Positions 1-64,000 of a DNA stretch of 64,000 nt are shown here, piece after piece. This DNA comes from Paenibacillus alginolyticus DSM 5050 = NBRC 15375. Its GTDB lineage: Bacteria; Bacillota; Bacilli; Paenibacillales; NBRC-103111. The notes below the pieces were generated by a model. That model saw nothing but the letters and a program-made list of their open reading frames with translations, did no database searches and was not told the DNA's origin. The stretch lies in the NCBI RefSeq assembly GCF_000422905.1, contig NZ_AUGY01000001.1:186001-250000 (forward strand). The letters run 5' to 3'. Numbering within the stretch: the first letter of the stretch is position 1; every line of letters starts with the position of its first letter. The position numbers were made by a program, and so were the translations under genes.

Positions 1-2
1 TT

Positions 3-1184
3 CTTTTCGTTACTTATTACAATCACGCCTTCTCGCAGGCAGACCGCGAATTTCTTTTGCAGCTCGGTCGGGTAAAGGATAGCTTTGAGATGGATAAAAT
101 GTTTTTCATCGTCAATGCGGCTGATCTTGCCGCTAGCTCGGAAGAATTAAATGGCGTCATTAAGCATGTGGAAACGAATTTGCTGCAGCACGGCATCCGA
201 AATCCGCGTATTTATCCAATATCCAGTTATTTGGCCGCAGAAGGCAAAATAAACGGGAACGAAGCGTTGGTTACTCAATCTGGCATTCAGCCATTTGAGC
301 AAGAATTCGTGAAGTTCACGTTTAATGAGCTTAGCGATGTCGCTATCCATGCTGCTAATTTGGAGCTGAATCGCGCGATTGCAACTATGCAGCAGTGGCT
401 GGAGCGTGCGCAGTCCGGGGAGGAAGAACGAAAGCTTCAGTTAACCAAGCTCGGACAAGCGGAGCATGCGGGAGTTGAGCTTTTGGAAAATACCCTGTAT
501 GACGCGGAGCTCAAAGAGTTAAAGAAAGAAATTCAGGAGCTATTGTACTACGTCAAGCAGCGCACGATGTACCGTTTCGGTGAATTATACAATTATGCAT
601 TTAATCCATCGACTTTCAGGGATGATGCCAGAGATCCGAAGCAAGCATTACAATCTGCTTGGGGCGAGCTGCTGCGTATGATTGGTTATGATTTATCACA
701 AGAGGTATTGGCCACAACGCTTCGGGTTGAAAATCGCATGAATCTGATTAGCAAGGGCCGTGTAAAGCGCTGGGAAGAGCAGCTTGGTGAGCTGCTGGAA
801 GGATTCGAAAGTGGAACGTATGAATCGAGTAAGTTCGCAACACCTGAAATTACGTCTAAACTAGAAGTTCCAGATGTAACCTTGAAGCTTCTCCAAAGTC
901 ATTTCAAAAATGCGAAGCAATTTTTCGAAGGCGATGGCAAAAGCAAGCTTCGATCAGATTTGGAAAATCGGATGAACACACCGATTGCAGAATTTATCGA
1001 GCAGCAAACCGTGGAGCTTGAACAAGCGTATGCGAATCAGTTGGAAAATTGGCTAGCCACACAGAAAAATCTGATGCTGCAACAGCTGAATGAACATGCT
1101 GAAGGGCTTCGCGATGCGCTCGAAATGAAGATTGATTTGAACGAACTTATATCCAAACAGCATCAATTAAAAGCTTTTGTTTAA
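3..1184 (+). CDS. Dynamin-like GTPase family protein, C-terminal part (5' end outside window)
   Basis: The frame is open from base 3 and the first residues seen (LFVTYYNHAFSQADREF) plus LQLGRVKDSFEMDKMFFIVNAADLA match the late G-domain of bacterial dynamin-like proteins, where the conserved N-A-A-D-L contributes to nucleotide specificity. The rest is a long helical stalk rich in Glu, Lys, Leu and Gln, as expected for the assembly and membrane-binding part. The family hydrolyses GTP while remodelling or fusing membranes; Bacillus DynA has two such units in one chain, so this may be the second unit. The P-loop lies upstream of the window, so no full domain check is possible. Ends just before a strong hairpin. 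Confidence 0.85.
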   Translation, partial: LFVTYYNHAFSQADREFLLQLGRVKDSFEMDKMFFIVNAADLAASSEELNGVIKHVETNLLQHGIRNPRIYPISSYLAAEGKINGNEALVTQSGIQPFEQEFVKFTFNELSDVAIHAANLELNRAIATMQQWLERAQSGEEERKLQLTKLGQAEHAGVELLENTLYDAELKELKKEIQELLYYVKQRTMYRFGELYNYAFNPSTFRDDARDPKQALQSAWGELLRMIGYDLSQEVLATTLRVENRMNLISKGRVKRWEEQLGELLEGFESGTYESSKFATPEITSKLEVPDVTLKLLQSHFKNAKQFFEGDGKSKLRSDLENRMNTPIAEFIEQQTVELEQAYANQLENWLATQKNLMLQQLNEHAEGLRDALEMKIDLNELISKQHQLKAFV

Positions 1185-1194
1185 TGATTAAACA

Positions 1195-1234
1195 AAAGGG
1201 TTGGTCAGGTTCAAAAGAACTTGGCCAACCCTTT
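1195..1234 (+). terminator. Hairpin after the dynamin-like gene
   Basis: The arms AAAGGGTTGG and CCAACCCTTT close a long stem with a small internal bulge and an AAAA loop, ten bases after the stop codon. There is no clear T run, so it is either a weak terminator or an mRNA 3'-end stabiliser. Confidence 0.55.
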
Positions 1235-1454
1235 ACTGCGTATTGTCATGTAAAGGCTTACATTGATGGGTATCGGGATGATTTTAAAGAATAAGGGGGA
1301 TTCCTGCAAGTTTTTGTGAAGTTATGGGCATTTAAGCGTTTAAATCCTCGTATCCTCTGATTGCTCGCTAATAGGGATGGTGTTAAGATTCATTAGGTAA
1401 TAAAACGCTTTCTAAGCTTTTCCAAATTATCCTTCTTGAGGAGGGGGCCCCAAA

Positions 1455-3296
1455 GTGGAAGTGTTCAGGCAACTGAAGCCGTATTTTTGGCCAGAGAAAA
1501 AATTATTTTTTGGAGCAATTCTATGTCTAGCTGTGGCAACCGCGCTCGGTCTCGTTTATCCGAATTTACTGCGGTATTTAATCGACGACGTGATCACGAA
1601 GAAACAATTTGAGCTCGTTCCCCGATTAGCGCTTGTAGTCGTACTAGTCGTATCAATGAAGGGGATGTTTCAATTTCTTCACGGCTTATGCGGAGGTCGA
1701 CTAGGTAACCGCGTCGCGTATCATTTGCGTAATGCGCTGTACAACAAGCTTCAGTACTTATCTTTTCAATACTATGATCAGGCAAGAACTGGGGACTTAA
1801 TGTCTAGATTGACTGCTGATTTGGAGGCCATTCGACAGTTTATCGGATTCGGCTTTGCTCAGCTCTTAAACGTGATGTTGATGCTAGTTTTCGGTATGGG
1901 GATGATGTTTTCGATTAACTGGAAACTGGCTTTACTTACGATGATAACGATGCCATTTCTGGCGTTTACCGCAATTCGTTTTGAAGGTAAAATTCATCCT
2001 GCTTTTCGGATGGTGCGTCAATCTCTCAGTACGATGACAACTGCGGTGCAAGAAAATATTACTGGGGTTCGAACGGTGAAATCGTTTGCGCGCGAACCGC
2101 ATGAAGTAACGAAGTTTTCAGCACGCAATGAGGACTACAAAGCCATGAATATCGAAACCTCAGGGATCTGGGCGAAGTATTTTCCGATCATGGAAATTTT
2201 GGCGAATTTAAGTGTCGTCACTTTGCTTGGCGTTGGCGGGTACATGGTCATCGATACTACCATTACGTTAGGCGAACTCGTTGCCTGTTTCAGTCTTATC
2301 TGGTACATTATTGGACCGATGTGGGGACTTGGCTTTCATATCAATAACTTTACTCAAACCAAAGCTTCTGGTGAGAAAATTTTGGAAGTTTTGAATCATT
2401 ACATGCATGTGAAAGATCAACAAGATGCAACGGCTTTGAAGAGTGAAGATATTAAAGGTCATGTGCGCTTTGATCATGTCACATTTTCATATCCGGAAAA
2501 ACAGCCTGCCCTTTATGATTTCTCGGTTGATGCTCCTCCAGGCTCTGTTATAGGGCTATTGGGCAGTACAGGTTCGGGTAAAACGACAGTGATATCCTTG
2601 CTAATGAGAGCTTATAACGTTAAAGAAGGCAAGGTTATGTTAGATGGTCAAGATATTCGCTCTTTACAAGTTGAAAGCTATCGCAATCAGATTGCTACTG
2701 TTTTCCAAGAAACATTTTTGTTTTCCTCTTCAATACGCAACAATATCTCTTATGGACGTAAAGATGTAACGATGGATGACATTATTCGAGCAGCTAAGCT
2801 GTCCAAAGCGCATGATTTCATTATGGAACTTCCGGAAGGGTATGACACAGTGGTTGGTGAGCGTGGTCTAGGCTTGTCTGGCGGTCAAAAGCAGCGGATT
2901 GCCATCGCTAGGGCACTTATCAAGGATCCTAAAATTCTCGTTCTGGATGACGCGACAAGCGCGGTTGATATGGAAACAGAGCATGAGATTCAAGCAGGTT
3001 TCGGCGAGGTTATGAAAGGACGTACAACCTTCATCATTGCTCACCGGATTTCTTCCTTGAAGCATGCCGACGAAATTATTGTTTTGGATAAAGGACGAAT
3101 TGTACAAAGAGGCACACATCAGGATCTGTTGGAGCAGGAAGGGCTATATCGTCAAACCTATGACATTCAGTATGCGGATGGGCCTCAGAAAACGGCTGCA
3201 AGCATCCAGGCTGCGGCAACTAAGGATACGGATGCTGATTTGAATTTGAATGCAGTAAACCATTCTCCATCGCAAGAAAGAAGGTTAGCACATTGA
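1455..3296 (+). CDS. ABC exporter half-transporter (subunit 1 of a heterodimer; degenerate Walker B)
   Basis: A 613-residue fused exporter: a six-helix transmembrane domain (about residues 15-310) followed by an ATP-binding domain with Walker A GSTGSGKT near residue 372, canonical signature LSGGQ near 474 and Walker B LVLDDATSAVD near 495. The residue after the Walker B Asp is Asp rather than the catalytic Glu, the hallmark of the degenerate ATP site in heterodimeric exporters such as LmrCD/BmrCD. GTG start after GAGGAGGGGG. It overlaps the next gene by four bases (TTGA), so the two are translationally coupled. Likely exports lipids, drugs or peptides; the substrate cannot be read from sequence. 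Confidence 0.9.
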   Translation: MEVFRQLKPYFWPEKKLFFGAILCLAVATALGLVYPNLLRYLIDDVITKKQFELVPRLALVVVLVVSMKGMFQFLHGLCGGRLGNRVAYHLRNALYNKLQYLSFQYYDQARTGDLMSRLTADLEAIRQFIGFGFAQLLNVMLMLVFGMGMMFSINWKLALLTMITMPFLAFTAIRFEGKIHPAFRMVRQSLSTMTTAVQENITGVRTVKSFAREPHEVTKFSARNEDYKAMNIETSGIWAKYFPIMEILANLSVVTLLGVGGYMVIDTTITLGELVACFSLIWYIIGPMWGLGFHINNFTQTKASGEKILEVLNHYMHVKDQQDATALKSEDIKGHVRFDHVTFSYPEKQPALYDFSVDAPPGSVIGLLGSTGSGKTTVISLLMRAYNVKEGKVMLDGQDIRSLQVESYRNQIATVFQETFLFSSSIRNNISYGRKDVTMDDIIRAAKLSKAHDFIMELPEGYDTVVGERGLGLSGGQKQRIAIARALIKDPKILVLDDATSAVDMETEHEIQAGFGEVMKGRTTFIIAHRISSLKHADEIIVLDKGRIVQRGTHQDLLEQEGLYRQTYDIQYADGPQKTAASIQAAATKDTDADLNLNAVNHSPSQERRLAH

Positions 3297-5140
3297 GTAC
3301 TAATTCGACGCAAGCCGAGGCATCTGCCAAAAGAGAAGATTCCCAAGTGGGGCAACGATTCGTATATCAAGATGATGAACTGATTGAAAAGCCTTTTGAT
3401 TGGGGTCAGTTAAAACGTTTATTTAGTTATATGAAGCCTTATAAGAAGCAGATGCTGCCTATTATCATTATTATGATGTTGGTAGGGGCAATCACCAAGC
3501 TGACGATTCCGCTGCTCATTCGTGAAGCCATTGATAAATCCATCATTCCCAAGGACAAGAATCTACTTTTTCTAATCGTTGGGATCATGCTTGCCGTATA
3601 TGTCATTCAATGGTTAGCCAACACATTCCGTATTAAATATACGAATATGATTGGTCAGCGGGTTATCTACGATCTGCGTCATGATTTATTCAGTCATATT
3701 CAAAAGCTGTCATTTCGTTTCTTTGATACACGTCCGGCAGGCTCTGTACTCGTTCGAGTAACAAACTATGTGAATTCATTGCAAGATTTGTTTACGAATG
3801 GTGTTGTTAACTTATTAATTGATGTGGTGCAGCTCTGCGGCATTATTATTATTTTATTGACGTTCAATTTCAAATTAGGTGCAGCAATCATCGTTACCGT
3901 TCCGATTATGTTCCTCATTTCGACTCAGCTTCGGAAAAAGATTCGTCGTGCTTGGCAGGACGTGACGATGAAGCAATCTCGTCTGAATGCGCATTTAAAT
4001 GAATGCATACAAGGTATTAAAGTTACACAAGCCTATACACAAGAAAAAGAAAATATTCAATTCTTCACCAAAATGAATATGGTCAATCGGTTATCTTGGA
4101 ACCGTGCTTCAATGCTCAACCAATCATTTGGTCCACTCATTGAAATTACAGGAGCTGTTGGCTACTGCATTCTGTTCTGGCTAGGCGCCCATTTAATTCA
4201 AACGGAAGAAATATCGGTCGGTTTGTTGGTTGCCTTCGCTACATACATAGGCTATTTCTGGGAACCTATTACGCGGTTAGGTCAAATGTATTCGCAATTG
4301 CTAATTGCAATGGCTTCAGCGGAGCGGATCTTCGAGTTTATCGATGAGGAACCCACTGTAGCTGAAATCGAAGGCGCTAAAGATCTGCCGAGCATCCAAG
4401 GCAAAGTGATGTTTGAGAATCTCGTATTTGAGTATGAGCCTGGTAGGCCAGCTCTCAACGGCATTAGTTTAGATGTTCAAGCTGGACAATCCATCGCGCT
4501 TGTTGGTCATACAGGTTCGGGTAAAAGTACGATTATGAATTTATTGTGCCGTTTCTACGATCCAGTTGAAGGCAAAATTCTTATTGATGGGCACGATATT
4601 CGAAATGTCACCATTCAAAGCTTGCGCTCCCAAATTGGAGTTGTCCTGCAAGATACGTTTATCTTCTCGGGAACGATTAGAGAAAATATTCGCTTCGGTC
4701 GCTTGGATGCTACCAATGAAGAGATTGAACTTGTAGCCAAGGCTGTTCATGCACATGATTTTATCATGAGTTTGCCAAGCGGCTATGAAACAGAAGTTCA
4801 AGAGCGCGGAAACGTACTCTCGATGGGTCAGCGTCAGTTGATTTCCTTTGCCAGGGCACTGCTTGCGAACCCGCGTGTTCTTATCTTGGATGAAGCAACG
4901 GCTAGTATTGATACGGATACTGAGCTCAAAATCCAAGAAGCTCTCAAAACGCTGCTTGCTGGCCGAACCTCCTTTATCGTCGCGCACCGACTTTCTACCA
5001 TTCGGAATGCTGATAAAATCGTAGTACTCGATCATGGCCGTATGATGGAGATCGGTAATCATGAAGAGCTCATGAAAGAACAAAAGATTTACCATGGACT
5101 TATTCAAGCCCAATACAAATTTTTGCAAGACGCGGTTTAA
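3293..5140 (+). CDS. ABC exporter half-transporter (subunit 2 of a heterodimer)
   Basis: A 615-residue half-transporter with a roughly 70-residue cytosolic N-terminal extension, a six-helix transmembrane domain and an ATP-binding domain with Walker A GHTGSGKS near residue 407 and full Walker B LILDEATASID near 528. Its signature is LSMGQ rather than LSGGQ. In the dimer this altered signature would face the Asp-type Walker B of subunit 1, giving one degenerate and one competent ATP site, the standard arrangement of asymmetric multidrug exporters. The TTG start overlaps the upstream stop. A terminator hairpin follows. Confidence 0.9.
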   Translation: MSTNSTQAEASAKREDSQVGQRFVYQDDELIEKPFDWGQLKRLFSYMKPYKKQMLPIIIIMMLVGAITKLTIPLLIREAIDKSIIPKDKNLLFLIVGIMLAVYVIQWLANTFRIKYTNMIGQRVIYDLRHDLFSHIQKLSFRFFDTRPAGSVLVRVTNYVNSLQDLFTNGVVNLLIDVVQLCGIIIILLTFNFKLGAAIIVTVPIMFLISTQLRKKIRRAWQDVTMKQSRLNAHLNECIQGIKVTQAYTQEKENIQFFTKMNMVNRLSWNRASMLNQSFGPLIEITGAVGYCILFWLGAHLIQTEEISVGLLVAFATYIGYFWEPITRLGQMYSQLLIAMASAERIFEFIDEEPTVAEIEGAKDLPSIQGKVMFENLVFEYEPGRPALNGISLDVQAGQSIALVGHTGSGKSTIMNLLCRFYDPVEGKILIDGHDIRNVTIQSLRSQIGVVLQDTFIFSGTIRENIRFGRLDATNEEIELVAKAVHAHDFIMSLPSGYETEVQERGNVLSMGQRQLISFARALLANPRVLILDEATASIDTDTELKIQEALKTLLAGRTSFIVAHRLSTIRNADKIVVLDHGRMMEIGNHEELMKEQKIYHGLIQAQYKFLQDAV

Positions 5141-5149
5141 AATTCTGAG

Positions 5150-5190
5150 AAAAAGCTGTTTAGCTGCTGCGGCGGTTAAACGGCTTTTTT
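5150..5190 (+). terminator. Rho-independent terminator after the ABC pair
   Basis: AAAAAGC(T)GTTTA pairs with TAAAC(G)GCTTTTTT around a GC-rich loop and ends in six T residues, directly after the second ABC gene. Confidence 0.75.
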
Positions 5191-5303
5191 CGGTGAATAC
5201 GTGGATGTCTCAAACAGCACTTGCCCTCCCATTTTGCTGAAATACAGCCAGCATAAATGTGGCAACCCACGATCGCCTGTGGCCCCGTTCCTTATTGTAA
5301 TGT

Positions 5304-5330
5304 TTGCAAATTTATTCAAGAAGCTATACT
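5304..5330 (+). promoter_or_regulatory. Putative sigma-A promoter of the GDSL esterase gene
   Basis: TTGCAA and TATACT are separated by 15 bases (16 if the -35 is read as TTTGCA). The predicted start point lies about 35 bases before the TTG start, which supports the shorter reading of the downstream gene. Confidence 0.4.
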
Positions 5331-5372
5331 CTTAGAGTGAATTATGCCATTTATTCGCAGGAGGGGACTTCC

Positions 5373-6191
5373 TTGAGATCATCTCGCTTTATGTGGGGCG
5401 CAATTGGCCTTACAGCTTCGATATCTACGATTGTTTTCGCAGTAGGTTTTGCTTACGCGGCGAATCAAATATGGTTTCCCAAAGCATCTGGAGACCTCAA
5501 TCTTGTATCGTCATTAGTACCTAAGAAAGAAACGATGATTGAGAGTAAAAGCAAGCTTCAGATTGTTGCGCTTGGTGATTCATTAACTGCTGGAACAGGT
5601 GATAACACTGGCAAAGGATACGTAGGACGTGTCCGCGAAAAGCTGGAGAAGGAAAGCGGTAAGCCAGTATTCGTGCTTAATAATCTGGCGATTCCAGGCT
5701 ATAAGAGTGACCAACTTCTCTCTGATCTTGCGCTGAAAAAAACGCAGGATGCACTCGCTCAGGCAGATATCATTTTACTCACGATTGGTGGCAATGATAT
5801 TTTTGCTGGCGGGGAAGGGCTTTTTACAGGAGAAAATCAGACGGAGTTCAACCCAGAGGGTGCACTTAAACGCGTAGATCCTGCGCTGGCCAAAATGGAT
5901 AAGGTCATTCAAGCAATTAATAAGGCTAATCCGAATGCAACTGTGTTGTACGTTGGCTTATATCATCCTTTTCTTGATTTAGATCCCAAAAAAGAAGGTT
6001 CGCTTATTGTACAGCGATGGAATAGCAGTGTTTTTGAGATGATGAATCGTTATCCTCATATGGCTATTGTCCCAACCTATGATCTATTTGAACAAAATTT
6101 GATCAAATATTTGTCATCAGCCGATCATTTTCATCCTAACGGGGACGGCTATGAGCGCATTGCCGATCGGATTGTACAAATTCTGAAGTAG
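5373..6191 (+). CDS. GDSL-type SGNH esterase/lipase, membrane anchored or secreted
   Basis: A 272-residue SGNH hydrolase. Block I is VALGDSLTAGTG with the nucleophilic Ser, block III is the GGND motif (TIGGNDIF), and the C-terminal catalytic pair is in SADHFHPNGDGY (DxxH). An N-terminal hydrophobic segment (about residues 6-27) acts as a signal anchor. The TTG start is chosen because AGGAGGGG sits six bases upstream; an upstream in-frame codon has no such site. Related to Bacillus lipoprotein-type esterases such as YpmR, which act on ester bonds of lipids or cell-wall polymers outside the cell; the substrate is unknown. The following ABC genes are close (14 bp), so co-transcription is possible. 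Confidence 0.85.
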   Translation: MRSSRFMWGAIGLTASISTIVFAVGFAYAANQIWFPKASGDLNLVSSLVPKKETMIESKSKLQIVALGDSLTAGTGDNTGKGYVGRVREKLEKESGKPVFVLNNLAIPGYKSDQLLSDLALKKTQDALAQADIILLTIGGNDIFAGGEGLFTGENQTEFNPEGALKRVDPALAKMDKVIQAINKANPNATVLYVGLYHPFLDLDPKKEGSLIVQRWNSSVFEMMNRYPHMAIVPTYDLFEQNLIKYLSSADHFHPNGDGYERIADRIVQILK

Positions 6192-6205
6192 GGGAGGCCA
6201 AGCAG

Positions 6206-7168
6206 ATGGCTGTAGCAGTAGTTCAAACCACGGTTTTATCTGTGAAAAATTTAAAAAAACGAATTAAAAATAAAGAGATTATTAAAGGGATTTCATTTGA
6301 TGTATTTGCGGGTGAGATCTTTGGTTTCTTAGGGCCCAATGGATCAGGTAAAACAACGACGATTCGGATGCTCGTTGATTTAATACGTCCGACTGAAGGG
6401 TCTATTCAGATATGTGGACACGATGTTCACAAGGAGCATAATCAAGCAATGCGCCATGTAGGTTGTATTGTCGAGAATCCTGAGCTATATTCTTATTTGA
6501 CGGGCTGGGAAAATCTTGAACATTTTGCAAGAATGCTGCCGAATGTCGATGATAAACGAATCCAAGAGGTCGTTGAGATTGTCTCCATGGATCAACGCAT
6601 TCATGATAAGGTACGTACCTATTCCCTTGGTATGCGTCAACGACTCGGTATTGCACAGGCACTACTTGGACGGCCTAGTTTGTTGATATTGGACGAGCCC
6701 ACGAATGGTCTTGACCCGCAAGGGATTAAGGAAATGAGGGAGTTCATTCAGCGTTTGGCTGCGGGTGGACTTAGCTTGTTCGTATCCAGTCACTTACTTA
6801 GCGAGATTCAGCAGATGTGCCATCGTGTAGCCATCATTAGTCATGGTGAAGTCATTCAAGTGGGTGCCGTCGATGATTTGGTCGCTCAAGGCGGCAAAGT
6901 GGTGTGGTCCGTGTCTCCGGCCGACAAGGCCGAGGGGCTTTTAGAGGCGTCCCCACTTGTGCAGGCCATTGAGGAAATTTCTCAAGAAAGTCCAATCGGC
7001 TTACCTTCCACGGTGAAACAAATCGTTACTCAAATGGACAAAGAAAACGTCCCGCAGGTAAGTCAACATTTGATGGAAGAAGGAATTAGCCTGTATGCTG
7101 TAGAAATCAAAAATCCAACACTGGAAGATTTGTTCTTGAGCCTAACCGAAGGTGAAAGAATTGAGTAG
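6206..7168 (+). CDS. ABC-2 type transporter, ATP-binding subunit
   Basis: A 320-residue stand-alone nucleotide-binding protein: Walker A GPNGSGKTT near residue 45, signature YSLGMRQ, Walker B LLILDEPTNGLDP and the switch His in SSHLLSE, followed by a C-terminal regulatory extension of about 100 residues typical of the CcmA/DrrA/BcrA class. The next gene, six bases later, encodes the membrane partner, so the pair forms an exporter or a lantibiotic/bacitracin-type self-protection transporter. ATG start after GGGGAGG. No precursor peptide or sensor kinase is next to it, so the substrate is unknown. Confidence 0.92.
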   Translation: MAVAVVQTTVLSVKNLKKRIKNKEIIKGISFDVFAGEIFGFLGPNGSGKTTTIRMLVDLIRPTEGSIQICGHDVHKEHNQAMRHVGCIVENPELYSYLTGWENLEHFARMLPNVDDKRIQEVVEIVSMDQRIHDKVRTYSLGMRQRLGIAQALLGRPSLLILDEPTNGLDPQGIKEMREFIQRLAAGGLSLFVSSHLLSEIQQMCHRVAIISHGEVIQVGAVDDLVAQGGKVVWSVSPADKAEGLLEASPLVQAIEEISQESPIGLPSTVKQIVTQMDKENVPQVSQHLMEEGISLYAVEIKNPTLEDLFLSLTEGERIE

Positions 7169-7174
7169 GGGAAG

Positions 7175-8176
7175 GTGAAAGAATTGCTTAGCTTATATGC
7201 TCTTGTTAAAAATGAATGCATTAAGATGATTAAGAAAAAGCGCTTTTATGTTATCCTACTAATACTTCTTGCATTAATCCCTATGTTCACTTATGCTCAA
7301 ATGCGAGTTGCCCAAAATACACAAAAGCAGTTTGGTACAACGGACTGGAAGGCGGACCAACGGCAGAAAATTGCCGACTGGGAAAAGCGTCTAAGCTCGG
7401 CTCGAACGCCGGATGAGTGGAAACAACAGCTTAGAGTTCAAATTCAAATCGCTAACTATTATCTTGAAAAGGATGTAGATCCGAGTACACCGAATGCGGT
7501 TACTTTTACACGCGAGTTTGTGAAAAATGCGGTTGGTTTATTCATTCCGCTCATTATCATGGTCATTTCCGCTGACATCGTATCATCTGAGCATTCTACG
7601 GGGACTATTAAATTATTGTTGACAAGACCGGTCCGGCGATGGAAAATCCTATTGAGTAAATTAATTACGGTTGTCTTCTTTACTTCGCTAACTGTATTGT
7701 CCACTGGCGTCTTATGTTATTTGATTTCCGGTGTTGTTTTCGGCTATAACGGATGGACGATGCCTGTATTTACAGGTATTCAGCTAACAGGTACGGAAGT
7801 GGATTTCAGTCTTGTACGTGCGGTTGATCAATGGTTCTTTCTTATCATGGAGTTTGGATTGGTTTGGTTCTCAGCATTAGTTGTTGCACTTATGTCACTA
7901 ATGCTATCGGTTCTCATTCGTTCCACAGCAGCAGGTATGGGGGTCATGCTTGCCGTATTAATATCAGGGACCATTCTTTCCAACATGGTGTCGTCTTGGG
8001 AAACGGCGAAATATTTGTTTATGGTCAATTTGGACTTAACCAAGTATTTAACTGGAGGCCTTCCGCCTATTAAAGGGATGGACTTGACCTTCTCACTAAG
8101 CGTTTTAAGTGTTTGGGCGATCGCTTCACTCATTGTGTCATTTACGGTATTTTCACGAAAAGATGTTTTGAATTAA
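7175..8176 (+). CDS. ABC-2 type transporter, permease subunit
   Basis: A 333-residue membrane protein: one N-terminal helix (about residues 24-42), an extracytoplasmic helical loop of about 95 residues rich in charged residues, then five helices clustered in the C-terminal half. The motif SSEHSTGTIKLLLTRPVRR is the characteristic cytoplasmic coupling segment of ABC-2 (NatB/BcrB/YhaP-like) permeases. The GTG start follows a GGGGAAGG site that overlaps the stop of the ATPase gene, so the two are co-translated. It acts in the cytoplasmic membrane with the preceding ATPase. Confidence 0.9.
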   Translation: MKELLSLYALVKNECIKMIKKKRFYVILLILLALIPMFTYAQMRVAQNTQKQFGTTDWKADQRQKIADWEKRLSSARTPDEWKQQLRVQIQIANYYLEKDVDPSTPNAVTFTREFVKNAVGLFIPLIIMVISADIVSSEHSTGTIKLLLTRPVRRWKILLSKLITVVFFTSLTVLSTGVLCYLISGVVFGYNGWTMPVFTGIQLTGTEVDFSLVRAVDQWFFLIMEFGLVWFSALVVALMSLMLSVLIRSTAAGMGVMLAVLISGTILSNMVSSWETAKYLFMVNLDLTKYLTGGLPPIKGMDLTFSLSVLSVWAIASLIVSFTVFSRKDVLN

Positions 8177-8204
8177 CGGTTAACTTAGATAAAGGAGGGC
8201 TTCA

Positions 8205-10172
8205 ATGTCCGAGCAGCTAGAATTTGCGAAAGCAATAGCCCCAACATCGAATTATGAGGCTGATGATATACAAGTCCTGGAAGGTCTTGTAGCGGTTCGT
8301 AAAAGACCAGGGATGTATATCGGTAGTACAAGTGCATCAGGTCTTCACCATCTGATCTGGGAGATTGTGGACAATGCAGTTGACGAGCATCTTGCCAAAC
8401 ATTGTTCCAAAATTAATGTGACGATACATAAAGATCAGTCCATTACGGTTCAGGATAATGGGAGGGGGATTCCTACCGGTATGCATAAAACCGGCGTTCC
8501 AACTCCGCAAGTTGTATTTACGATCTTACATGCCGGCGGCAAATTTGGTGGTTCAGGCTATAAAAAGTCTGGCGGACTCCATGGTGTTGGCGCATCGGTA
8601 ACGAATGCTTTATCCGAATGGCTGGAAGTAGAAATTTACCGAGATGGCAAAGTGCATAAAATGCGCTTTGAATATTGGGTCGACGATGCGGGAATCGAGC
8701 ATGTTGGTGAACCGGTTACTGGACTTGAAGTCGTAGGAAATACGAACCGTACAGGGACAAAAGTAACCTTCAAGCCAGACAAACGCGTATTCCAAGGCGG
8801 CACAACCATAAACTACGATACTTTAGCTGAACGTCTGCAAGAAATTGCTTTCCTGAACTCAGGACTGCTCGTTAACTTGAAAGACGAACGTTCGGATAAG
8901 TTGGACACTTTTCAATATGAGGGTGGCGCAAGTCAATTTGTTGAATTCCTGAATGAGGAGAAAACGGTTCTTCATCCTGTGATTCACTTTGCCGCAGAAA
9001 AAGATGAAATCGAAGTCGAGGTGGCCCTGCAATACAATGATGGCTACACGGAAACGATCGCTTCTTTCGTTAACTCAATCCCAACCCGCGGCGGCGGTAC
9101 GCATGAGACTGGCTTTAAGACAGCTTATACACGCGTCATGAATGAATATGCCCGTAAAGGGGGCATTATCAAAGAAAAAGAAAAAAATCTAGATGGTACC
9201 GACCTTCGAGAAGGTATGATGGTTGTCATCAATATCAAGATGGGCGACGTCGAATTCGTCGGTCAAACGAAAGATCAGCTTGGAAGTGCTAATGCAAGAA
9301 GTGCAGTGGATGCGGTAGTTTCCGATAAAATGACTGTTTTCTTGGAGGAAAATCCGCAAATCGCACAAATGATGCTGAAGAAGGCTGTACAAGCTTCCAA
9401 AGCACGAGAAGCAGCTCGCAAAGCGCGGGAAGAAATTCGCAGCGGTAAAAAAGGAAAGAGTGAGAGCTCGAACCTGAATGGTAAGCTAACCCCTGCACAA
9501 TCAAAGGATTTGCAGCGTAATGAGTTGTTCATTGTCGAAGGAGATTCCGCCGGCGGTTCCGCTAAGCAAGGACGTGACTCCAAGCACCAAGCGATTTTAC
9601 CGCTCAAAGGAAAGCCGATGAATCCCGAGAAGTCCAAGCTTCTCGATATTATGAAAAATGATGAATACAAAGCGATCATCGCCGCCATTGGGGCTGGAGT
9701 TGGCTCTGAATTCGAAGCAGAAGAAATGAATTACGGCAAAATTATTATTATGACAGATGCAGACACGGACGGTGCGCACATTCAGGTCCTGCTTTTGACC
9801 TTCTTTTACCGCTATATGAAGCCATTGATCGATCAGGGCAAGGTGTACATCGCACAGCCTCCGCTTTATAAAGTGACAAGAAAAGGCAAGAATGCTGGAC
9901 ACAAGTACGCTTGGACGGACGATCAGCTGCAGGTTGTTGTCAAGGAACTTGGTAAAAATACCGAGCTGCAGCGTTATAAAGGTCTTGGTGAGATGAATCC
10001 GGAGCAACTGTGGGAAACGACAATGAATCCGGAAAGCCGTACCTTGCTGCAAGTACAGATTGAAGATCCCGCTAAAGCAGAACGACGTGTAACAACATTA
10101 ATGGGCGATAAGGTAGATCCACGCAAGCGCTGGATTATCGAGAACGTCGATTTTACCGAATATGTAGAGTAG
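8205..10172 (+). CDS. parE: DNA topoisomerase IV subunit B
   Basis: A 655-residue type IIA topoisomerase ATPase subunit. The GHKL fold shows EIVDNAVDEHLA, DNGRGIP and GGLHGVGASVTNALS; the transducer domain follows; the TOPRIM domain has EGDSAGGSAKQGRD and the metal-binding DADTDGAHI. The segment PLKGKPMNPEKSK and the pairing with an adjacent A-type subunit away from dnaA/recF favour ParE over GyrB. It uses ATP to drive strand passage and decatenate daughter chromosomes with ParC. ATG start with a perfect AAGGAGG. Only 24 bp separate it from parC, so they are one operon. Confidence 0.93.
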   Translation: MSEQLEFAKAIAPTSNYEADDIQVLEGLVAVRKRPGMYIGSTSASGLHHLIWEIVDNAVDEHLAKHCSKINVTIHKDQSITVQDNGRGIPTGMHKTGVPTPQVVFTILHAGGKFGGSGYKKSGGLHGVGASVTNALSEWLEVEIYRDGKVHKMRFEYWVDDAGIEHVGEPVTGLEVVGNTNRTGTKVTFKPDKRVFQGGTTINYDTLAERLQEIAFLNSGLLVNLKDERSDKLDTFQYEGGASQFVEFLNEEKTVLHPVIHFAAEKDEIEVEVALQYNDGYTETIASFVNSIPTRGGGTHETGFKTAYTRVMNEYARKGGIIKEKEKNLDGTDLREGMMVVINIKMGDVEFVGQTKDQLGSANARSAVDAVVSDKMTVFLEENPQIAQMMLKKAVQASKAREAARKAREEIRSGKKGKSESSNLNGKLTPAQSKDLQRNELFIVEGDSAGGSAKQGRDSKHQAILPLKGKPMNPEKSKLLDIMKNDEYKAIIAAIGAGVGSEFEAEEMNYGKIIIMTDADTDGAHIQVLLLTFFYRYMKPLIDQGKVYIAQPPLYKVTRKGKNAGHKYAWTDDQLQVVVKELGKNTELQRYKGLGEMNPEQLWETTMNPESRTLLQVQIEDPAKAERRVTTLMGDKVDPRKRWIIENVDFTEYVE

Positions 10173-10196
10173 ACCAAAAAGAGTGGTGAATGAAAG

Positions 10197-12638
10197 ATGA
10201 GCATATTAGAAGAGTTTTTACCTGCCTTTCTGGAGGAGATCGTTGGCGATCGTTTCGGGCGTTATTCTAAATATATTATTCAGGATCGCGCGATTCCAGA
10301 TGTAAGGGATGGTTTGAAACCTGTACAACGACGTGTTTTGTACGCGATGTACGACTCTGGCAATACCCCTGATAAACCTTATCGTAAATCGGCTAAAACC
10401 GTCGGTGATGTCATGGGGAATTACCATCCGCACGGAGATGCCTCCATTTATGATGGTATGGTTCGTATGGCGCAGCCATGGAAGATGGGCCATACACTTG
10501 TGGATGGCCATGGCAACTGGGGATCACTAGATGATGATCCGCCGGCAGCTATGCGTTACACAGAGGCTAGACTTTCTGAGATCGCGATGGAACTTCTGCG
10601 TGATATCGAGAAACGTACGGTCATGTTCAAGGATAATTTCGATAATTCCACGAAGGAACCCGTCGTGCTCCCAGCGCGGTATCCGAATTTGCTCGTGAAT
10701 GGTGTCAGCGGGATTTCAGCCGGGTTCGCAACGGAAATTCCACCGCATAATTTGCGTGAAATCATTGATGCCTGCACAGCCATGATCGACAAGCCTGAGA
10801 TCACAGTCGAAGAATTAATGACAATCGTCAAAGGACCTGATTTTCCGACTTCCGGCATTATCATGGGTGAAGAAGGCATTCGTGAAGCTTATCGCACGGG
10901 AAAAGGCCGTATTTACATACGTTCAAAAACGGCGATAGAAGATATGCGCGGCGGTAGACAGCAAATTGTAATCACGGAAATTCCATATCAAGTTGTCAAA
11001 TCTCGTCTGGTTACGGCCATGGAGAACATTCGGCTTGAGAAGAAAATCGAAGGGATTGCCGAGGTACGTGATGAAAGCGGTCGTAATGGGTTACGAATTG
11101 TCGTGGAGCTTAAGAAGGAAGCTGATGCCCAGGGTATTTTGGCTTACTTACTAAAGAAAACAGACTTGCAAGTAACCTACAATTTCAATATGGTTGCGAT
11201 TGTGAATAAAGCACCTCGTCAATTGGGTATTCGTGAAATTCTTGAAGCTTACATTGGGCATCAGAAGGAAGTTGTTACGTTTCGCTCTCAATATGAGCTC
11301 GAGAAAGCAGAAGACCGTGCACATGTGTTAGAGGGACTTGTCAAAGCCCTTAACATTCTAGACGAGGTTATCGCAACGATAAAAGCTTCCAAGAATCGGC
11401 AGGATGCGCAAAATAACCTTGTTGAGAAGTTTGGATTTTCAGAGCGGCAAGCAGATGCAATTCTTGTTTTGCAATTATACCGATTAACGAATCTAGAGAT
11501 CACAACGCTTGAAAAAGAGTTGAAAGATGTTGAGAAAACGATTGCCTACTTACGTGGTATCCTTGGCAGCTTGAAGAAGCTGTTAGGCGTAATTAAAGAT
11601 GAGATGGGCGAAATCCGCAAGAAGTATGGTATTGACCGCCGCTCGGACATCCAAGGTGAAGTAGAAGAACTGAAAGTTAATCTTGAAGTACTCGTGAACG
11701 CGGAGGACGTCCTGGTTACGTTGTCCAATGAAGGTTACTTGAAACGGACGAGCAAACTTTCCTTCACACGATCAGGCGGAGAGCTTGAGAATACAGGACT
11801 GAAGGAAGGCGATTACTTACGCTTCCTGCTCGATGTGAATACGATTGAAAGCTTGTTGATCTTCACGAAAAAAGGTCAATATTACTTGCTGCCTGTTCAC
11901 CAAGTACCTGAGTACAAGTGGAAAGAGAACGGCACCGCGATTGTGAATGTCATTCCTATTGCCAAGGAAGATCGCATCGTTAACGTTATTCCGGTGAAAG
12001 GCTTTGAGGATCCGACCAAGTCTCTTGTTTTCGTTACACGCAAAGGACAAGTGAAGCGTACAGAGCTGAAAGAATATATGACAAACCGCTCAAACGGAAT
12101 TGTGGCCTGTAAACTCGGTGATAATGATGAAGTCCTGCAAGTACACCTAAGTGACAATACGAAAGAAATTTTGCTTGTCACGAAGCAGGGCATGAGCATC
12201 CGTTTCCGTGAGGAGGAAGTGAACCCGATGGGCCGTGCGGCCGCGGGTGTGCGCGGTATCCAGCTCAAAGAAGACGATGAAGTCGTCTCGGCCGAGTGGA
12301 TTTATGGGGATGAAGGGGAAGTGTTGGTCATCTCGGATCTCGGATATGCGAAGCGTTCTCTAGTCGTTGACTATCCGATCCAAGGACGCGGCGGGAAAGG
12401 CATACTTACCTTCGAATTTAAAGAAGGCAAGCGTGTGAGACCTAACGGTTCAGCGTTAATTCGCACATTTATCGTGAAAATGGATTATCTCATTACGGCT
12501 ATCATGAGTAATGGAGAGAAGCTGCGTTTCTCAACAGAGACAGCACCTCTAGAGGATCGAAAAGCGCAAGGTAAACAACTTATTCCTGTTTCCAAAACAG
12601 ATGCGATCGTAGAGATCCTGAGATTCCCTCAATCATAG
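10197..12638 (+). CDS. parC: DNA topoisomerase IV subunit A
   Basis: An 813-residue cleavage-religation subunit. The catalytic Tyr is in AAMRYTEARLS (Tyr121). The winged-helix/tower part is followed by a C-terminal beta-pinwheel with repeated blades (for example VFVTRKGQVKRTELKEY and LVTKQGMSIRFREEEV). In the quinolone-determining segment HPHGDASIYDGMVRMAQ, the position that is Ser80 in S. aureus ParC is Ala82 here and the Glu84 position is Asp86. Partner of ParE. Its last ten bases overlap the end of a small convergent gene. Confidence 0.93.
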   Translation: MSILEEFLPAFLEEIVGDRFGRYSKYIIQDRAIPDVRDGLKPVQRRVLYAMYDSGNTPDKPYRKSAKTVGDVMGNYHPHGDASIYDGMVRMAQPWKMGHTLVDGHGNWGSLDDDPPAAMRYTEARLSEIAMELLRDIEKRTVMFKDNFDNSTKEPVVLPARYPNLLVNGVSGISAGFATEIPPHNLREIIDACTAMIDKPEITVEELMTIVKGPDFPTSGIIMGEEGIREAYRTGKGRIYIRSKTAIEDMRGGRQQIVITEIPYQVVKSRLVTAMENIRLEKKIEGIAEVRDESGRNGLRIVVELKKEADAQGILAYLLKKTDLQVTYNFNMVAIVNKAPRQLGIREILEAYIGHQKEVVTFRSQYELEKAEDRAHVLEGLVKALNILDEVIATIKASKNRQDAQNNLVEKFGFSERQADAILVLQLYRLTNLEITTLEKELKDVEKTIAYLRGILGSLKKLLGVIKDEMGEIRKKYGIDRRSDIQGEVEELKVNLEVLVNAEDVLVTLSNEGYLKRTSKLSFTRSGGELENTGLKEGDYLRFLLDVNTIESLLIFTKKGQYYLLPVHQVPEYKWKENGTAIVNVIPIAKEDRIVNVIPVKGFEDPTKSLVFVTRKGQVKRTELKEYMTNRSNGIVACKLGDNDEVLQVHLSDNTKEILLVTKQGMSIRFREEEVNPMGRAAAGVRGIQLKEDDEVVSAEWIYGDEGEVLVISDLGYAKRSLVVDYPIQGRGGKGILTFEFKEGKRVRPNGSALIRTFIVKMDYLITAIMSNGEKLRFSTETAPLEDRKAQGKQLIPVSKTDAIVEILRFPQS

Positions 12639-12796
12639 CTGATTGTAGGTGGATCCAGCTTCTCAATGAGCATAAAAGCTAACTCCAATAGGACCCACAG
12701 GGGCATCGGTTCATCTAATCGATCCAGCCACTGTGGGTCTTTCATTATGCCAGCCTCGAGTGCTTTCTTACCAAGCTCAATTTTCCAAGCTTCCAC
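12629..12796 (-). CDS. Small hypothetical protein (55 aa)
   Basis: On the reverse strand a GTG start preceded by AAGGAG opens a 55-residue frame: VEAWKIELGKKALEAGIMKD, then PQWLDRLDEPMPLWVLLELA, then FMLIEKLDPPTISYD. It has a plausible amphipathic helix and an acidic, Pro-rich tail, with no signal peptide, Cys motif or recognised domain. Codon choice looks like real coding, and the ribosome site is good. It converges on parC, overlapping its last 10 bases. I do not recognise the family; it could be a lineage-specific small protein. Confidence 0.6.
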   Translation of the reverse strand: MEAWKIELGKKALEAGIMKDPQWLDRLDEPMPLWVLLELAFMLIEKLDPPTISYD

Positions 12797-13206
12797 CTTA
12801 AACCACTCCTTTGAGTTTTCTTATAAACAATCCTCGTGAGCATAAGACTTTTGAGACCGTCGATTCATTCATCCAATTTTTACAACATCGGTAACTACGA
12901 TAGCCGATCTATCTGAAACTGCTGCACGACTCAAAAATCAATTTTGAGTTATGCCTACCAGTTGTGAGAAGGAATCGAAAGTCTTCTTTTTACGAAAATT
13001 AAGAAGCCATAGAAACTGTTTTCATTCGTAAAAACTGTACATACCTCTAACACAGTATATGTAAGAAGTGGGCTAGGTGTTAAAAGAAGTCGAGAAGCAT
13101 GGACGATTTCTTGTTAATCGGACAAAGTAATGGAGGGATCGACAGCAAGCCACAGCATGTCTCAAACCGTGCAGCTTTTGTCTGAAAATATTAATGGCAT
13201 TAACCT
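12797..13206. other. Intergenic region between the 55-aa gene and the MarR gene
   Basis: No open frame with a ribosome site was seen. It holds an inverted repeat near 12934-12961 (GACTCAAAA against TTTTGAGTT, loop ATCAA) that could stop transcription from either side, and probably the promoter of the reverse-strand small gene. Confidence 0.4.
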
Positions 13207-13235
13207 TTAAACCGAAGAAAAGGCGTGCTATACTT
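13207..13235 (+). promoter_or_regulatory. Putative extended -10 promoter of the MarR gene
   Basis: TGCTATACT is a good extended -10 element, with TTAAAC 17 bases upstream. It lies inside the longest open frame, implying that translation starts downstream, at the ATG at 13263. Confidence 0.4.
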
Positions 13236-13262
13236 GCCTTAGGAGATGTTGGAAGCGAGTTG

Positions 13263-13673
13263 ATGAGATTGTATTCTGATGAATTTGGGAAGCTGTGGTT
13301 GAAATTGTCTAAGGAATTGAAGAACCAGATGGAGGTAGGATTAGCCCCTACAATTACTGAAGGACAGCTTAACGTGTTGGAGCTGCTTATGACGAATGAA
13401 CGGATGAAGCCTTCTGATTTAATCGAATATTTATCCACAACGCCTGCAGCTGTGACAACACTGTTAGATCGGATGGAGAAAAGTGAATTGATCGTCAGGG
13501 AGCGTGATGAGAAGGACCGCCGCATCGTTTGGGTCAACGTCACGGAAAAAGGAAAGGCGGAATGCGAGCGAGGTATGAGAATCCGGGAACAACTTTTGGA
13601 TTCGTACCTGAGCCGCGTTTCCGCCCATAATCAGAAATTGCTTATTTATTTACTTGGGAAGGTCGCCAATTAA
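13263..13673 (+). CDS. MarR family transcriptional regulator
   Basis: A 136-residue (from the ATG used here) MarR-type dimeric repressor. The winged helix reads ITEGQLNVLELLMTNERMKPSDLIEYLSTTPAAVTTLLDRMEKSELIVRERDEKDRRIVWVNVTEKG, with the D-x-R wing residues in DEKDRRI. The longest frame would begin at 13194, but a candidate promoter lies within those first codons. No ligand can be inferred. No adjacent same-strand target gene, so it may act elsewhere or only on itself. Confidence 0.85.
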   Translation: MRLYSDEFGKLWLKLSKELKNQMEVGLAPTITEGQLNVLELLMTNERMKPSDLIEYLSTTPAAVTTLLDRMEKSELIVRERDEKDRRIVWVNVTEKGKAECERGMRIREQLLDSYLSRVSAHNQKLLIYLLGKVAN

Positions 13674-13699
13674 TAGCGACCACAGGGCTTAAGGAGAAT

Positions 13700-14413
13700 T
13701 TACAACTCTGGGAGTGTAAATTCGCTCCAGGGCCGCTGCACAGGCGGCAGCGACCGAAAGCGCAGCGTCTCTTTGAGCGTTGGATGCTCAAAGGCAAGAG
13801 CCGTGGCCCACAGCGCCAGCTGCTGGCCGGGCTTGTTGACCGCGCTGCCATAGCGCTGGTCGCCGTAGAGCGTGCAGCCGATGGCTGCCAGCTGCACGCG
13901 GATTTGATGCGGCCGCCCGGTGTGCAGCTTGATCTGGATCAAGCTGAGCCCGTCTTGGCTGCCGAGCAGCTTATAGTCCAGCACAGCCTCCTTGGCGTCC
14001 TGCTGGCCTTCTCTGACCACGCTGACGGTATTCGTCCGTGTGTCCTTCCAAAGAAAGTGGCGCAGCGTAGCGGACGGCTGTGGCGGCTTGCCATGCACGA
14101 CAGCGACATACGTCTTGTCGAGCTGCCTCGTTCTTACCGCGTCAGATAATCGGGACGCGGCTTTTGACGTTTTGGCGAAAACCATCACGCCGCCAACAGG
14201 ACGATCAAGCCGGTGTACAAGCCCGAGGTAAACATTGCCGGGTTTGTTATGACGGTGCTTCAAATCTGCCTTCAACACGTTCAGCAGATCAGGATCACGG
14301 GAATCGTCTTCCTGCGTAGGCATGTTGACGGGCTTCTCAACCACAAGAATGTGGTTGTCTTCGAACAGTATCGGAATTTGTGATGCTCCCGAGCCATCTC
14401 TAGATGCTGCCAC
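13700..14413 (-). CDS. RluA-family RNA pseudouridine synthase
   Basis: A 237-residue protein with the family signature GLVHRLDRPVGGVMVFAKTSKAA, where the Asp in HRLDRP is the catalytic nucleophile, and the C-terminal RPHQIRVQLAAIGCTLYGDQRYG block. It lacks an S4 domain. It would convert a specific uridine in rRNA or tRNA to pseudouridine. The GTG at 14413 is chosen because GGGAGG lies seven bases upstream and it begins just after the stop of the upstream methyltransferase; an ATG at 14446 would overlap that gene. The pairing with an rRNA methyltransferase fits RNA modification. Confidence 0.88.
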   Translation of the reverse strand: MAASRDGSGASQIPILFEDNHILVVEKPVNMPTQEDDSRDPDLLNVLKADLKHRHNKPGNVYLGLVHRLDRPVGGVMVFAKTSKAASRLSDAVRTRQLDKTYVAVVHGKPPQPSATLRHFLWKDTRTNTVSVVREGQQDAKEAVLDYKLLGSQDGLSLIQIKLHTGRPHQIRVQLAAIGCTLYGDQRYGSAVNKPGQQLALWATALAFEHPTLKETLRFRSLPPVQRPWSEFTLPEL

Positions 14414-14415
14414 TG

Positions 14416-15294
14416 TTACGCCTCCCAGCGTCCCAGAATGCCGCAAGGAAGCATCAAGCCGGAGTGTGTGATCGGCAGGCCGATTTCGCCACTGGAGATC
14501 GTGCCGCCATGTTTAGCTTTCATCGCCATGCTTAAAATGTTCTGAAGCACAGTTGCCGAGATACCCGTTGTATAAGAGTTGATCAACAGGAACAACGGAT
14601 TGTCTGTCAGAATCGATTGGCAGGTCTCAATGAAAGGGAAGAGGTCATCTTCCAATTTCCAAGTCTCACCATTCGGTCCGCGTCCGTAAGAAGGAGGATC
14701 CATGATAATCGCATCGTATTTGCTTCCGCGGCGCTGTTCTCTTTGTACGAATTTGAATACGTCATCCGTGATAAATCGAACAGGACGGCTGCCTAGTCCG
14801 CTCAGATGCAGATTTTCCTTAGCCCATTGAACAACGCCTTTGGAGGCATCTACATGGCAAACTTCGGCACCTGCGTAAGCGCAAGCCAGTGTGGCACCAC
14901 CCGTATAAGCAAACAGATTTAGTACCTTGATTGGACGTCCGGCCCCTTGGATTTTGTCCATCATCCATTTCCAGTTGACTGCTTGCTCAGGGAATAAGCC
15001 CGTATGCTTGAAGCTGGTTGGCTTAATATAGAAGGACAACTTCTGGTCATAGTTAATCGTCCAGCGTTCAGGAAGCTCTGCGCGCTGCTCCCATTGTCCG
15101 CCGCCACTGGAGCTGCGGTGATAATGGGCATCAGCTTGACGCCAAGCCGGCGTTTCTTTTTGTAGCGGCCAAATGATTTGCGGGTCTGGTCTTCTTAGGA
15201 CGATCGTGCCCCAACGCTCGAGCTTTTCGCCGCCGCCAGTATCGAGGAGCTCATAATCAACCCAGTCTTTTGCATAAAACATGCTGCATTCCAT
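14416..15294 (-). CDS. Class I SAM-dependent methyltransferase (RlmI/RlmK-like)
   Basis: A 292-residue enzyme. The SAM-binding core shows VLNLFAYTGGATLACAYAGA (motif I), EVCHVDASKGVVQWAKEN (motif II) and the catalytic DPPSYGRGP of motif IV, which resembles the DPPxF signature of large-subunit rRNA cytosine-5 methyltransferases. It has no N-terminal PUA domain, which differs from RlmI. It is directly followed by the pseudouridine synthase gene, in one transcription unit on the reverse strand. The exact RNA target is not evident. Confidence 0.85.
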   Translation of the reverse strand: MECSMFYAKDWVDYELLDTGGGEKLERWGTIVLRRPDPQIIWPLQKETPAWRQADAHYHRSSSGGGQWEQRAELPERWTINYDQKLSFYIKPTSFKHTGLFPEQAVNWKWMMDKIQGAGRPIKVLNLFAYTGGATLACAYAGAEVCHVDASKGVVQWAKENLHLSGLGSRPVRFITDDVFKFVQREQRRGSKYDAIIMDPPSYGRGPNGETWKLEDDLFPFIETCQSILTDNPLFLLINSYTTGISATVLQNILSMAMKAKHGGTISSGEIGLPITHSGLMLPCGILGRWEA

Positions 15295-15336
15295 CCTTCA
15301 ACTTGTATACTTTAACAAACATTCATTGTACACCAT

Positions 15337-16467
15337 TTATTGACCTAAATCGATCTTTTCAATCAAACTAGGCAGTTCTTTTTCTGCAAATTGTTGAAAT
15401 TGCTGTTGCTCAAGCGAAGCTTTCAGCTGCTCTTTTACAGAATCAAAAGATTTAACGGATCTGGCTTCTACTTTAATAACGTGATAGCCGAAATCTGTCG
15501 CAATGGGATCACCGATCGTTCCGATCGTTTGCTCGATAGCTGCTTTCTTAAATTCAGGTACCCACTGACTTACATCGGCATCCGCATAAAGACCGCCAGC
15601 GTCTTTGGAGCCTGGGTCATCTGAGAATTCTTTGGCCAGTTTGGCGAAATCTTCACCATTCTTAAGCTTTTGCTGAACTTCTTTTGCCCGGTTGAGCGCT
15701 TCCTCTTTGGTACGAAGAACTTTGTTATCAGAGCTCGATGGGTCATTTAATCCAATTAAAATGTGACGCACGGAAGCAATCGTATAAGCATTTTTATCTG
15801 CTTTAAGTGTTTCATCATATTTTGCTTTTAATTGGGCATCAGTAATGCTGGACTTGATATAATTTTGTGCTCCGATGCTGCCCACTAGAAAGTACTGAAG
15901 GTCAGTAACTGTCGTATTTACCTTTTTCAAATCGTCTAGGAACTTTGCTTCGCCAAATTGGCTTTTCCAAGCAGCGATTTGTTTAGCAGCACCGTCTTTG
16001 GCAGCGTTCTGGTCGGCCTCTGATGCTTTACCGAAAAGAATTCGGTTTTGAATGAGCTGTGTGATCATGCTTTTTTGGTAGGCAGGGTCATCTTTAGAGG
16101 CAGCATGACCTCCATTGAAGAGCGCTTGTAACGCAAAGAAGGTATCAAATTCACCCTTGGTCACAGTTCCGCCTTTGTAAGTTGCAACCACATGATTAGG
16201 ATTGTTGCCGATCCAAATGGTTCCATTCTCTTCGTCCCACTCAACCTTCTTCCCAAGTGCTTCACTTACAAATCTAAGGGGTACATAGGTAGAGCCTTCA
16301 TAAATAAATCCTTTCGCATCGGAAGGTGCTTTCTCAACACCATCAAACATATACTTAAGACTTCGGAATGCTACTTCAATTTGACTGTTTGCTGCAAATG
16401 CTGCGGTCCCGCTTAATACGGAACCGATCGTTAAACCAACGATAAGACCCTTTACTTTATCTTTCAT
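15337..16467 (-). CDS. PrsA-like peptidyl-prolyl isomerase with copper-amine-oxidase N-terminal (stalk) domain
   Basis: A 376-residue secreted foldase. The signal peptide MKDKVKGLIVGLTIGSVLSG ends near AAFA without a lipobox Cys. Residues about 28-90 are a stalk domain (IYEGSTYVPLRFVSEALGKKVEW), followed by a SurA/PrsA-like helical part and a parvulin rotamase domain (about 225-335: VRHILIGL, FAKLAKEFSDDPGSKDAGGLY, FGYHVIKVEAR). It would assist folding of exported proteins at the membrane-wall interface. The start at 16467 is preferred over an upstream ATG because it gives the signal peptide and follows GAGGTGG. Confidence 0.88.
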   Translation of the reverse strand: MKDKVKGLIVGLTIGSVLSGTAAFAANSQIEVAFRSLKYMFDGVEKAPSDAKGFIYEGSTYVPLRFVSEALGKKVEWDEENGTIWIGNNPNHVVATYKGGTVTKGEFDTFFALQALFNGGHAASKDDPAYQKSMITQLIQNRILFGKASEADQNAAKDGAAKQIAAWKSQFGEAKFLDDLKKVNTTVTDLQYFLVGSIGAQNYIKSSITDAQLKAKYDETLKADKNAYTIASVRHILIGLNDPSSSDNKVLRTKEEALNRAKEVQQKLKNGEDFAKLAKEFSDDPGSKDAGGLYADADVSQWVPEFKKAAIEQTIGTIGDPIATDFGYHVIKVEARSVKSFDSVKEQLKASLEQQQFQQFAEKELPSLIEKIDLGQ

Positions 16468-16649
16468 AATTAGTGTTCCACCTCTCGATATAATGTCTCT
16501 CAAACAATTCACCGAGGGTTAAGTAATTTCCTTTTTTTTTTAATGTAAAAATGAAGGATTCTTTACCTGTTTGTTGTATTTGTAACGTAAGGCCGATTAT
16601 AAGTAAAATCCAGTTTTGACGAAATCAGGTTGATTTAAGGAGGGATAAC

Positions 16650-18656
16650 GTGGGGGCAAATGTTAGTAAACCTAGCCCAGAAGATTTGTTTCTGCTTCAT
16701 GAAGGATCCCTTTACCACAGTTATCGCATCTTAGGGGCGCATGTAAGTAAAACAAAAGGGCAAGAGGGAGTTCGTTTTGCCTTATGGGCACCTCATGCCA
16801 AACAGGTTAACTTGCTTGGTGATTTCAACAGTTGGCAATCTGGTACTCATCGTATGGAGAAGTTTAGTACGCTTGGCTTATGGCTATTGTTCGTTCCAGA
16901 AGCAAGTGAAGGCGATTATTACAAGTTTGAAGTTCATAGCGTGACGGGCCAGATTTTGTTGAAGGCAGACCCGTATGCCTTTTACTCGGAATTACGTCCG
17001 GGTACCGCATCGCGTGTCGTTGATCTAGAAGGTTACGAATGGAAGGATCAGGCATGGCAGCAGCAGAAAAAGGAAAGCCCCGCTTACAATAAGCCGCTAT
17101 CCATTTATGAGGTTCATCTGGGTACGTGGCGCAAAAAGGACCGACTTAGTGAAGACTTGTATACCTATGATCAGCTTGCTGAAGAGTTAGTCGATTACGC
17201 CGTTGAGATGGGGTATACGCACATTGAATTAATGCCGCTCGCAGAACATCCGTTTGATCGTTCTTGGGGCTATCAGGCAACAGGCTATTTCTCCGTAACT
17301 AGCCGCCATGGTACCCCGAAGGAATTCATGCATTTCGTTGACCGGTGTCATCAGAAGGGTATTGGGGTCATTATGGATTGGGTTCCTGGCCATTTCTGCA
17401 AGGACAGTCATGGACTCCGGCAGTTTGATGGAAAGCCGCTGTATGAATATGAGGACCCCCGCAAAGCCGAGAAGCTGGAATGGGGTACACTGACTTTCGA
17501 TTTTGGCCGTCCCGAGGTTCAAACCTTTTTAATCTCAAATGCTGTATTTTGGATGGACATGTATCATATTGATGGAATAAGAGTGGATGCTGTAGCTTCC
17601 ATGTTACATTTAAATTTTGGCAGATGGAATGAGGATCCCATCAAGAATCAATGGGGTGGGGATGATAATTCCGAAGCGATAGCCTTCCTGCGCAAGCTGA
17701 ATCAAGTCGTCTTCTCCTTCTATCCTGATGCTTTGATGATGGCTGAGGATTCTTCCGATTGGCCGCTTGTTACTGCGCCAGTCCACGATGGAGGACTCGG
17801 ATTTAATTATAAGTGGAACATGGGTTGGATGAACGATATGCTGCGATATATGAAATTAGATCCTATCAATCGCAAGTATCATCACAAGCTGATCACATTT
17901 TCATTCATGTATGCCTTTAGTGAAAATTACGTTCTGCCGCTTTCACACGATGAAGTGGTACATGGCAAACGTTCGCTTCTTCATAAGATGCCAGGTGATT
18001 ATTGGCAGAAATTTGCTAATCTACGTGTTCTTTATGGATATATGACGGGGCACCCTGGTAAAAAGCTGCTGTTTATGGGCAGTGAATTCGGTCAATTCGA
18101 CGAATGGAAGGATCTCGAAGAACTCGATTGGTTTTTGCTTGAAGGATACAAAAAACATAGTCAAATGCATCATTATGTCAAGGCGCTTAATCAATTTTAT
18201 TTGGACCAACCGGCGTTGTGGCAGCTGGATCATCATCAGGATGGGTTCCAGTGGATCAACCCTCATGATGAGAGCCAGAGCGTTGTGACTTTTATGCGCA
18301 AAGGGAAATTGCCTGAGGATGATTTGATTCTCGTATGTAATTTCACCCCAGTGGTTCACCCGGATTACCGGATAGGCGTTCCACGGCATGGTGTGTACGA
18401 AGTCGTTTTTAACAGCGATGCACCCGAGTTCGGCGGTTCTGGTCAAGGCAACTCAGAGCCAATATCTAGTGAAAAGCGTTCATGGCACGGGCTCCCTAAT
18501 AGTTTAGCGTTGTGTATTCCGCCGCTTGCGGCTGTTTATATAAAATGTGTGAGTGAATTCCAAACTGTGATTGACGAAGTTGAAGGGGGAAATCAGATAT
18601 GCGCAGTAAAGAATGTGTTGCCATGCTCCTTGCTGGAGGAGAAGGACGAAGATTAG
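16650..18656 (+). CDS. glgB: 1,4-alpha-glucan branching enzyme
   Basis: A 668-residue GH13 branching enzyme with an N-terminal CBM48 domain ([23 protein letters not shown]) and a catalytic barrel. Catalytic residues are seen in [12 protein letters not shown] (nucleophile Asp), [10 protein letters not shown] (acid Glu) and [11 protein letters not shown] (third Asp). It makes alpha-1,6 branches in glycogen. GTG start after AAGGAGGG. Its last 58 bases overlap glgC, so the final roughly 19 residues (Cys-containing) are encoded within the glgC start; the two are probably translationally coupled. Confidence 0.95.
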
Positions 18657-19747
18657 GCGTTCTGACGAACAATTTAGCCAAGCCAGCCGTTCATTTTGGC
18701 GGGAAGTATCGTATCATTGATTTTACCCTCAGCAATTGTACGAATTCAGGGATTGACACCGTTGGTGTTCTAACCCAGTATCAACCTCTCGTACTCAACA
18801 CGTACATTGGGATTGGAAGCTCGTGGGACCTTGACCGCAAATATGGCGGTGTGACGGTCTTGCCGCCGTTCATGGAGCAAAAAGGCGGGGATTGGTATAA
18901 AGGAACAGCGAATGCCATTTATCGCAATATTGGCTTTATTGAGCAATATGATCCCGAATATGTTTTGGTCATCTCGGGTGATCACATTTATAAAATGGAC
19001 TATGATCTAATGCTGTCTTACCACAAAGAAAAGAAAGCCGACGCAACGATTGCTGTCATTGAAGTAAAATGGGAGGAAACGAACCGATTCGGCATCATGA
19101 GCGTTAATGACAAACAAGAAATCACTGAATTTGCAGAAAAACCGAAAGAAGCGAACAGCAACTTGGCTTCGATGGGTATTTATATTTTTAATTGGAGCGT
19201 ACTGAAATCTTATCTGATCGAAGATGAGGAAAATCCTAACTCCAGCAAAGATTTTGGGAAAGATATTATTCCAATGATGCTGAAAGATGAGGCGAGAATG
19301 TTCGCTTATCCATTTGAAGGCTACTGGAAAGATGTAGGTACGATCGATAGTCTTTGGGAAGCGAACATGGACCTGCTGGATGACAATAATGAGCTTAATT
19401 TAAATGATAAGGACTGGCGGGTATACTCCCAGAATCCTTACCAGCCTGCTCAGTATGTGGCGCCAACTGCGAATATTAAACGTTCACTCGTTAATGAAGG
19501 CTGCGCGATATTCGGGGATGTCGACCATTCCGTTTTGTTCTTCGGTGTACAGGTTGGCGAAGGAAGCCAAATTCGTGACTCCGTCATTATGCCTAATGCC
19601 AAAATTGGTAATAACGTAACGATTAACAAAGCGATTATCGGCGAAAATACGGTTGTTGAAGACGGTGCTGTGGTAGATGGCAAAGGGGAAATTGTACTTA
19701 TTGGTGGCAATGAACGGATATCAGCGAATGCCAATCAGAAGGGATGA
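18599..19747 (+). CDS. glgC: Glucose-1-phosphate adenylyltransferase catalytic subunit
   Basis: A 382-residue ADP-glucose pyrophosphorylase. The N-terminal nucleotidyltransferase has [20 protein letters not shown] and the substrate-site FAEKPKE; the C-terminal left-handed beta-helix has hexapeptide repeats ([21 protein letters not shown]). It makes ADP-glucose from ATP and glucose-1-phosphate, the committed step for glycogen. In Firmicutes it pairs with GlgD, encoded six bases downstream. The ATG follows GAAGGGGG inside the end of glgB. Confidence 0.95.
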
Positions 19748-19753
19748 TGTCGA

Positions 19754-20863
19754 GTGAAACATGTAATGGGTGTCATTAATTTAGTGAATGAACCGGATGA
19801 TTTGGAAGAACTGACCTACTTTCGTTGCCCAGCATCCGTGCCCTTCGGCGGCCGTTATCGATTAATTGATTTTACATTGTCCAATATGGTGAATTCAGGC
19901 ATTGATAACGTTGCTGTATTCACTCAACATAAATATCGTTCTCTCATGGATCATCTGGGTTCGGGGAAAGAATGGGATTTGGACCGGAAGCGGGGCGGCT
20001 TGTTCGTTCTCCCGTCTGTGCTCAATGAACCAACAGGTATTTCACGTGGTGATCTATACCAATTCTACAGCCATAGAGATTATTTCTACCGTGGTAAAGA
20101 AGAGCTTGTCATTATTTCGCGAAGCCACATGGTATGCAACCTCGATCTGCGTGACGCTGTGCGCTATCATGAAGATACGCAAGCCGATATTACGGTTATC
20201 TATAAGCAAACTGATGAGGATATTCAAGGGAAATTCCGTCGGCTAGCGGTCAAGGACAGCGGGCAAGTGACACTCATGGAGGATCACACAGGAAGATTGC
20301 GTACAAACAACATTTCAATGGAAATGTACATCATGAGCAAAGCGCTGCTGCTGGATATGGTTGAATCTTGCTTAGCGCAAGGTTACGATCATTTGGTTCG
20401 TGATGGCATTATGAAAAATATCGATAAGCTCAGTGTGTATGGCTACAAATTCGAAGGCCATGTAGGGATTGTGAACTCGATTCAAGGCTACTACAAGCAC
20501 AGTATGCAGCTGCTTAATCCGGCGATCTGGAGAGAGCTTTTCTTTCAGAAAAACCTGATTTACACGAAGGTTAAGGATGAACCGCCTGCGAAGTACTTGG
20601 ATACGGCAGCAGCCAAAAATGCACTCATCGCAAACGGCTGCATCATCGAAGGTAAAGTGGAAAATAGTATCCTGTTCCGCGGTGTGAAAATCCGGAAAGG
20701 CGCATACGTGAAGAACAGCATCATTCTCCAAAACTGTGAGATTGAAGAGAATGTTATCATTGAGAACGCAATCCTCGATAAGGATGTCTTCATTAGTCGT
20801 GGACGTGTCTTAACGGGAGATAATAAAGCACCATTCATTGCTGCGAAAACGAAAGTGATCTAG
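19754..20863 (+). CDS. glgD: Glucose-1-phosphate adenylyltransferase regulatory subunit
   Basis: A 369-residue GlgC paralogue with a degenerate nucleotide loop: the GGxGxRL signature at the N-terminus is missing, while FGGRYRLIDFTLSNMVNSGI and the C-terminal hexapeptide helix (SILFRGVKIRKGAYVKNSIIL) remain. This is the pattern of Bacillus-type GlgD, which raises GlgC activity in the heterotetramer. GTG start after GATGATG, six bases after glgC. Confidence 0.93.
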   Translation: MKHVMGVINLVNEPDDLEELTYFRCPASVPFGGRYRLIDFTLSNMVNSGIDNVAVFTQHKYRSLMDHLGSGKEWDLDRKRGGLFVLPSVLNEPTGISRGDLYQFYSHRDYFYRGKEELVIISRSHMVCNLDLRDAVRYHEDTQADITVIYKQTDEDIQGKFRRLAVKDSGQVTLMEDHTGRLRTNNISMEMYIMSKALLLDMVESCLAQGYDHLVRDGIMKNIDKLSVYGYKFEGHVGIVNSIQGYYKHSMQLLNPAIWRELFFQKNLIYTKVKDEPPAKYLDTAAAKNALIANGCIIEGKVENSILFRGVKIRKGAYVKNSIILQNCEIEENVIIENAILDKDVFISRGRVLTGDNKAPFIAAKTKVI

Positions 20864-20884
20864 ATCAATAAAAGGAGTAGGAAG

Positions 20885-22318
20885 ATGAAAGTACTATTTG
20901 CAGCATCTGAGGCTGTACCTTTTATTAAAACAGGCGGTCTAGCTGACGTAATTGGCTCGTTACCTAAGGAGCTTACTCGTCAAGGACTGGATGTGCGAGT
21001 TATTTTACCTAAGTATGGCGATATCCCAGCTGCTTATCGGAAAGCCATGACAAAGGTAATTACATTTGATGTGTACATCGGTTGGAGAAAGCAATACATC
21101 GGGATAGAGATGCTTCAGCATGAAGGAGTCACCTTCTATTTCGTGGATAATGAATTTTATTTCAAGCGTCCAGGCATTTATGGGTATGGTGACGAGGCGG
21201 AGCGCTTTGGGTTCTTCTGCAGAGGGGTTATTGAGGCGCTCCCGTTGCTTGATTTCCAGCCGGATGTGATTCATTGCCATGATTGGCAAACCGGTATGAT
21301 TCCTGTGCTGCTGAAGGCACATTATCAACATCTCCCTTTCTACAGCGAGATGAAGACGATGGCTACCGTTCATAATTTGAAATACCAAGGTGTATTTGAT
21401 CAATCTCTATTAAAAGATTTGTTCGGTTTATCTGACGATCATTTCACAGGAACTGCGCTTGAGTTGCATGGTGGCGCAAGCTTCCTCAAAGGCGGACTCC
21501 TTTATTCGGATCAGATCACAACCGTGAGTCAAACCTATGCCGAGGAAATTCAAACTCCTTTTTATGGTGAATTTTTGGACAGCCTGCTGCGTCATCGCAA
21601 AGATCAGTTAACAGGCATCGTGAATGGCATTGATTATGATGTGTTCGATCCAATGACCGATCCACATCTCGTTGTGAATTATCGAGATTCTTTACCGAAG
21701 AAGCAGCAGAATAAGCTGGCACTTCAGGAGCGCTTGGGATTGCCTGTGAACGGTGATGTACCGATGATTGCACTGGTCACGCGCTTGGTACAGCAAAAAG
21801 GGCTTGATCTCATCCAACATGTCATTTCGGAAATCCTAGCATTAGACATCCAACTCGTCGTTCTCGGAACAGGTGAATACAGCTATGAGCAAATGCTCCG
21901 GCATGCGGCTCAAACGCATCCAGATAAGGTGTCTGCTCAAATCTACTTCGATGAATCTTTAGCACATCAAATCTATGCTGCATCTGACTTATTTTTGATG
22001 CCGTCACAGTTTGAGCCATGCGGGATTGGACAGTTGATAGCACTTCGTTATCGCTCTGTACCCATTGTCAGAGAAACTGGCGGTCTGAAAGATACCGTTC
22101 AGCCTTACAATGAGTTCACGGGTGAGGGAACCGGATTCTCATTCAGCAATTATAACGCGCATGACATGCTGCATATCATTCGACGTGCTGTATTTTTCTA
22201 CAAGAATGATAGAGAGGCATGGCTGAAAATTCAGCAAAATATGAAAAAAGGCGATTTCAGCTGGAAAAAGTCAGCACAGCAGTATATCGCACTTTATAAA
22301 GTGATGGTTAACGATTAA
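20885..22318 (+). CDS. glgA: Glycogen synthase (ADP-glucose)
   Basis: A 477-residue GT5 glycosyltransferase. The N-terminal KTGGLADVIGSLPKEL is the ADP-glucose-binding signature; the C-terminal domain shows LVTRLVQQKGLDLI and the catalytic FEPCGIGQLIALRYRSVPIVRETGGLKDTV. It extends alpha-1,4-glucan in glycogen. ATG after AAAGGAG. Last gene of the glgBCDA cluster; a strong terminator follows. No glgP is present next to it, unlike B. subtilis. Confidence 0.95.
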   Translation: MKVLFAASEAVPFIKTGGLADVIGSLPKELTRQGLDVRVILPKYGDIPAAYRKAMTKVITFDVYIGWRKQYIGIEMLQHEGVTFYFVDNEFYFKRPGIYGYGDEAERFGFFCRGVIEALPLLDFQPDVIHCHDWQTGMIPVLLKAHYQHLPFYSEMKTMATVHNLKYQGVFDQSLLKDLFGLSDDHFTGTALELHGGASFLKGGLLYSDQITTVSQTYAEEIQTPFYGEFLDSLLRHRKDQLTGIVNGIDYDVFDPMTDPHLVVNYRDSLPKKQQNKLALQERLGLPVNGDVPMIALVTRLVQQKGLDLIQHVISEILALDIQLVVLGTGEYSYEQMLRHAAQTHPDKVSAQIYFDESLAHQIYAASDLFLMPSQFEPCGIGQLIALRYRSVPIVRETGGLKDTVQPYNEFTGEGTGFSFSNYNAHDMLHIIRRAVFFYKNDREAWLKIQQNMKKGDFSWKKSAQQYIALYKVMVND

Positions 22319-22324
22319 AAGGAG

Positions 22325-22354
22325 ACTGGAAGCACTTTGCTTCCAGTTTTCTTC
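22325..22354 (+). terminator. Terminator after glgA
   Basis: ACTGGAAGC and GCTTCCAGT form a nine-pair stem with loop ACTTT, followed by TTTTCTT. Confidence 0.85.
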
Positions 22355-22412
22355 TGTCTTGTTTGAAAACTGTGCCTAATTAAGAAAATAGCATAAATGG
22401 CAGCTTGTAAAT

Positions 22413-22447
22413 GACCTCTTATTCACGATGTGAATAGGGGGTCTTTT
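22413..22447 (+). terminator. Second terminator between glgA and cardiolipin synthase
   Basis: GACCTCTTATTCAC and GTGAATAGGGGGTC form a long hairpin with loop GAT, ending in TTTT. Confidence 0.7.
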
Positions 22448-22510
22448 CCTAATTTGTCGAAATTCAGGTATAATAGTGAAGAGTGGATATAAATGGTTTG
22501 GAGTGGTGTT

Positions 22511-23968
22511 ATGGACTGGTTATCACATGTACTAACTGTCGTTTTTGTGATCAATATTTTACTTGCCATAACGGTTGTGTTCTTAGAACGTCGAAACGTG
22601 GCGGCAACATGGTCATGGCTCATGGTGCTCTTATTCATTCCGATTCTCGGCTTCCTGCTCTATGTGATGCTTGGACAAAATTTGAGCCGCAGAAAGCTGT
22701 ATAAATGGAATCGCCGTATGCTGGAAAGAGTGCAAACCGTCATTTCAGAGCAGAGGGAACAGCTGATTGACGGGACGCTGCCCTATATTGATCCGATGGT
22801 AAGTCAGTATCGAGATTTGATTTATCTGAATGTCGCAACGAATGATGCATTCCTCACGCAAGATAATGGTGTACATATTTTCACAGACGGTGTGGCTAAA
22901 TTCAGTGATTTACTGATGAAAATTGAAGCTGCGGAAAACCATATACATCTGCAGTATTACATCGTTAAGAATGATTCGCTGGGTCACAAGATCATGGAAG
23001 CTCTGACGAGGAAAGCGGAGCAGGGGGTCCACGTTAAATTCTTATATGACGATATTGGCTCAAGGTCCTTGAAGGAGTCCTTTTTTCGAGATTTCCTAAA
23101 GGCTGGCGGGCAAAAAGCTGCATTTTTTCCATCGCGTATTCCGTTCCTGAACTATCGGGTAAATTATCGCAATCATCGTAAATTAGTTATCATTGATGGT
23201 CAGATCGGGTACATGGGTGGATTCAATGTCGGTAATGAATATCTGGGTTTAGATCCGCGATTTGGGTACTGGCGGGATACGCACCTTCGTTTGACTGGAA
23301 GCGTCGTTCGCGCTTTGCAGTCGAGATTTATTCTGGACTGGAACTTAGCATCCGTGCAGCAAATGGAAGTCGCGGCTGAGTATTTTCCCGATACTATAGT
23401 GGAAGCCAATAGCCTGGAACACGTGCCCATGCAGATTGTGGCAAGTGGACCTAATGAAGCATGGCCGCATTTCGTGTTTACATTCCTAAAAATGATTCAC
23501 ATGGCCAAGAGCAGAATCCTCCTGCAGACTCCTTATTTTATCCCTGAAGAGAGTATGTTGAATGCGCTGCGCATTGCCGCTCTATCGGGCATTGACGTTA
23601 GAATCATGATCCCTGAGAAAGCAGATCATATGTTTGTTCATTGGGCTTCCTTGTATTATGTAGGTGAATTGCTGCGAGCTGGAGTGAAATGCTATTTATA
23701 TGATCAAGGTTTTCTTCATGCGAAAACGATCATCGTCGATGGGCAGGTTGCTTCTGTTGGGACGGCTAACTTCGATATTCGCAGCCTACGCTTAAATTTC
23801 GAGACAAACGCTTTGATGTATCATGCAGAGACGGCGAAGAAGCTGGAAAACACGTTCTGGAAGGATATGGAGGGCTGTATGGAGTTGACGTTGGAGGAAT
23901 ATGATAAGCGATCCTTAAGGATTCGGTTTCTGGAGTCCATATCAAAATTGGTTTCTCCCATATTGTAA
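22511..23968 (+). CDS. cls: Cardiolipin synthase (phospholipase D family)
   Basis: A 485-residue enzyme starting MDWLSHVLTVVFVINILLAI. Two N-terminal membrane helices are followed by two PLD domains: HRKLVIIDGQIGYMGGFNVGNEY and HAKTIIVDGQVASVGTANFD carry the two HxK motifs that form one active site. It joins two phosphatidylglycerols into cardiolipin and glycerol at the membrane. The ATG at 22511 is favoured over 22493 because GGAG lies seven bases upstream. Flanked by terminators on both sides, so it is a single-gene unit. Confidence 0.9.
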   Translation: MDWLSHVLTVVFVINILLAITVVFLERRNVAATWSWLMVLLFIPILGFLLYVMLGQNLSRRKLYKWNRRMLERVQTVISEQREQLIDGTLPYIDPMVSQYRDLIYLNVATNDAFLTQDNGVHIFTDGVAKFSDLLMKIEAAENHIHLQYYIVKNDSLGHKIMEALTRKAEQGVHVKFLYDDIGSRSLKESFFRDFLKAGGQKAAFFPSRIPFLNYRVNYRNHRKLVIIDGQIGYMGGFNVGNEYLGLDPRFGYWRDTHLRLTGSVVRALQSRFILDWNLASVQQMEVAAEYFPDTIVEANSLEHVPMQIVASGPNEAWPHFVFTFLKMIHMAKSRILLQTPYFIPEESMLNALRIAALSGIDVRIMIPEKADHMFVHWASLYYVGELLRAGVKCYLYDQGFLHAKTIIVDGQVASVGTANFDIRSLRLNFETNALMYHAETAKKLENTFWKDMEGCMELTLEEYDKRSLRIRFLESISKLVSPIL

Positions 23969-23991
23969 TTGAAGATATAGTTTATGCAAAA

Positions 23992-24043
23992 AAAAAAGGA
24001 TATTCAATCCCTTCTTGAGAAAGAAAGATTGAATATCCTTTTT
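23992..24043. terminator. Bidirectional terminator between convergent genes
   Basis: AAAGGATATTCAATC and GATTGAATATCCTTT form a 15-pair stem with A and T runs on opposite sides, serving cls on one strand and the VOC gene on the other. Confidence 0.85.
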
Positions 24044-24061
24044 GTATGGTGAAAAGATTAA

Positions 24062-24490
24062 TTAATAAACGGTTTCACCATTGTCGTAGTTAAACTGCCA
24101 TTGAATGCCGAATTTATCTTCTAGGTTGCCGTAGCATTTGCTCCAGAAAGTTTCTTGAAGCTCCATGCCTACTTTGCCGCCTTCTTTCAACTTATGAAAA
24201 GCTGATTTCACTTCATCGATATCTTTGCTAACTAAGGAAAGGCTAATGTTGTTACCAGCAACGTAAGGCATTCCTGGGAAAACATCGGAGAACATAACCG
24301 TACTTCCAGAAATGCTAAGGCGTGCATGCATGACTAAATTTTTGGCTTCCTCAGGAAGTGGATAGGATGGGTCTGGTGGTGTATCTCCAAAGGTCATGAT
24401 TTGTGGCTTGTCCAGTCCAAATACTTCTGCGTAAAACTCAATGACTTCACGAGTGTTTCCATTAAAATTAAGGTATACATCAATAGCCAT
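24062..24490 (-). CDS. VOC (glyoxalase/PhnB-like) family protein
   Basis: A 142-residue two-module VOC protein beginning MAIDVYLNFNGNTREVIEFYAEVF and ending WQFNYDNGETVY, in the PhnB-like/3-demethylubiquinone branch. Such proteins are of mixed or unknown function; several bind divalent metals or hydrophobic ligands. AGGAG lies eight bases before the ATG used; an upstream GTG lacks a site. Stands alone between a convergent terminator and an AT-rich stretch (24500-24720) that shows nothing recognisable. Confidence 0.82.
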   Translation of the reverse strand: MAIDVYLNFNGNTREVIEFYAEVFGLDKPQIMTFGDTPPDPSYPLPEEAKNLVMHARLSISGSTVMFSDVFPGMPYVAGNNISLSLVSKDIDEVKSAFHKLKEGGKVGMELQETFWSKCYGNLEDKFGIQWQFNYDNGETVY

Positions 24491-24739
24491 TAATTTCACT
24501 CCTCAGGTTTAAATGTCTATCATTTCCAAATTGTATCATTTAACTGTTCCAAAACCAATATACCATCATAGGAACAAATATAAAAGTTATATGAATTTGC
24601 GATGTTACGTGCACTTTCCGACAGAATCGAATCAACTTGACATATTACGTAAATTTGGGATAAAAATAAATTATATTTCACACTATTTAATTTTAAGCCA
24701 TCAATTCAAGGGCATATAAAATAATGGAGGGGGGTGAAG

Positions 24740-25252
24740 ATGACAGCTATACCTATGAATGAATCCAATCGAGCGTTTGGTGAAGCACTTGTAAAATCAT
24801 TGGTCGGAGAACGAGGACATATTCCGATAACTAGAGCACTGCGAGATATTACGGCTGAGCTTTCAGGCACTCGCGCCACGGGTGCGCCATACACCATATA
24901 TCAGTTATTGAAGCATATGAGCTTCTGGCAGGAATTTTTGTTGACCTACCTTGAGGGAGGCAAGCCTGAATTGCCTTCTAGCGTCATGGATAGTTGGCCT
25001 ACTGCGGAACGTCCGGAGAGTGAAAAGGAATGGGAGACGATTGTTAAATCTTTTCTGCAAGGAGTTGAAAGAGCTTGTGAGTTTGCTCGAACATCACAGC
25101 TAGATGAAACTCTTGAAAAGTTTCCGACTGAGACGAAAGCGGGAATTTTACGCAACATTGCCTCTCACAATTCCTATCACTTGGGAGAAATCGTTTTGCT
25201 CCGCCGAATGAATGGAGTTTGGCCGCCGCCTGGCGGAGGCTACCCCGCCTAA
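24740..25252 (+). CDS. DinB/DfsB-type four-helix bundle protein
   Basis: A 170-residue DinB-superfamily protein. The metal ligands expected for the fold are visible in YQLLKHMSFWQEF and in the C-terminal RNIASHNSYHLGEIVLLRRMNGVWPPPGGG, which is typical of this family. Members act as metal-dependent thiol transferases (for example bacillithiol-linked) or are uncharacterised. ATG preceded by GGAGGGGG. Directly followed by a truncated rhodanese, so the locus has suffered a deletion. Confidence 0.82.
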   Translation: MTAIPMNESNRAFGEALVKSLVGERGHIPITRALRDITAELSGTRATGAPYTIYQLLKHMSFWQEFLLTYLEGGKPELPSSVMDSWPTAERPESEKEWETIVKSFLQGVERACEFARTSQLDETLEKFPTETKAGILRNIASHNSYHLGEIVLLRRMNGVWPPPGGGYPA

Positions 25253-25446
25253 CATGTAGAAGCGGATTTGAGCGTCTGCGTGATGAGCGGCTTTCCGATA
25301 GGAACCGCCCGATTTTAGTTACATGCGGCGCTGGTGGACAAGCTTCTCTGGGTACCTATTTGCTGAAGCAAATGGGCTTTCAAGACGTGGCTTATATCGA
25401 TGGTGGAACAGCGGCTTGGAAAGATGCGGGTTTTGATGTTGAATAG
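25253..25446 (+). pseudogene. Rhodanese-domain remnant (3' part only)
   Basis: The frame ending at 25446 reads RPILVTCGAGGQASLGTYLL and then KQMGFQDVAYIDGGTAAWKD, the second half of a rhodanese sulfurtransferase with its active-site Cys loop and the final GGxxAW helix. The first half of the fold is missing and there is no own start with a ribosome site; the sequence simply follows the DinB stop codon. Probably left after a deletion that removed the 5' half. Confidence 0.6.
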
Positions 25447-25492
25447 CTGATAATGGATACGGTTTTGTGAAATACAATATATAGACATTGAA

Positions 25493-25539
25493 AGAGGCTG
25501 ACTCAAAAGGTTAATAACCTAGCGAGCAGCCTCTATTTT
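25493..25539 (+). terminator. Terminator hairpin after the rhodanese remnant
   Basis: AGAGGCTG pairs with CAGCCTCT, extended by CTC/GAG, around an internal AGGTTAATAACCT hairpin, followed by ATTTTG. Confidence 0.6.
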
Positions 25540-25638
25540 GTTTCGATACGGAGCGAAATCTAATAGGAGATTCCTCCCGTTCATTTGGCGTTAATTGTAC
25601 CTTTTTTCGCATGAGCAAGTTTTGGTTGAATAACTGGA

Positions 25639-25667
25639 TTGACAGATGATAAAGAGCAGGTTAATAT
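25639..25667 (+). promoter_or_regulatory. Sigma-A promoter of the DUF6530-AAA-VWA operon
   Basis: A consensus TTGACA and TAATAT are spaced by exactly 17 bases, about 70 bases before the first gene. Confidence 0.7.
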
Positions 25668-25681
25668 AAATTTATCGATTC

Positions 25682-25713
25682 AGTAATTTAGTAAATTAGT
25701 AATTTAGTAAATG
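25682..25713. repeat. Tandem 16-bp AT-rich repeat (two copies)
   Basis: AGTAATTTAGTAAATT is followed immediately by AGTAATTTAGTAAATG. It lies in the leader between the promoter and the first gene of the operon, where it could be a protein-binding site or simple slippage. Confidence 0.6.
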
Positions 25714-25735
25714 GAAAATGGAGAGTGTGGAAAAA

Positions 25736-26215
25736 ATGAAAATACCAACTACTTTAAAACATAAACCTGTTATCGTTTCAGAAAATTATGAGCAGGTTGA
25801 CGGCCGTTACGCCGGGAATACGGATGCAAAAGGTCTATCCCTGGGATTGGCACAGTGGAATGACAGGGGAAAAGTCGAAATCTCGGCAAAAGTTTGGAGA
25901 TACACCGGGGAAAAATGGTCGAGACAGTCGGAGGAGCTGCCTATGCACCGTGTCCTTGACCTTGCCGTATTGATTTGCAGAAGCAGCTTATATTTTCAGG
26001 ATGCCTATCGTTTCCCGAAAATGTATGACCCTGAAAACACGATGATTGACCGCATTGGGCTGCAAGGGGATGCAATGAGTGTATCCGTGTGTGCAGAAAA
26101 TCCCATGATTGATAATGATATCAAGCTGTTTGCTCAGGCTCTTAGTGATGATGGTGAAATGATTGGAGAACGCCTTCGCGTCTTATCCAGTCTACTGAAA
26201 GAAATGGGGTATTAA
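25736..26215 (+). CDS. DUF6530-like protein
   Basis: A 159-residue soluble protein starting MKIPTTLKHKPVIVSENYEQ. The pattern YAGNTDAKGLSLGLAQWNDRG and KVWRYTGEKWSRQSEELPMHRVLDLAVLIC matches what I know as DUF6530, often encoded beside MoxR-type ATPases. No catalytic motif is evident. GGAGAG precedes the chosen ATG by ten bases; an in-frame ATG six codons earlier is possible. First gene of an operon with the AAA+ and VWA genes, so it may be a substrate adaptor or effector of that machine. Confidence 0.65.
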   Translation: MKIPTTLKHKPVIVSENYEQVDGRYAGNTDAKGLSLGLAQWNDRGKVEISAKVWRYTGEKWSRQSEELPMHRVLDLAVLICRSSLYFQDAYRFPKMYDPENTMIDRIGLQGDAMSVSVCAENPMIDNDIKLFAQALSDDGEMIGERLRVLSSLLKEMGY

Positions 26216-26238
26216 CCAATTTTGGAAAGGTGAAAGGT

Positions 26239-27225
26239 ATGAAAAATCAGGAAGAATTTAAATTGTCACCAACAAGACAACTGACGGATATAGAGAAAGG
26301 ACTTATTTGGAAAAAGCCGTTATCTCATAAAGTAAGTGATGAAGAACTGCGTATTTGCAAAGAAATAAAGCGGAACTGGCATCGCGGGGAAATGAAAATC
26401 GCCAATATTCTGTTAGAGGGTGACGCCGGTTCCGGTAAAACGCAACTTGCCAAAGCATTGTCCGCTGAATTCGGACTGCCTTATGTGAAAGTGACTTGCT
26501 TTGCCGATATGGATAAATCGGACGTTATTGGCGCTATTTTGCCGGTAATTTCATCTGATCGATTAGAAAATATGGAGCCTGCGGAGCAAAATACCAAGGA
26601 CGAGGTGGTTGAGTATCGATTTTACCCCTCCGAAATCGTCAGAGCCTATCAAAATGGTTATCTTCTAGAGATCCAAGAACCAACCGTTATTCGGGATGCC
26701 GCGGTGCTAATGGCACTCAACTCTGCCTTAGAGCTGGATGGGAGCATTAACCTTCCCACAGAAATCATACGCCGACACCCGGATTTCATAGCGGTCATTA
26801 CAACAAACCGGAGTTATGCAGGGACCAGACCGCTAAATGAAGCATTGCGTGACAGAGTTCAGCATACGGAAAAGATGGACCTGCCAACCAAAGAAATCAT
26901 GATAGAACGGGCAATGTCCAAAACCGGGTATAGGGATGAAAAGGTATTGGATATTTTAGCAGATATCATTATTATCTTGGACAAAACTGCCCGTGCTAAT
27001 GCAATTAAAGGCGTAGCGGGTATGCGTTCATATTTCTATTGGGCGGATGCGGTTGCCGAAGGTGCTTCAGCAAAAGAATCCCTTTATCATAAAGTCATCT
27101 ACAAGATAACAACTGATTCCGAAGAGATTAAACTATTGGAAGAATCACTGAAAAACAATGGTTTGTTAGCGAGTTTAGATCAAATTGAGATTGAATTAAA
27201 AAAAAAAGAATTTTTGATGAAGTAG
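26239..27225 (+). CDS. MoxR-type AAA+ ATPase
   Basis: A 328-residue AAA+ protein. Walker A is EGDAGSGKTQLAKAL; the Walker B region LLEIQEPTVI has Glu where Asp is usual; sensor 1 is AVITTNRSYAG and the arginine-finger region is LNEALRDRVQH. MoxR ATPases act as chaperones that load metals or remodel complexes together with VWA-domain partners, and the next gene encodes one. Near its 3' end the gene contains ten A residues in a row, and the VWA frame runs in -1 phase through that run, so a fused product by slippage is possible. Confidence 0.85.
   Translation: MKNQEEFKLSPTRQLTDIEKGLIWKKPLSHKVSDEELRICKEIKRNWHRGEMKIANILLEGDAGSGKTQLAKALSAEFGLPYVKVTCFADMDKSDVIGAILPVISSDRLENMEPAEQNTKDEVVEYRFYPSEIVRAYQNGYLLEIQEPTVIRDAAVLMALNSALELDGSINLPTEIIRRHPDFIAVITTNRSYAGTRPLNEALRDRVQHTEKMDLPTKEIMIERAMSKTGYRDEKVLDILADIIIILDKTARANAIKGVAGMRSYFYWADAVAEGASAKESLYHKVIYKITTDSEEIKLLEESLKNNGLLASLDQIEIELKKKEFLMK
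27198..27207 (+). other. A10 slippery run at the AAA+/VWA frame junction
   Basis: Ten consecutive A residues sit nine codons upstream of the AAA+ stop. The VWA frame is open from 27195, right at this run, with no standard start codon until 27360. A -1 ribosomal slip or a one-base transcriptional slip would join the two proteins through an acidic linker. A sequencing or polymerase error in the run is the plain alternative. Confidence 0.5.
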
Positions 27226-27359
27226 AGATAAGAACATCCGGAAATATCGACGATACTGATTTTGACCACGATAAGAAGGATGATGAACAAGGGATCGCAT
27301 TAAAAAAATCTGCGGATAGTGACGAAAGTACTTCTGACGTTTCGGATGATTCTACCGAT

Positions 27360-28319
27360 ATGGAAAGCTCGGACATGGGTGAGGAGGGAACTCCTAAATA
27401 TCATAGGGCAAATCCTGAAACAATGTCAGACGAAGCGAAACAAAAAGACCGAGATTTCCGTAAAAAGCTGAATCGCGACGCAAGGGAGGTTGTGTCCGAT
27501 TCTATTCATAAAAGGGTTAAGCTCATTGTTCACCGTCCTGATTACAGTGTTGAATCTGAGCAGGAATATCTTAGTCTCAGCAAGGTAGTCATGCCTGTCG
27601 TGCGCGAAATTGCCAGAAAGACACTACCATTGTTGGAACATGAGACAACTTCTGAATTTGCGCGGAATCAATTTTATGGCAGCAAATTTCATGCGGATAG
27701 TGTTGCTTATCAGGATTTTAGGTATTTTGCCAAGAAACGTCCTCCAACAGAATCCCCTTCCCTTGTGGTCGGCCTGAGGATTGATGAGTCAGCATCCATG
27801 GCAGCTTTTGGGAGATTAGAAGCTGCAAAGCGAGCAGTGATTGCCGTCTATGAATTTTGTCAAATTTGTCATATTCCCATATTCATCTATGGGGATACAG
27901 CAGACGCTTCCAAACTGGAGCAAATGTCGATTTATGCCTATACCGATTTTGATCGAACAGATGCCAATGATCGATTCAGACTTATGGGGATTCGTGCCAG
28001 AAGTAATAATCGTGATGGGATGGCTCTTAGAATTATGGCGGACCGATTAGCGGGTTCACCTGTGCAAACAAAATTATTGATCAGCATCAGTGATGGGCAA
28101 CCCAAAGCCATGGACGATTATACCGGCAATTATGCAATCAAAGATATGCAACAGACCATAGCCGAATATGAACGGAAAGGAATTACATTTCTTGCAGCGG
28201 CAATAGGCCAGGACAAGGATGTGATTAATCAAATCTATGGGAATGAGAAATTTTTGGATATTACAAATCTAACCGAGCTGCCTGCAAAGTTGGTTAAGAT
28301 TATCGCTCGGTATTTGTGA
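27360..28319 (+). CDS. VWA-domain protein (CobT/CoxE-like), partner of the MoxR ATPase
   Basis: From this ATG the protein has 319 residues; the same frame stays open upstream to 27195 and encodes an Asp/Glu/Ser-rich stretch (for example SADSDESTSDVSDDSTD) like the acidic linker of CobT-type proteins, so the true N-terminus may be longer. The VWA domain has an intact metal-ion-dependent adhesion site (GLRIDESASMAAFGR) and the later ISDGQPKAMDDY. No ribosome site is obvious at this ATG. Works with the preceding ATPase; the cargo is unknown. Confidence 0.8.
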   Translation: MESSDMGEEGTPKYHRANPETMSDEAKQKDRDFRKKLNRDAREVVSDSIHKRVKLIVHRPDYSVESEQEYLSLSKVVMPVVREIARKTLPLLEHETTSEFARNQFYGSKFHADSVAYQDFRYFAKKRPPTESPSLVVGLRIDESASMAAFGRLEAAKRAVIAVYEFCQICHIPIFIYGDTADASKLEQMSIYAYTDFDRTDANDRFRLMGIRARSNNRDGMALRIMADRLAGSPVQTKLLISISDGQPKAMDDYTGNYAIKDMQQTIAEYERKGITFLAAAIGQDKDVINQIYGNEKFLDITNLTELPAKLVKIIARYL

Positions 28320-28359
28320 TTATTGTCATTATTTATAAGACTAGAAAGGAGTAAAAAGC

Positions 28360-28719
28360 ATGGACAAGAACAAGCGTAGGGAGCTTCAGGAGGAATTTAA
28401 ACAGATTAAGACCTACATGGGTGCCATACAAATAACAAACAAGGCCAATGGTAAAATTTACGTGGATAGCTTTCCCAATCTGAAAAACAAATGGATGACC
28501 ATACAAATGCAATTGGACATGGGAAGATTCGCAAATGCCCAATTGCAAAAAGATTGGAAGGAATTAGGGGCAGAAACTTTCACCTATGAGGTGCTAGAGG
28601 AAAAGGAAGCTGACGGAGTCACCGACGTGCGCTGGGAACTTAAGCAATTGGAAAAGCGGTGGGTGGAGAAACTGCAGCCATACGGAGACAGAGGATATAA
28701 TAGGGCGCCATCATCATAA
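28360..28719 (+). CDS. GIY-YIG nuclease-like protein
   Basis: A 119-residue protein. The segment YMGAIQITNKANGKIYVDSF resembles the GIY-YIG start (G-x-I-x(10)-Y-V in place of GIY...YIG) and is followed by the small-domain pattern LKNKWMTIQMQLDMGRFANAQLQKDWKELG seen in a Firmicute subfamily. The catalytic Glu region could be WELKQLEKRWVEKLQPYGDRGYNR. It could cut DNA or RNA, or have lost catalysis. It follows the VWA gene by 40 bases with its own AAAGGAG and shares the operon's terminator. Confidence 0.7.
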   Translation: MDKNKRRELQEEFKQIKTYMGAIQITNKANGKIYVDSFPNLKNKWMTIQMQLDMGRFANAQLQKDWKELGAETFTYEVLEEKEADGVTDVRWELKQLEKRWVEKLQPYGDRGYNRAPSS

Positions 28720-28780
28720 ATGAACAGTAAAGTGGTCGTGTGACATTCGATGAACAATAAGAACGTGTGGAAAAATAAGC

Positions 28781-28819
28781 AACGACCCCGAGCTTTCAAA
28801 AAGTTCGGAGTCGTTTTTT
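28781..28819 (+). terminator. Terminator after the GIY-YIG gene
   Basis: AACGAC(C)CCGA pairs with TCGGAGTCGTT and ends in TTTTTT. With A residues upstream it could also serve the convergent aldolase gene. Confidence 0.8.
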
Positions 28820-28853
28820 AGTTGGATTCGCTTGAATGGTCAAGTGAACTCCC

Positions 28854-29741
28854 TTATGTGATGGAGGCTTCATAAATGTCACGAATGGTTTTGGACAGCA
28901 TTGTGTTGAAATCATCGTCTGTTTGCTCGGCGGTTAGTCCCTGCGATAAGGCACGCGAGAAACTAGCGATCAATCCATGATTATGTGCCAGCTTGTCGTT
29001 TGCTTCCGCTTGCGTGTAGCCGCCTGATAAAGCCACAACCCGTACAACATGCGGATCCTTCATTAAATCGCTGTAGAAATTGTTTTCCGTCGGTATGGAT
29101 AGTTTTAACATAACTTTTACGTCTTTGCCAAGTTTGGATAATTGATCGAAAATCTCATCTTTTAATAGTTTCTCCGATGTTTCCTTATCTGCGCTGTGGA
29201 TATCTACTTCCGGTTCGATAATCGGAACCAGCCCCATCTGGGCGATTTGGTTACCGATGGCAAACTGTTGCTCAACGACTTGTTTGATTCCGGCAAGATT
29301 GGCTTCCTTAATAAGCGAGCGCATTTTCGTCCCGAAGATGTTTCGCTCAGCCGCACGCTTCAGAAGGTCGTTTAAACCGGAAAAGGGCTTCATGAGCTGA
29401 ACACCGTTTTCAAGGTCGGCAAGCCCTTTATCGACTTTTAGAAAAGGCACAATGCCTTTCTTCTCCCAAAGATAATCGGCTGTAAATTGCCCGTCAATGG
29501 AACGATCCATTGTGTTCTCAAATAAAATCGCACCCAAAATGTACTGGGAATCAAACGCGAAACTCTTAATAATACGCGTTCTCATCTCATGCACCAATGC
29601 ATACATCTCTTCTTCATTTGAATAGCTATCTTGCTTAATGCCATACTGCAGCAGAGCATTAGGCGTACTTCCGCCGCTTTGATCCAAGGCTGCTATAAAG
29701 CCCTTTCCCGTACGGATACGATCGAATTGCGTGGTATTCAT
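28854..29741 (-). CDS. Class I fructose-bisphosphate aldolase
   Basis: A 295-residue Schiff-base aldolase of the short bacterial type (like S. aureus Fda). It begins MNTTQFDRIRTGKGFIAALD with the QSGGSTPNAL loop, and has KVDKGL, EPEVDIHSADKE and VMLKLSIPTENNFY, where the Lys after VML is the expected Schiff-base residue. It splits fructose-1,6-bisphosphate into triose phosphates in glycolysis or the reverse. The ATG follows GGAAGGAGAA. It stands alone, transcribed toward the GIY-YIG terminator. Confidence 0.92.
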   Translation of the reverse strand: MNTTQFDRIRTGKGFIAALDQSGGSTPNALLQYGIKQDSYSNEEEMYALVHEMRTRIIKSFAFDSQYILGAILFENTMDRSIDGQFTADYLWEKKGIVPFLKVDKGLADLENGVQLMKPFSGLNDLLKRAAERNIFGTKMRSLIKEANLAGIKQVVEQQFAIGNQIAQMGLVPIIEPEVDIHSADKETSEKLLKDEIFDQLSKLGKDVKVMLKLSIPTENNFYSDLMKDPHVVRVVALSGGYTQAEANDKLAHNHGLIASFSRALSQGLTAEQTDDDFNTMLSKTIRDIYEASIT

Positions 29742-29842
29742 GAGTATTTCTCCTTCCCTTTCGTGGACTGAATGACATCTTGAATCATAATAATTATAGC
29801 ACTTTTATTTGCATAGAAACATTCTAGGTTGTCCTTTTCGAG

Positions 29843-29871
29843 TTGACATAATAAGAGATAATATATATATT
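29843..29871 (+). promoter_or_regulatory. Sigma-A promoter upstream of the TetR gene
   Basis: TTGACA and TATATT are separated by 17 bases, about 55 bases before the TetR start. Confidence 0.65.
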
Positions 29872-29875
29872 TTAT

Positions 29876-29897
29876 TTATTCCGACTGTACGGTATAA
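29876..29897. promoter_or_regulatory. Probable TetR operator (inverted repeat)
   Basis: TTATTCCG and CGGTATAA form a 7-of-8 inverted repeat around ACTGTA, right after the promoter, where a repressor would block the TetR operon. Confidence 0.5.
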
Positions 29898-29926
29898 AAA
29901 AACTCAGAGGAATGAGGAGGAGAAAC

Positions 29927-30580
29927 ATGCCTAAAGTAGGAATGGAGCCAAAGCGTCGAGCAGACGTAATTAATGCCACACTAATTTGTATCAGCAGACA
30001 CGGGATTGATGGCATGACTCTGGATAAGGTCGCTGAGTATGCGGACTGTTCAAAGGGAGTTGTCACTTATTATTTTAAGAATAAAGATAACTTGATCGTG
30101 GAAGCTTTCAAATCGTTCTTAGCCTATTACGGTTTAAAAATCCAGTCAGAAATTCAGAAAACAATGGCAGCAAAGGAAATGATCGATGTCACGCTGAAGC
30201 ACATCCTCCCGCCATATAGCGATGATGGGCAAAAGACGCTCAATGTATCCGAACTTGATGGGATTGAGAAGATGTTTATCCCGCATGAAGACCAAGCCAA
30301 GCTTTTTCTTCAGTTTTTTTCCAAAGCTGTATTGGATAGCAATTTACAAGATGTAGTATCCAAGAGCTATATGGGAGATCTTCACGGCATTGCGAGGATC
30401 TTTGATTACGGCAACATGTCAGGACAAATGAAGGTGGACGATCCCAAGAGTGCCGCTTACGGCCTGCTGGCGATGGTGGTTGGACTGAGCTTCTTTAGAG
30501 TAGCGAATATCTCTCCACTGAATAATGAGGATAATCGATATATCTGTGAGGATTATGTCAGAAGATTAGTTAAAGGTTGA
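29927..30580 (+). CDS. TetR/AcrR family regulator (BetI-like)
   Basis: A 217-residue regulator. The N-terminal HTH is RADVINATLICISRHGIDGMTLDKVAEYADCSKGVVTYYFKNKDNLI, a standard TetR reading helix; the C-terminal half is a helical ligand pocket resembling BetI. Start at ATG 29927 after GGAGGAG. A promoter and an inverted repeat lie upstream, so it probably represses itself and the two following genes (DUF4180 and SUMF1). Ligand unknown. Confidence 0.85.
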   Translation: MPKVGMEPKRRADVINATLICISRHGIDGMTLDKVAEYADCSKGVVTYYFKNKDNLIVEAFKSFLAYYGLKIQSEIQKTMAAKEMIDVTLKHILPPYSDDGQKTLNVSELDGIEKMFIPHEDQAKLFLQFFSKAVLDSNLQDVVSKSYMGDLHGIARIFDYGNMSGQMKVDDPKSAAYGLLAMVVGLSFFRVANISPLNNEDNRYICEDYVRRLVKG

Positions 30581-30599
30581 ATGATGGATGGAGGACAAT

Positions 30600-30965
30600 A
30601 TGAAAATAATTACAATCAAAATGAACGATATAGAAATTGCTGTTGTTGAAAGCAACGAAATATTGATAACCGATGTTCAGTCGGCATTAGATCTAATGGC
30701 AACCGTACGATATGAAGCAGACTGTGATCGTATAATTATAAATCGATCGGCATTAATTGAGGATTTTTTCGATTTAAAAACACGGCTTGCGGGTGAAATA
30801 TTACAAAAATTTATAAATTATCATGTGAAAGTTGCCATAGTTGGTGATTTTTCTGAGTTTTCAAGTGAAAGTTTGAAGGATTTCATCTTTGAGTGTAACA
30901 AAGGGAAAGATATCTTTTTCTTGTCAAATGAAGAAGAAGCTATTGATAAATTGAGCAGAGCTTAA
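30600..30965 (+). CDS. DUF4180 family protein
   Basis: A 121-residue soluble alpha/beta protein, MKIITIKMNDIEIAVVESNE, with IIINRSALIEDFFDLKTRLAGEILQKFINYHVKVAIVGDF and a C-terminal FECNKGKDIFFLSNEEEAIDKL. The fold looks STAS/SpoIIAA-like, and this family is annotated DUF4180. Start chosen five bases after GGAGG. It sits between a TetR gene and a SUMF1 gene with short gaps, so the three are likely co-transcribed. No enzymatic role is evident. Confidence 0.75.
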   Translation: MKIITIKMNDIEIAVVESNEILITDVQSALDLMATVRYEADCDRIIINRSALIEDFFDLKTRLAGEILQKFINYHVKVAIVGDFSEFSSESLKDFIFECNKGKDIFFLSNEEEAIDKLSRA

Positions 30966-30991
30966 CACAGATAGACTAGGAGGAAGATGGG

Positions 30992-31672
30992 GTGACAAAT
31001 GAATTACAGCGTCTTGTTGATTATCCGATGGTAAAAATTCCTGGTGGAGAAATCGATTTAAGGGACGATCGAACAACATCGAAATGGAAGGTTGACATAC
31101 AACCATTTCTTCTTGCCCGGTACCCTGTCACTAAGGAACTTTATTATGCCATTTCACAAAAATCATCTATTTCATATGACGGAGATCAAAATCCGGTTGT
31201 GAATATGTCATGGAATGATGCGATTTCTTTTTGTAATCTACTTTCTCAGAAGGCTGGTTTAAAGGAATGTTATTCGATAAGTCATGATGGTGAAACTATC
31301 CTCTGTGATTGGGAATCCGATGGCTATCGCCTCCCTTCCGAAGCGGAATGGCAGTACGCATGTAAAGCAGGAACTACTGGATATAGATACGGAGAGCTTG
31401 ACAAGATTGCCTGGTATAATGAAAATTCAGCAGGTACGACCCATGAAGTAGGAAGAAAAGAGCCGAATGCGTGGGGGCTGTATGATATGTTAGGTAATGT
31501 TTGGGAGTGGTGCTGGGATTTATACGATCCGAACGTATACGGCTCATACCGAATTTTTCGCGGCGGCAGCTGGGCTGAAGAGGCCAGGGGTTGCGGGGCT
31601 TCTTGTCGTCGGCGCAGTCACCCGATATTTGCCATTGATGACCTTGGATTTCGAGTTGCCAGGTCTATATAA
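30992..31672 (+). CDS. SUMF1/formylglycine-generating-enzyme-fold protein
   Basis: A 226-residue protein with the C-type-lectin-like SUMF1 fold: VNMSWNDAISFCNLLSQKAGL, YRLPSEAEWQYACKAG, LYDMLGNVWEWCWDLYD and FRGGSWAEEARGCGASCRRR, ending DLGFRVARS. Members range from formylglycine-generating enzymes to iron-dependent oxidases and non-catalytic binders. No sulfatase is nearby, so a sulfatase-activating role is unsupported. GTG start after GGAGGAAG. Third gene of the TetR operon. Confidence 0.82.
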   Translation: MTNELQRLVDYPMVKIPGGEIDLRDDRTTSKWKVDIQPFLLARYPVTKELYYAISQKSSISYDGDQNPVVNMSWNDAISFCNLLSQKAGLKECYSISHDGETILCDWESDGYRLPSEAEWQYACKAGTTGYRYGELDKIAWYNENSAGTTHEVGRKEPNAWGLYDMLGNVWEWCWDLYDPNVYGSYRIFRGGSWAEEARGCGASCRRRSHPIFAIDDLGFRVARSI

Positions 31673-31840
31673 GTGGTGACGAATGCAGGAGAGCGCAGCG
31701 AAGGCAGCGATGAGGTCAGGAGATTGTTCCCCACCCAAGGTCTGCCAAAATCGGCAATCAAAACAGCTGAGATGGGGTGTCAAGCTCATAATCAAAGCTT
31801 ATGTTCAACGGACTTGGGTTTTTCTTTTTTGTTGTTAGCC

Positions 31841-31900
31841 ATGGAAAAGTCGCCGTATTTGCTGCAACATACGTACAATCCGGTAGATTGGTTCCCTTAA
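31841..31900 (+). pseudogene. 5' fragment of a DUF255/YyaL-like thioredoxin-domain gene (copy 1)
   Basis: [19 protein letters not shown] followed by a stop matches the very start of DUF255 (YyaL/SPATA20-like) proteins, where ...[18 protein letters not shown] precedes the CxxC motif. Everything after DWFP is missing. A second, longer fragment of the same gene type lies at 34475-34690. Confidence 0.65.
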
Positions 31901-32046
31901 AGGTATGTTAGTGTGAATCAATTATTAAGTATTTCCAGATTATAGTATGAAGCTGAAACTGCTGCGTACTTTATACATTAATACCTTTGGGAAATCTGCT
32001 GAAATACTTAAAGAAGTCAGAGCGTGTACTCGTACAGAGTAATATA

Positions 32047-32090
32047 AAAAAAAGTCGGAGCGCATGTTGGGCAGCGCTCTGACTTTTTTT
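32047..32090 (+). terminator. Strong hairpin in the gap before the second TetR gene
   Basis: AAAAAAAGTCGGAGCGC and GCGCTCTGACTTTTTTT form a near-perfect 17-pair stem, usable in both directions. No intact gene ends into it, suggesting that one was lost. The rest of the gap 31900-32214 holds only the promoter and operator of the TetR gene. Confidence 0.8.
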
Positions 32091-32135
32091 ATTTATGAAG
32101 TTTCATCCTACTCATGAGTAAGATGAATTTACTCT

Positions 32136-32144
32136 TGCTATAAT
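32136..32144 (+). promoter_or_regulatory. Extended -10 promoter element of the TetR-hydrolase operon
   Basis: TGCTATAAT is a perfect extended -10 element; the -35 region is poor. It lies 17 bases before a long palindrome. Confidence 0.5.
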
Positions 32145-32160
32145 TAGTAATTAGAGATAT

Positions 32161-32196
32161 ATTATTAATTAAATGATTGATTATTTAATTAATAAT
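32161..32196. promoter_or_regulatory. Long perfect palindrome, probable TetR operator
   Basis: ATTATTAATTAAAT and ATTTAATTAATAAT are perfect 14-base inverted repeats around GATTGATT, just downstream of the -10 element and upstream of a TetR gene. Confidence 0.65.
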
Positions 32197-32225
32197 AATT
32201 AAATCTACAGAGAGTGGGAATACAT

Positions 32226-32855
32226 TTGGCAAGACCAATCAATGAAGAAAAAAGACTGAAGCGGCGAAGTCGTATCCTAAAAGAAGCTGTTGTCCTGTTC
32301 GCGGAAAGTGGATATTCTAATACCACAACGGCTCTCATTGCGCAGAGTGTGGGAGTGTCTCCTGGAACCATATTTCAATATTTCCCTAACAAAGAAGCTT
32401 TATTCAACGCCGCTGTCCTTGAGCCGCTTGCTGATATTCAGGTGAAATCGCTTGCTTGTCTAAAAGAAGAGGGAACGCCAGGCGTATTAATTAAAAACAT
32501 GGTAGAAGAACAATTCAATCATATCTATTGCTATACAAATGAATTGCGGCTTGTTCAATATGTCTTAGGACAACGGATAAGATTTCCTGAACTTACACAG
32601 ATGGTCCTTGAAAGTACAAAAGTAATGACAGATACTATCGAATGCGTCTATGCCAAGGGACAGTTAATGGGAGAATTCAACAAAAACTTTTCTCCGGCAA
32701 TGATCTCTCGTGCCTACATCTCTTTCTTAAACGGAGTAGGTTTAACTCTAGGAGAAAGTATTATTCATCACCCCGAGTGGGAAAGCTTGAAGGGGCATGC
32801 CTTATATTTGTTCGCACCCATACAACATCAAGAAAAACAGGAGGAATTTGAATGA
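32226..32855 (+). CDS. TetR/AcrR family regulator
   Basis: About 209 residues with an N-terminal HTH (RILKEAVVLFAESGYSNTTTALIAQSVGVSPGTIFQYFPNKEALF) and a helical C-terminal domain. The TTG at 32226 follows GAGTGGG; a GTG at 32214 is an alternative without a ribosome site. It overlaps the next gene by ATGA, so it is coupled to the hydrolase and probably represses it from the palindrome upstream. Confidence 0.82.
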   Translation: MARPINEEKRLKRRSRILKEAVVLFAESGYSNTTTALIAQSVGVSPGTIFQYFPNKEALFNAAVLEPLADIQVKSLACLKEEGTPGVLIKNMVEEQFNHIYCYTNELRLVQYVLGQRIRFPELTQMVLESTKVMTDTIECVYAKGQLMGEFNKNFSPAMISRAYISFLNGVGLTLGESIIHHPEWESLKGHALYLFAPIQHQEKQEEFE

Positions 32856-33829
32856 GTCAAACATCATTACAACCAAATCTAACATCTAACACTCGTTTGA
32901 AAAAATGGCGGAAGATCTTATTGAGCCTAGGGATCGTGCTTTTGCTTGTGATGGCTCTTGTATTTTTTATATCTTATAAAGTAATAGACACCTTGTTGCA
33001 CCATCCTAGAGACACTAATGTCAGCTACGAATTGAATATCGATAAAACTCCCTACGAAGAGGTCGAGTTCAAGAGTTTGAAAAATGATAATACGATTAGA
33101 GGTTCCTTCTTTCCTGCAAGTGGTCTTTCTGGTAAAGCAAGTAATAAGACGATTATTGTCGTACATGGATATACGAGCAATCGTTTAGTCAAAGGGCGGA
33201 CCCCAAAGTTAGTAGAGCATTTCGTTCCGAAAGGCTACAATGTATTGGCATTTGACCTCAGCTCGCAAGGTAAATCCGATGGTGACTTGATTACACTGGG
33301 CCTCAATGAAAAATACGATTTGCTAGGAGCTGTAAGCTATCTAAAATCCAGAGACCATACGGGTGATAACATTGGAGTTATCGGCTTTTCAATGGGTGCT
33401 GCTACTTCTTTGCTAGCCGCAAGTGAAAGTGCTGATATCAAAGCCGTAATTGCGGATAGTCCTTTTCGTAATGCTGGTCTATTTCTGAGAGAGGGCTTGC
33501 CTTTCTTTTCAGGTTTACCTGCGTTTCCATTTAGTTATACATCGATATGGGTGGGTAAATGGGTCTTAAAGGTTGATTTTGATTCCGTATCTCCTATGGA
33601 TGCAGTAAAGAAGATGAAAGACAAGCCAGTTATGCTGATTCATGGAACTGGAGATCAGCAAATTAGTTATAAAAATACAGAAGCAATTTTTGAGTCATTA
33701 AAAGATGACCCATATGCAGAAGCATGGTACCCGCATAATACCGAGCATATCGATGCCATCAATCATTACCCCACTGAATATTTCCAAAGAGTAGATCATT
33801 TTATGGATAAGTATATAGGAAAAGAGTAG
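32852..33829 (+). CDS. Membrane-anchored alpha/beta hydrolase
   Basis: A 325-residue protein with one N-terminal transmembrane helix (about residues 26-48) and an extracellular alpha/beta-hydrolase domain: oxyanion HGYTSN, nucleophile elbow GFSMGAATS, acid region MLIHGTGDQQISY and the final His in NTEHIDAI. Similar to Bacillus YqkD/YjfP-type hydrolases. Substrate unknown. Translationally coupled to the TetR gene by ATGA and followed by a terminator. Confidence 0.87.
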   Translation: MSQTSLQPNLTSNTRLKKWRKILLSLGIVLLLVMALVFFISYKVIDTLLHHPRDTNVSYELNIDKTPYEEVEFKSLKNDNTIRGSFFPASGLSGKASNKTIIVVHGYTSNRLVKGRTPKLVEHFVPKGYNVLAFDLSSQGKSDGDLITLGLNEKYDLLGAVSYLKSRDHTGDNIGVIGFSMGAATSLLAASESADIKAVIADSPFRNAGLFLREGLPFFSGLPAFPFSYTSIWVGKWVLKVDFDSVSPMDAVKKMKDKPVMLIHGTGDQQISYKNTEAIFESLKDDPYAEAWYPHNTEHIDAINHYPTEYFQRVDHFMDKYIGKE

Positions 33830-33840
33830 AAACGACATGA

Positions 33841-33877
33841 AAGCCGGTGTTCCTTATAGTAGGGAAAAACCGGCTTT
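33841..33877 (+). terminator. Terminator after the hydrolase gene
   Basis: AAGCCGG and CCGGCTT close a stem with an inner TTCC/GGGAA pairing, followed by TTTTC. Confidence 0.7.
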
Positions 33878-33962
33878 TCTGCTGTCACTTGACAAAATGA
33901 TGTAGTAATTCGCTTAGCGTAATTTCATCATTTGTTGAAATCAAATCACGGGAGCAGGCTAT

Positions 33963-34295
33963 TTGAATGATCAAACATTGAACAGAATGGACAAATTGAA
34001 GGCCTTGCTCGTAATGATTCCTCAGGATTTTCAGTTTTTTGACATTAAGCGTCTTTACAAGCAATGGCGTTATTATCCAAAGGTATGGGAATATTTAAAC
34101 TCATTTATGGAAGAGCAATGGGACGGAGTAGATCAAATCGTTGCAGAGGCTCAGCTTGAAGGACTGCTGAGGACGTTTAATCGGGGGCTGTTTATACAGT
34201 TTTACATTGGAGGATTGAACCGGTTGATGGAGCAAGCCTATGTAAATCAGGTCGGCTTAACTCTCAGGGGAGCAACCTTCTTCAAGGTAAGATGA
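33963..34295 (+). CDS. Hypothetical protein (110 aa)
   Basis: LNDQTLNRMDKLKALLVMIP, then QDFQFFDIKRLYKQWRYYPK: a compact, mostly helical, Trp/Tyr-rich protein with VWEYLNSFMEEQWDGVDQIVAEAQLEGLLRTF. No motif I can name. TTG start, GGGAG eight bases upstream. Flanked by a terminator and by a degenerate YyaL-like fragment. It may be a truncated or lineage-specific protein. Confidence 0.5.
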   Translation: MNDQTLNRMDKLKALLVMIPQDFQFFDIKRLYKQWRYYPKVWEYLNSFMEEQWDGVDQIVAEAQLEGLLRTFNRGLFIQFYIGGLNRLMEQAYVNQVGLTLRGATFFKVR

Positions 34296-34474
34296 GGCTT
34301 CCCATAGGGGTAGGTCCGATTGCATTTGTATTTATTTTTGTTCTGCAATCCGTCGCTCCCTTCATTACCATAAAATCTTTGCGAGGGCGCTTGAAAAGAC
34401 TGCTTTCAACATTTTTTCACGGATTCAGGGTATAATTAATTTATCAAATAATACCAATTGGAAGGGTGTTTCTT

Positions 34475-34690
34475 GTGAAAATGAAAGAAAATATGAAAGA
34501 AAATCGTTTGATAAATGAAAAATCCCCGTATCTTCTCCAACATGCATATAACCCAGTCGACTGGTATGCATGGGGAGAAGAAGCTTTCTCAAAAGCCGCA
34601 AGGGAAAGCAAGCCAGTATTTCTGTCTATAGGTTATTCCTAGCTTCGGCTAAAAAAGGTGATAGTTTTACATGTCATTGGTGTCACGATT
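34475..34690 (+). pseudogene. 5' fragment of a DUF255/YyaL-like thioredoxin-domain gene (copy 2)
   Basis: From a GTG after GAAGGGTG the frame reads [20 protein letters not shown] and [20 protein letters not shown] then LSIGYS and a stop. The expected next residues TCHWCH appear 29 bases later (34669-34686), so a 29-base insertion (34640-34668) splits the CxxC motif; after CHWCH the similarity ends. The gene is therefore interrupted and truncated. Confidence 0.7.
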
Positions 34691-34738
34691 ACAAACGTAG
34701 AAAACGTCAGGCTGCGCTAGGCCCCGGAAGGGGTACAT

Positions 34739-35362
34739 ATGATTTTAATCAGGTACAAGCTCACTTACGATGAGGTGCGGCATAGATTTGAAAAGGAAGG
34801 GTATAGGCTGCTTTCTACAAAATACAAAAATGCAAAAAGCAATTTGATCGTGTTGTGTCCCTGCAGCCATGAATGGATAACGAACTTAAGCAACTTTGAT
34901 TCAGGGCGCAGGTGCAGTATTTGTTCCAGAAGTAAGAAATACGCCTTGGAAGAAGTGAAAATCATTTTTGCCAGGGAAGCATACCGGGTTCAAAATACCA
35001 TATATATCAACGAAAAAACGCCGATAAAAGTGGCTTGCCCCAATGGGCATGGGACAGCGATTAATCTGAACAATTTCTTGAACGGCAGACGATGCGGTTT
35101 GTGCAGTCGTATGAAAGCCAAGGAAGACAGGATGAAAAAGCTCGAAGTGAAGGCGAAGAGAAAGGAAAGGTCGCCGCGGCGTGAAGCGAGCGCAGATTAT
35201 TTAGTCGTTACAGACAGGACATCCAATGAGTTCGCTGATCAAATGAAGCCAGAATGGCGTGCCAAACTGAACGAGATGAGGAAAAATCTGAAGTCAGCGA
35301 ACAGGCATACTTACCGAGAATCAGAGCAACAAAATTTACGGAGGGCAGGTCCAAATGAATGA
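34739..35362 (+). CDS. Protein with two putative zinc-ribbon repeats
   Basis: Two copies of a roughly 65-residue unit: KLTYDEVRHRFEKEGYRLLS...VLCPCSHEWITNLSNFDSGRRCSICS, then YALEEVKIIFAREAYRVQNT...VACPNGHGTAINLNNFLNGRRCGLCS. Each has a C-x2-C/H knuckle and a C-x2-C knuckle, so each probably binds one zinc. A basic, Arg/Lys-rich C-terminal tail follows. This repeat (DUF723-like) is common in phage and homing-endonuclease-linked proteins that bind nucleic acid. The start is uncertain: the ATG at 34739 follows GGAAGGGG, but the gene begins right after a pseudogene. Possibly a DNA-binding accessory of the neighbouring defence region. Confidence 0.65.
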   Translation: MILIRYKLTYDEVRHRFEKEGYRLLSTKYKNAKSNLIVLCPCSHEWITNLSNFDSGRRCSICSRSKKYALEEVKIIFAREAYRVQNTIYINEKTPIKVACPNGHGTAINLNNFLNGRRCGLCSRMKAKEDRMKKLEVKAKRKERSPRREASADYLVVTDRTSNEFADQMKPEWRAKLNEMRKNLKSANRHTYRESEQQNLRRAGPNE

Positions 35363-35457
35363 CAGGCAGACCCTTTACTATATAGAAAGACTTTCAAATC
35401 TTTTTATTTAGCAATTATATTTAGAGAATTAAGTCGGGGCAGCGGGCATATGCATCG

Positions 35458-35544
35458 GTGATCGTGACAGAATTGGCAGACTCGCTGAATTCAGGTTCCT
35501 GTGTCAGCAATGACGTGGAGGGTCGAGTCCTCTCGACCGCACCA
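35458..35544 (+). tRNA. tRNA-Leu(CAG)-like gene, degenerate
   Basis: The length (87 with encoded CCA) and layout fit a class II tRNA: AATTGGCAGAC D-loop, TTCAGGT anticodon loop (CAG), a four-pair variable arm GTCA-GCAA-TGAC, T arm GGAGG-GTCGAGT-CCTCT, acceptor end CGACCGC-A-CCA. Defects are clear: the D stem does not pair, the anticodon stem (CTGAA/TCCTG) has two mismatches, T54 is G, and the acceptor (GTGATCG) has an A-C mismatch. A terminator follows. It is probably a decaying or element-borne tRNA rather than the cell's working tRNA-Leu. Confidence 0.6.
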
Positions 35545-35555
35545 TACTTACAAAC

Positions 35556-35588
35556 AAAACTCTTCAGAATATCTGGAGGGTTTTATTA
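35556..35588 (+). terminator. Terminator after the tRNA-like gene
   Basis: AAAACTCTTCAG and CTGGAGGGTTTT form a 12-pair stem (with G-U pairs) around AATAT, followed by ATTATTTT. This is the usual terminator form after Firmicute tRNA genes. Confidence 0.75.
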
Positions 35589-35677
35589 TTTTGACCGGTT
35601 CCGGGAAACATCTCTACGAGACAAAGTAGTTGAGTCAATTTGCTACTTGATAGATACAAAAAAAGGAATATGACTGT

Positions 35678-35705
35678 GATTGTCGAAATCTAGTAATGCT
35701 ATAAA
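35678..35705 (+). promoter_or_regulatory. Putative extended -10 promoter of the SIR2-Argonaute gene
   Basis: TGCTATAAA is an extended -10 element with GATTGT 16 bases upstream; the -35 is weak. Confidence 0.4.
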
Positions 35706-35767
35706 CATTAACCTAAATAGAATGCGAACCAGGTTATTACTTCCGTTTAGTGATTGGGAGAGTAAGT

Positions 35768-38700
35768 ATGAACTATATCCTTAAATACGATGAATTTATA
35801 CGATCGATTAAACAGAATAAAGACATTGAGCATTCGATGCTTCTTGGAGCTGGGGCATCAATCGAGTCAGGGGTGCAGTCAGCTTCAGATTGCATTTGGG
35901 AATGGAAAAAAGATATTTTCTTGTCGCAAAACCCGCATCTGATTGAGCAATATAAGAATATCAAAATCGACAGTGTTCGAGATGCAATACAGAAATGGTT
36001 AGATAGTCAAGGAACTTTCCCAAGAATAAATGATGATTCGGAATATTCCTATTACGCTGAAACTGCTTATAGAATTCCCGGTGATAGGCGCAGATATTTC
36101 CAGAAACTTTCTGAAGGGAAAAATCCAAGTTTAGGTTATAATCTAATAGGTCTACTCGCTGAAAGCGGAATGGTTAGAAGTGTCTGGACGACAAATTTTG
36201 ATGGTTTGATGGTTAAAGCTGCTTATTTGAATAACCTCACTCCAATAGAAATTACATTAGAATCACAAGATAGAATTTTTAGAAGTTCCAACGCAAAAGA
36301 GTTACTCTGTATTTCTCTCCACGGGGACTATAAATACGGGGATTTAAAAAATACATCAACTGAACTAGATACACAGAGTAATATTTTCAAAAAAGCATTG
36401 AAGAATGAACTCGCAACTAGAAATTTGTTAGTAATTGGATACAGTGGAAGAGACAAATCCCTGATGGAAGCTTTGAAAGAAGCATATATTGAAAAAGGTG
36501 CGGGTAGGATTTATTGGTGTGGTTATGGTCATGAAATAAATGAATCGGTACGGATGTTTATAGAATCAATAAATAGTACTGGTAGAGAAGCATATTATGT
36601 TCCAACAGATGGATTTGACAAGACTATGTTGCATGTTGCAGTAGCTTGTTTTGAAAATGATACTAATTACCTTAATGTGATTAAGCAATTAAAATCAAAG
36701 GCCTCAGTTGGGAATCACAATACAAAAGCTTTTGATTGCAATATAGCGAGCTATAACAAAATTGTTAAGAGCAATTTATTGCCGTTCACCCTGCCAAAGT
36801 CGTGCTTTCAGTTTAAACTTAAGTATGAGAAAGAAGAAACGTCGTGGAACGTGTGCAAAGAACTAATTAACCATGACATAGTCGCAGTCCCTTTCAATAA
36901 TATGATTTATGCATTTGGAACTAAAGAGAATATATCTTATGTTTGTGGAACAAGGTTATTAACTGAAATCGTGCATACTCCACTAACTCGCGATAGCTTA
37001 ATGAGTAACTCAGCATTTAAAGATCTAATATTAAGAACGCTTACAATTATTTTGGCTTCAAAAAGTGGCTTCGAATGTAATTACAAGAATAAAATTTGGG
37101 ACAGAAATCAAAAGTATAGTAGTTTCATTAATAATAGAAGGATAGAAGCATATAAAGGAATAGAGTTATCATTGTTTTTTGATCAAAAATATTCATACAT
37201 CTCAATGATTCCTTCTTGTATACTTCCAGATGACATTAAACTTGCTAAGGAAGACTATAAAGAATTTACCAGGACATTTAATATATTTATTAACGGTAAG
37301 AAACCAAATCCGAATTATTGGAATTACCTTGATATTTGGAAAAGGCAAATTTTTGGGGGAAAGGCGATAAAGGCAGAGTACCCAATTGGTTCGGGAAGTA
37401 ATTTTGATTTTTCAATCAGTTCCAATAATCTTTATATTGGGATTAAGAGCGGTGGAAGTCAATCGGACTCTATCCAATTACCCGAACACGTTAATCCAAA
37501 ACAAATATTACATAAGGGTATGGAGTATCCGGACCCACAACTTCTTTTTTACAATCCATTTCAGAAAAGAATGGTCAGGGACTTTCATCCAATGAGGGGG
37601 TTAGTGCAGAACCAACCATATGATTATTTTATGAACAATGAAGTGTTTAAACCTTATATTAATATAGGTGTTGTTTGTCCTGGAAAACATTCAGAAGAGT
37701 TCTATAGATTTTTAAACTCGTTAAATCAACGTCATGAAACGAAACACAATCTAGATTATTTGATCACTTATCCTAATTTTTTTTCCATTTATGGAGTAAC
37801 ATTAAATATCCCGGCTGTAGGGAGTTCTTCGTGGGTAGATGTCAAAGTGGATTCAGATCATGATTTCAAAGAAGCGGCCTTAGCGTTCGGGAAGAAAATA
37901 ACCCAAAAAATTGATCAATTAAATAGCCAACAGAATATAGATGTTATTGTCATCTATGTACCCCAAGATTTTGAATATTTCACATCGTTTAATGATGGTA
38001 ACACTCACTTCGATTTACATGATTTTGTAAAAGCATTTGCTGTTCAGAAAAACATATCCACACAGTTCATACGGCAAAAAACGATTGATAGTGCATTAGA
38101 TTGTCAGATAGCGTGGTCTCTATCACTTGCAATATATGTAAAGACACTTCGAACTCCTTGGATATTAACTAATTTAAGAAATGATACAGCTTTTGCAGGA
38201 ATAGGATATAGTATTGATCATTATTCAAATAGTAAGCAGCAAATGGTTATTGGTTGTAGTCACATTTATTCATCAGATGGACAGGGGCTTAAATATAAAC
38301 TCTCTAAGATAAATGATGTAACTTTTGATAAAAAGAAGAATCCTTATTTGTCGGAAAATGAAGCTTATCAACTCGGACTTAATATAAAGGAGTTATTCTA
38401 TAAATCATTTAGTGAACTTCCGAAGCGTGTTGTCATACACAAGCGTACTCCGTTTAAAAAGCCAGAGATAAAGGGTATTGTAGAAAGTTTACATTATGTA
38501 GGAATTACCGATATAGACCTGGTGGAAATTTCCTATGAAGATAGTGCGAGATTTTTTGAAGTAAATTCTACTTTTAATATTGACGATTTCCCTGTAAGAA
38601 GAGGGTGCTGCTTCCCAATTAATAATGATACTGCATATTTATTTACACATGGTATAGCGCCTTCAGTTAGAAATCCGAAATTCCGGTATTTCCAAGGCGG

Positions 38701-38923
38701 AAAAAGTATACCCGTTCCATTAAAGATCACTCGGCATTTTGGTAATGGGGACATTGGACAAATTGCTACAGAAATATTAGGTTTATCTAAAATGAATTGG
38801 AACAGCTTTGAATTATATTCAAAGCTCCCCTGTACTTTGCAGTCTTCTAATGATATCGCGAAAATCGGGTGGCTACTGTCGCAATTTGATGGTGTTGTAT
38901 ATGATTATCGTAACTTCATGTAA
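35768..38923 (+). CDS. Single-chain SIR2-APAZ-short prokaryotic Argonaute (NAD+-depleting immune effector)
   Basis: A 1051-residue protein. Residues 1-290 are a SIR2 domain: GAGAS (27-31), TTNFD (141-145), LHGDY with catalytic His185, and VIGYSGRD (222-229). The middle part (about 330-600) fits an APAZ region. The C-terminal 420 residues are MID-PIWI: the guide 5'-phosphate pocket pattern QKNISTQFIRQKT (about 758-771), the PIWI core AGIGYSIDHY (about 807-816), VVIHKRTPF and the C-terminal YDYRNFM. The first PIWI catalytic Asp is replaced by Gly, as in slicing-inactive short Argonautes. By analogy with SPARSA, guide-directed detection of invader nucleic acid would switch on NADase activity and kill or arrest the cell. 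GGGAGAG precedes the ATG. A+T-richer than the core genes, which suggests transfer. Confidence 0.88.
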   Translation: MNYILKYDEFIRSIKQNKDIEHSMLLGAGASIESGVQSASDCIWEWKKDIFLSQNPHLIEQYKNIKIDSVRDAIQKWLDSQGTFPRINDDSEYSYYAETAYRIPGDRRRYFQKLSEGKNPSLGYNLIGLLAESGMVRSVWTTNFDGLMVKAAYLNNLTPIEITLESQDRIFRSSNAKELLCISLHGDYKYGDLKNTSTELDTQSNIFKKALKNELATRNLLVIGYSGRDKSLMEALKEAYIEKGAGRIYWCGYGHEINESVRMFIESINSTGREAYYVPTDGFDKTMLHVAVACFENDTNYLNVIKQLKSKASVGNHNTKAFDCNIASYNKIVKSNLLPFTLPKSCFQFKLKYEKEETSWNVCKELINHDIVAVPFNNMIYAFGTKENISYVCGTRLLTEIVHTPLTRDSLMSNSAFKDLILRTLTIILASKSGFECNYKNKIWDRNQKYSSFINNRRIEAYKGIELSLFFDQKYSYISMIPSCILPDDIKLAKEDYKEFTRTFNIFINGKKPNPNYWNYLDIWKRQIFGGKAIKAEYPIGSGSNFDFSISSNNLYIGIKSGGSQSDSIQLPEHVNPKQILHKGMEYPDPQLLFYNPFQKRMVRDFHPMRGLVQNQPYDYFMNNEVFKPYINIGVVCPGKHSEEFYRFLNSLNQRHETKHNLDYLITYPNFFSIYGVTLNIPAVGSSSWVDVKVDSDHDFKEAALAFGKKITQKIDQLNSQQNIDVIVIYVPQDFEYFTSFNDGNTHFDLHDFVKAFAVQKNISTQFIRQKTIDSALDCQIAWSLSLAIYVKTLRTPWILTNLRNDTAFAGIGYSIDHYSNSKQQMVIGCSHIYSSDGQGLKYKLSKINDVTFDKKKNPYLSENEAYQLGLNIKELFYKSFSELPKRVVIHKRTPFKKPEIKGIVESLHYVGITDIDLVEISYEDSARFFEVNSTFNIDDFPVRRGCCFPINNDTAYLFTHGIAPSVRNPKFRYFQGGKSIPVPLKITRHFGNGDIGQIATEILGLSKMNWNSFELYSKLPCTLQSSNDIAKIGWLLSQFDGVVYDYRNFM

Positions 38924-39267
38924 TATTGGATATTTCAAATAGTTGAATTTCCGCATAAGGGAAACTTGATTTACTATTTTCATTGAAGAGCGTAATATGC
39001 TTGGGCAATATCGAAATAGACCTAACAATCACTCCGGGAGATTATCTTCATACAGTAGTAAAGCTCATATTGTATGCGATTCTTTTCGGAGGTGGTATAG
39101 CACAGAAGTATTTTCATAGCTTGGATCATATGCCTAAACGTATGGGGAGACATCCGAACCTCCGTGATACATTGAGATCATCTTGAAGTAGCCGGACATA
39201 CTTGCGTGTCATGTCGAGCCAGGTATGTCCTAAAATCATTTGCAAAGCCTAAACGCTGCTGCCGTTT
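38924..39267. other. Gap between the SIR2-Argonaute gene and the IS3 element
   Basis: It holds a 67-codon frame (38983-39186, TTG start, no ribosome site) ending DHMPKRMGRHPNLRDTLRSS, which I do not recognise and which may be a gene remnant, and an inverted repeat GGACATAC...GTATGTCC at 39194-39229. No convincing gene. Confidence 0.35.
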
Positions 39268-39311
39268 TGGACTTCCCCCAATTTCCTTGACACATAGTTA
39301 AGACGAAAAGC

Positions 39312-40181
39312 TCATTTGGACTGTAGCTCGTACTCCACAGGCGTTTTATAACCGAGAGCGGAGTGCATGCGTTTGGTGTTATAAAACATTTCGATATATT
39401 CGAAAATAGCCCGTTTCGCTTCCTCTGCGTTGCCAAACTTTGTATCATGCATGAGTTCGCGTTTTAATGTCTTATAAAAAGACTCCATGACTGCATTGTC
39501 ATAAGGATTGCCCCGTCTGGACATGCTGATCATCGCTCCATAGCTTTTAACAATGGCCTGAAACCGCCTGCTGGTATATTGCGAACCACGGTCGGTATGA
39601 ATCATGAGACCGACAGGAGGATGTTCCTTGTGTATCGCCTGCTTAAATGCGTCGATCACCAACTGATCGGTCATTCGGGTTTGCATGGCCCATCCCACGA
39701 CTTTTCTTGAGAATACATCGATCCATACCGCCAAATACAGAAAACCACCGGTCTGCAAGGGAATGTAGGTAATGTCACCGACCCATAAGATGTGCTTGGT
39801 CTTGGTATCAAAAACCCGTTTGACCAGGTTTTCAGCGATACCTTCAGCGGAGGGCTTGCGGGACATCACTTTCTTTTTTCGCCAGGGCAGGGCCGCCAGC
39901 CCAACTTGCTGCATATGCCGTGCCACTCGGTTTTTACTCGTGAACTTACCACGGCGGCACAGTTCCAACGCGATGCGGGGACTGCCGTAACGCCCTTTAA
40001 ACTCGGCATAAATCTTGTGGATATCCTCGATGAGAATTTCGCTGTCGATTGCGCGGTTGCTTTTGCCACGTTTTAACCAGTCGTAGTAAGCTTGCCGGCT
40101 GACCTTAAGCAGATCGCATAACCGTTTTACGGAGTACTTCTTGGTGTTTTTCCGGATGAAGGTGTATTTGACTTCTCCCAC
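39312..40181 (-). CDS. IS3-family transposase, OrfB (DDE integrase)
   Basis: 289 residues: HTH_21-type start (VKRLCDLLKVSRQAYYDWLKRG), then a retroviral-integrase-like rve domain: WVGDITYIPLQTGGFLYLAVWID (first Asp), MIHTDRGSQYTSRRF (second Asp) and SMSRRGNPYDNAVMESFYKTLKRE (Glu). All three catalytic acids are present, so it looks functional. It is normally made as an OrfAB fusion by -1 frameshifting from orfA; the free OrfB start is a GTG. Confidence 0.92.
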   Translation of the reverse strand: MGEVKYTFIRKNTKKYSVKRLCDLLKVSRQAYYDWLKRGKSNRAIDSEILIEDIHKIYAEFKGRYGSPRIALELCRRGKFTSKNRVARHMQQVGLAALPWRKKKVMSRKPSAEGIAENLVKRVFDTKTKHILWVGDITYIPLQTGGFLYLAVWIDVFSRKVVGWAMQTRMTDQLVIDAFKQAIHKEHPPVGLMIHTDRGSQYTSRRFQAIVKSYGAMISMSRRGNPYDNAVMESFYKTLKRELMHDTKFGNAEEAKRAIFEYIEMFYNTKRMHSALGYKTPVEYELQSK

Positions 40182-40462
40182 CGCTTCGAGTATTCCTGAA
40201 ACTTTTTTAGGATTTCATTTTCGAGTTGCAGCTCGTCCACACGTTTTTGCAGTCGCTGGATCTCCAGTTCGGTGTTAGGCACAGGAACGCCATTGCCTGT
40301 AAAGGCTTTGTCGCCATACTGCTCGTATTCGTACACCCACCGACTCAACATCGTCGGAATGATGCCCAGCGATTTTGCCACATGGGAGACCTTTCTTCGT
40401 TCCTCGAGCACCTGTAAGACAGCTTCCACTTTAAAAGCCTTGTCGTACTTTCTTCGCTTCAA
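40127..40462 (-). CDS. IS3-family transposase, OrfA (HTH)
   Basis: About 111 residues from a TTG start eight bases after AAAGGGG. It begins KRRKYDKAFKVEAVLQVLEE with a helix-turn-helix (VSHVAKSLGIIPTMLSRWVYEYEQYG) and a leucine-zipper-like coiled coil (LEIQRLQKRVDELQLENEIL). It binds the element ends and multimerises. It overlaps orfB by 55 bases. Confidence 0.88.
   Translation of the reverse strand: MKRRKYDKAFKVEAVLQVLEERRKVSHVAKSLGIIPTMLSRWVYEYEQYGDKAFTGNGVPVPNTELEIQRLQKRVDELQLENEILKKFQEYSKRWEKSNTPSSGKTPRSTP
40202..40208 (-). other. A-AAA-AAG slippery heptamer for -1 frameshift in orfA
   Basis: In the orfA frame the codons are CTA AAA AAG, giving the classic A_AAA_AAG slip site; after a -1 slip the frame reads VSGILEAVGEVKYTF, straight into OrfB. 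It lies just before the overlap with orfB. Confidence 0.8.
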
Positions 40463-40546
40463 AGAAACAACCCCTTTGCACAAGAGTATGACTTGGTCTT
40501 AACCTTGTGTAAAGAGATTTGTGGGAGGTCCATTTAATAAAAAGTT

Positions 40547-42000
40547 GGGAGTGTACAAACTTTTGTGTAAATGGTTTTTCCTAAAGCAAACGTCAAAGGC
40601 TTTATATGGAGGGGCGGGCATGATAAGCTAAATGGCCTGGCGATGCGAGTTAACGAGGCATCGCTTATCGCAAGGAATCATGCCCGTAGAGGCTCCATGT
40701 CAAGCCGGCTCAACCTTACGGTTAGAGAGGCAAATCCAGCGGAACACGTTCGGGGAACAGAATGGCTAATTGGGTAAGGCACAGGTTCCAATTTAGCACG
40801 GAGTGACCCCACTTTTTCATCACCTCAACGGTTGCTAAATAGATGATTTTTCGGAGTGCATCATCCGTTGGATAAGCCGTTTTGGTCTTGGTGACTTTAC
40901 GCAGCTGTCGATGATACCCTTCAATGGTGTTGGTTGTGTACACGATCTTGCGAATCTCCGCGGGATAACGAAAATAGGAGGTGAGTTCGTCCCAGTTGTT
41001 CTGCCAGGAGCGGATAACAATCGGGTACTTTTTCTCCCAATTTTCTTTGAAGATCAGGAAAGCCAACTCCGCTTCTTCTAAGGTTAACGCTTGATACACG
41101 GGCTTTAAGTCGGCCATGATCGCTGCCTGATCCTTCTTCGCTACATACTTGAGCGTATTTCGAATCTGGTGGATCACACAAGATTGGATCTGTGTTTTCG
41201 GAAATACGCTGGCCGCCGCCTCAGAGAAACCGGACAATCCATCCTTGCAGGCGATCAGGATATCCGAAACGCCTCGGTTTTTGAGCTCTGTACATACGTT
41301 CAGCCAGAAACTTGCGCTCTCATTCTCACCAATCCATATCCCTAATATATCCTTATGCCCACTCAGGTTAATGCCTAGTACACTGTATGCCGCTTTACTG
41401 ATGATCCGACTGTCCTGACGCACTTTAAAATGAATGGCGTCCAAAAACACAATCGGGTAGACAGAATCCAGGGTACGGCTCTGCCATTCGCTGACAAGCG
41501 GCATAATCTTATCCGTGACTTTACTGACCAGGGTGGGGGAAACTTCAATCCCGTATAAATCGTTCATGTGACTTTCAATATCCCGTGTTGTCATGCCCTT
41601 GGCATACAGGGCAACAATCTGATCTTCAATACTGTTGGAGGTCGTCTCATATTTCTTAATAATCTGCGGCTCGAATTCACCCTTGGGATCACGAGGAACA
41701 TCGAGTTCTGTTGGCCCGAATTTTGTTTTGACCGTTTTCTTCGAGTAACCATTGCGACTGTTTCCCATTCCATCTCCCGTGTTACTGTGCTTCTTATACC
41801 CGAGATGATCATCGATTTCTGCTTCAAAGACTTGTTGGATCGTATCCTTAAATAAGTCTCGCAGTTTCGTCTGGATGTCTTCCACAGACCGACAATCCTT
41901 CGCTAATTCCTTCACTACCTTTTCATAGGCTTCGTTCATAAATGGTCATCTGACTTTTACTTGGAAGTATTACCATTTACACAGAATTATTTACGCTCTC
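40547..42000 (-). mobile_element. IS256-family (mutator) insertion sequence, complete
   Basis: The left end GGGAGTGTACAAACTTTT and right end (read inward) GAGAGCGTAAATAATTCT are followed on both sides by GTGTAAATGG, giving imperfect inverted repeats of about 30 bp around one transposase gene; total length 1454 bp, within the range of the family. I could not find a clean 8-bp target duplication. It begins 14 bp after the IS3 element. Confidence 0.82.
40722..41939 (-). CDS. IS256-family mutator-type transposase
   Basis: 405 residues, full length. Catalytic Asp residues lie in YPIVFLDAIHFKV and ACKDGLSGFSEAAASVFP, with the family signature CVIHQIRNTLKYVAKKD and the catalytic Glu in TNTIEGYHRQLRKVTKTK. 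No frameshift is seen, so the element may still be active. It acts by DDE chemistry with a double-stranded circular intermediate, as known for the family. Confidence 0.94.
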   Translation of the reverse strand: MNEAYEKVVKELAKDCRSVEDIQTKLRDLFKDTIQQVFEAEIDDHLGYKKHSNTGDGMGNSRNGYSKKTVKTKFGPTELDVPRDPKGEFEPQIIKKYETTSNSIEDQIVALYAKGMTTRDIESHMNDLYGIEVSPTLVSKVTDKIMPLVSEWQSRTLDSVYPIVFLDAIHFKVRQDSRIISKAAYSVLGINLSGHKDILGIWIGENESASFWLNVCTELKNRGVSDILIACKDGLSGFSEAAASVFPKTQIQSCVIHQIRNTLKYVAKKDQAAIMADLKPVYQALTLEEAELAFLIFKENWEKKYPIVIRSWQNNWDELTSYFRYPAEIRKIVYTTNTIEGYHRQLRKVTKTKTAYPTDDALRKIIYLATVEVMKKWGHSVLNWNLCLTQLAILFPERVPLDLPL

Positions 42001-42122
42001 ACAGATGAAGAAGTTGTCGTCGTGATATAACAAAAGAAAGTGTTCAGATATCCGGTATCGATGGCAGATTAATGGTTTGGTATTGTGGCCGGAATGAAGA
42101 TCAAGCCAAAGGATGAATGAAT

Positions 42123-42383
42123 ATGGGCGTTAAGGTCTACTGGAGAGAAAATTGCGGTGAATGTAAGATTGTGATGAAATATTTCGAGCAAAAGCAGATA
42201 GATATCGATAAAATCGATGTCACCTATGATAAAGAACGGTTTGAGGAAATGTTGCGCCTCGGGGGAATTGCCACTCCGTTGATCGTAATCGGGCATCAGG
42301 TGTTTCATTCGTTTAACCGTTTAAAAATCGACAAAGCACTGGAGGACATATATGGACAAGTTGTGGTATCTAAGCCAAATTAG
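42123..42383 (+). CDS. Glutaredoxin-like protein
   Basis: 86 residues: MGVKVYWRENCGECKIVMKY with a CGEC redox pair, ITPLIVIG-type cis-Pro segment (IATPLIVIGHQVFHSF) and a C-terminal helix, i.e. an NrdH/glutaredoxin fold. AAGGA lies nine bases before the ATG at 42123. Its 3' end overlaps the Crp/Fnr gene by 32 bases, so they are coupled. Its place at the left edge of the metal island suggests a role in thiol/metal stress. Confidence 0.75.
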   Translation: MGVKVYWRENCGECKIVMKYFEQKQIDIDKIDVTYDKERFEEMLRLGGIATPLIVIGHQVFHSFNRLKIDKALEDIYGQVVVSKPN

Positions 42384-43032
42384 TATGTTAGACGCGCTAC
42401 CGATGGAGGATCTGATGGAGATCGAACGAATGGCGCCGATGAACCAATTAAAAAAAGGGAATCTCATTCAAACACCGGAAACGTTCCGGGAAGGGTTGTA
42501 TTTTTTAAAGGAAGGCAAACTGAAATTATACAAGATCAATTCGGACGGCAAGCAGTTTATCGTCAGTATTTTGGGGGCTGGGAATGTGTTCGGGGAAATG
42601 GATTCTTTCTCGCTAGGCACACGAGATACTTATATTGAAACGATTGAGGATACGATACTTTGCTCGCTTGGAAAAGAGAGTTTTGAACAGTTTCTAATCG
42701 ACCGTCCGTATTTGGCAGTCAAAATGATGAAGGAATTAAGTGCTCTATTGAAAGAACGCGATGCCCAATTGGAACAAATGGCACTCGGCGATGTACGTAA
42801 AAAAGCACTTCATCTGCTTGTTAAACTCGGCCAAAAGTTTGGTGTCCCAGAAGGTCATTACCACAAGATCGATATGTCACTAACTCATCAGGAAATCGGG
42901 AACATGATTGGTTCAACACGTGAAACCGTAACCGTAGCCTTGCATGAACTTGTGAATCAAGAGGTGATTAAAACCGGCCGAATGACGATCTATATCGACT
43001 TGAACAAAGCAAATGAATTATTGGAGTTATAG
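42352..43032 (+). CDS. Crp/Fnr family transcriptional regulator
   Basis: 226 residues: N-terminal cyclic-nucleotide-type beta-roll (FLKEGKLKLYKINSDGKQFIVSILGAGNVFGEMDSF) and C-terminal winged helix (MSLTHQEIGNMIGSTRETVTVALHELVNQEVI). It lacks the N-terminal Cys cluster of Fnr, so it is not an obvious [4Fe-4S] oxygen sensor; ligand unknown. It is coupled to the glutaredoxin-like gene and precedes a broken TVP38 gene. Same-strand genes downstream may be its targets. Confidence 0.87.
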   Translation: MDKLWYLSQISMLDALPMEDLMEIERMAPMNQLKKGNLIQTPETFREGLYFLKEGKLKLYKINSDGKQFIVSILGAGNVFGEMDSFSLGTRDTYIETIEDTILCSLGKESFEQFLIDRPYLAVKMMKELSALLKERDAQLEQMALGDVRKKALHLLVKLGQKFGVPEGHYHKIDMSLTHQEIGNMIGSTRETVTVALHELVNQEVIKTGRMTIYIDLNKANELLEL

Positions 43033-43054
43033 TCGGCGATAACGGGAGGTCGGG

Positions 43055-43449
43055 ATGAAACAACGATCATGGCTAATCAAATCAATATTGCTCATCATCG
43101 TAATGGGAGGTCTATTGTGGTCTAATCATAAGGTTTTAAATCTGAGTCCTGAAGGCATAAGGGCTTGGATGTTATCATTCGGCTGGGCTGCACCCGTACT
43201 GTTCATCCTCATTTACACGGTGCGGCCTTTGATTTTGTTTCCCGCGTCAATTCTTTCATTAGCGGCGGATTGGCATTTGGTCCAGTCTGGGGAACGGTCT
43301 ATACGATTTTTGGCGCGACGATGGGCGCGGTGTTATCTTTTTGGTTAGCCCGACTTCTCGGCAAAAAATTTGTTCGGATAAGGTGGAAGGAGAAATGGGG
43401 CAAGCTTGAAAAGCAACTGCAGCAGAAGGGCATCGACTTAGTCAAATAA
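43055..43449 (+). pseudogene. TVP38/TMEM64-family membrane protein, frameshifted and truncated
   Basis: The first frame gives MKQRSWLIKSILLIIVMGGL and RPLILFPASILSLA, then near 43265 similarity jumps to the next frame (SGGLAFGPVWGTVYTIFGAT, LSFWLARLLGKKFV) and stops at GIDLVK, well before the second half of the domain (the R-x-x-P-x-x-P part). So there is one frameshift plus a 3' truncation. An intact paralogue lies at 52041-52670. Confidence 0.75.
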
Positions 43450-43456
43450 ATTATAC

Positions 43457-43488
43457 TTGACCCTGTACCTAGGTACAGGGTTTATACT
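43457..43488 (+). promoter_or_regulatory. mer promoter/operator (MerR type)
   Basis: TTGACC and TATACT are 20 bp apart, too far for unaided RNA polymerase, and a perfect 20-bp palindrome (CCCTGTACCT / AGGTACAGGG, 43461-43480) fills the spacer. This is the classic site where Hg(II)-MerR untwists the DNA. Confidence 0.85.
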
Positions 43489-43506
43489 TGTAAATGAGGT
43501 GATGAA

Positions 43507-43902
43507 ATGAAATATCGTTCTGGAGACATTTCCAAACTATGTAACGTTAATAAAGAAACATTGCGATATTATGAGCGAAAAGGTTTGATACCAGAGCCTT
43601 TAAGAAGTGATGCGGGTTATCGACTTTATCCCGAAGATACGAAGGACAGATTAATGTTTATTAAGCGCATGCAGGAACTTGGTTTCACACTCTCCGAAAT
43701 TGATAAATTGCTTGGCGTTGTGGATAAAGACGATGTTAGATGCGCAGATATGTATGACTTTGTTGTTGAAAAGCTGCAGGACGTTCAGCAAAAAATCAAA
43801 GATCTTCAACGAATCGAAATGATGTTATCTAATTTAAAAGGGTGTTGTCCTGACGAAAAAGCGATTCATGACTGCCCAATTATCGAAACATTAATTCATT
43901 AA
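43507..43902 (+). CDS. merR: Mercuric resistance regulator MerR
   Basis: 131 residues. The N-terminal winged HTH (YRSGDISKLCNVNKETLRYYERKGLI) and dimer helix are typical; the Hg(II) ligands are Cys79, Cys114 and Cys123, matching the Cys triad of Bacillus MerR. It represses the mer promoter without mercury and activates it with Hg(II). It is the first gene of its own operon, transcribed in the same direction as the resistance genes, as in Gram-positive mer systems. Confidence 0.95.
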   Translation: MKYRSGDISKLCNVNKETLRYYERKGLIPEPLRSDAGYRLYPEDTKDRLMFIKRMQELGFTLSEIDKLLGVVDKDDVRCADMYDFVVEKLQDVQQKIKDLQRIEMMLSNLKGCCPDEKAIHDCPIIETLIH

Positions 43903-43936
43903 GGCTATGTTCAAGCAGAAAGAGGGGCTGTGAAGC

Positions 43937-44185
43937 ATGAAAAAGTTAGGATGGGGTATTTTAGCATTGTTTACTTGTCCGTGTCATCTTGTATTGATTA
44001 TTCCTTTGCTTGCTGGCACAACATTTGGGGCTTATATGACAGTTCATCAAGCCACCGTTGGGATTATTTTTGGAATCTTCTTTGCCTTTTCTATGTACAT
44101 GATGTTTAAACGAATAGGGAAACAAGAAAAAACCAATGCAGCTAGTGCTGCTATCAATTGTTGCAGTATTCCCAAGCAAAAATGA
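43937..44185 (+). CDS. MerE-like small mercury transport protein
   Basis: 82 residues, two transmembrane helices. The motif LALFTCPCHLVLIIPLLAGT matches the CPCHL signature of MerE, a broad mercury importer; a C-terminal CC (INCCSI) may hand metal on. The role in Hg(II) uptake to MerA is inferred from motif and location between merR and the MerT-like gene. GAGGGG precedes the ATG. Confidence 0.75.
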   Translation: MKKLGWGILALFTCPCHLVLIIPLLAGTTFGAYMTVHQATVGIIFGIFFAFSMYMMFKRIGKQEKTNAASAAINCCSIPKQK

Positions 44186-44194
44186 GGTACATTC

Positions 44195-44497
44195 ATGAGA
44201 GAAAAAATGTCGAGTTTGGCCACTGTTTTTAGCGCTTTTGTGATGTCAGGTTGTTGCTTGGGTCCCTTAATTTTGATCCCCGTTGGATTAACAGGGTTTG
44301 CTGGAACACTCGCGATTTTCGCTACAAAGTACCAAACAGTGCTAATGATTATTACTGTCGCTCTTTTGGGGATCTCTTTTTATTATGTGTATGGACGGCA
44401 ATGTAAAAAGAAAAGTTCGATCATCACCTTATGGGTTTCAACCATTGTGGTGCTGGTTATGTTCACTTACACCCTGTTGGCTAAAGGATATGTCTAG
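44195..44497 (+). CDS. merT: MerT-like mercuric ion transporter
   Basis: 100 residues, three predicted transmembrane helices. VMSGCCLGPLILIPVGLTGF has the vicinal Cys pair in the first helix that is the diagnostic Hg(II) acceptor of MerT. The second loop contains one Cys (YGRQCKKK) instead of the usual pair. It brings Hg(II) into the cell for MerA. The next gene, a lipoprotein MerP, begins 13 bases after its stop. Confidence 0.82.
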   Translation: MREKMSSLATVFSAFVMSGCCLGPLILIPVGLTGFAGTLAIFATKYQTVLMIITVALLGISFYYVYGRQCKKKSSIITLWVSTIVVLVMFTYTLLAKGYV

Positions 44498-44510
44498 GAG
44501 GGTGAATCTT

Positions 44511-44843
44511 ATGAAAATAGGCAAAATGACATTATTCATTGTATGGATGTTAACCTTTGCGGTTATTGTTTCCGCTTGTGGAAGCTCAAACGAAAGGACA
44601 AGCACCCTTACTACCGTGAAAACAGAAAACATTGAAAAGGCATCGTTTGAAGTCACAGGATTGACCTGTGCGAGCTGTGATTTTGTTGTAGAAAGTGCCA
44701 TAAAACGTGTAGATGGCGTCCAAAATGTACATGTTAAAAGTGACAGCAGTACTGGAACGGCGCGAGTTGAATTTGACAAAAGTAAAACGGATCTAAAAAC
44801 GATTCAAAAAACCGTACTTGATTTAGGGTATGGCATTCAATAA
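44511..44843 (+). CDS. merP: MerP-like mercury-binding lipoprotein
   Basis: 110 residues. A lipoprotein signal (VWMLTFAVIVSAC, lipobox Cys about residue 23) tethers one heavy-metal-associated domain with GLTCASCDFVVESAI. Gram-negative MerP is periplasmic; in a Gram-positive cell a lipid anchor serves the same purpose, keeping the Hg(II)-binding domain at the outer face next to the MerT-like channel. Start after TAGGAGGG. Confidence 0.87.
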   Translation: MKIGKMTLFIVWMLTFAVIVSACGSSNERTSTLTTVKTENIEKASFEVTGLTCASCDFVVESAIKRVDGVQNVHVKSDSSTGTARVEFDKSKTDLKTIQKTVLDLGYGIQ

Positions 44844-44883
44844 GTTATGAAAACTAACGATAAGGGGTAGGTGTTTGTTTTTC

Positions 44884-46524
44884 ATGAAAAAGTACAAAAT
44901 CCAGGTTCAAGGTATGACTTGTACGGGCTGCGAAGAACACGTAACAACGGCACTTGAAGGTATCGGAGCTAGAAATATTGAGGCCAGTTTTCGGCAGGGA
45001 GAAGCCACACTTGAATTACCAGATGACATAAATATTGAGACTGCAAAGCAAGCCATCAACGAGGCGAAATATCAATCGGGAGATGCGGAAGTCATCGAGT
45101 TTCCTGAAAAACCGGTTCTCGGCGGTGGGGACAATTATGATTTATTGATCATTGGTTCCGGTGGGGCCGCTTTTTCCGCCGCGATTAAGGCGGTCGAACA
45201 TGGCGCAAAAGTCGCGATGATTGAACGCGGTACCGTAGGCGGCACCTGCGTGAACATTGGCTGCGTGCCATCCAAGACCCTGCTTCGTGCCGGTGAAATG
45301 AATCATCTCGCAAAAAGCAACCCTTTTTTGGGGCTAAATACTTCGGCGGGTCAAGTCGATTTGGCTCAATTGGTTGCGCAAAAAGATGAACTTGTTGGCG
45401 AACTTCGCCAGCACAAATATGTCGATTTAATTGGTGAATATGGATTTGAATTGATTCGCGGCGAAGCCAAATTTATCGATGAAAAAACGATTGAGGTTAA
45501 TGGCCAACAATTTACTGCCAAACGATTTTTAATCGCCACAGGCGCTTCACCTTCTATTCCGGACATTCCGGGTTTACATGAGGTGGATTATCTGACAAGT
45601 ACATCATTGCTGGAGCTGAAGCAATTACCGAAAACCCTTGCGGTCATTGGTTCGGGGTATATCGCTATGGAATTAGGGCAACTGTTTCACCAATTAGGGT
45701 CAGAAGTCACGTTAATGCAAAGAAGTCCTCGGCTCTTTAAAGCGTATGATCCGGAAATATCCGAGTCAGTGACCCAAGCTTTAACGGAACAGGGCATTCA
45801 GGTGATTACCGGTTTAACCTATGAACGCGTAGAAGCGAGGGGCGACCTGAAACAGGTTCATCTTTCGGTAAATGGCGAAAGCAAAGTAGTGGAGGCCGAG
45901 CAACTTCTTATCGCTACCGGACGAAAACCAAATACGGAAGCACTCCATCTTAGTGTGGCCGGGATAAACACAGGTGCGCGTGGGGAAATTATCGTGGATG
46001 AATACTTGAGAACCACAAACCCTAACATTTATGCGGCTGGTGATGTCACGATGGGTCCGCAATTTGTGTATGTTGCCGCTTATGAAGGAGGGATCGCGGC
46101 AGATAATGCTGTCGGCGGTTTAGAACGTAAGGTTAACCTGGAATCCGTTCCAGGCGTTACGTTTACTTCCCCGTCGGTAGCCTCTGTTGGATTAACAGAA
46201 GCACAAGCAAAGGCAAGGGGTTATGAAGTAAAGACGTCCGTCCTACCTTTGGATGCCGTTCCAAGAGCGCTTGTGAATCGTCAAATAACCGGTGTTTTTA
46301 AGCTAGTCGCTGATGCAAAATCGTTAAAAGTATTAGGTGCCCATATTGTCGCTGAAAATGCTGGCGAAGTTATCTACGCCGCGACATTAGAACTGAAATT
46401 CGGTTTAACCGTTGAGGATTTACGTGAAAGCTTTGCGCCTTACTTAACCATGGCAGAAGGATTAAAACTGGCGGCTCTTACATTTGATAAGGATGTTGCG
46501 AAGTTATCTTGCTGCGCCGGATGA
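44884..46524 (+). CDS. merA: Mercuric reductase
   Basis: 546 residues. N-terminal HMA domain ([16 protein letters not shown]), FAD-binding [24 protein letters not shown], redox pair [13 protein letters not shown] (Cys122/127), NADPH-binding [13 protein letters not shown], and the C-terminal vicinal pair SCCAG that delivers Hg(II) to the partner active site. It reduces Hg(II) to volatile Hg(0) with NADPH. A TTG at 44875 has better spacing to AAGGGG than the conserved ATG at 44884, so the start is uncertain by three residues. No merB is seen, so organomercurials are probably not cleaved. Confidence 0.96.
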
Positions 46525-46625
46525 TGTTCGCTGAAAGGCCATTTTACCTTTTGTAAGATACATTACAGAAGGAAATTGTGTACCGCGGTAAAATGGATTC
46601 ATCTCACATTGAGGAGTTGAGCATC

Positions 46626-46937
46626 ATGGCAGCTGTTTCATTAACGAAAGATACGTTTCATAAGCAAGTTGAACAGGGAGTGACGCTGGTCGATTTTTGG
46701 GCGCCTTGGTGCGGTCCGTGCAAGATCCAACTGCCGATCGTCGACGAATTGTCTGAGGAAGTGAATCAAAAGGCAACCGTTGCAAAGGTGAATATCGATA
46801 ACGAGCCGGAGCTCGCTTCCGAATACGGTGTGATGAGCATTCCGACACTGCTTGTGTTCAAAGACGGGAAAATGGTAGATAAAATGGTCGGTCTTCAGAG
46901 TAAAGAAGTCCTGAAGAAAAAACTGGAACAACAATAA
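46626..46937 (+). CDS. trxA: Thioredoxin
   Basis: 103 residues with the classic VDFWAPWCGPCK active site (Cys29/Cys32) and cis-Pro SIPTLLVFKDG. It reduces protein disulfides in the cytosol with thioredoxin reductase. GAGGAG precedes the ATG. Placed between merA and a DsrE-like gene, it may maintain thiol redox state during mercury or copper stress; the main chromosomal trxA is likely elsewhere. Confidence 0.9.
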   Translation: MAAVSLTKDTFHKQVEQGVTLVDFWAPWCGPCKIQLPIVDELSEEVNQKATVAKVNIDNEPELASEYGVMSIPTLLVFKDGKMVDKMVGLQSKEVLKKKLEQQ

Positions 46938-46960
46938 ACAACTTAGGGGGAAGAAGATCA

Positions 46961-47314
46961 ATGAAAAAAATCGCGATTATCGTACACGCCTCAGAATCCG
47001 AACTAGCACGAGCATTACACTCGCTCTTATATGCGCAGGAGCTGCATGAAGCCGGCAATGAAGTAAAAGTCATCTTTGATGGGGCCGGTACCGTATGGGT
47101 TAAAAATTTTGAAGATCCAGCAAACAAGTATAATCCGGTTTACAAAGCGGTGAAGAACCTCGGTGTGATCGCAGGGGTATGCGAATATTGTGCCGGTGCT
47201 TTTGGTGTCAGTGAGGACGTGCAAGCGTCCGGCTTGGCCACAATGGGAGAACGAGGCGGACATCCTAGCATTGCTGAGTTAATTGCTGACGATTTTCAAA
47301 TTATCACACTCTAA
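46961..47314 (+). CDS. DsrE-family protein
   Basis: 117 residues: MKKIAIIVHASESELARALH and a conserved Cys motif GVCEYCAGAFGVSEDVQ. DsrE/TusD-like proteins bind or transfer persulfide sulfur via a Cys; several Firmicute members have this CxxC layout. AGGGGGAAG precedes the ATG, 23 bases after the thioredoxin. Together they suggest a sulfur/thiol-handling pair in the mer operon. Followed by a hairpin. Confidence 0.8.
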   Translation: MKKIAIIVHASESELARALHSLLYAQELHEAGNEVKVIFDGAGTVWVKNFEDPANKYNPVYKAVKNLGVIAGVCEYCAGAFGVSEDVQASGLATMGERGGHPSIAELIADDFQIITL

Positions 47315-47322
47315 ATAAGTCT

Positions 47323-47369
47323 CAAAGACCGTAAAACCTGAGGTGAAATTCCGAGGCTTGCGGTCTTTG
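47323..47369 (+). terminator. Terminator at the end of the mer operon
   Basis: CAAAGACCG and CGGTCTTTG form the outer stem, with CCT(G)AGG / CCGAGG inside. T run is short. Confidence 0.65.
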
Positions 47370-47408
47370 CTTATTCAGATGTAATATTCATCAATTAGAG
47401 GGGGATTC

Positions 47409-48092
47409 ATGATGGGATTAGTGGGGATCCGGGTAATCGTTTTTGACGTATATGGCACGCTGTTCGATGTACATTCCGTCTTCCAAAAATGCGATGAATT
47501 GTTTCCTGGCCACGGTCGGGAAATTAGCTCTCGATGGAGAGAAAAGCAACTGGAGTATTCTTTTATCCGGCAAATGATCGGTAGTTACCGTCCATTTGAT
47601 GAAATGACGCGAGACAGCCTTCGGTACACCTGCGAACAATTAGGGGTCAATTTGTCAGCAGAAAAAGAACGCGAGCTACTGCTGGCGTACTTATCACTTT
47701 CACCATACGAAGAAGTTGCGCAGGTTTTGGAACAGTTGGCCCGAAATAGTTACAAACTCGCCGTTTTGTCGAATGGATCACCCTCTATGCTGTACCCTTT
47801 AATTGAGCACACCGGCTATAACCGCTTGTTGGATGATGTGATTAGTGTAGATGATGTAAAACAATATAAGCCTTCGCCTCAAGCGTATACGTATGGTTTG
47901 GATCGTTTACGTTGCAGACGGGAAGAAGTTTTGTTTCTTTCATCCAACACTTGGGATATCACTGGGGCTTCGACATCTGGTTTCCGCACGGTTTGGGTGA
48001 ATCGAAAACATGGTGTGTTTGACCATTTGGGTGTACAGCCCGATGCGAGCATTTCTGACCTTCGCGAATTGTCAGGCGTGATTAAAACGTAA
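47409..48092 (+). CDS. Haloacid dehalogenase, type II (HAD superfamily)
   Basis: 227 residues. HAD motif I is VIVFDVYGTLFDV (nucleophile Asp), motif II LAVLSNGSP, motif III Lys in KQYKPSPQAY and motif IV FLSSNTWDITGA. This arrangement (FDxYGTL, SNG, SxNxWD) is that of L-2-haloacid dehalogenase-type enzymes. A phosphatase role cannot be excluded. RBS AGAGGGGG. It lies between the mer and cop modules and is probably a passenger. Confidence 0.87.
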   Translation: MMGLVGIRVIVFDVYGTLFDVHSVFQKCDELFPGHGREISSRWREKQLEYSFIRQMIGSYRPFDEMTRDSLRYTCEQLGVNLSAEKERELLLAYLSLSPYEEVAQVLEQLARNSYKLAVLSNGSPSMLYPLIEHTGYNRLLDDVISVDDVKQYKPSPQAYTYGLDRLRCRREEVLFLSSNTWDITGASTSGFRTVWVNRKHGVFDHLGVQPDASISDLRELSGVIKT

Positions 48093-48150
48093 TCACCCTG
48101 TGCATTAGAATCATTGATTAACAAATTCCAAAAGGGTAAAGAAAACCCAT

Positions 48151-48229
48151 TGTTCTTTTTCTGGAATGTACGCTCAACATTGTTCATCACAGTCTCTCTG
48201 CCGATTTCCTTCTTGTCCACAACCGCCAT
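48151..48229 (+). pseudogene. Short fragment of an RND efflux gene
   Basis: The frame encodes FFFWNVRSTLFITVSLPISF then LSTTAINRRVAT, closely matching FFFRNVRSTLLIAVSLPISL and LATTAIL encoded at 63673-63751 inside the intact RND gene. About 79 bp of matching DNA, cut at both sides. It lies just before the csoR promoter and was left by an insertion, deletion or recombination. Confidence 0.7.
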
Positions 48230-48252
48230 AAATCGCAGGGTGGCGACGCTTC

Positions 48253-48282
48253 TTGACATACCCCATAGGGGTATTGTATATT
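48253..48282 (+). promoter_or_regulatory. csoR promoter with CsoR-type operator
   Basis: TTGACA and TATATT (18-bp spacing) flank ATACCCC-ATA-GGGGTAT (48258-48274), a perfect 7-bp inverted repeat matching the GC-rich copper-repressor site of CsoR. Copper binding would release the repressor. Confidence 0.85.
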
Positions 48283-48303
48283 GTGTTTGTGAGGTGATAA
48301 GTT

Positions 48304-48645
48304 GTGGCGAAACAAGAGGAAGTGGTAACGAACGAAACCGACGATGCCTGCTGTTCTGCGGACAGTGAAAGAAAGAGCCATCATTCGGATAAAATGAAGG
48401 GCAATCTAATCTCCCGGCTCAACCGGATTGAAGGCCAAATTCGCGGTGTAAAAGGCATGATCGAGCGGGATACTTATTGTGATGACGTCCTGAACCAGAT
48501 TGCTGCGATTCAGTCGGCCTTGAACAGCGTAGGAAAGCTGCTTCTGGAAGGTCATATGAAGAGCTGCGTTGTCGAACGCATCCAGGCTGGGGAAAGCGAA
48601 GTCATTGACGAACTTTTGATTACGGTTAATAAATTAATGAAATAA
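48304..48645 (+). CDS. csoR: Copper-sensing repressor CsoR
   Basis: 113 residues. A helical protein with the CsoR metal triad Cys59, His84 and Cys88 (TYCDDVL, EGHMKSC), and the DNA-contacting LISRLNRIEGQIRGVKGMIE. An N-terminal extension has its own CC (DDACCSADSERKSHHSDKM), which may bind metal as well. GTG start after GAGGTGATAAG. Likely represses itself and copZ, copA and perhaps the Csp-like gene through the operators described. Confidence 0.92.
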   Translation: MAKQEEVVTNETDDACCSADSERKSHHSDKMKGNLISRLNRIEGQIRGVKGMIERDTYCDDVLNQIAAIQSALNSVGKLLLEGHMKSCVVERIQAGESEVIDELLITVNKLMK

Positions 48646-48668
48646 TACAACTATTGGAGGGATTATAT

Positions 48669-48869
48669 ATGCAACAAGCAACGCTGAAAGTAAACGGCAT
48701 GTCCTGCCAACACTGTGTGAACTCCGTTGAGAAAGCCGTCAAAGAAATCGGTGGTTCGGCTCGTGTCGATCTGAAAAACAACGAAGTGACGGTCGAATAT
48801 GATGAAAATAAATTGTCCTTGGATGCGGTAAAAGAAGCTATCGAAGAACAAGGGTATGACGTTGCCTAA
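48669..48869 (+). CDS. copZ: Copper chaperone CopZ
   Basis: 66 residues, a single HMA domain beginning MQQATLKVNGMSCQHCVNSV with the Cu(I) motif MxCxxC and ending EEQGYDVA. It carries Cu(I) to CopA and to CsoR. TTGGAGGG precedes the ATG, 23 bases after csoR. A terminator follows. Confidence 0.93.
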   Translation: MQQATLKVNGMSCQHCVNSVEKAVKEIGGSARVDLKNNEVTVEYDENKLSLDAVKEAIEEQGYDVA

Positions 48870-48879
48870 TCAATAAACA

Positions 48880-48905
48880 GGCCGCCAAAGGTGGCCTTTC
48901 TTTTT
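48880..48905 (+). terminator. Terminator after copZ
   Basis: AGGCC(G)CC and GG(T)GGCCT around AAA, followed by TTCTTTTT. Confidence 0.8.
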
Positions 48906-48915
48906 ACAAATCAAT

Positions 48916-48932
48916 ATACCCTATGGGGGTAT
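48916..48932 (+). promoter_or_regulatory. CsoR-type operator before copA
   Basis: ATACCCTATGGGGGTAT has the same ATACCC...GGGTAT arms as the csoR site, 18 bases before the copA start, so copA has its own copper control even though a terminator separates it from copZ. Confidence 0.75.
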
Positions 48933-48949
48933 GAAAGAGGTGGGGAATC

Positions 48950-51382
48950 ATGCAAACCAGGGAAGCACAGCAAAACAAGCAAACCACGATGCAAATATCG
49001 GGTATGACCTGCGCCGCGTGCGCGAACCGGATCGAGAAAGGCTTAAGCAAACTGGAAGGCGTGACGGAAGCAAACGTGAACTTCGCGCTTGAGCAGGCGT
49101 CCGTTACATACAATCCGGATAAAGTGAATATTCCCGTAATCGAGAAAAAAATTCAGGATATCGGCTATGATACGGTGAAAGAGGCGGCCGATTTTGATAT
49201 TAGCGGCATGACCTGCGCCGCCTGTGCGGCCCGGATTGAGAAAGGGCTAAACAAAATGCATGGTGTATCGAAAGCGACCGTTAACCTGGCGCTGGAAACC
49301 GCTCACGTGGAGTATTCGCGGGCTGAAGTGTCCACTTCGGATATCGTGAAAAAAGTGGAGCAGATCGGCTATAAAGCAGCCATGAAAGAGGAACAGCAAG
49401 CAGCGGTAGACCACCGGAGGAAAGAAATCAAGGCGCAGCAAAAACGGTTCCTGCTGTCGGCCATCTTATCGATTCCGCTCTTGTGGGCGATGGTCGGACA
49501 TTTTTCGTTTACGTCTTGGATCTGGGTGCCGGATCTATTTATGAATCCTTGGTTTCAGCTCATCTTAGCCACGCCCGTTCAATTTATCGTCGGACTCCCC
49601 TTTTATATTGGCGCGTATAAAGCGCTTCGGAACGGCAGCGCCAATATGGATGTGCTTGTGGCGCTTGGCACCTCCGCTGCCTATTTCTACAGTTTGTATT
49701 TAACGGTACAGTGGGCCAATAACGTGCATGCCCATCATGCGCCAGCCATGTATTACGAAACCAGCGCAGTGCTCATTACACTGATCGTACTTGGAAAATT
49801 GTTTGAAGCGTTAGCGAAGGGGCGGTCATCGGAAGCCATTAAAACGCTCATGGGTCTGCAGGCGAAAACAGCACTGGTTGTGCGAGACGGTCAGGAAGTG
49901 GCGATTGCGATTGAGGACGTGGCTGCAGGCGACGTAGTGATCGTAAAACCCGGTGAAAAAGTGCCGGTTGACGGCATGGTGCTGGAAGGTTCATCTGCGG
50001 TGGATGAATCCATGCTTACCGGTGAAAGCATTCCGGTCAGCAAGCGTCAGGGCGACTCGGTGATTGGGGCAACCATCAATAAAAACGGTATGCTCCGCAT
50101 TCAGGCGACCAAAGTCGGCAAAGAAACGGCGCTGGCACAGATCATCAAAGTGGTGGAAGAAGCCCAAGGCTCGAAAGCGCCGATCCAGCGCATAGCCGAC
50201 GTGATCTCCGGCATCTTTGTTCCAATTGTTGTCGGCATTGCGGTGGTGACGTTCCTGGTTTGGTATTTCGTCGTGGCTCCCGGTGATTTTGCCGGTGCGC
50301 TCGAAAAAGCCATTGCGGTGCTGGTCATTGCGTGCCCTTGTGCACTTGGGCTGGCTACGCCTACGTCCATTATGGCCGGGTCCGGCCGCGCGGCGGAGCT
50401 TGGGATCTTATTCAAAGGTGGCGAACACCTGGAATCGACGCATAAAATAACAACTGTTGTATTGGATAAAACGGGTACAGTGACGAAAGGGAAACCCGAG
50501 CTTACTGATGTACTCGTTTCAGAATTGCAGGATGAAAGCCAGTTCCTCTCTTTCGTAGCAGCAGCCGAGAAAAACTCCGAGCATCCGCTGGCGGAAGCCA
50601 TTGTTGCCGGTGTTCGGGAACGAAATATTGCTTTTCCGGAAGCCGAGGCGTTCGAAGCGGTGCCGGGTTTTGGCATTCGCTCGGTTGTCGAAGGAAAAGC
50701 GGTACTCATTGGAACACGAAAATGGATGGCCAAAAATCAGATTGACGCGCAGACGGCTTACGAGCGGATGAATGAGCTTGAAGAATCGGGAAAAACCGCG
50801 ATGCTCGTTGCAATTGATGGTCATTATGCGGGCATTGTGGCAGTGGCCGATACGATCAAGGAGAGCTCCAAAGCCGCCGTTGCGCGACTCAAAGAGCTGG
50901 GACTTCAAGTGGTGATGATCACCGGCGACAACGAACGGACCGCCCAGGCCATCGCCCGTCAGGTCGGGATCGACCGGGTGCTTGCCGAAGTGCTACCCGA
51001 GGGCAAAGCAGATGAAGTCAAGAAATTGCAGGAATCGGGCCAGAAAGTGGCCATGGTTGGCGATGGCATCAATGATGCCCCGGCACTGGCTACGGCTGAT
51101 ATTGGCATGGCCATTGGCACCGGCACCGATGTGGCCATGGAAGCTGCCGATGTGACACTGATGCGCGGCGACCTGAACAGCATTCCGGATGCTATCTTGA
51201 TGAGCCGCAAAACGATGACCAACATCAAGCAAAACCTCTTTTGGGCACTTGCCTACAATGTGATCGGCATCCCGATTGCCGCGGCCGGATTTTTGGCTCC
51301 ATGGCTGGCAGGGGCGGCGATGGCGTTCAGCTCGGTTTCGGTTGTACTGAATGCCCTCCGGCTGCAGCGGGCTAAATTGTAA
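48950..51382 (+). CDS. copA: Copper-translocating P1B-type ATPase
   Basis: 810 residues. Two N-terminal HMA domains (GMTCAAC at 18-24 and 86-92), eight transmembrane helices, the Cu(I) motif [15 protein letters not shown] (Cys462-Pro-Cys464), phosphorylation site DKTGT (Asp506), SEHPLAEAI nucleotide pocket, and [20 protein letters not shown]. The CPC plus later YN and MSS residues of the P1B-1 class ([20 protein letters not shown]) mark it as a Cu(I)/Ag(I) exporter. ATG after GAGGTGGGG. Confidence 0.96.
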
Positions 51383-51400
51383 AAAGGAGTGTGGGGAGAA

Positions 51401-52024
51401 TTGGCTTACAAGAAATTTGCGGTGTCACCGGGGTTCCAGGAAGGCGGCTCGCTTTTTAAGCCGGAGCAACTCGCTGTACTGGGTTCCATTGTGGGAGATG
51501 ATGCCAAAATTGAGCTGACGACCTTTAAACAGCTCTATGTGGAGATGGAGGAAGACCGGATCGATACTGTACAAGTCCAATTGAAAGAAGCCGGTTTAGA
51601 CATCCAACCGGCTGGCTTCTATACTAAAAATTTGATCACCTGCAATTTTTGCAGGGGAGCCGACGATGCCGGTCTTAACGTGGCGGTACAGCTTGATCAG
51701 GCCATTGTCGGCCAAAAAGTCCCAAGTGCTTTAAAAATCGGGTATGCCGGATGTGCACTCGGCACCAGCGAGCCTTTGCTCAAAGACATTGCGGTCGTGA
51801 AGATGAATGACGTGTACGATATCTATGTCGGCGGCGAAGCCAAGGGCATGAAAGCCCGTCTCGGCCAGTTATACGCTTCGGGGATTGCGGAAGATCGCAT
51901 TATTCCCCTCGTTACACGTTTAATTGCGATATATCAACAGCTAGGGAAAAAGAAAGAGAAATTTTCAAAATTCGTAGAGCGCTTGACGATAGAGGAACTT
52001 CAAAATATGACAGTGCAAAGTTAG
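51401..52024 (+). CDS. Nitrite/sulfite-reductase-like ferredoxin-domain protein
   Basis: 207 residues. The N-terminal half (GSLFKPEQLAVLGSIVGDDAKIELTTFKQLYVE) resembles the ferredoxin-like half-repeat of nitrite/sulfite reductases, and the C-terminal half has LITCNFCRGADDAGL and KIGYAGCALGTSEPLLKD, reminiscent of the siroheme/[4Fe-4S] half. It has three conserved Cys rather than the usual four, and is much shorter than a full NirA/CysI. Such single-repeat proteins lie near copA in several Firmicutes. Start at TTG 51401 uses AGGAG; GTG 51389 is too close to it. Role unknown. Confidence 0.65.
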   Translation: MAYKKFAVSPGFQEGGSLFKPEQLAVLGSIVGDDAKIELTTFKQLYVEMEEDRIDTVQVQLKEAGLDIQPAGFYTKNLITCNFCRGADDAGLNVAVQLDQAIVGQKVPSALKIGYAGCALGTSEPLLKDIAVVKMNDVYDIYVGGEAKGMKARLGQLYASGIAEDRIIPLVTRLIAIYQQLGKKKEKFSKFVERLTIEELQNMTVQS

Positions 52025-52040
52025 GAGCACGCTAACGAAG

Positions 52041-52670
52041 ATGAAGAAATGGCTTTTATTTTTCGGCTACGTGATCGCGGTCATCGTCATCCTCCTAAAT
52101 AAAGATCCGATCCTACGGTGGCTCGATGATGATAGGGCCACTAATCTCATGCTGCTGTTTGGTGCAGCCGTCTTACTCGCCCTTATTCCTGTTGTTCCTT
52201 ATGGCGTGGTTGCCGGAATCATAGGGGCCAAATATGGCCCCTTTATAGGTGGGATTTTGAATGTTCTCAGCTCTACTGTTGCCGCTGCCCTGCTATTTTT
52301 GCTCGTCAGGGTTGTGTTTCAGGAGCAGGGCATCCGGTTTTTGGCCAAATTCAAACGAATCGACCAATTTACAACGCTCATGGAGCGAAATGCGTTTTTC
52401 GCAGTGTTACTCGCCCGTCTGATTCCGTTTGTACCTGCGGCTTTCGTAAATGTCTATACGGCCATCAGCCGCATGCGATTTAGCCCCTTTGTGGCCGCTA
52501 CGCTTCTTGGGAAAATACCGGTGATGTTCGTATTTGCCTTTATCGGGGATCAACTGCTTTCCGATCTCAGCAATGTGCTCTGGATATCGCTTATCTATAT
52601 GGGCTTTCTGCTGCTGGTGTCTCTTGTCTATCGGTGGCTGCGAAAGCGGAAAATCAGCAATGCGGGGTGA
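52041..52670 (+). CDS. TVP38/TMEM64-family membrane protein
   Basis: 209 residues, five to six transmembrane helices. The core has VPYGVVAGIIGAKYGPFIGG and ARLIPFVPAAFVNVYTAIS, the R-x-I-P-F-x-P element of VTT (SNARE-associated) domain proteins. Family members act as lipid scramblases or transporters; the link to copper is only by location. GAGCACG... spacing is weak but the ATG is the only good start. An inactivated paralogue lies at 43055-43449. Confidence 0.83.
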   Translation: MKKWLLFFGYVIAVIVILLNKDPILRWLDDDRATNLMLLFGAAVLLALIPVVPYGVVAGIIGAKYGPFIGGILNVLSSTVAAALLFLLVRVVFQEQGIRFLAKFKRIDQFTTLMERNAFFAVLLARLIPFVPAAFVNVYTAISRMRFSPFVAATLLGKIPVMFVFAFIGDQLLSDLSNVLWISLIYMGFLLLVSLVYRWLRKRKISNAG

Positions 52671-52702
52671 GCCGTACATCATTTTTATGTAGGGGAGGGT
52701 CA

Positions 52703-53398
52703 ATGATGAAGACGATTTTGGTAGTCGATGATGAAGAAAAAATTCGGGATGTCGTTGTATCCTATCTGAAAAAAGAAGGCTTCCACGCGGTCGAAGCCGC
52801 GACAGGGAGCGAGGCTTTGCAGGCGATGCAGCGTAAATCCGTCGATCTCGTGATATTGGATCTGATGCTTCCGGATATGGACGGGGAGCAGGTTTGCCAA
52901 ACGATACGCAAAATGAATTCGGTACCCATTCTTATGCTTACCGCAAAGGTATCGGAAAACAATCGAATCAAAGGATTGTCCATTGGCGCGGACGATTATT
53001 TGACCAAGCCGTTTGATCCGCGTGAGGTCGTGGCCCGGGTCCGGGCCATCTTGCGCCGAACCGACGACAGTCAGCTGCTTGCCGATCGCTTATCGTTTCA
53101 CGATGGTCATTTGGAGATCGATTCGCTGGCACATACAGTGTTCCGCGAAGGAAAACCGGTCAGCTTAACGCCGAATGAATACAAGCTGCTGTGCGCTTTA
53201 GCTAAATATCCGCAGCGGCATTTTACGCGTGAAGAATTGGTGGACAAGGTACTCGGCTATGGATTTGATGGTGATATCCGCACCATTGATCAGCATGTGA
53301 AAAACATCCGTCACAAAATCGAACCGGACCCGAAGAATCCCCAGTATATTGTTACCGTCTACGGACTCGGCTACCGGTTTGCCGGGGGCGCCACATGA
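52703..53398 (+). CDS. OmpR-family response regulator
   Basis: 231 residues. Receiver with acidic pocket DDEEK, phospho-acceptor Asp in LVILDLMLPDMDGEQ, T/S and Lys (TKPFDPREV), and a C-terminal winged helix (LTPNEYKLLCALAKYPQRHFTREELV ... RTIDQHVKNIRHKIE). ATG pair at 52703 after AGGGGAGGG. Overlaps the kinase gene by ATGA. It probably controls genes for copper or envelope stress in this island. Confidence 0.93.
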   Translation: MMKTILVVDDEEKIRDVVVSYLKKEGFHAVEAATGSEALQAMQRKSVDLVILDLMLPDMDGEQVCQTIRKMNSVPILMLTAKVSENNRIKGLSIGADDYLTKPFDPREVVARVRAILRRTDDSQLLADRLSFHDGHLEIDSLAHTVFREGKPVSLTPNEYKLLCALAKYPQRHFTREELVDKVLGYGFDGDIRTIDQHVKNIRHKIEPDPKNPQYIVTVYGLGYRFAGGAT

Positions 53399-54477
53399 AT
53401 AAGCGACTACACACACGCCTTGCTTTGATCATTATCGGTACCGCGACATGTATCCTGATCATTTCGACATTAAGTGTGATTGTGGCCACGCATTACCATA
53501 TTTCGATGTTCCATGATCAAGCGGCGGGCATGAACCATGATGTGTCCCAATTGGATTATCACTTGGAGCAGGCGCTTTTGCAGTCCATCATCTGGACGTT
53601 TACCGGTTCGATTATCCTCGCGGTTGTGATCGGCTTTTATATCGCGAAACGGATCTCGCGGCCGCTTGTGGACATGAAACAGGCGGCGGAACGCATGTCG
53701 GATGGGCATCTTGATACGCGGGTCGCGATCAACGGCAATGACGAGCTCGCGGAACTCGGCACGTCGCTGAACGAACTGGCCGCGCAGCTGCATAAACAAG
53801 AACAGCTTCGGGTCACGATGACCGAAGACATTGCCCATGAACTTCGAACGCCGCTGGCCACGCTGAAAAGCCATATGCGAGCCTTTGAAGATGGGGTTTG
53901 GGAACCGACCCCGGAGCGTATCCATGCGTGTTACGAAGAAATTGAACGGCTCACCAAAATGGTAGCCGAACTGGAAGATTTGACCCATATGGATTCACCG
54001 GCGTTTCAGTTGGAGCGAAAACAAGAGCCCCTGGATTCGATGATTGCCCAAGGGGTCGATCTTGTGGCGGCAACTTATCTGGAAAAAAAGGTGGAGCTTT
54101 CGTTTCACTGTAATCCCAATATCCGGATCTTTGCCGACCGCAATCGCATGATTCAAATTTTGGTCAATCTTCTTAGCAATGCCCTAAAATTCACGCCGGA
54201 AAACGGACATGTGAGGATTGAGACAGTCGAAGAAGCACAAGACGTACTGATTCGCGTCCAGGATTCGGGCAGCGGCATTGAACAAAAGGATTTACCCTAT
54301 ATCTTTGAGCGATTTTACCGGGGGGACAAATCACGCAATCGGAAAACCGGCGGCAGCGGTTTGGGGTTAACCATCGTCAAAAAGCTCGTCACCGCTCATG
54401 GCGGACAAGTCTGGGCAGAAAGCGCGCATGGCACCACGTTTACGATCCGCCTGCCGAAAGAAAATCGTTCATTTTAA
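53395..54477 (+). CDS. Sensor histidine kinase (BaeS-like)
   Basis: 360 residues: two transmembrane helices (about 10-32 and 62-84) flanking a short extracellular loop, HAMP (KRISRPLVDMKQAAERMSDGH), HisKA with phospho-acceptor His in MTEDIAHELRTPLATLKSH, and HATPase with NLLSNALKFT, DSGSGIEQKDLPYIFERFYRG and GGSGLGLTIVKKLV. It phosphorylates the coupled response regulator. The extracellular loop contains several His and Met residues (HYHISMFHDQAAGMNHD), which would fit a metal sensor. Confidence 0.92.
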   Translation: MNKRLHTRLALIIIGTATCILIISTLSVIVATHYHISMFHDQAAGMNHDVSQLDYHLEQALLQSIIWTFTGSIILAVVIGFYIAKRISRPLVDMKQAAERMSDGHLDTRVAINGNDELAELGTSLNELAAQLHKQEQLRVTMTEDIAHELRTPLATLKSHMRAFEDGVWEPTPERIHACYEEIERLTKMVAELEDLTHMDSPAFQLERKQEPLDSMIAQGVDLVAATYLEKKVELSFHCNPNIRIFADRNRMIQILVNLLSNALKFTPENGHVRIETVEEAQDVLIRVQDSGSGIEQKDLPYIFERFYRGDKSRNRKTGGSGLGLTIVKKLVTAHGGQVWAESAHGTTFTIRLPKENRSF

Positions 54478-54599
54478 GCCAACACCTGCTGATCTACACA
54501 GGATCTTCACAAGTGCTGGTTATACTTATATTAGCCTGCCAATCGTCTGCATTTGGCGCGAAGATGAACATAGAGAAAATCGGATAGGGGGACGTTTTC

Positions 54600-55520
54600 C
54601 TGAAAAAAATCATTCTACTTGCAATGGCAGTTGTTATTGCAGCAGCATTCACCGCATGTTCCAAGAAAACGGCCGATGATGGGCATGTTTCCCACGATTC
54701 GGAGGGTGCGGCATTTACGCACATTCATGGCCTTGGTTACTCCAGCGACGGTAAACGTCTATTTATCCCGGTACATAACGGGCTAAAAGTATATGCCGAT
54801 GGCAAGTGGAGTGACGCCCCAGGTGAGAAGCATGATTATATGGGCTTCTCCATGGCCGATAACGCGTTCTACAGCAGCGGCCATCCTGCAGTCGGTTCCA
54901 GCTACAAAAATCCCATGGGTCTGATTAAAAGTACCGATGAAGGAAAATCGATTACTGTTTTGGCTTTGGAGGGCGAAGTTGACCTTCATGGCATGAGCGT
55001 GAGTTATCGGACACATACCCTGTATGTGATCAATCCCGAACCGAATTCGAAAATGAAGCAGGCGGGTTTGTTTTACAGCCGAGATGAGGGCAATACCTGG
55101 ATAAGCAGCTCCATGTCCGGTATTTCCGGACAGATTACGGCGCTTGCTGTGCATCCGACACAGGATGCGGTTGTGGCGATCGGCACTACTTTGGGGGCGT
55201 ATCTTTCCAAGGATAACGGCCAAACGTTTGCTGCTCTTTATACCGACCAGCCGGTTTCCGCATTAGCTTTTACGGATCAGGGGGAGCTGCTGATCGGTAC
55301 CGGCAAATCTGAACTGGTCAGCGTTAAACTGGAAACGAAACAACGGACCACCATTAAAACGCCAGTGCAAAATGGTGACGCGATCTCGTACCTAGCGGGG
55401 AGTCCGGCGAATCCGAAAGAGCTCGCCTTGGCCACCGAAAAGAAAGATGTTTATGTGTCCGCTGATTTTGGGACCACTTGGCAGCGAATTGCCAACCAAG
55501 GACAAGCTATCAATCCATAA
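54600..55520 (+). CDS. BNR-repeat-like lipoprotein (F510_1955 glycosylhydrolase family)
   Basis: 306 residues if the CTG at 54600 is the start: this gives KKIILLAMAVVIAAAFTAC, a complete lipoprotein signal, with AGGGGGA seven bases upstream. The first ATG (54624) would delete the positive N-region. The mature part has beta-propeller/sialidase-like repeats (THIHGLGYSSDGKRLFIPVHNGLKVY, SADFGTTWQRIANQG, SRDEGNTWISS). I know this family from copper and metal clusters of Firmicutes as F510_1955; substrate unknown. Surface-anchored. Confidence 0.7.
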   Translation: MKKIILLAMAVVIAAAFTACSKKTADDGHVSHDSEGAAFTHIHGLGYSSDGKRLFIPVHNGLKVYADGKWSDAPGEKHDYMGFSMADNAFYSSGHPAVGSSYKNPMGLIKSTDEGKSITVLALEGEVDLHGMSVSYRTHTLYVINPEPNSKMKQAGLFYSRDEGNTWISSSMSGISGQITALAVHPTQDAVVAIGTTLGAYLSKDNGQTFAALYTDQPVSALAFTDQGELLIGTGKSELVSVKLETKQRTTIKTPVQNGDAISYLAGSPANPKELALATEKKDVYVSADFGTTWQRIANQGQAINP

Positions 55521-55534
55521 CAGGAGGTTTTGAC

Positions 55535-56164
55535 ATGAAAAGAAAACTAGTTATGATCATTGCCGCTGTGATGATTGCCGTATTAACTGCATGTGGCAAT
55601 AATACAGCGAATCCGAGCACACCGTCGAATACAACGTCCCCGGCTCCTACCAACAGTGCTAACGCGCAGACCGATCATTTCGGTATGAATCATTCCAGTT
55701 CAGGGGAAGTGCCTGCTGGATTAAAGGAAGCCCAGAATCCAACATTTAAGGTAGGAAGTCAAGCGATTCTGCAACCGGACCACATGCCAGGGATGAAAGG
55801 TGCGACAGCAACGATTGTAGGAGCTTATGATACGACAGCCTATGCGGTGTCCTATACGCCGACAACAGGTGGAGAGCCGGTAAAAAATCATAAATGGGTG
55901 ATCCACGAAGAATTGAAAAATCCCGGCGCGGAAGCGTTGAAACCGGGCGCACAGGTCACTTTAGAGGCTGATCACATGCCAGGGATGAAAGGTGCGACGG
56001 GTACCATCGATTCAGCAGAACATACGACCGTTTATATGGTCGATTACACGCCGACCACCGGTGGGGAGCCCGTAAAAAATCACAAATGGGTCACAGAAAG
56101 TGAACTTTCACCGGCGGGATCGCAGCAAAGTACCGGTAACGGTGGCGGCCACAGCGGTCATTGA
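55535..56164 (+). CDS. YdhK-family lipoprotein with two DUF1541 repeats
   Basis: 209 residues. Lipoprotein signal MIIAAVMIAVLTACGNN, a Thr/Ser/Asn/Pro-rich spacer, then two nearly identical 65-residue DUF1541 units, each with DHMPGMKGA, YTPTTGGEPVKNHKWV. His/Met-rich loops (HMPGMKGA, HFGMNHSS and C-terminal GGGHSGH) suggest extracellular copper binding. ATG after CAGGAGG. Related to B. subtilis YdhK. Likely part of copper handling at the cell surface. Confidence 0.8.
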   Translation: MKRKLVMIIAAVMIAVLTACGNNTANPSTPSNTTSPAPTNSANAQTDHFGMNHSSSGEVPAGLKEAQNPTFKVGSQAILQPDHMPGMKGATATIVGAYDTTAYAVSYTPTTGGEPVKNHKWVIHEELKNPGAEALKPGAQVTLEADHMPGMKGATGTIDSAEHTTVYMVDYTPTTGGEPVKNHKWVTESELSPAGSQQSTGNGGGHSGH

Positions 56165-56203
56165 TAAGGGCAGTAGCCGGGCATGAAAACTAATTGCGGT
56201 TTA

Positions 56204-56220
56204 ACTCCCGTATAGGGGTA
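56204..56220 (+). promoter_or_regulatory. Weak CsoR-like site before the Cys-rich four-helix gene
   Basis: ACTCCCGTATAGGGGTA retains the GGGGTA arm and part of the left arm of the csoR/copA operators. Confidence 0.45.
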
Positions 56221-56253
56221 AACAATAGAAGAAACAAAAAGGAGGCTATACCG

Positions 56254-56583
56254 ATGTCACACGAACAGTTTCAATCTTGCATTGAGGAATGTATCCGTTG
56301 TATGCAAGCGTGCAACCACTGTTATGACGCTTGTCTGAAGGAAGATCATGTCGCGATGATGAAAGAATGCATTCGTTTGGACCGGGAATGCGCCGATATT
56401 TGTGCCTTCGCCGCGCAAGCGATGTCGATGAACAGCTCCTACGCGAAAGAGATCTGCCGGATCTGTGCAGAGGTTTGTGAAGCTTGCGGGAATGAGTGCA
56501 AAAAGCATGAACACGAGCACTGCCAGCGGTGTGCTGAAGCTTGCTTTGCATGTGCTAAAGCTTGCCGGGCGATGGCAGCTTAA
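56254..56583 (+). CDS. Four-helix Cys-rich protein (DUF326, Csp-like copper storage)
   Basis: 109 residues: MSHEQFQSCIEECIRCMQAC and CNHCYDAC, RECADICAFAAQ, ICRICAEVCEACGNECKKHEHEHCQRCAEACFACAKAC. The C-x3-C and C-x2-C patterns at helical spacing line Cys residues along four helices, as in copper storage proteins (Csp3) that bind many Cu(I). No signal peptide, so cytosolic as Csp3. AGGAGG precedes the ATG. A CsoR-like site lies upstream, and a terminator follows. Confidence 0.85.
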   Translation: MSHEQFQSCIEECIRCMQACNHCYDACLKEDHVAMMKECIRLDRECADICAFAAQAMSMNSSYAKEICRICAEVCEACGNECKKHEHEHCQRCAEACFACAKACRAMAA

Positions 56584-56608
56584 TGATTGCGCAGTCAATT
56601 ATTTCGTC

Positions 56609-56635
56609 AACCCCCTAGAGCACTAGGGGGTTTTT
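56609..56635 (+). terminator. Terminator after the Csp-like gene
   Basis: AACCCCCTAG and CTAGGGGGTT around AGCA, followed by TTT. Confidence 0.88.
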
Positions 56636-56678
56636 AAATGAGTTGAGAATAAAGTAGCAGGGGAGGTCAATTATAGTG

Positions 56679-56900
56679 ATGGACGGATCGATGATGGATG
56701 GTTCCATGATGTTTATGATGTGTGTCATGATGGGGATCGGTTTTCTGCTTTTGATCGTGGTGATTTACGCGGTTATCCGATCCCTAATGAGAAAAAGCAG
56801 AGTTGAAGATCGTCCTCTGATGATCTTAAAAGAGCGTTATGTAAACGGGGAAATAAATGATGAAGAGTTCGAACATAAAAAAACATTTTTAAGGAAATAA
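56679..56900 (+). CDS. Small membrane protein with SHOCT domain
   Basis: 73 residues: a Met-rich N-terminus (MDGSMMDGSMMFMMCVMMG), one transmembrane helix (about residues 16-38) and a C-terminal SHOCT motif (LMILKERYVNGEINDEEFEHKKTFL). The abundance of Met near the membrane could bind Cu(I). GGGGAGG precedes it; a GTG codon lies one codon upstream. SHOCT proteins are often found near metal ATPases. Confidence 0.75.
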   Translation: MDGSMMDGSMMFMMCVMMGIGFLLLIVVIYAVIRSLMRKSRVEDRPLMILKERYVNGEINDEEFEHKKTFLRK

Positions 56901-56903
56901 TCG

Positions 56904-56927
56904 AGCCGCCCAGACATTGGGCGGCTT
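56904..56927 (+). terminator. Terminator after the SHOCT gene
   Basis: AGCCGCCCA and TGGGCGGCT with loop GACAT; short T tail. Confidence 0.75.
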
Positions 56928-57079
56928 ATCTGCTTAATAAGACATTTATCCTTGGCGCGGTTATTGATCGGAAATTCAACTGACTTGGATAAACTACTGG
57001 TACCTACACGATAAACGAAGAGAAAACGTTTGAACCATCACGCTAACAGGACAATAGTTGAATGGATACCCGGAAGGAA

Positions 57080-57107
57080 AAAAGCTCCTGCAGCTGCAGG
57101 AGCTTTT
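57080..57107. terminator. Perfect 28-bp palindrome, bidirectional terminator
   Basis: AAAAGCTCCTGCAG is followed immediately by its reverse complement CTGCAGGAGCTTTT. With A and T tails it would stop transcription from both strands; it lies between the SHOCT gene and the convergent copD. The rest of 56928-57200 holds no convincing gene. Confidence 0.7.
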
Positions 57108-57199
57108 GCTATTGTTCGCCTTTTTTTCGTCCGGATCTCACCGGCCGGGCTGGATCGGGACGAGCTGCCGGTCAATCAAGTGGTATAGTCATGGCGTTT

Positions 57200-58288
57200 T
57201 TACTGAACGCCCAACATTATGGAGGTGTAAGCTGAACAGACAAACAAAATGCCCAACCCGATGGCCAAGGTACTACGGGCTTTTTTGCGGAATAAAAACA
57301 ACATGGAGAGCAGCAATAGAACGGAAACGAATCCTAATAAAATACTGTTTCCACCAGCTACAAACTGGATGGTTGTACTTGGGTTGATGGTTCCATCATA
57401 AAAAGATTGAAACAAAGCGGAGGGTTTTTCAAATTGAATGACTGCCGCTAGATTTTCTGTCGGTGATTGCTGTCCCATAACTGCCATTGCCCAAAAGACG
57501 AATAAGGCCATAATGCTTTCCGCTCTAACCCAGGATATCGGATTAAAGTTTGGATTTTCTCGCAGCTTCCTTTTTACCATCACACCGTTAATAAAGGCGA
57601 AGGTCAGCAAAGGAATAATCAATAAATGCTTAAATAATAACGCTTGACCATAGGAAACGATCCATGAATTGACATATTCGGGTACTAACAGCGTCATTAA
57701 AAAGAATCCTGCGCTTATGGTTGCGACCATACAAATCAACGCAACAGGACTAAACCATTTTAAAAACGATAACCAATGATTACTATTCTTTGAGAACCAA
57801 GCAACGACTAATAACGTGCCGGTCCAAACACTTACCGATAGAAAATGAATGGCGTGGGGAATAAAGCCTTTTAACTGATAACTTGCCGTACAATGACTGG
57901 CCCACGCAAAAGCCAAGATTAAGGCAAATGTGAAGGCTGCTGAAACATATTCCATTTTCGGCTCATTTGTCATTCTCCGGATGGAACGGACAATGAGCAA
58001 CACAGCGGCTAAAAACAAGGTAATCAGCCAAGCGTGTCCTACATTAAAGTCAAACAAAACACCTCTAAAAATGACCCAGAAACCAGCATCAAAACCCTCT
58101 GAAAACATTATCGCGATGGTCAGAAGAGGGAAGAAAGATAAAACAGCTATTCCGACTATGGAGATGTTGACTAACCAGTTAGGAACGTTTATCGTTGGAC
58201 GTTTATTTTCGGGTATCAACGTCAATAATTGATTTCCAACTAAGATACCAAAACAACAATACAAAAGAAATTCTGAAATATAGATCAT
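57200..58288 (-). CDS. CopD/PcoD-family copper resistance membrane protein
   Basis: 362 residues, eight predicted transmembrane helices, starting MIYISEFLLYCCFGILVGNQ. The CopD domain region is visible in WASHCTASYQLKGFIPHAIHFLSVSVWTGTLLVVAW and FKHLLIIPLLTFAFINGVMVKRKLRENP. It corresponds to the C-terminal part of Bacillus YcnJ, split here from the CopC-like part; the start overlaps the copC stop by ATGA. Thought to import or pass copper across the membrane together with CopC. Confidence 0.83.
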   Translation of the reverse strand: MIYISEFLLYCCFGILVGNQLLTLIPENKRPTINVPNWLVNISIVGIAVLSFFPLLTIAIMFSEGFDAGFWVIFRGVLFDFNVGHAWLITLFLAAVLLIVRSIRRMTNEPKMEYVSAAFTFALILAFAWASHCTASYQLKGFIPHAIHFLSVSVWTGTLLVVAWFSKNSNHWLSFLKWFSPVALICMVATISAGFFLMTLLVPEYVNSWIVSYGQALLFKHLLIIPLLTFAFINGVMVKRKLRENPNFNPISWVRAESIMALFVFWAMAVMGQQSPTENLAAVIQFEKPSALFQSFYDGTINPSTTIQFVAGGNSILLGFVSVLLLLSMLFLFRKKARSTLAIGLGILFVCSAYTSIMLGVQ

Positions 58289-58863
58289 TTTCTTTTCCTC
58301 ATGGTAAAGCCCACGATTCCAATCAGAAGCAAGGCCCCTACACCTATCCAAATAAACGTGTTCTTAGCGTTTGAAGGCGTTTGGACTGGAGCGGTTTCCA
58401 CTGGCTCTTTTGTATCTGCTGCTCCGGATGGAGCTGATGGGGTTGGCTCCGTCACTTGTGATGTTGGCTCAGGCGTTTTGTTGGCCTGTTCAGGCATATT
58501 GACTGTAGCCTGTTCAGGCATATTGACTGTAAATGTAAAGCTACGTTCAATGACATGACCATCTTCCCCGACAATTTTCCAATTCACTGTGTAATCTCCA
58601 TTGGGAAGCGGCGTTTTAAGTGAGCCCTTTAACAGCTTTCCTTCAACGGCCACCGTATCAACATTCACTTTTTGCCCTTGCTTATCTAAAAGCGTGAATG
58701 TGCTCAATTTTTCAAGATTTGTATTAAATGTCAAAACAATTTCAGTTAAGGGCCCTGTGATGGTTTCTTTATCCTTCGGGCTGGAACTTTCCATTCCCGT
58801 ATGGGCAAAAGCTGTCGTGGGTAGAAGCATGAGCAGCATGATGATAAAGATTATTTTTTTCAT
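58285..58863 (-). CDS. copC: CopC-domain copper resistance protein, membrane anchored
   Basis: 192 residues: signal peptide MKKIIFIIMLLMLLPTTAFA, then mature His (AHTGMESSSPKD) and the CopC beta-barrel with VNWKIVGEDGHVIERSFTFTV supplying the other Cu(II) His. A Pro/Glu/Thr-rich stalk follows, then a C-terminal transmembrane helix and KRK. The stalk contains a duplicated 24-bp unit. It binds Cu(II) outside the membrane and works with the coupled CopD. AAGGGGA precedes the ATG. Confidence 0.87.
   Translation of the reverse strand: MKKIIFIIMLLMLLPTTAFAHTGMESSSPKDKETITGPLTEIVLTFNTNLEKLSTFTLLDKQGQKVNVDTVAVEGKLLKGSLKTPLPNGDYTVNWKIVGEDGHVIERSFTFTVNMPEQATVNMPEQANKTPEPTSQVTEPTPSAPSGAADTKEPVETAPVQTPSNAKNTFIWIGVGALLLIGIVGFTMRKRK
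58484..58531. repeat. Direct 24-bp tandem duplication inside copC
   Basis: Two identical adjacent copies of a 24-base unit encode (in the copC frame) NMPEQAT-type residues twice in the stalk. It is an in-frame, probably recent slippage event that lengthens the stalk by eight residues. Confidence 0.8.
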
Positions 58864-59012
58864 TGTATTGTCATCCCCTTCTGTGAATCTCTATCTCTGC
58901 ATCATATTATAACAGACTAATATGAGGACTAATTTGGTAAATAGAGCGGAATTCTGAACGTTTTTCAAATTAACTGTGTCATTCGATTTTCTATCTTATA
59001 TGGGTTATAAAT

Positions 59013-59055
59013 TTGACACATATATTAGAGGGTGCTAATATGATAATCATATTAG
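59013..59055 (+). promoter_or_regulatory. Promoter and palindromic operator of the ArsR-P1B ATPase operon
   Basis: TTGACA (59013-59018) and TAATAT (59036-59041) are 17 bases apart. The -10 lies inside a perfect palindrome, CTAATATGAT-A-ATCATATTAG (59035-59055), a typical ArsR/SmtB-type 10-bp inverted repeat. Repressor binding would cover the -10; metal would release it. Confidence 0.85.
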
Positions 59056-59087
59056 GAAATGCTGATATGATAATGGAGGTCAGTCCA

Positions 59088-59429
59088 ATGGAATTTAATC
59101 ATTGTGATGTTAAAGCGAAATTCATGCGTGGATTCAGCGATAAAACAAGGCTTCAAATACTCGAAAGTATCAAGAACCAGGAAAAAACGGTATCTCAAAT
59201 TGTGGATGACCTTAAGGGGAACCAGTCCAACATATCCCAACACTTGGCTTGTTTAAAGGGCTGCGGCATTATAGTTGGCCGACAAGAAGGGAAATATATC
59301 TTTTACAGTTTGAGAAATGAACAGATCGCGCAGCTGCTTACGGTCGTGGATGCTGTTTTCCATCAAGTGGAGGAAGAAGTTGCAGCTTGTGAAAAAAATG
59401 ACGAATTGGATTGCTGCGCCAAAGGATAA
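59088..59429 (+). CDS. ArsR/SmtB-family metal-responsive repressor (CmtR/CadC-like)
   Basis: 113 residues: winged HTH (FSDKTRLQILESIKNQEKTVSQIVDDLKGNQSNISQHLACLKGCGIIVGRQEGKYIFYSL). Candidate metal Cys residues are in FNHCDVK, HLACLKGCG, AACEKNDELDCCAKG. The Cys in the recognition helix (LACLKGC) matches CmtR, a Cd/Pb sensor. GGAGG precedes the ATG at 59088. The P-type ATPase gene begins 14 bases after its stop. It likely represses the operon. Confidence 0.88.
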   Translation: MEFNHCDVKAKFMRGFSDKTRLQILESIKNQEKTVSQIVDDLKGNQSNISQHLACLKGCGIIVGRQEGKYIFYSLRNEQIAQLLTVVDAVFHQVEEEVAACEKNDELDCCAKG

Positions 59430-59443
59430 GGGAGGAACCTGAA

Positions 59444-62023
59444 ATGAACGAAGATAAAGAGAAAAACGGTTCCTGCTGTTCGGATCAAAGTTGCAGTTCC
59501 AATCCGAAACCGACATTTAAAAAGGAACTTACTTTACTAACTACAACGGCTGACACGACATGCCAAGACGAATGCTGCAATGAGCAGCCCAAAGAACCGA
59601 CATTTAAGAAAAGTCTGAATCTCATTCATGTAAGCACTGCCCCCAAATGTGAAGATGCTTGCTGCCAGGATGAACCGAGTCGAGAGGAAAGTCATGAAAA
59701 CCTCTCTGATGCGCCGGGTCATAAAAGTGAATTCATTGTTTACGGCATGGACTGCTCTGCTTGTGCCGTAACGATTGAAAAAGCCGTCAGAAAAACGGAA
59801 GGCGTTTCTCACGCGCAAGTCAATTACAGCACAGGCAAAATGCAAGTTATCGCTGCAGAAACTTCGGCCTTAGATACGCTACCCGAAACGGTAAAAAAGC
59901 TGGGGTACACCTTAGAAAAAGTGGAGCAAAAGGGAAAAGGCCGGACTTACAATATTGAGGGTATGGATTGCGGTTCCTGCGCGTTAACGATTGAGAACCA
60001 CTTCAAGAATCATGCAGCTGTAAAGAACGTGAGCGTGAATTTCTCCACTGGAAAAATGACCATTGAACACGATAATTCCGTCGAAGAAATTATCAAAGAG
60101 GTATCGAAGGCTGGTTACAAAGCATCGTTAGTTTCTAGCAGACGAACCGGCGAAGTGAAAAAAGTTAAGTCTGGAACGAACGCCGTTGTTCTGTCGGGTG
60201 CATTACTTCTGTTCGGTTTTGTTGGCTCCTATACGAGTGCGCCGCCAACACTTCTTACCATTCTTTATGCGCTGTCCATTGTGATCGGTGGGTACAAACC
60301 GGCCAAAAGTGCCTTTTATGCCGTAAAAAGCCGTTCGCTCGATATGAATGTGCTGATGACGGCGGCTGTGCTGGGTGCCGCGGCGATTGGTCAATGGTTT
60401 GAAGGGGCGACAGTGGTTTGGCTGTTTGCATTAGGCATGGCGCTTCAAACGACATCTATTGAAAAGACCCGTAATTCGATTCGAAGCCTGATTGATCTTG
60501 CACCTCCCGAAGCGTTTGTGAAAAACGGTGAGGCGCTTGTTAGAAAACCCGTCGAAGAGGTTTCGGTTGGAGATGTGATCGTTGTTAAACCAGGCGACAG
60601 AATCCCGTTAGACGGCCAAGTCATCGGTGGAGAATCGAGCGTAAATCAAGCACCGATTACAGGGGAATCCATTCCGGTTGATAAGCAGAGCGGAGATATG
60701 GTTTATGCCGGAACCATCAATGAGCACGGATCTTTGGAGATTCAAGTAACCAAACTGGTTGAAGATACGACGATTGCCAAAATCATTCACCTTGTCGAGG
60801 AAGCCCAAGAACAAAAAGCGCCTACGGAAGCTTTTGTCGATAAATTTGCTCGTATTTATACCCCGATCGTATTTGTACTGGCCCTTGTCGTTATGGTTCT
60901 TCCTCCCCTTGTTGGTTTTGGAACGTGGGGGGAATGGTTTTATAAGGGATTGGAATTACTCGTTGTGGCCTGTCCTTGCGCACTGGTTATTTCAACGCCT
61001 GTGGCCATCGTATCGGCAATCGGAAATGCTGCGAAGAACGGCGTTCTGATCAAAGGGGGGGCCTTCTTAGAAATCGCAGGAAGGATCTCAGCGATTGCGT
61101 TTGATAAAACCGGGACGTTAACCGAGGGAAAGCCAAAGGTAGCGCAGGTGATTCCATATGGATCTACCCAAGAGGAATTGTTAGCCATTGCCAAAACACT
61201 CGAAGAATACTCCACGCATCCGATTGCAAAAGCGGTTGTTGACTATGCCAATGAAGCAGGGATTGCTGCCCGTCAAGGCGACAAGTTTCGAAACTTCGTC
61301 GGCAAAGGTGTTGGCGCTGTGATTGGCGACTATGAGTATTTGGCAGGAAACCTGAAACTGTTCCAGGAGCTAAACACCGATCTTGTTGAGATGGAATCCC
61401 GAATTTTATCTCTCCAGCAAGAAGGACATACCATTGTCATTGTCGGCACCAAAGAAAAAATCATTGGTGTGATTGCTGTAGCAGACACCGTTCGGGATAC
61501 TTCGGTAAAATCGCTTAAAGCGCTGCAAGGCGTTGGCGTCAATCAAGTTGTCATGTTGACCGGTGATAACGAAGGAACGGCTAAAAAGGTCGCCTCACAG
61601 ACAGGGGTAAACCGTTATTTTGCCGAGCTGCTGCCCGAAGATAAAGTGATAGCCATTAAACAGCTGCAAGAGGAAGGCTATGTTGTGGCCATGGTGGGGG
61701 ATGGTATCAATGATGCCCCGGCACTTGCAACCGCCGATCTAGGGATCGCGATGGGGGGAGCTGGGACCGATACGGCCATGGAAACGGCCGATATTGTGTT
61801 AATGGCGGATAATTTAGAAAAACTGCCCCATACCGTTAAACTCAGCCGTAAGGCGATACGTATTATTAAACAAAACATTTGGTTTTCGCTTATCGTGAAG
61901 GCTGCTGCTCTGATCTTGATTTTCCCCGATTTGCTTACGTTATGGATCGCGGTCATTAGCGACACAGGGGCCGCGCTCATCGTTATTTTGAATAGTATGC
62001 GTTTATTGAGAATTCGGGATTAA
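59444..62023 (+). CDS. cadA: Zn/Cd/Pb-type P1B ATPase with duplicated Cys-rich N-terminus
   Basis: 859 residues. Residues 1-90 hold two similar units of PTFKK followed by C-x3-CC (PTFKK at 23-27 and 52-56; C40/C44/C45 and C69/C73/C74), plus CC at 11-12. Then two HMA domains (GMDCSAC 101-107; GMDCGSC 173-179), membrane helices with VACPCALVIST (C510-P-C512), DKTGT (Asp554), STHPIAKAV and [25 protein letters not shown]. The CPC with a late D of P1B-2 (NLLTLWIAVISDTGAALI) favours Zn/Cd/Pb export over Cu. ATG after GGGAGG. Confidence 0.93.
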   Translation: MNEDKEKNGSCCSDQSCSSNPKPTFKKELTLLTTTADTTCQDECCNEQPKEPTFKKSLNLIHVSTAPKCEDACCQDEPSREESHENLSDAPGHKSEFIVYGMDCSACAVTIEKAVRKTEGVSHAQVNYSTGKMQVIAAETSALDTLPETVKKLGYTLEKVEQKGKGRTYNIEGMDCGSCALTIENHFKNHAAVKNVSVNFSTGKMTIEHDNSVEEIIKEVSKAGYKASLVSSRRTGEVKKVKSGTNAVVLSGALLLFGFVGSYTSAPPTLLTILYALSIVIGGYKPAKSAFYAVKSRSLDMNVLMTAAVLGAAAIGQWFEGATVVWLFALGMALQTTSIEKTRNSIRSLIDLAPPEAFVKNGEALVRKPVEEVSVGDVIVVKPGDRIPLDGQVIGGESSVNQAPITGESIPVDKQSGDMVYAGTINEHGSLEIQVTKLVEDTTIAKIIHLVEEAQEQKAPTEAFVDKFARIYTPIVFVLALVVMVLPPLVGFGTWGEWFYKGLELLVVACPCALVISTPVAIVSAIGNAAKNGVLIKGGAFLEIAGRISAIAFDKTGTLTEGKPKVAQVIPYGSTQEELLAIAKTLEEYSTHPIAKAVVDYANEAGIAARQGDKFRNFVGKGVGAVIGDYEYLAGNLKLFQELNTDLVEMESRILSLQQEGHTIVIVGTKEKIIGVIAVADTVRDTSVKSLKALQGVGVNQVVMLTGDNEGTAKKVASQTGVNRYFAELLPEDKVIAIKQLQEEGYVVAMVGDGINDAPALATADLGIAMGGAGTDTAMETADIVLMADNLEKLPHTVKLSRKAIRIIKQNIWFSLIVKAAALILIFPDLLTLWIAVISDTGAALIVILNSMRLLRIRD

Positions 62024-62050
62024 AACGAAGGATGGCTCCTTCGTTTTTTC
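62022..62050 (+). terminator. Terminator after the P1B ATPase
   Basis: AACGAAGGA and TCCTTCGTT with loop TGGC, followed by TTTTC. Confidence 0.85.
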
Positions 62051-62079
62051 CTTGGAAATCGTTCGTGTTGGAGGCTTCT

Positions 62080-62367
62080 ATGTTTAAAAGACTGGCTTTT
62101 TTATTGATTTTAATTCTTTCTATGATTCCTATGTTTACTGTGGATGCCCATTCTCCCATTGAAAAAAGGTTTCCGAATGTCAATGCGGTTATCGAATCTG
62201 CGCCTGATCAGGTGGAACTTTTTTTCAAGATCCCGTACAAATACATCGGAGTTCCGTTGTTGTTCAAAATGAGAATCCTGCAGAAGTCCAGGTCGGAAAA
62301 CCGCAGCTGGACCCTAGCTATAATCGCAGCGCGACACCCGAAGAGAGGTTCCAAAACCTTAAATTAG
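62080..62367 (+). pseudogene. CopC-like gene remnant, frameshifted
   Basis: MFKRLAFLLILILSMIPMFT with signal peptide and mature VDAHSPIEKRFPNVNAVIES then APDQVELFF, the start of a CopC domain. After about 64 residues the frame loses similarity; the other frame gives NPAEVQVGKPQLDPSYNRSA, the expected continuation. A frameshift near 62270 and loss of the rest make it a pseudogene. The stretch to 62628 holds only a terminator. Confidence 0.6.
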
Positions 62368-62478
62368 TAGGAAGTATGGTTGTGGTGGGTTTGAGCCCGA
62401 AACCAATAAAGCAAAACCGGGTTTAAGAGTGAGCTTACGTTTTACCGGCGTGTGAAGGAGTACGAAAGTCAGGTCGGC

Positions 62479-62514
62479 AAAAAGCTCTTCGTTCAATGAA
62501 TGAAGGGCTTTTTT
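62479..62514 (+). terminator. Terminator before the RND gene
   Basis: AAAAAGC(T)CTTC(G)TTCA and TGAA(T)GAAG(G)GCTTTTTT form a long hairpin with a T6 run. Confidence 0.75.
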
Positions 62515-62627
62515 GTGTATTTTTAAGGAAGTAAAAGGAAGGATGTAAAAATAATTGAGGGTGTGATGAACAATCTGCACAAAAACGAAGTCCTTTCATT
62601 CATAGACACAGGAGAGGAGCTTCACTT

Positions 62628-64000
62628 ATGAAAAAAATCGTTGAATCTTCGATGCAACGAGCAACAATTATTATTGTGTGCGTGGTTCTTATTTTAGCGT
62701 GGGGTGCCGTTTCCGCATTTCAAATGCAGCGAGATTATCTTCCTGGCATCAACAACACGACGTTAATGGTATCTTTACGCGCTTCTTCTTTACAAGCGGA
62801 TCAAATCAAACGAGATATCACATCACCGCTAGAGGATGTGATTCGAAAGACAGATGGACTAACGAATATAGAGACCACCTCTTACGATGGCGGGCTTCTT
62901 ATGAACCTTTATTATCCGATGAACTATGATATGAAAAAAGCGGAAAACCAGATCAAACAGGCTTTAAATGACGCAGAGCTGCCCGATGGCGTTAACCCAC
63001 CGGCCGTTACTCGACTGACGAACAGCACATTTCCTATACTTAGCTACAGTTTGACCTCCAACAATCAAAAAGTGGATGATATCACGCTTCAATCCACCGT
63101 CCAGGCTGAAATTGTGAAGCAGTTGAAATCTGTACCCGGCATATCCGATGTTCAGAATGTCGGCGGTGCAAAAAGCGGTTACGTTGTGTCTCTTCGTGCT
63201 AAGGACTTAGCCAAAAATAAGATGAGCGTCGACGATTTTAATAAGTCGATTTCAACGGATATTCCGAACCTTCAAGGCAATATTGCCAATGTAAAAGCTT
63301 CTTTTCCGGTGCGTGTCGAAGGCTGGGACCTGGGCGAACAGCAGTTGAACAGTCTTCCCATAAAAAATAAAGACGGGGATACGGTACCGCTGTCCGCGGT
63401 GGCGAACATTTCCAAATCGCTCAACGACGTCACGACCGTTTCTCGTACGGACGGAAAGGCAAGCGTGCTGATCAACGTGATCAAAACGCCTTCCGCGAAC
63501 ATCACCACAGTTGCGCAAAACGTAAAAGACCGAGTCAGCAACCTCACGGCCGTGAAAAACGGGGATGTTTCCATGAACCTCGTTTTGGATCGCGCGCATG
63601 ATTTGAATGCCTCCTTGATGGGACTTCTTCGGGAAGGCATTCTTGGCTGTGTTTTCTCGATGCTCTGCGTCCTGTTCTTTTTTCGGAATGTACGCTCTAC
63701 ACTGCTCATTGCCGTCTCTCTGCCGATTTCTCTCTTGGCCACAACCGCCATTTTGAAATCCATGGGCGTGACGCTAAATATTCTAACCATATCCGGTCTC
63801 ATTGTAGCGATGGGACGCATTGTGGATGATGCCATTGTCATACTGGATAATATGTACCGCAGAGTGCAGGAGAGCAAGGGAAAACCGATACTCGGAGTTC
63901 TGGCCGGAGCTGTTGTCGAGATGCTTCCGGCGATCTTTGCTTCCACTGCGACAACGATTGCGGTGTATGTACCGATTGCATTGGTTGGAGGCATTATCGG
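62628..64000 (+). CDS. RND-family efflux transporter (AcrB/SwrC-like), 3' end outside window
   Basis: The frame from ATG 62628 (GGAGAGGAG upstream) stays open to the window edge, giving 457 residues: first helix ATIIIVCVVLILAWGAVSAF, porter loops with VPGISDVQNVGGAKSGYVV, then the central helices LFFFRNVRSTLLIAVSLPISL and LIVAMGRIVDDAIVILDNMY, where the Asp residues of the proton relay (GRIVDDAIVILDN) are present. In Gram-positive bacteria SwrC-type RND pumps export lipopeptides or other hydrophobics without an outer-membrane channel. Here it may export metal or biocide; the substrate is not clear. It begins about 110 bases after a terminator. Confidence 0.88.
   Translation, partial: MKKIVESSMQRATIIIVCVVLILAWGAVSAFQMQRDYLPGINNTTLMVSLRASSLQADQIKRDITSPLEDVIRKTDGLTNIETTSYDGGLLMNLYYPMNYDMKKAENQIKQALNDAELPDGVNPPAVTRLTNSTFPILSYSLTSNNQKVDDITLQSTVQAEIVKQLKSVPGISDVQNVGGAKSGYVVSLRAKDLAKNKMSVDDFNKSISTDIPNLQGNIANVKASFPVRVEGWDLGEQQLNSLPIKNKDGDTVPLSAVANISKSLNDVTTVSRTDGKASVLINVIKTPSANITTVAQNVKDRVSNLTAVKNGDVSMNLVLDRAHDLNASLMGLLREGILGCVFSMLCVLFFFRNVRSTLLIAVSLPISLLATTAILKSMGVTLNILTISGLIVAMGRIVDDAIVILDNMYRRVQESKGKPILGVLAGAVVEMLPAIFASTATTIAVYVPIALVGGII

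Follow-up and report, generated by a model that had tools for sequence, protein, structure and literature searches.

The window analysed here, a 64,000-nucleotide stretch of the Paenibacillus alginolyticus genome (G000:C1:186001-250000), carries on the plus strand, at positions 35458-35544, a decayed full-length tRNA-Leu(CAG) gene that includes CCA (84-nt body at 35458-35541). We consider it very probable that this is an ordinary tRNA-Leu(CAG) unit decaying as a passenger within a mobile element, and that the Argonaute gene next to it is independent cargo. The initial annotation, which had reported a decayed tRNA-Leu(CAG) at this place, is confirmed in its observation and borne out in part in its interpretation. 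The genome is an 8.33-Mb draft of 214 contigs with an estimated contamination of 6.19%, in spite of which the flanks of contig C1 match the genus.

Identity and structure of the tRNA-Leu(CAG)-derived sequence

The tRNA-like sequence shares 81-86% identity with intact tRNA-Leu(CAG) genes in alignments of 85-134 nt, a likeness that is not due to chance. Scored with a covariance model made from 12 such intact genes, it reached 71 bits (E 2.4e-13, 869 kb searched), and the intact copies found on contigs C9 and C87 of the same genome reached 112.4 and 101.2 bits with the same model. ARAGORN called no tRNA in the window, and Rfam returned no match there at gathering score and none in 35300-35760 at E <= 10, so that neither tool gave the good tRNA score that would speak against decay. 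The genome search for an intact tRNA-Leu(CAG), which had been proposed as a check, recovered C9:35079-35165 and C87:815-899; since 150 of the 3750 first-look candidates were scored, the model search supports "at least two" intact copies. Clear tRNA homology, a disrupted cloverleaf and a function covered by intact copies, three marks of a tRNA pseudogene, are all found.

The structural defects listed in the initial annotation were recovered by our pair count: none of the three D-stem pairs forms, the anticodon stem keeps 3 of 5 pairs (two mismatches), the acceptor keeps 6 of 7 (one A-C mismatch), and standard position 54 is a G. The variable arm (5/5 pairs) and the CCA, described there as retained, are indeed retained, as are the T stem (5/5 pairs) and the anticodon loop TTCAGGT with its CAG. 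In the eight intact types used for comparison, the C9 copy included, all acceptor, D, anticodon and T pairs are present, and one variable-arm pair is missing in two of the eight. A second degenerate tRNA-Leu-like sequence was seen on contig C138 (L005:1505-1584; G000:C138:9947-10026, minus strand), with the loop CTTAGGA, 28.9 bits under the Rfam tRNA model and no ARAGORN call; it sits within a large tRNA array and adjoins a run of N.

The number of differences between the window sequence and the eight intact types ranges from 12 of 84 positions (G098 and a viral contig) up to 23 (the genus type). When an ancestor is reconstructed by taking, at each position, a residue present in some intact type such that all pairs form, eight substitutions would separate it from the window sequence, a count that depends on this reconstruction from related genes. 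Six of the 25 cloverleaf pairs are broken and none is compensated, and six of the eight changes run from G/C to A/T. When eight substitutions were placed at random 20,000 times, 3.7 pairs were broken on average and six or more in 9% of the draws; the comparison, which depends on the reconstructed ancestor and ignores mutation bias, gives no sign that the cloverleaf was protected. Six residues are private to the window sequence (absent from the eight intact types), and all of them lie in columns that are invariant across the 12 intact genes. The changes lean towards the 5' part (6 in 39 nt against 2 in 45 nt; Fisher P = 0.14, not significant), a lean for which a chimeric or scar origin would account better. 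That the sequence keeps its full length, its CCA, variable arm and T stem, and a strong terminator behind them, exceeds the minimum expected of debris, though recent decay explains it.

Terminator, upstream region and folding

An intrinsic terminator hairpin followed by a T-rich tail lies at 35556-35584 (plus strand). The terminator scan found this one site against 0.1 expected from shuffles, so that the intact terminator of the initial annotation stands, with 13 pairs (four of them G-C) instead of the 12 given there. On the upstream side, the motif scan found a promoter-like site TTCAAA-17-TATATT at 35393-35421 (plus strand, 9/12), which taken alone is not above chance (1 found, 1.4 expected); the corresponding scores upstream of the comparison tRNA-Leu(CAG) genes were 10 or 11 in 15 of 16 cases, and 8 for the element-borne copy on C9. 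The predicted fold of the window tRNA-like sequence is not a cloverleaf, and the folding energy is ordinary for the tRNA part (z = -1.16) and below that of shuffles when the terminator is included (z = -3.63). The G at position 54 permits a perfect seven-pair hairpin, GGTCGAG-TCCT-CTCGACC (window 35521-35538), in place of the T-arm pairing.

The 3' flank aligned with scores of 16.5-24 to the flanks of 11 of 12 chromosomal solitary tRNA-Leu(CAG) genes, versus 9.5 to that of the C9 element, and it therefore looks more like the terminator belonging to a chromosomal tRNA gene than like the flank of elements that target tRNA-Leu. The argument is a weak one, since G003 and viral contig L152 each have an intact gene with this type of variable arm whose 3' flank aligned with a score of 11 and 10, respectively, hardly above that of the C9 element.

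The carrier element in yyaL

From position 33934 to its end at 64000, the window is occupied by the left part of a block of about 97 kb that extends to C1:316974; three relatives (G034, G039 and G046) lack this block between the flanking genes. In these genomes the hydrolase-gene block (window 32852-33829) is separated by 0.3, 3.1 and 4.2 kb, respectively, from the stretch that resumes at C1:316975, a point inside yyaL. The left block is also present in G049 and G050, where the comparison stretch excludes the yyaL side. We read the cargo of the block as including copper, mercury and chromate resistance-type genes, and its conjugation-type genes have Replic_Relax, TcpC, TcpE, AAA_10 (VirB4-like in our reading) and TrwB-like domains. 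At its right end a serine recombinase (L151:5046-6581) lies beside yyaL, whose 5' end has been replaced. An integrase gene at the end, conjugation genes and an empty or shorter site in relatives are thus found together, as in an ICE. A relative of the serine recombinase at 80-81% identity occurs in one other genome of the 104 in the family (G094), also beside yyaL sequence, and weaker relatives are common (E <= 0.001 in 78 of 104 genomes, its own included).

The left end is more intricate. A 5' fragment of yyaL at 34475-34642 (plus strand), with its stop within the short inverted repeat TAGCTTCGGCTA, resembles the right end of the related G094 element, to which window positions 34495-34687 are 81% identical. 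This resemblance suggests that the end of an older element persists at 34495-34687 and that the present element begins near 34690, in which case the tRNA remnant would lie about 0.8 kb inside the left end. The G094 serine-recombinase element has only its end in common with the element in the window, and ARAGORN found no tRNA in the 108 kb around it. The suggestion of the initial annotation that the tRNA is carried by an element is thus supported, given that the sequence lies within a conjugation-type, serine-recombinase insertion of about 97 kb and is of a type foreign to the genomes of the genus.

Between this left end and the tRNA remnant there is an ORF of 207 amino acids (34739-35362, plus strand) with a CapR-homology domain in Pfam, whose relatives are found in phages at below 60% identity, a few of them annotated as homing or HNH endonucleases. 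None of the 103 other genomes of the family matches this ORF in DNA sequence, and a degenerate copy (71% at the DNA level) occurs in the C9 region of its own genome (L076:12860-13508), 2.7 kb past the C9 tRNA-Leu. A fragment of the CapR leader is seen at L076:15952-16000, and both copy and fragment are within 6 kb of the C9 tRNA-Leu(CAG). That the CapR gene and the tRNA form a single transposable unit was considered and rejected, since the homology with the C9 copy stops at 35313, before the tRNA. Further downstream, transposase matches indicate two probable insertion sequences at 39312-41939 (minus strand), one with an rve-type transposase (39312-40181) and a small ORF reaching 40483, the other with a Mutator-type transposase (40722-41939).

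Variable-arm type and possible donors

A 21-nt string that spans the variable arm and runs into the T stem was found in three of the 104 family genomes, namely at a single place in its own genome, at two places in G003, and in G098; none of the 29 other genus genomes examined has it, and it is carried by two other genera, so that the tRNA-Leu of the window looks foreign. In a longer form the string also occurs within an intact tRNA-Leu(CAG) of one viral contig, near a tyrosine integrase. This integrase is 28% identical to the one on C9, and a search of viral contigs with the C9 integrase gave no relative.

In regards to the source, a vertically inherited native copy was rejected, since the native solitary gene is the one split between C9:25432 and C131:1 and the genus type differs. 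The named phage and plasmid collections were likewise rejected as a source: 26 plasmid and 7 phage records match, and the best of those listed are at most 81% identical over 41-57% of the query. In the 104 family genomes, plasmids and phages, no donor element turned up that holds an intact copy at this position, nor, among the listed matches, a relative with the same broken sequence.

Element integration at tRNA-Leu(CAG) elsewhere in the family

The native gene of this genome has itself been a target. At C9:25432-25470 (L076:432-470) lies the 5' half of a native-type tRNA-Leu(CAG), cut in the anticodon loop, and the region upstream of it corresponds to the one upstream of the solitary gene in relatives of the genus. 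Contig C131 opens precisely at TTCAGGT, with the 3' half that is missing on C9 (C131:1-52; L183:1-52), and the two halves joined equal the intact G051 gene letter for letter, from which we infer that C9 and C131 were once neighbours. A complete tRNA-Leu(CAG) of another type is found with a tyrosine integrase at C9:35079 (L076:10079-11433). It thus appears that a tyrosine-integrase element split the native tRNA-Leu(CAG) and carries a complete copy of another type as replacement. In G094 (L180) and G019 (L182), too, a cut 5' half precedes a complete tRNA-Leu with an integrase of the same family as the one on C9, and in G012 a single complete tRNA-Leu gene occurs with such an integrase. Mobile elements have thus targeted tRNA-Leu(CAG) repeatedly in this bacterial family, and at least one of them, which splits the native gene and brings a complete copy of foreign type, offers a natural entry route for a foreign tRNA-Leu, which could later decay.

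The SIR2-Argonaute neighbour

About 205 nt downstream of the tRNA remnant, on the same strand, lies a full-length fused SIR2-pAgo gene of 1057 amino acids (35750-38923), which the PADLOC pAgo model matches with 1424 bits. Among the 104 family genomes it occurs in its own only, apart from a weak partial match (E 3e-4) in G018, and its 47 relatives in other species (L086-L132) are mostly from Bacteroidota by record title. The closest full-length relative found, from Ruminiclostridium, is 57% identical, and this distribution suggests that the gene was acquired by horizontal transfer.

No convincing tRNA-like sequence lies within 2 kb in any of the 47 related SIR2-Argonaute loci, of which four (L090, L104, L109 and L115) have under 400 nt of upstream sequence and the other 43 at least 1.1 kb. 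ARAGORN found tRNAs in four of the loci (L105, L111, L119 and L127), the nearest being 2.0 kb downstream of the gene (L105). The tRNA-Leu model matched three, with ordinary tRNAs 2.7 and 3.9 kb upstream in L119 and L127 and a chance-level match (E 9.9) 0.6 kb downstream of the Argonaute gene in L131. A blastn search with the tRNA and its terminator gave a best E of 0.064, for a stretch in L086 that lies 0.2 kb upstream, resembles a terminator and comes without a tRNA. A conserved RNA linked to the Argonaute was rejected on this ground. The passages searched in a study of long Argonautes linked to SIR2 (PMC10620215) mention tRNA a single time, in a different context. The position of the Argonaute beside the tRNA remnant looks like a coincidence between unrelated genes.

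Origin of the window copy

A mobile element would have picked up as cargo a whole tRNA-Leu(CAG) gene together with its terminator, of the type of other genera of the family, and this transcription unit would now lie near the left end of the conjugative-type element of about 97 kb in yyaL. Since intact tRNA-Leu(CAG) genes are present elsewhere in the genome, the window copy is probably under no selection; presumably unexpressed, it would be decaying mostly by G/C to A/T changes and would make no working tRNA, and its terminator and 3' half may survive because few changes have hit them so far. The adjoining Argonaute would be an independent cargo gene.

The sequence could instead be the scar of an attachment site, as the initial annotation had offered in speaking of integration into a tRNA gene. 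A tyrosine-integrase element would have recombined at the TTCAGGT loop, joining its own 5' half to a chromosomal 3' half with terminator, and the product would later have moved with the island. Such an event is favoured by the elements of a single integrase family that sit at tRNA-Leu(CAG) in this genome, G094, G019 and G012, the first three of which have a native gene cut in its anticodon loop, and also by the more changed 5' part and the degenerate CapR copy beyond the C9 tRNA-Leu. However, the 5' lean is not significant, the CapR homology ends before the tRNA, and the recombinase that the present element carries next to yyaL is of the serine type. Within C1:186001-330000 we found no relative of the C9 integrase, no partner fragment of a tRNA beyond 11-nt chance words, no repeat, and no tyrosine integrase among the 45 Pfam-scanned proteins (a subset of the ORFs), though such an integrase could have been lost from the island. 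With no integrase or partner fragment nearby and a 3' flank more like that of chromosomal genes, we rank a scar below passenger decay and regard it as unlikely.

Functional pseudo-tRNAs are known in Bacillus. A functional tRNA-like RNA that does not take part in translation, for instance a decoy for tRNA-targeting toxins or enzymes (a decoy had also been proposed initially) or a regulator read by T-box leaders, would fit the full length with CCA, the intact variable arm and T stem and the strong terminator, but it is very improbable with the D stem gone and the anticodon stem and acceptor broken and uncompensated, a promoter-like site no better than chance, a broken sequence unshared among the listed matches, and an ordinary folding energy of the tRNA part. 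That the sequence is a guide source or a nucleic-acid ligand of the SIR2-Argonaute, the remaining proposal of the initial annotation, is suggested by adjacency on the same strand and finds no support in the 47 related loci; we consider it hardly credible. A non-cloverleaf tRNA-Leu-like RNA, made of an acceptor-T arm hairpin, variable arm and CCA and bound by the SIR2-Argonaute or by tRNA-cleaving phage or host enzymes, is a highly improbable variant; if it were true, the defence gene would be triggered by, or would buffer, damage to or binding of tRNA. If the passenger copy is debris, as we favour, it is a caution against assigning function to the neighbours of defence genes.

Comparison with known systems

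The closest counterparts of the window copy are the intact solitary tRNA-Leu(CAG) genes of the same family in G098 (contig C45) and G003 (contig C7), which are alike in length, anticodon, variable arm (GTCAGCAATGAC) and nearby terminator. The window copy differs from them by 12-13 substitutions of 84, with D, anticodon and acceptor stems broken. The element-borne tRNA-Leu(CAG) of the same genome (C9:35079-35165) is, like the window copy, complete, of a non-genus type and on a mobile element; unlike it, the C9 copy is intact, adjoins its integrase and apparently replaces the split native gene.

Among the open-licence papers listed in our literature searches, no report of a decayed element-borne tRNA-Leu beside an Argonaute appeared. 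The integration of islands into tRNA genes, which splits and restores the gene, is well described (Islander, PMC4383910), and so are the non-canonical or partial tRNA sequences made by mobile elements (PMC9897764). The window copy is likewise a non-canonical tRNA sequence tied to a mobile element, whereas the remnants described there are boundary fragments with a restored gene at the other end and the window copy is full-length and internal to its element. A decayed full-length tRNA copy inside an element is thus a small variation on known themes.
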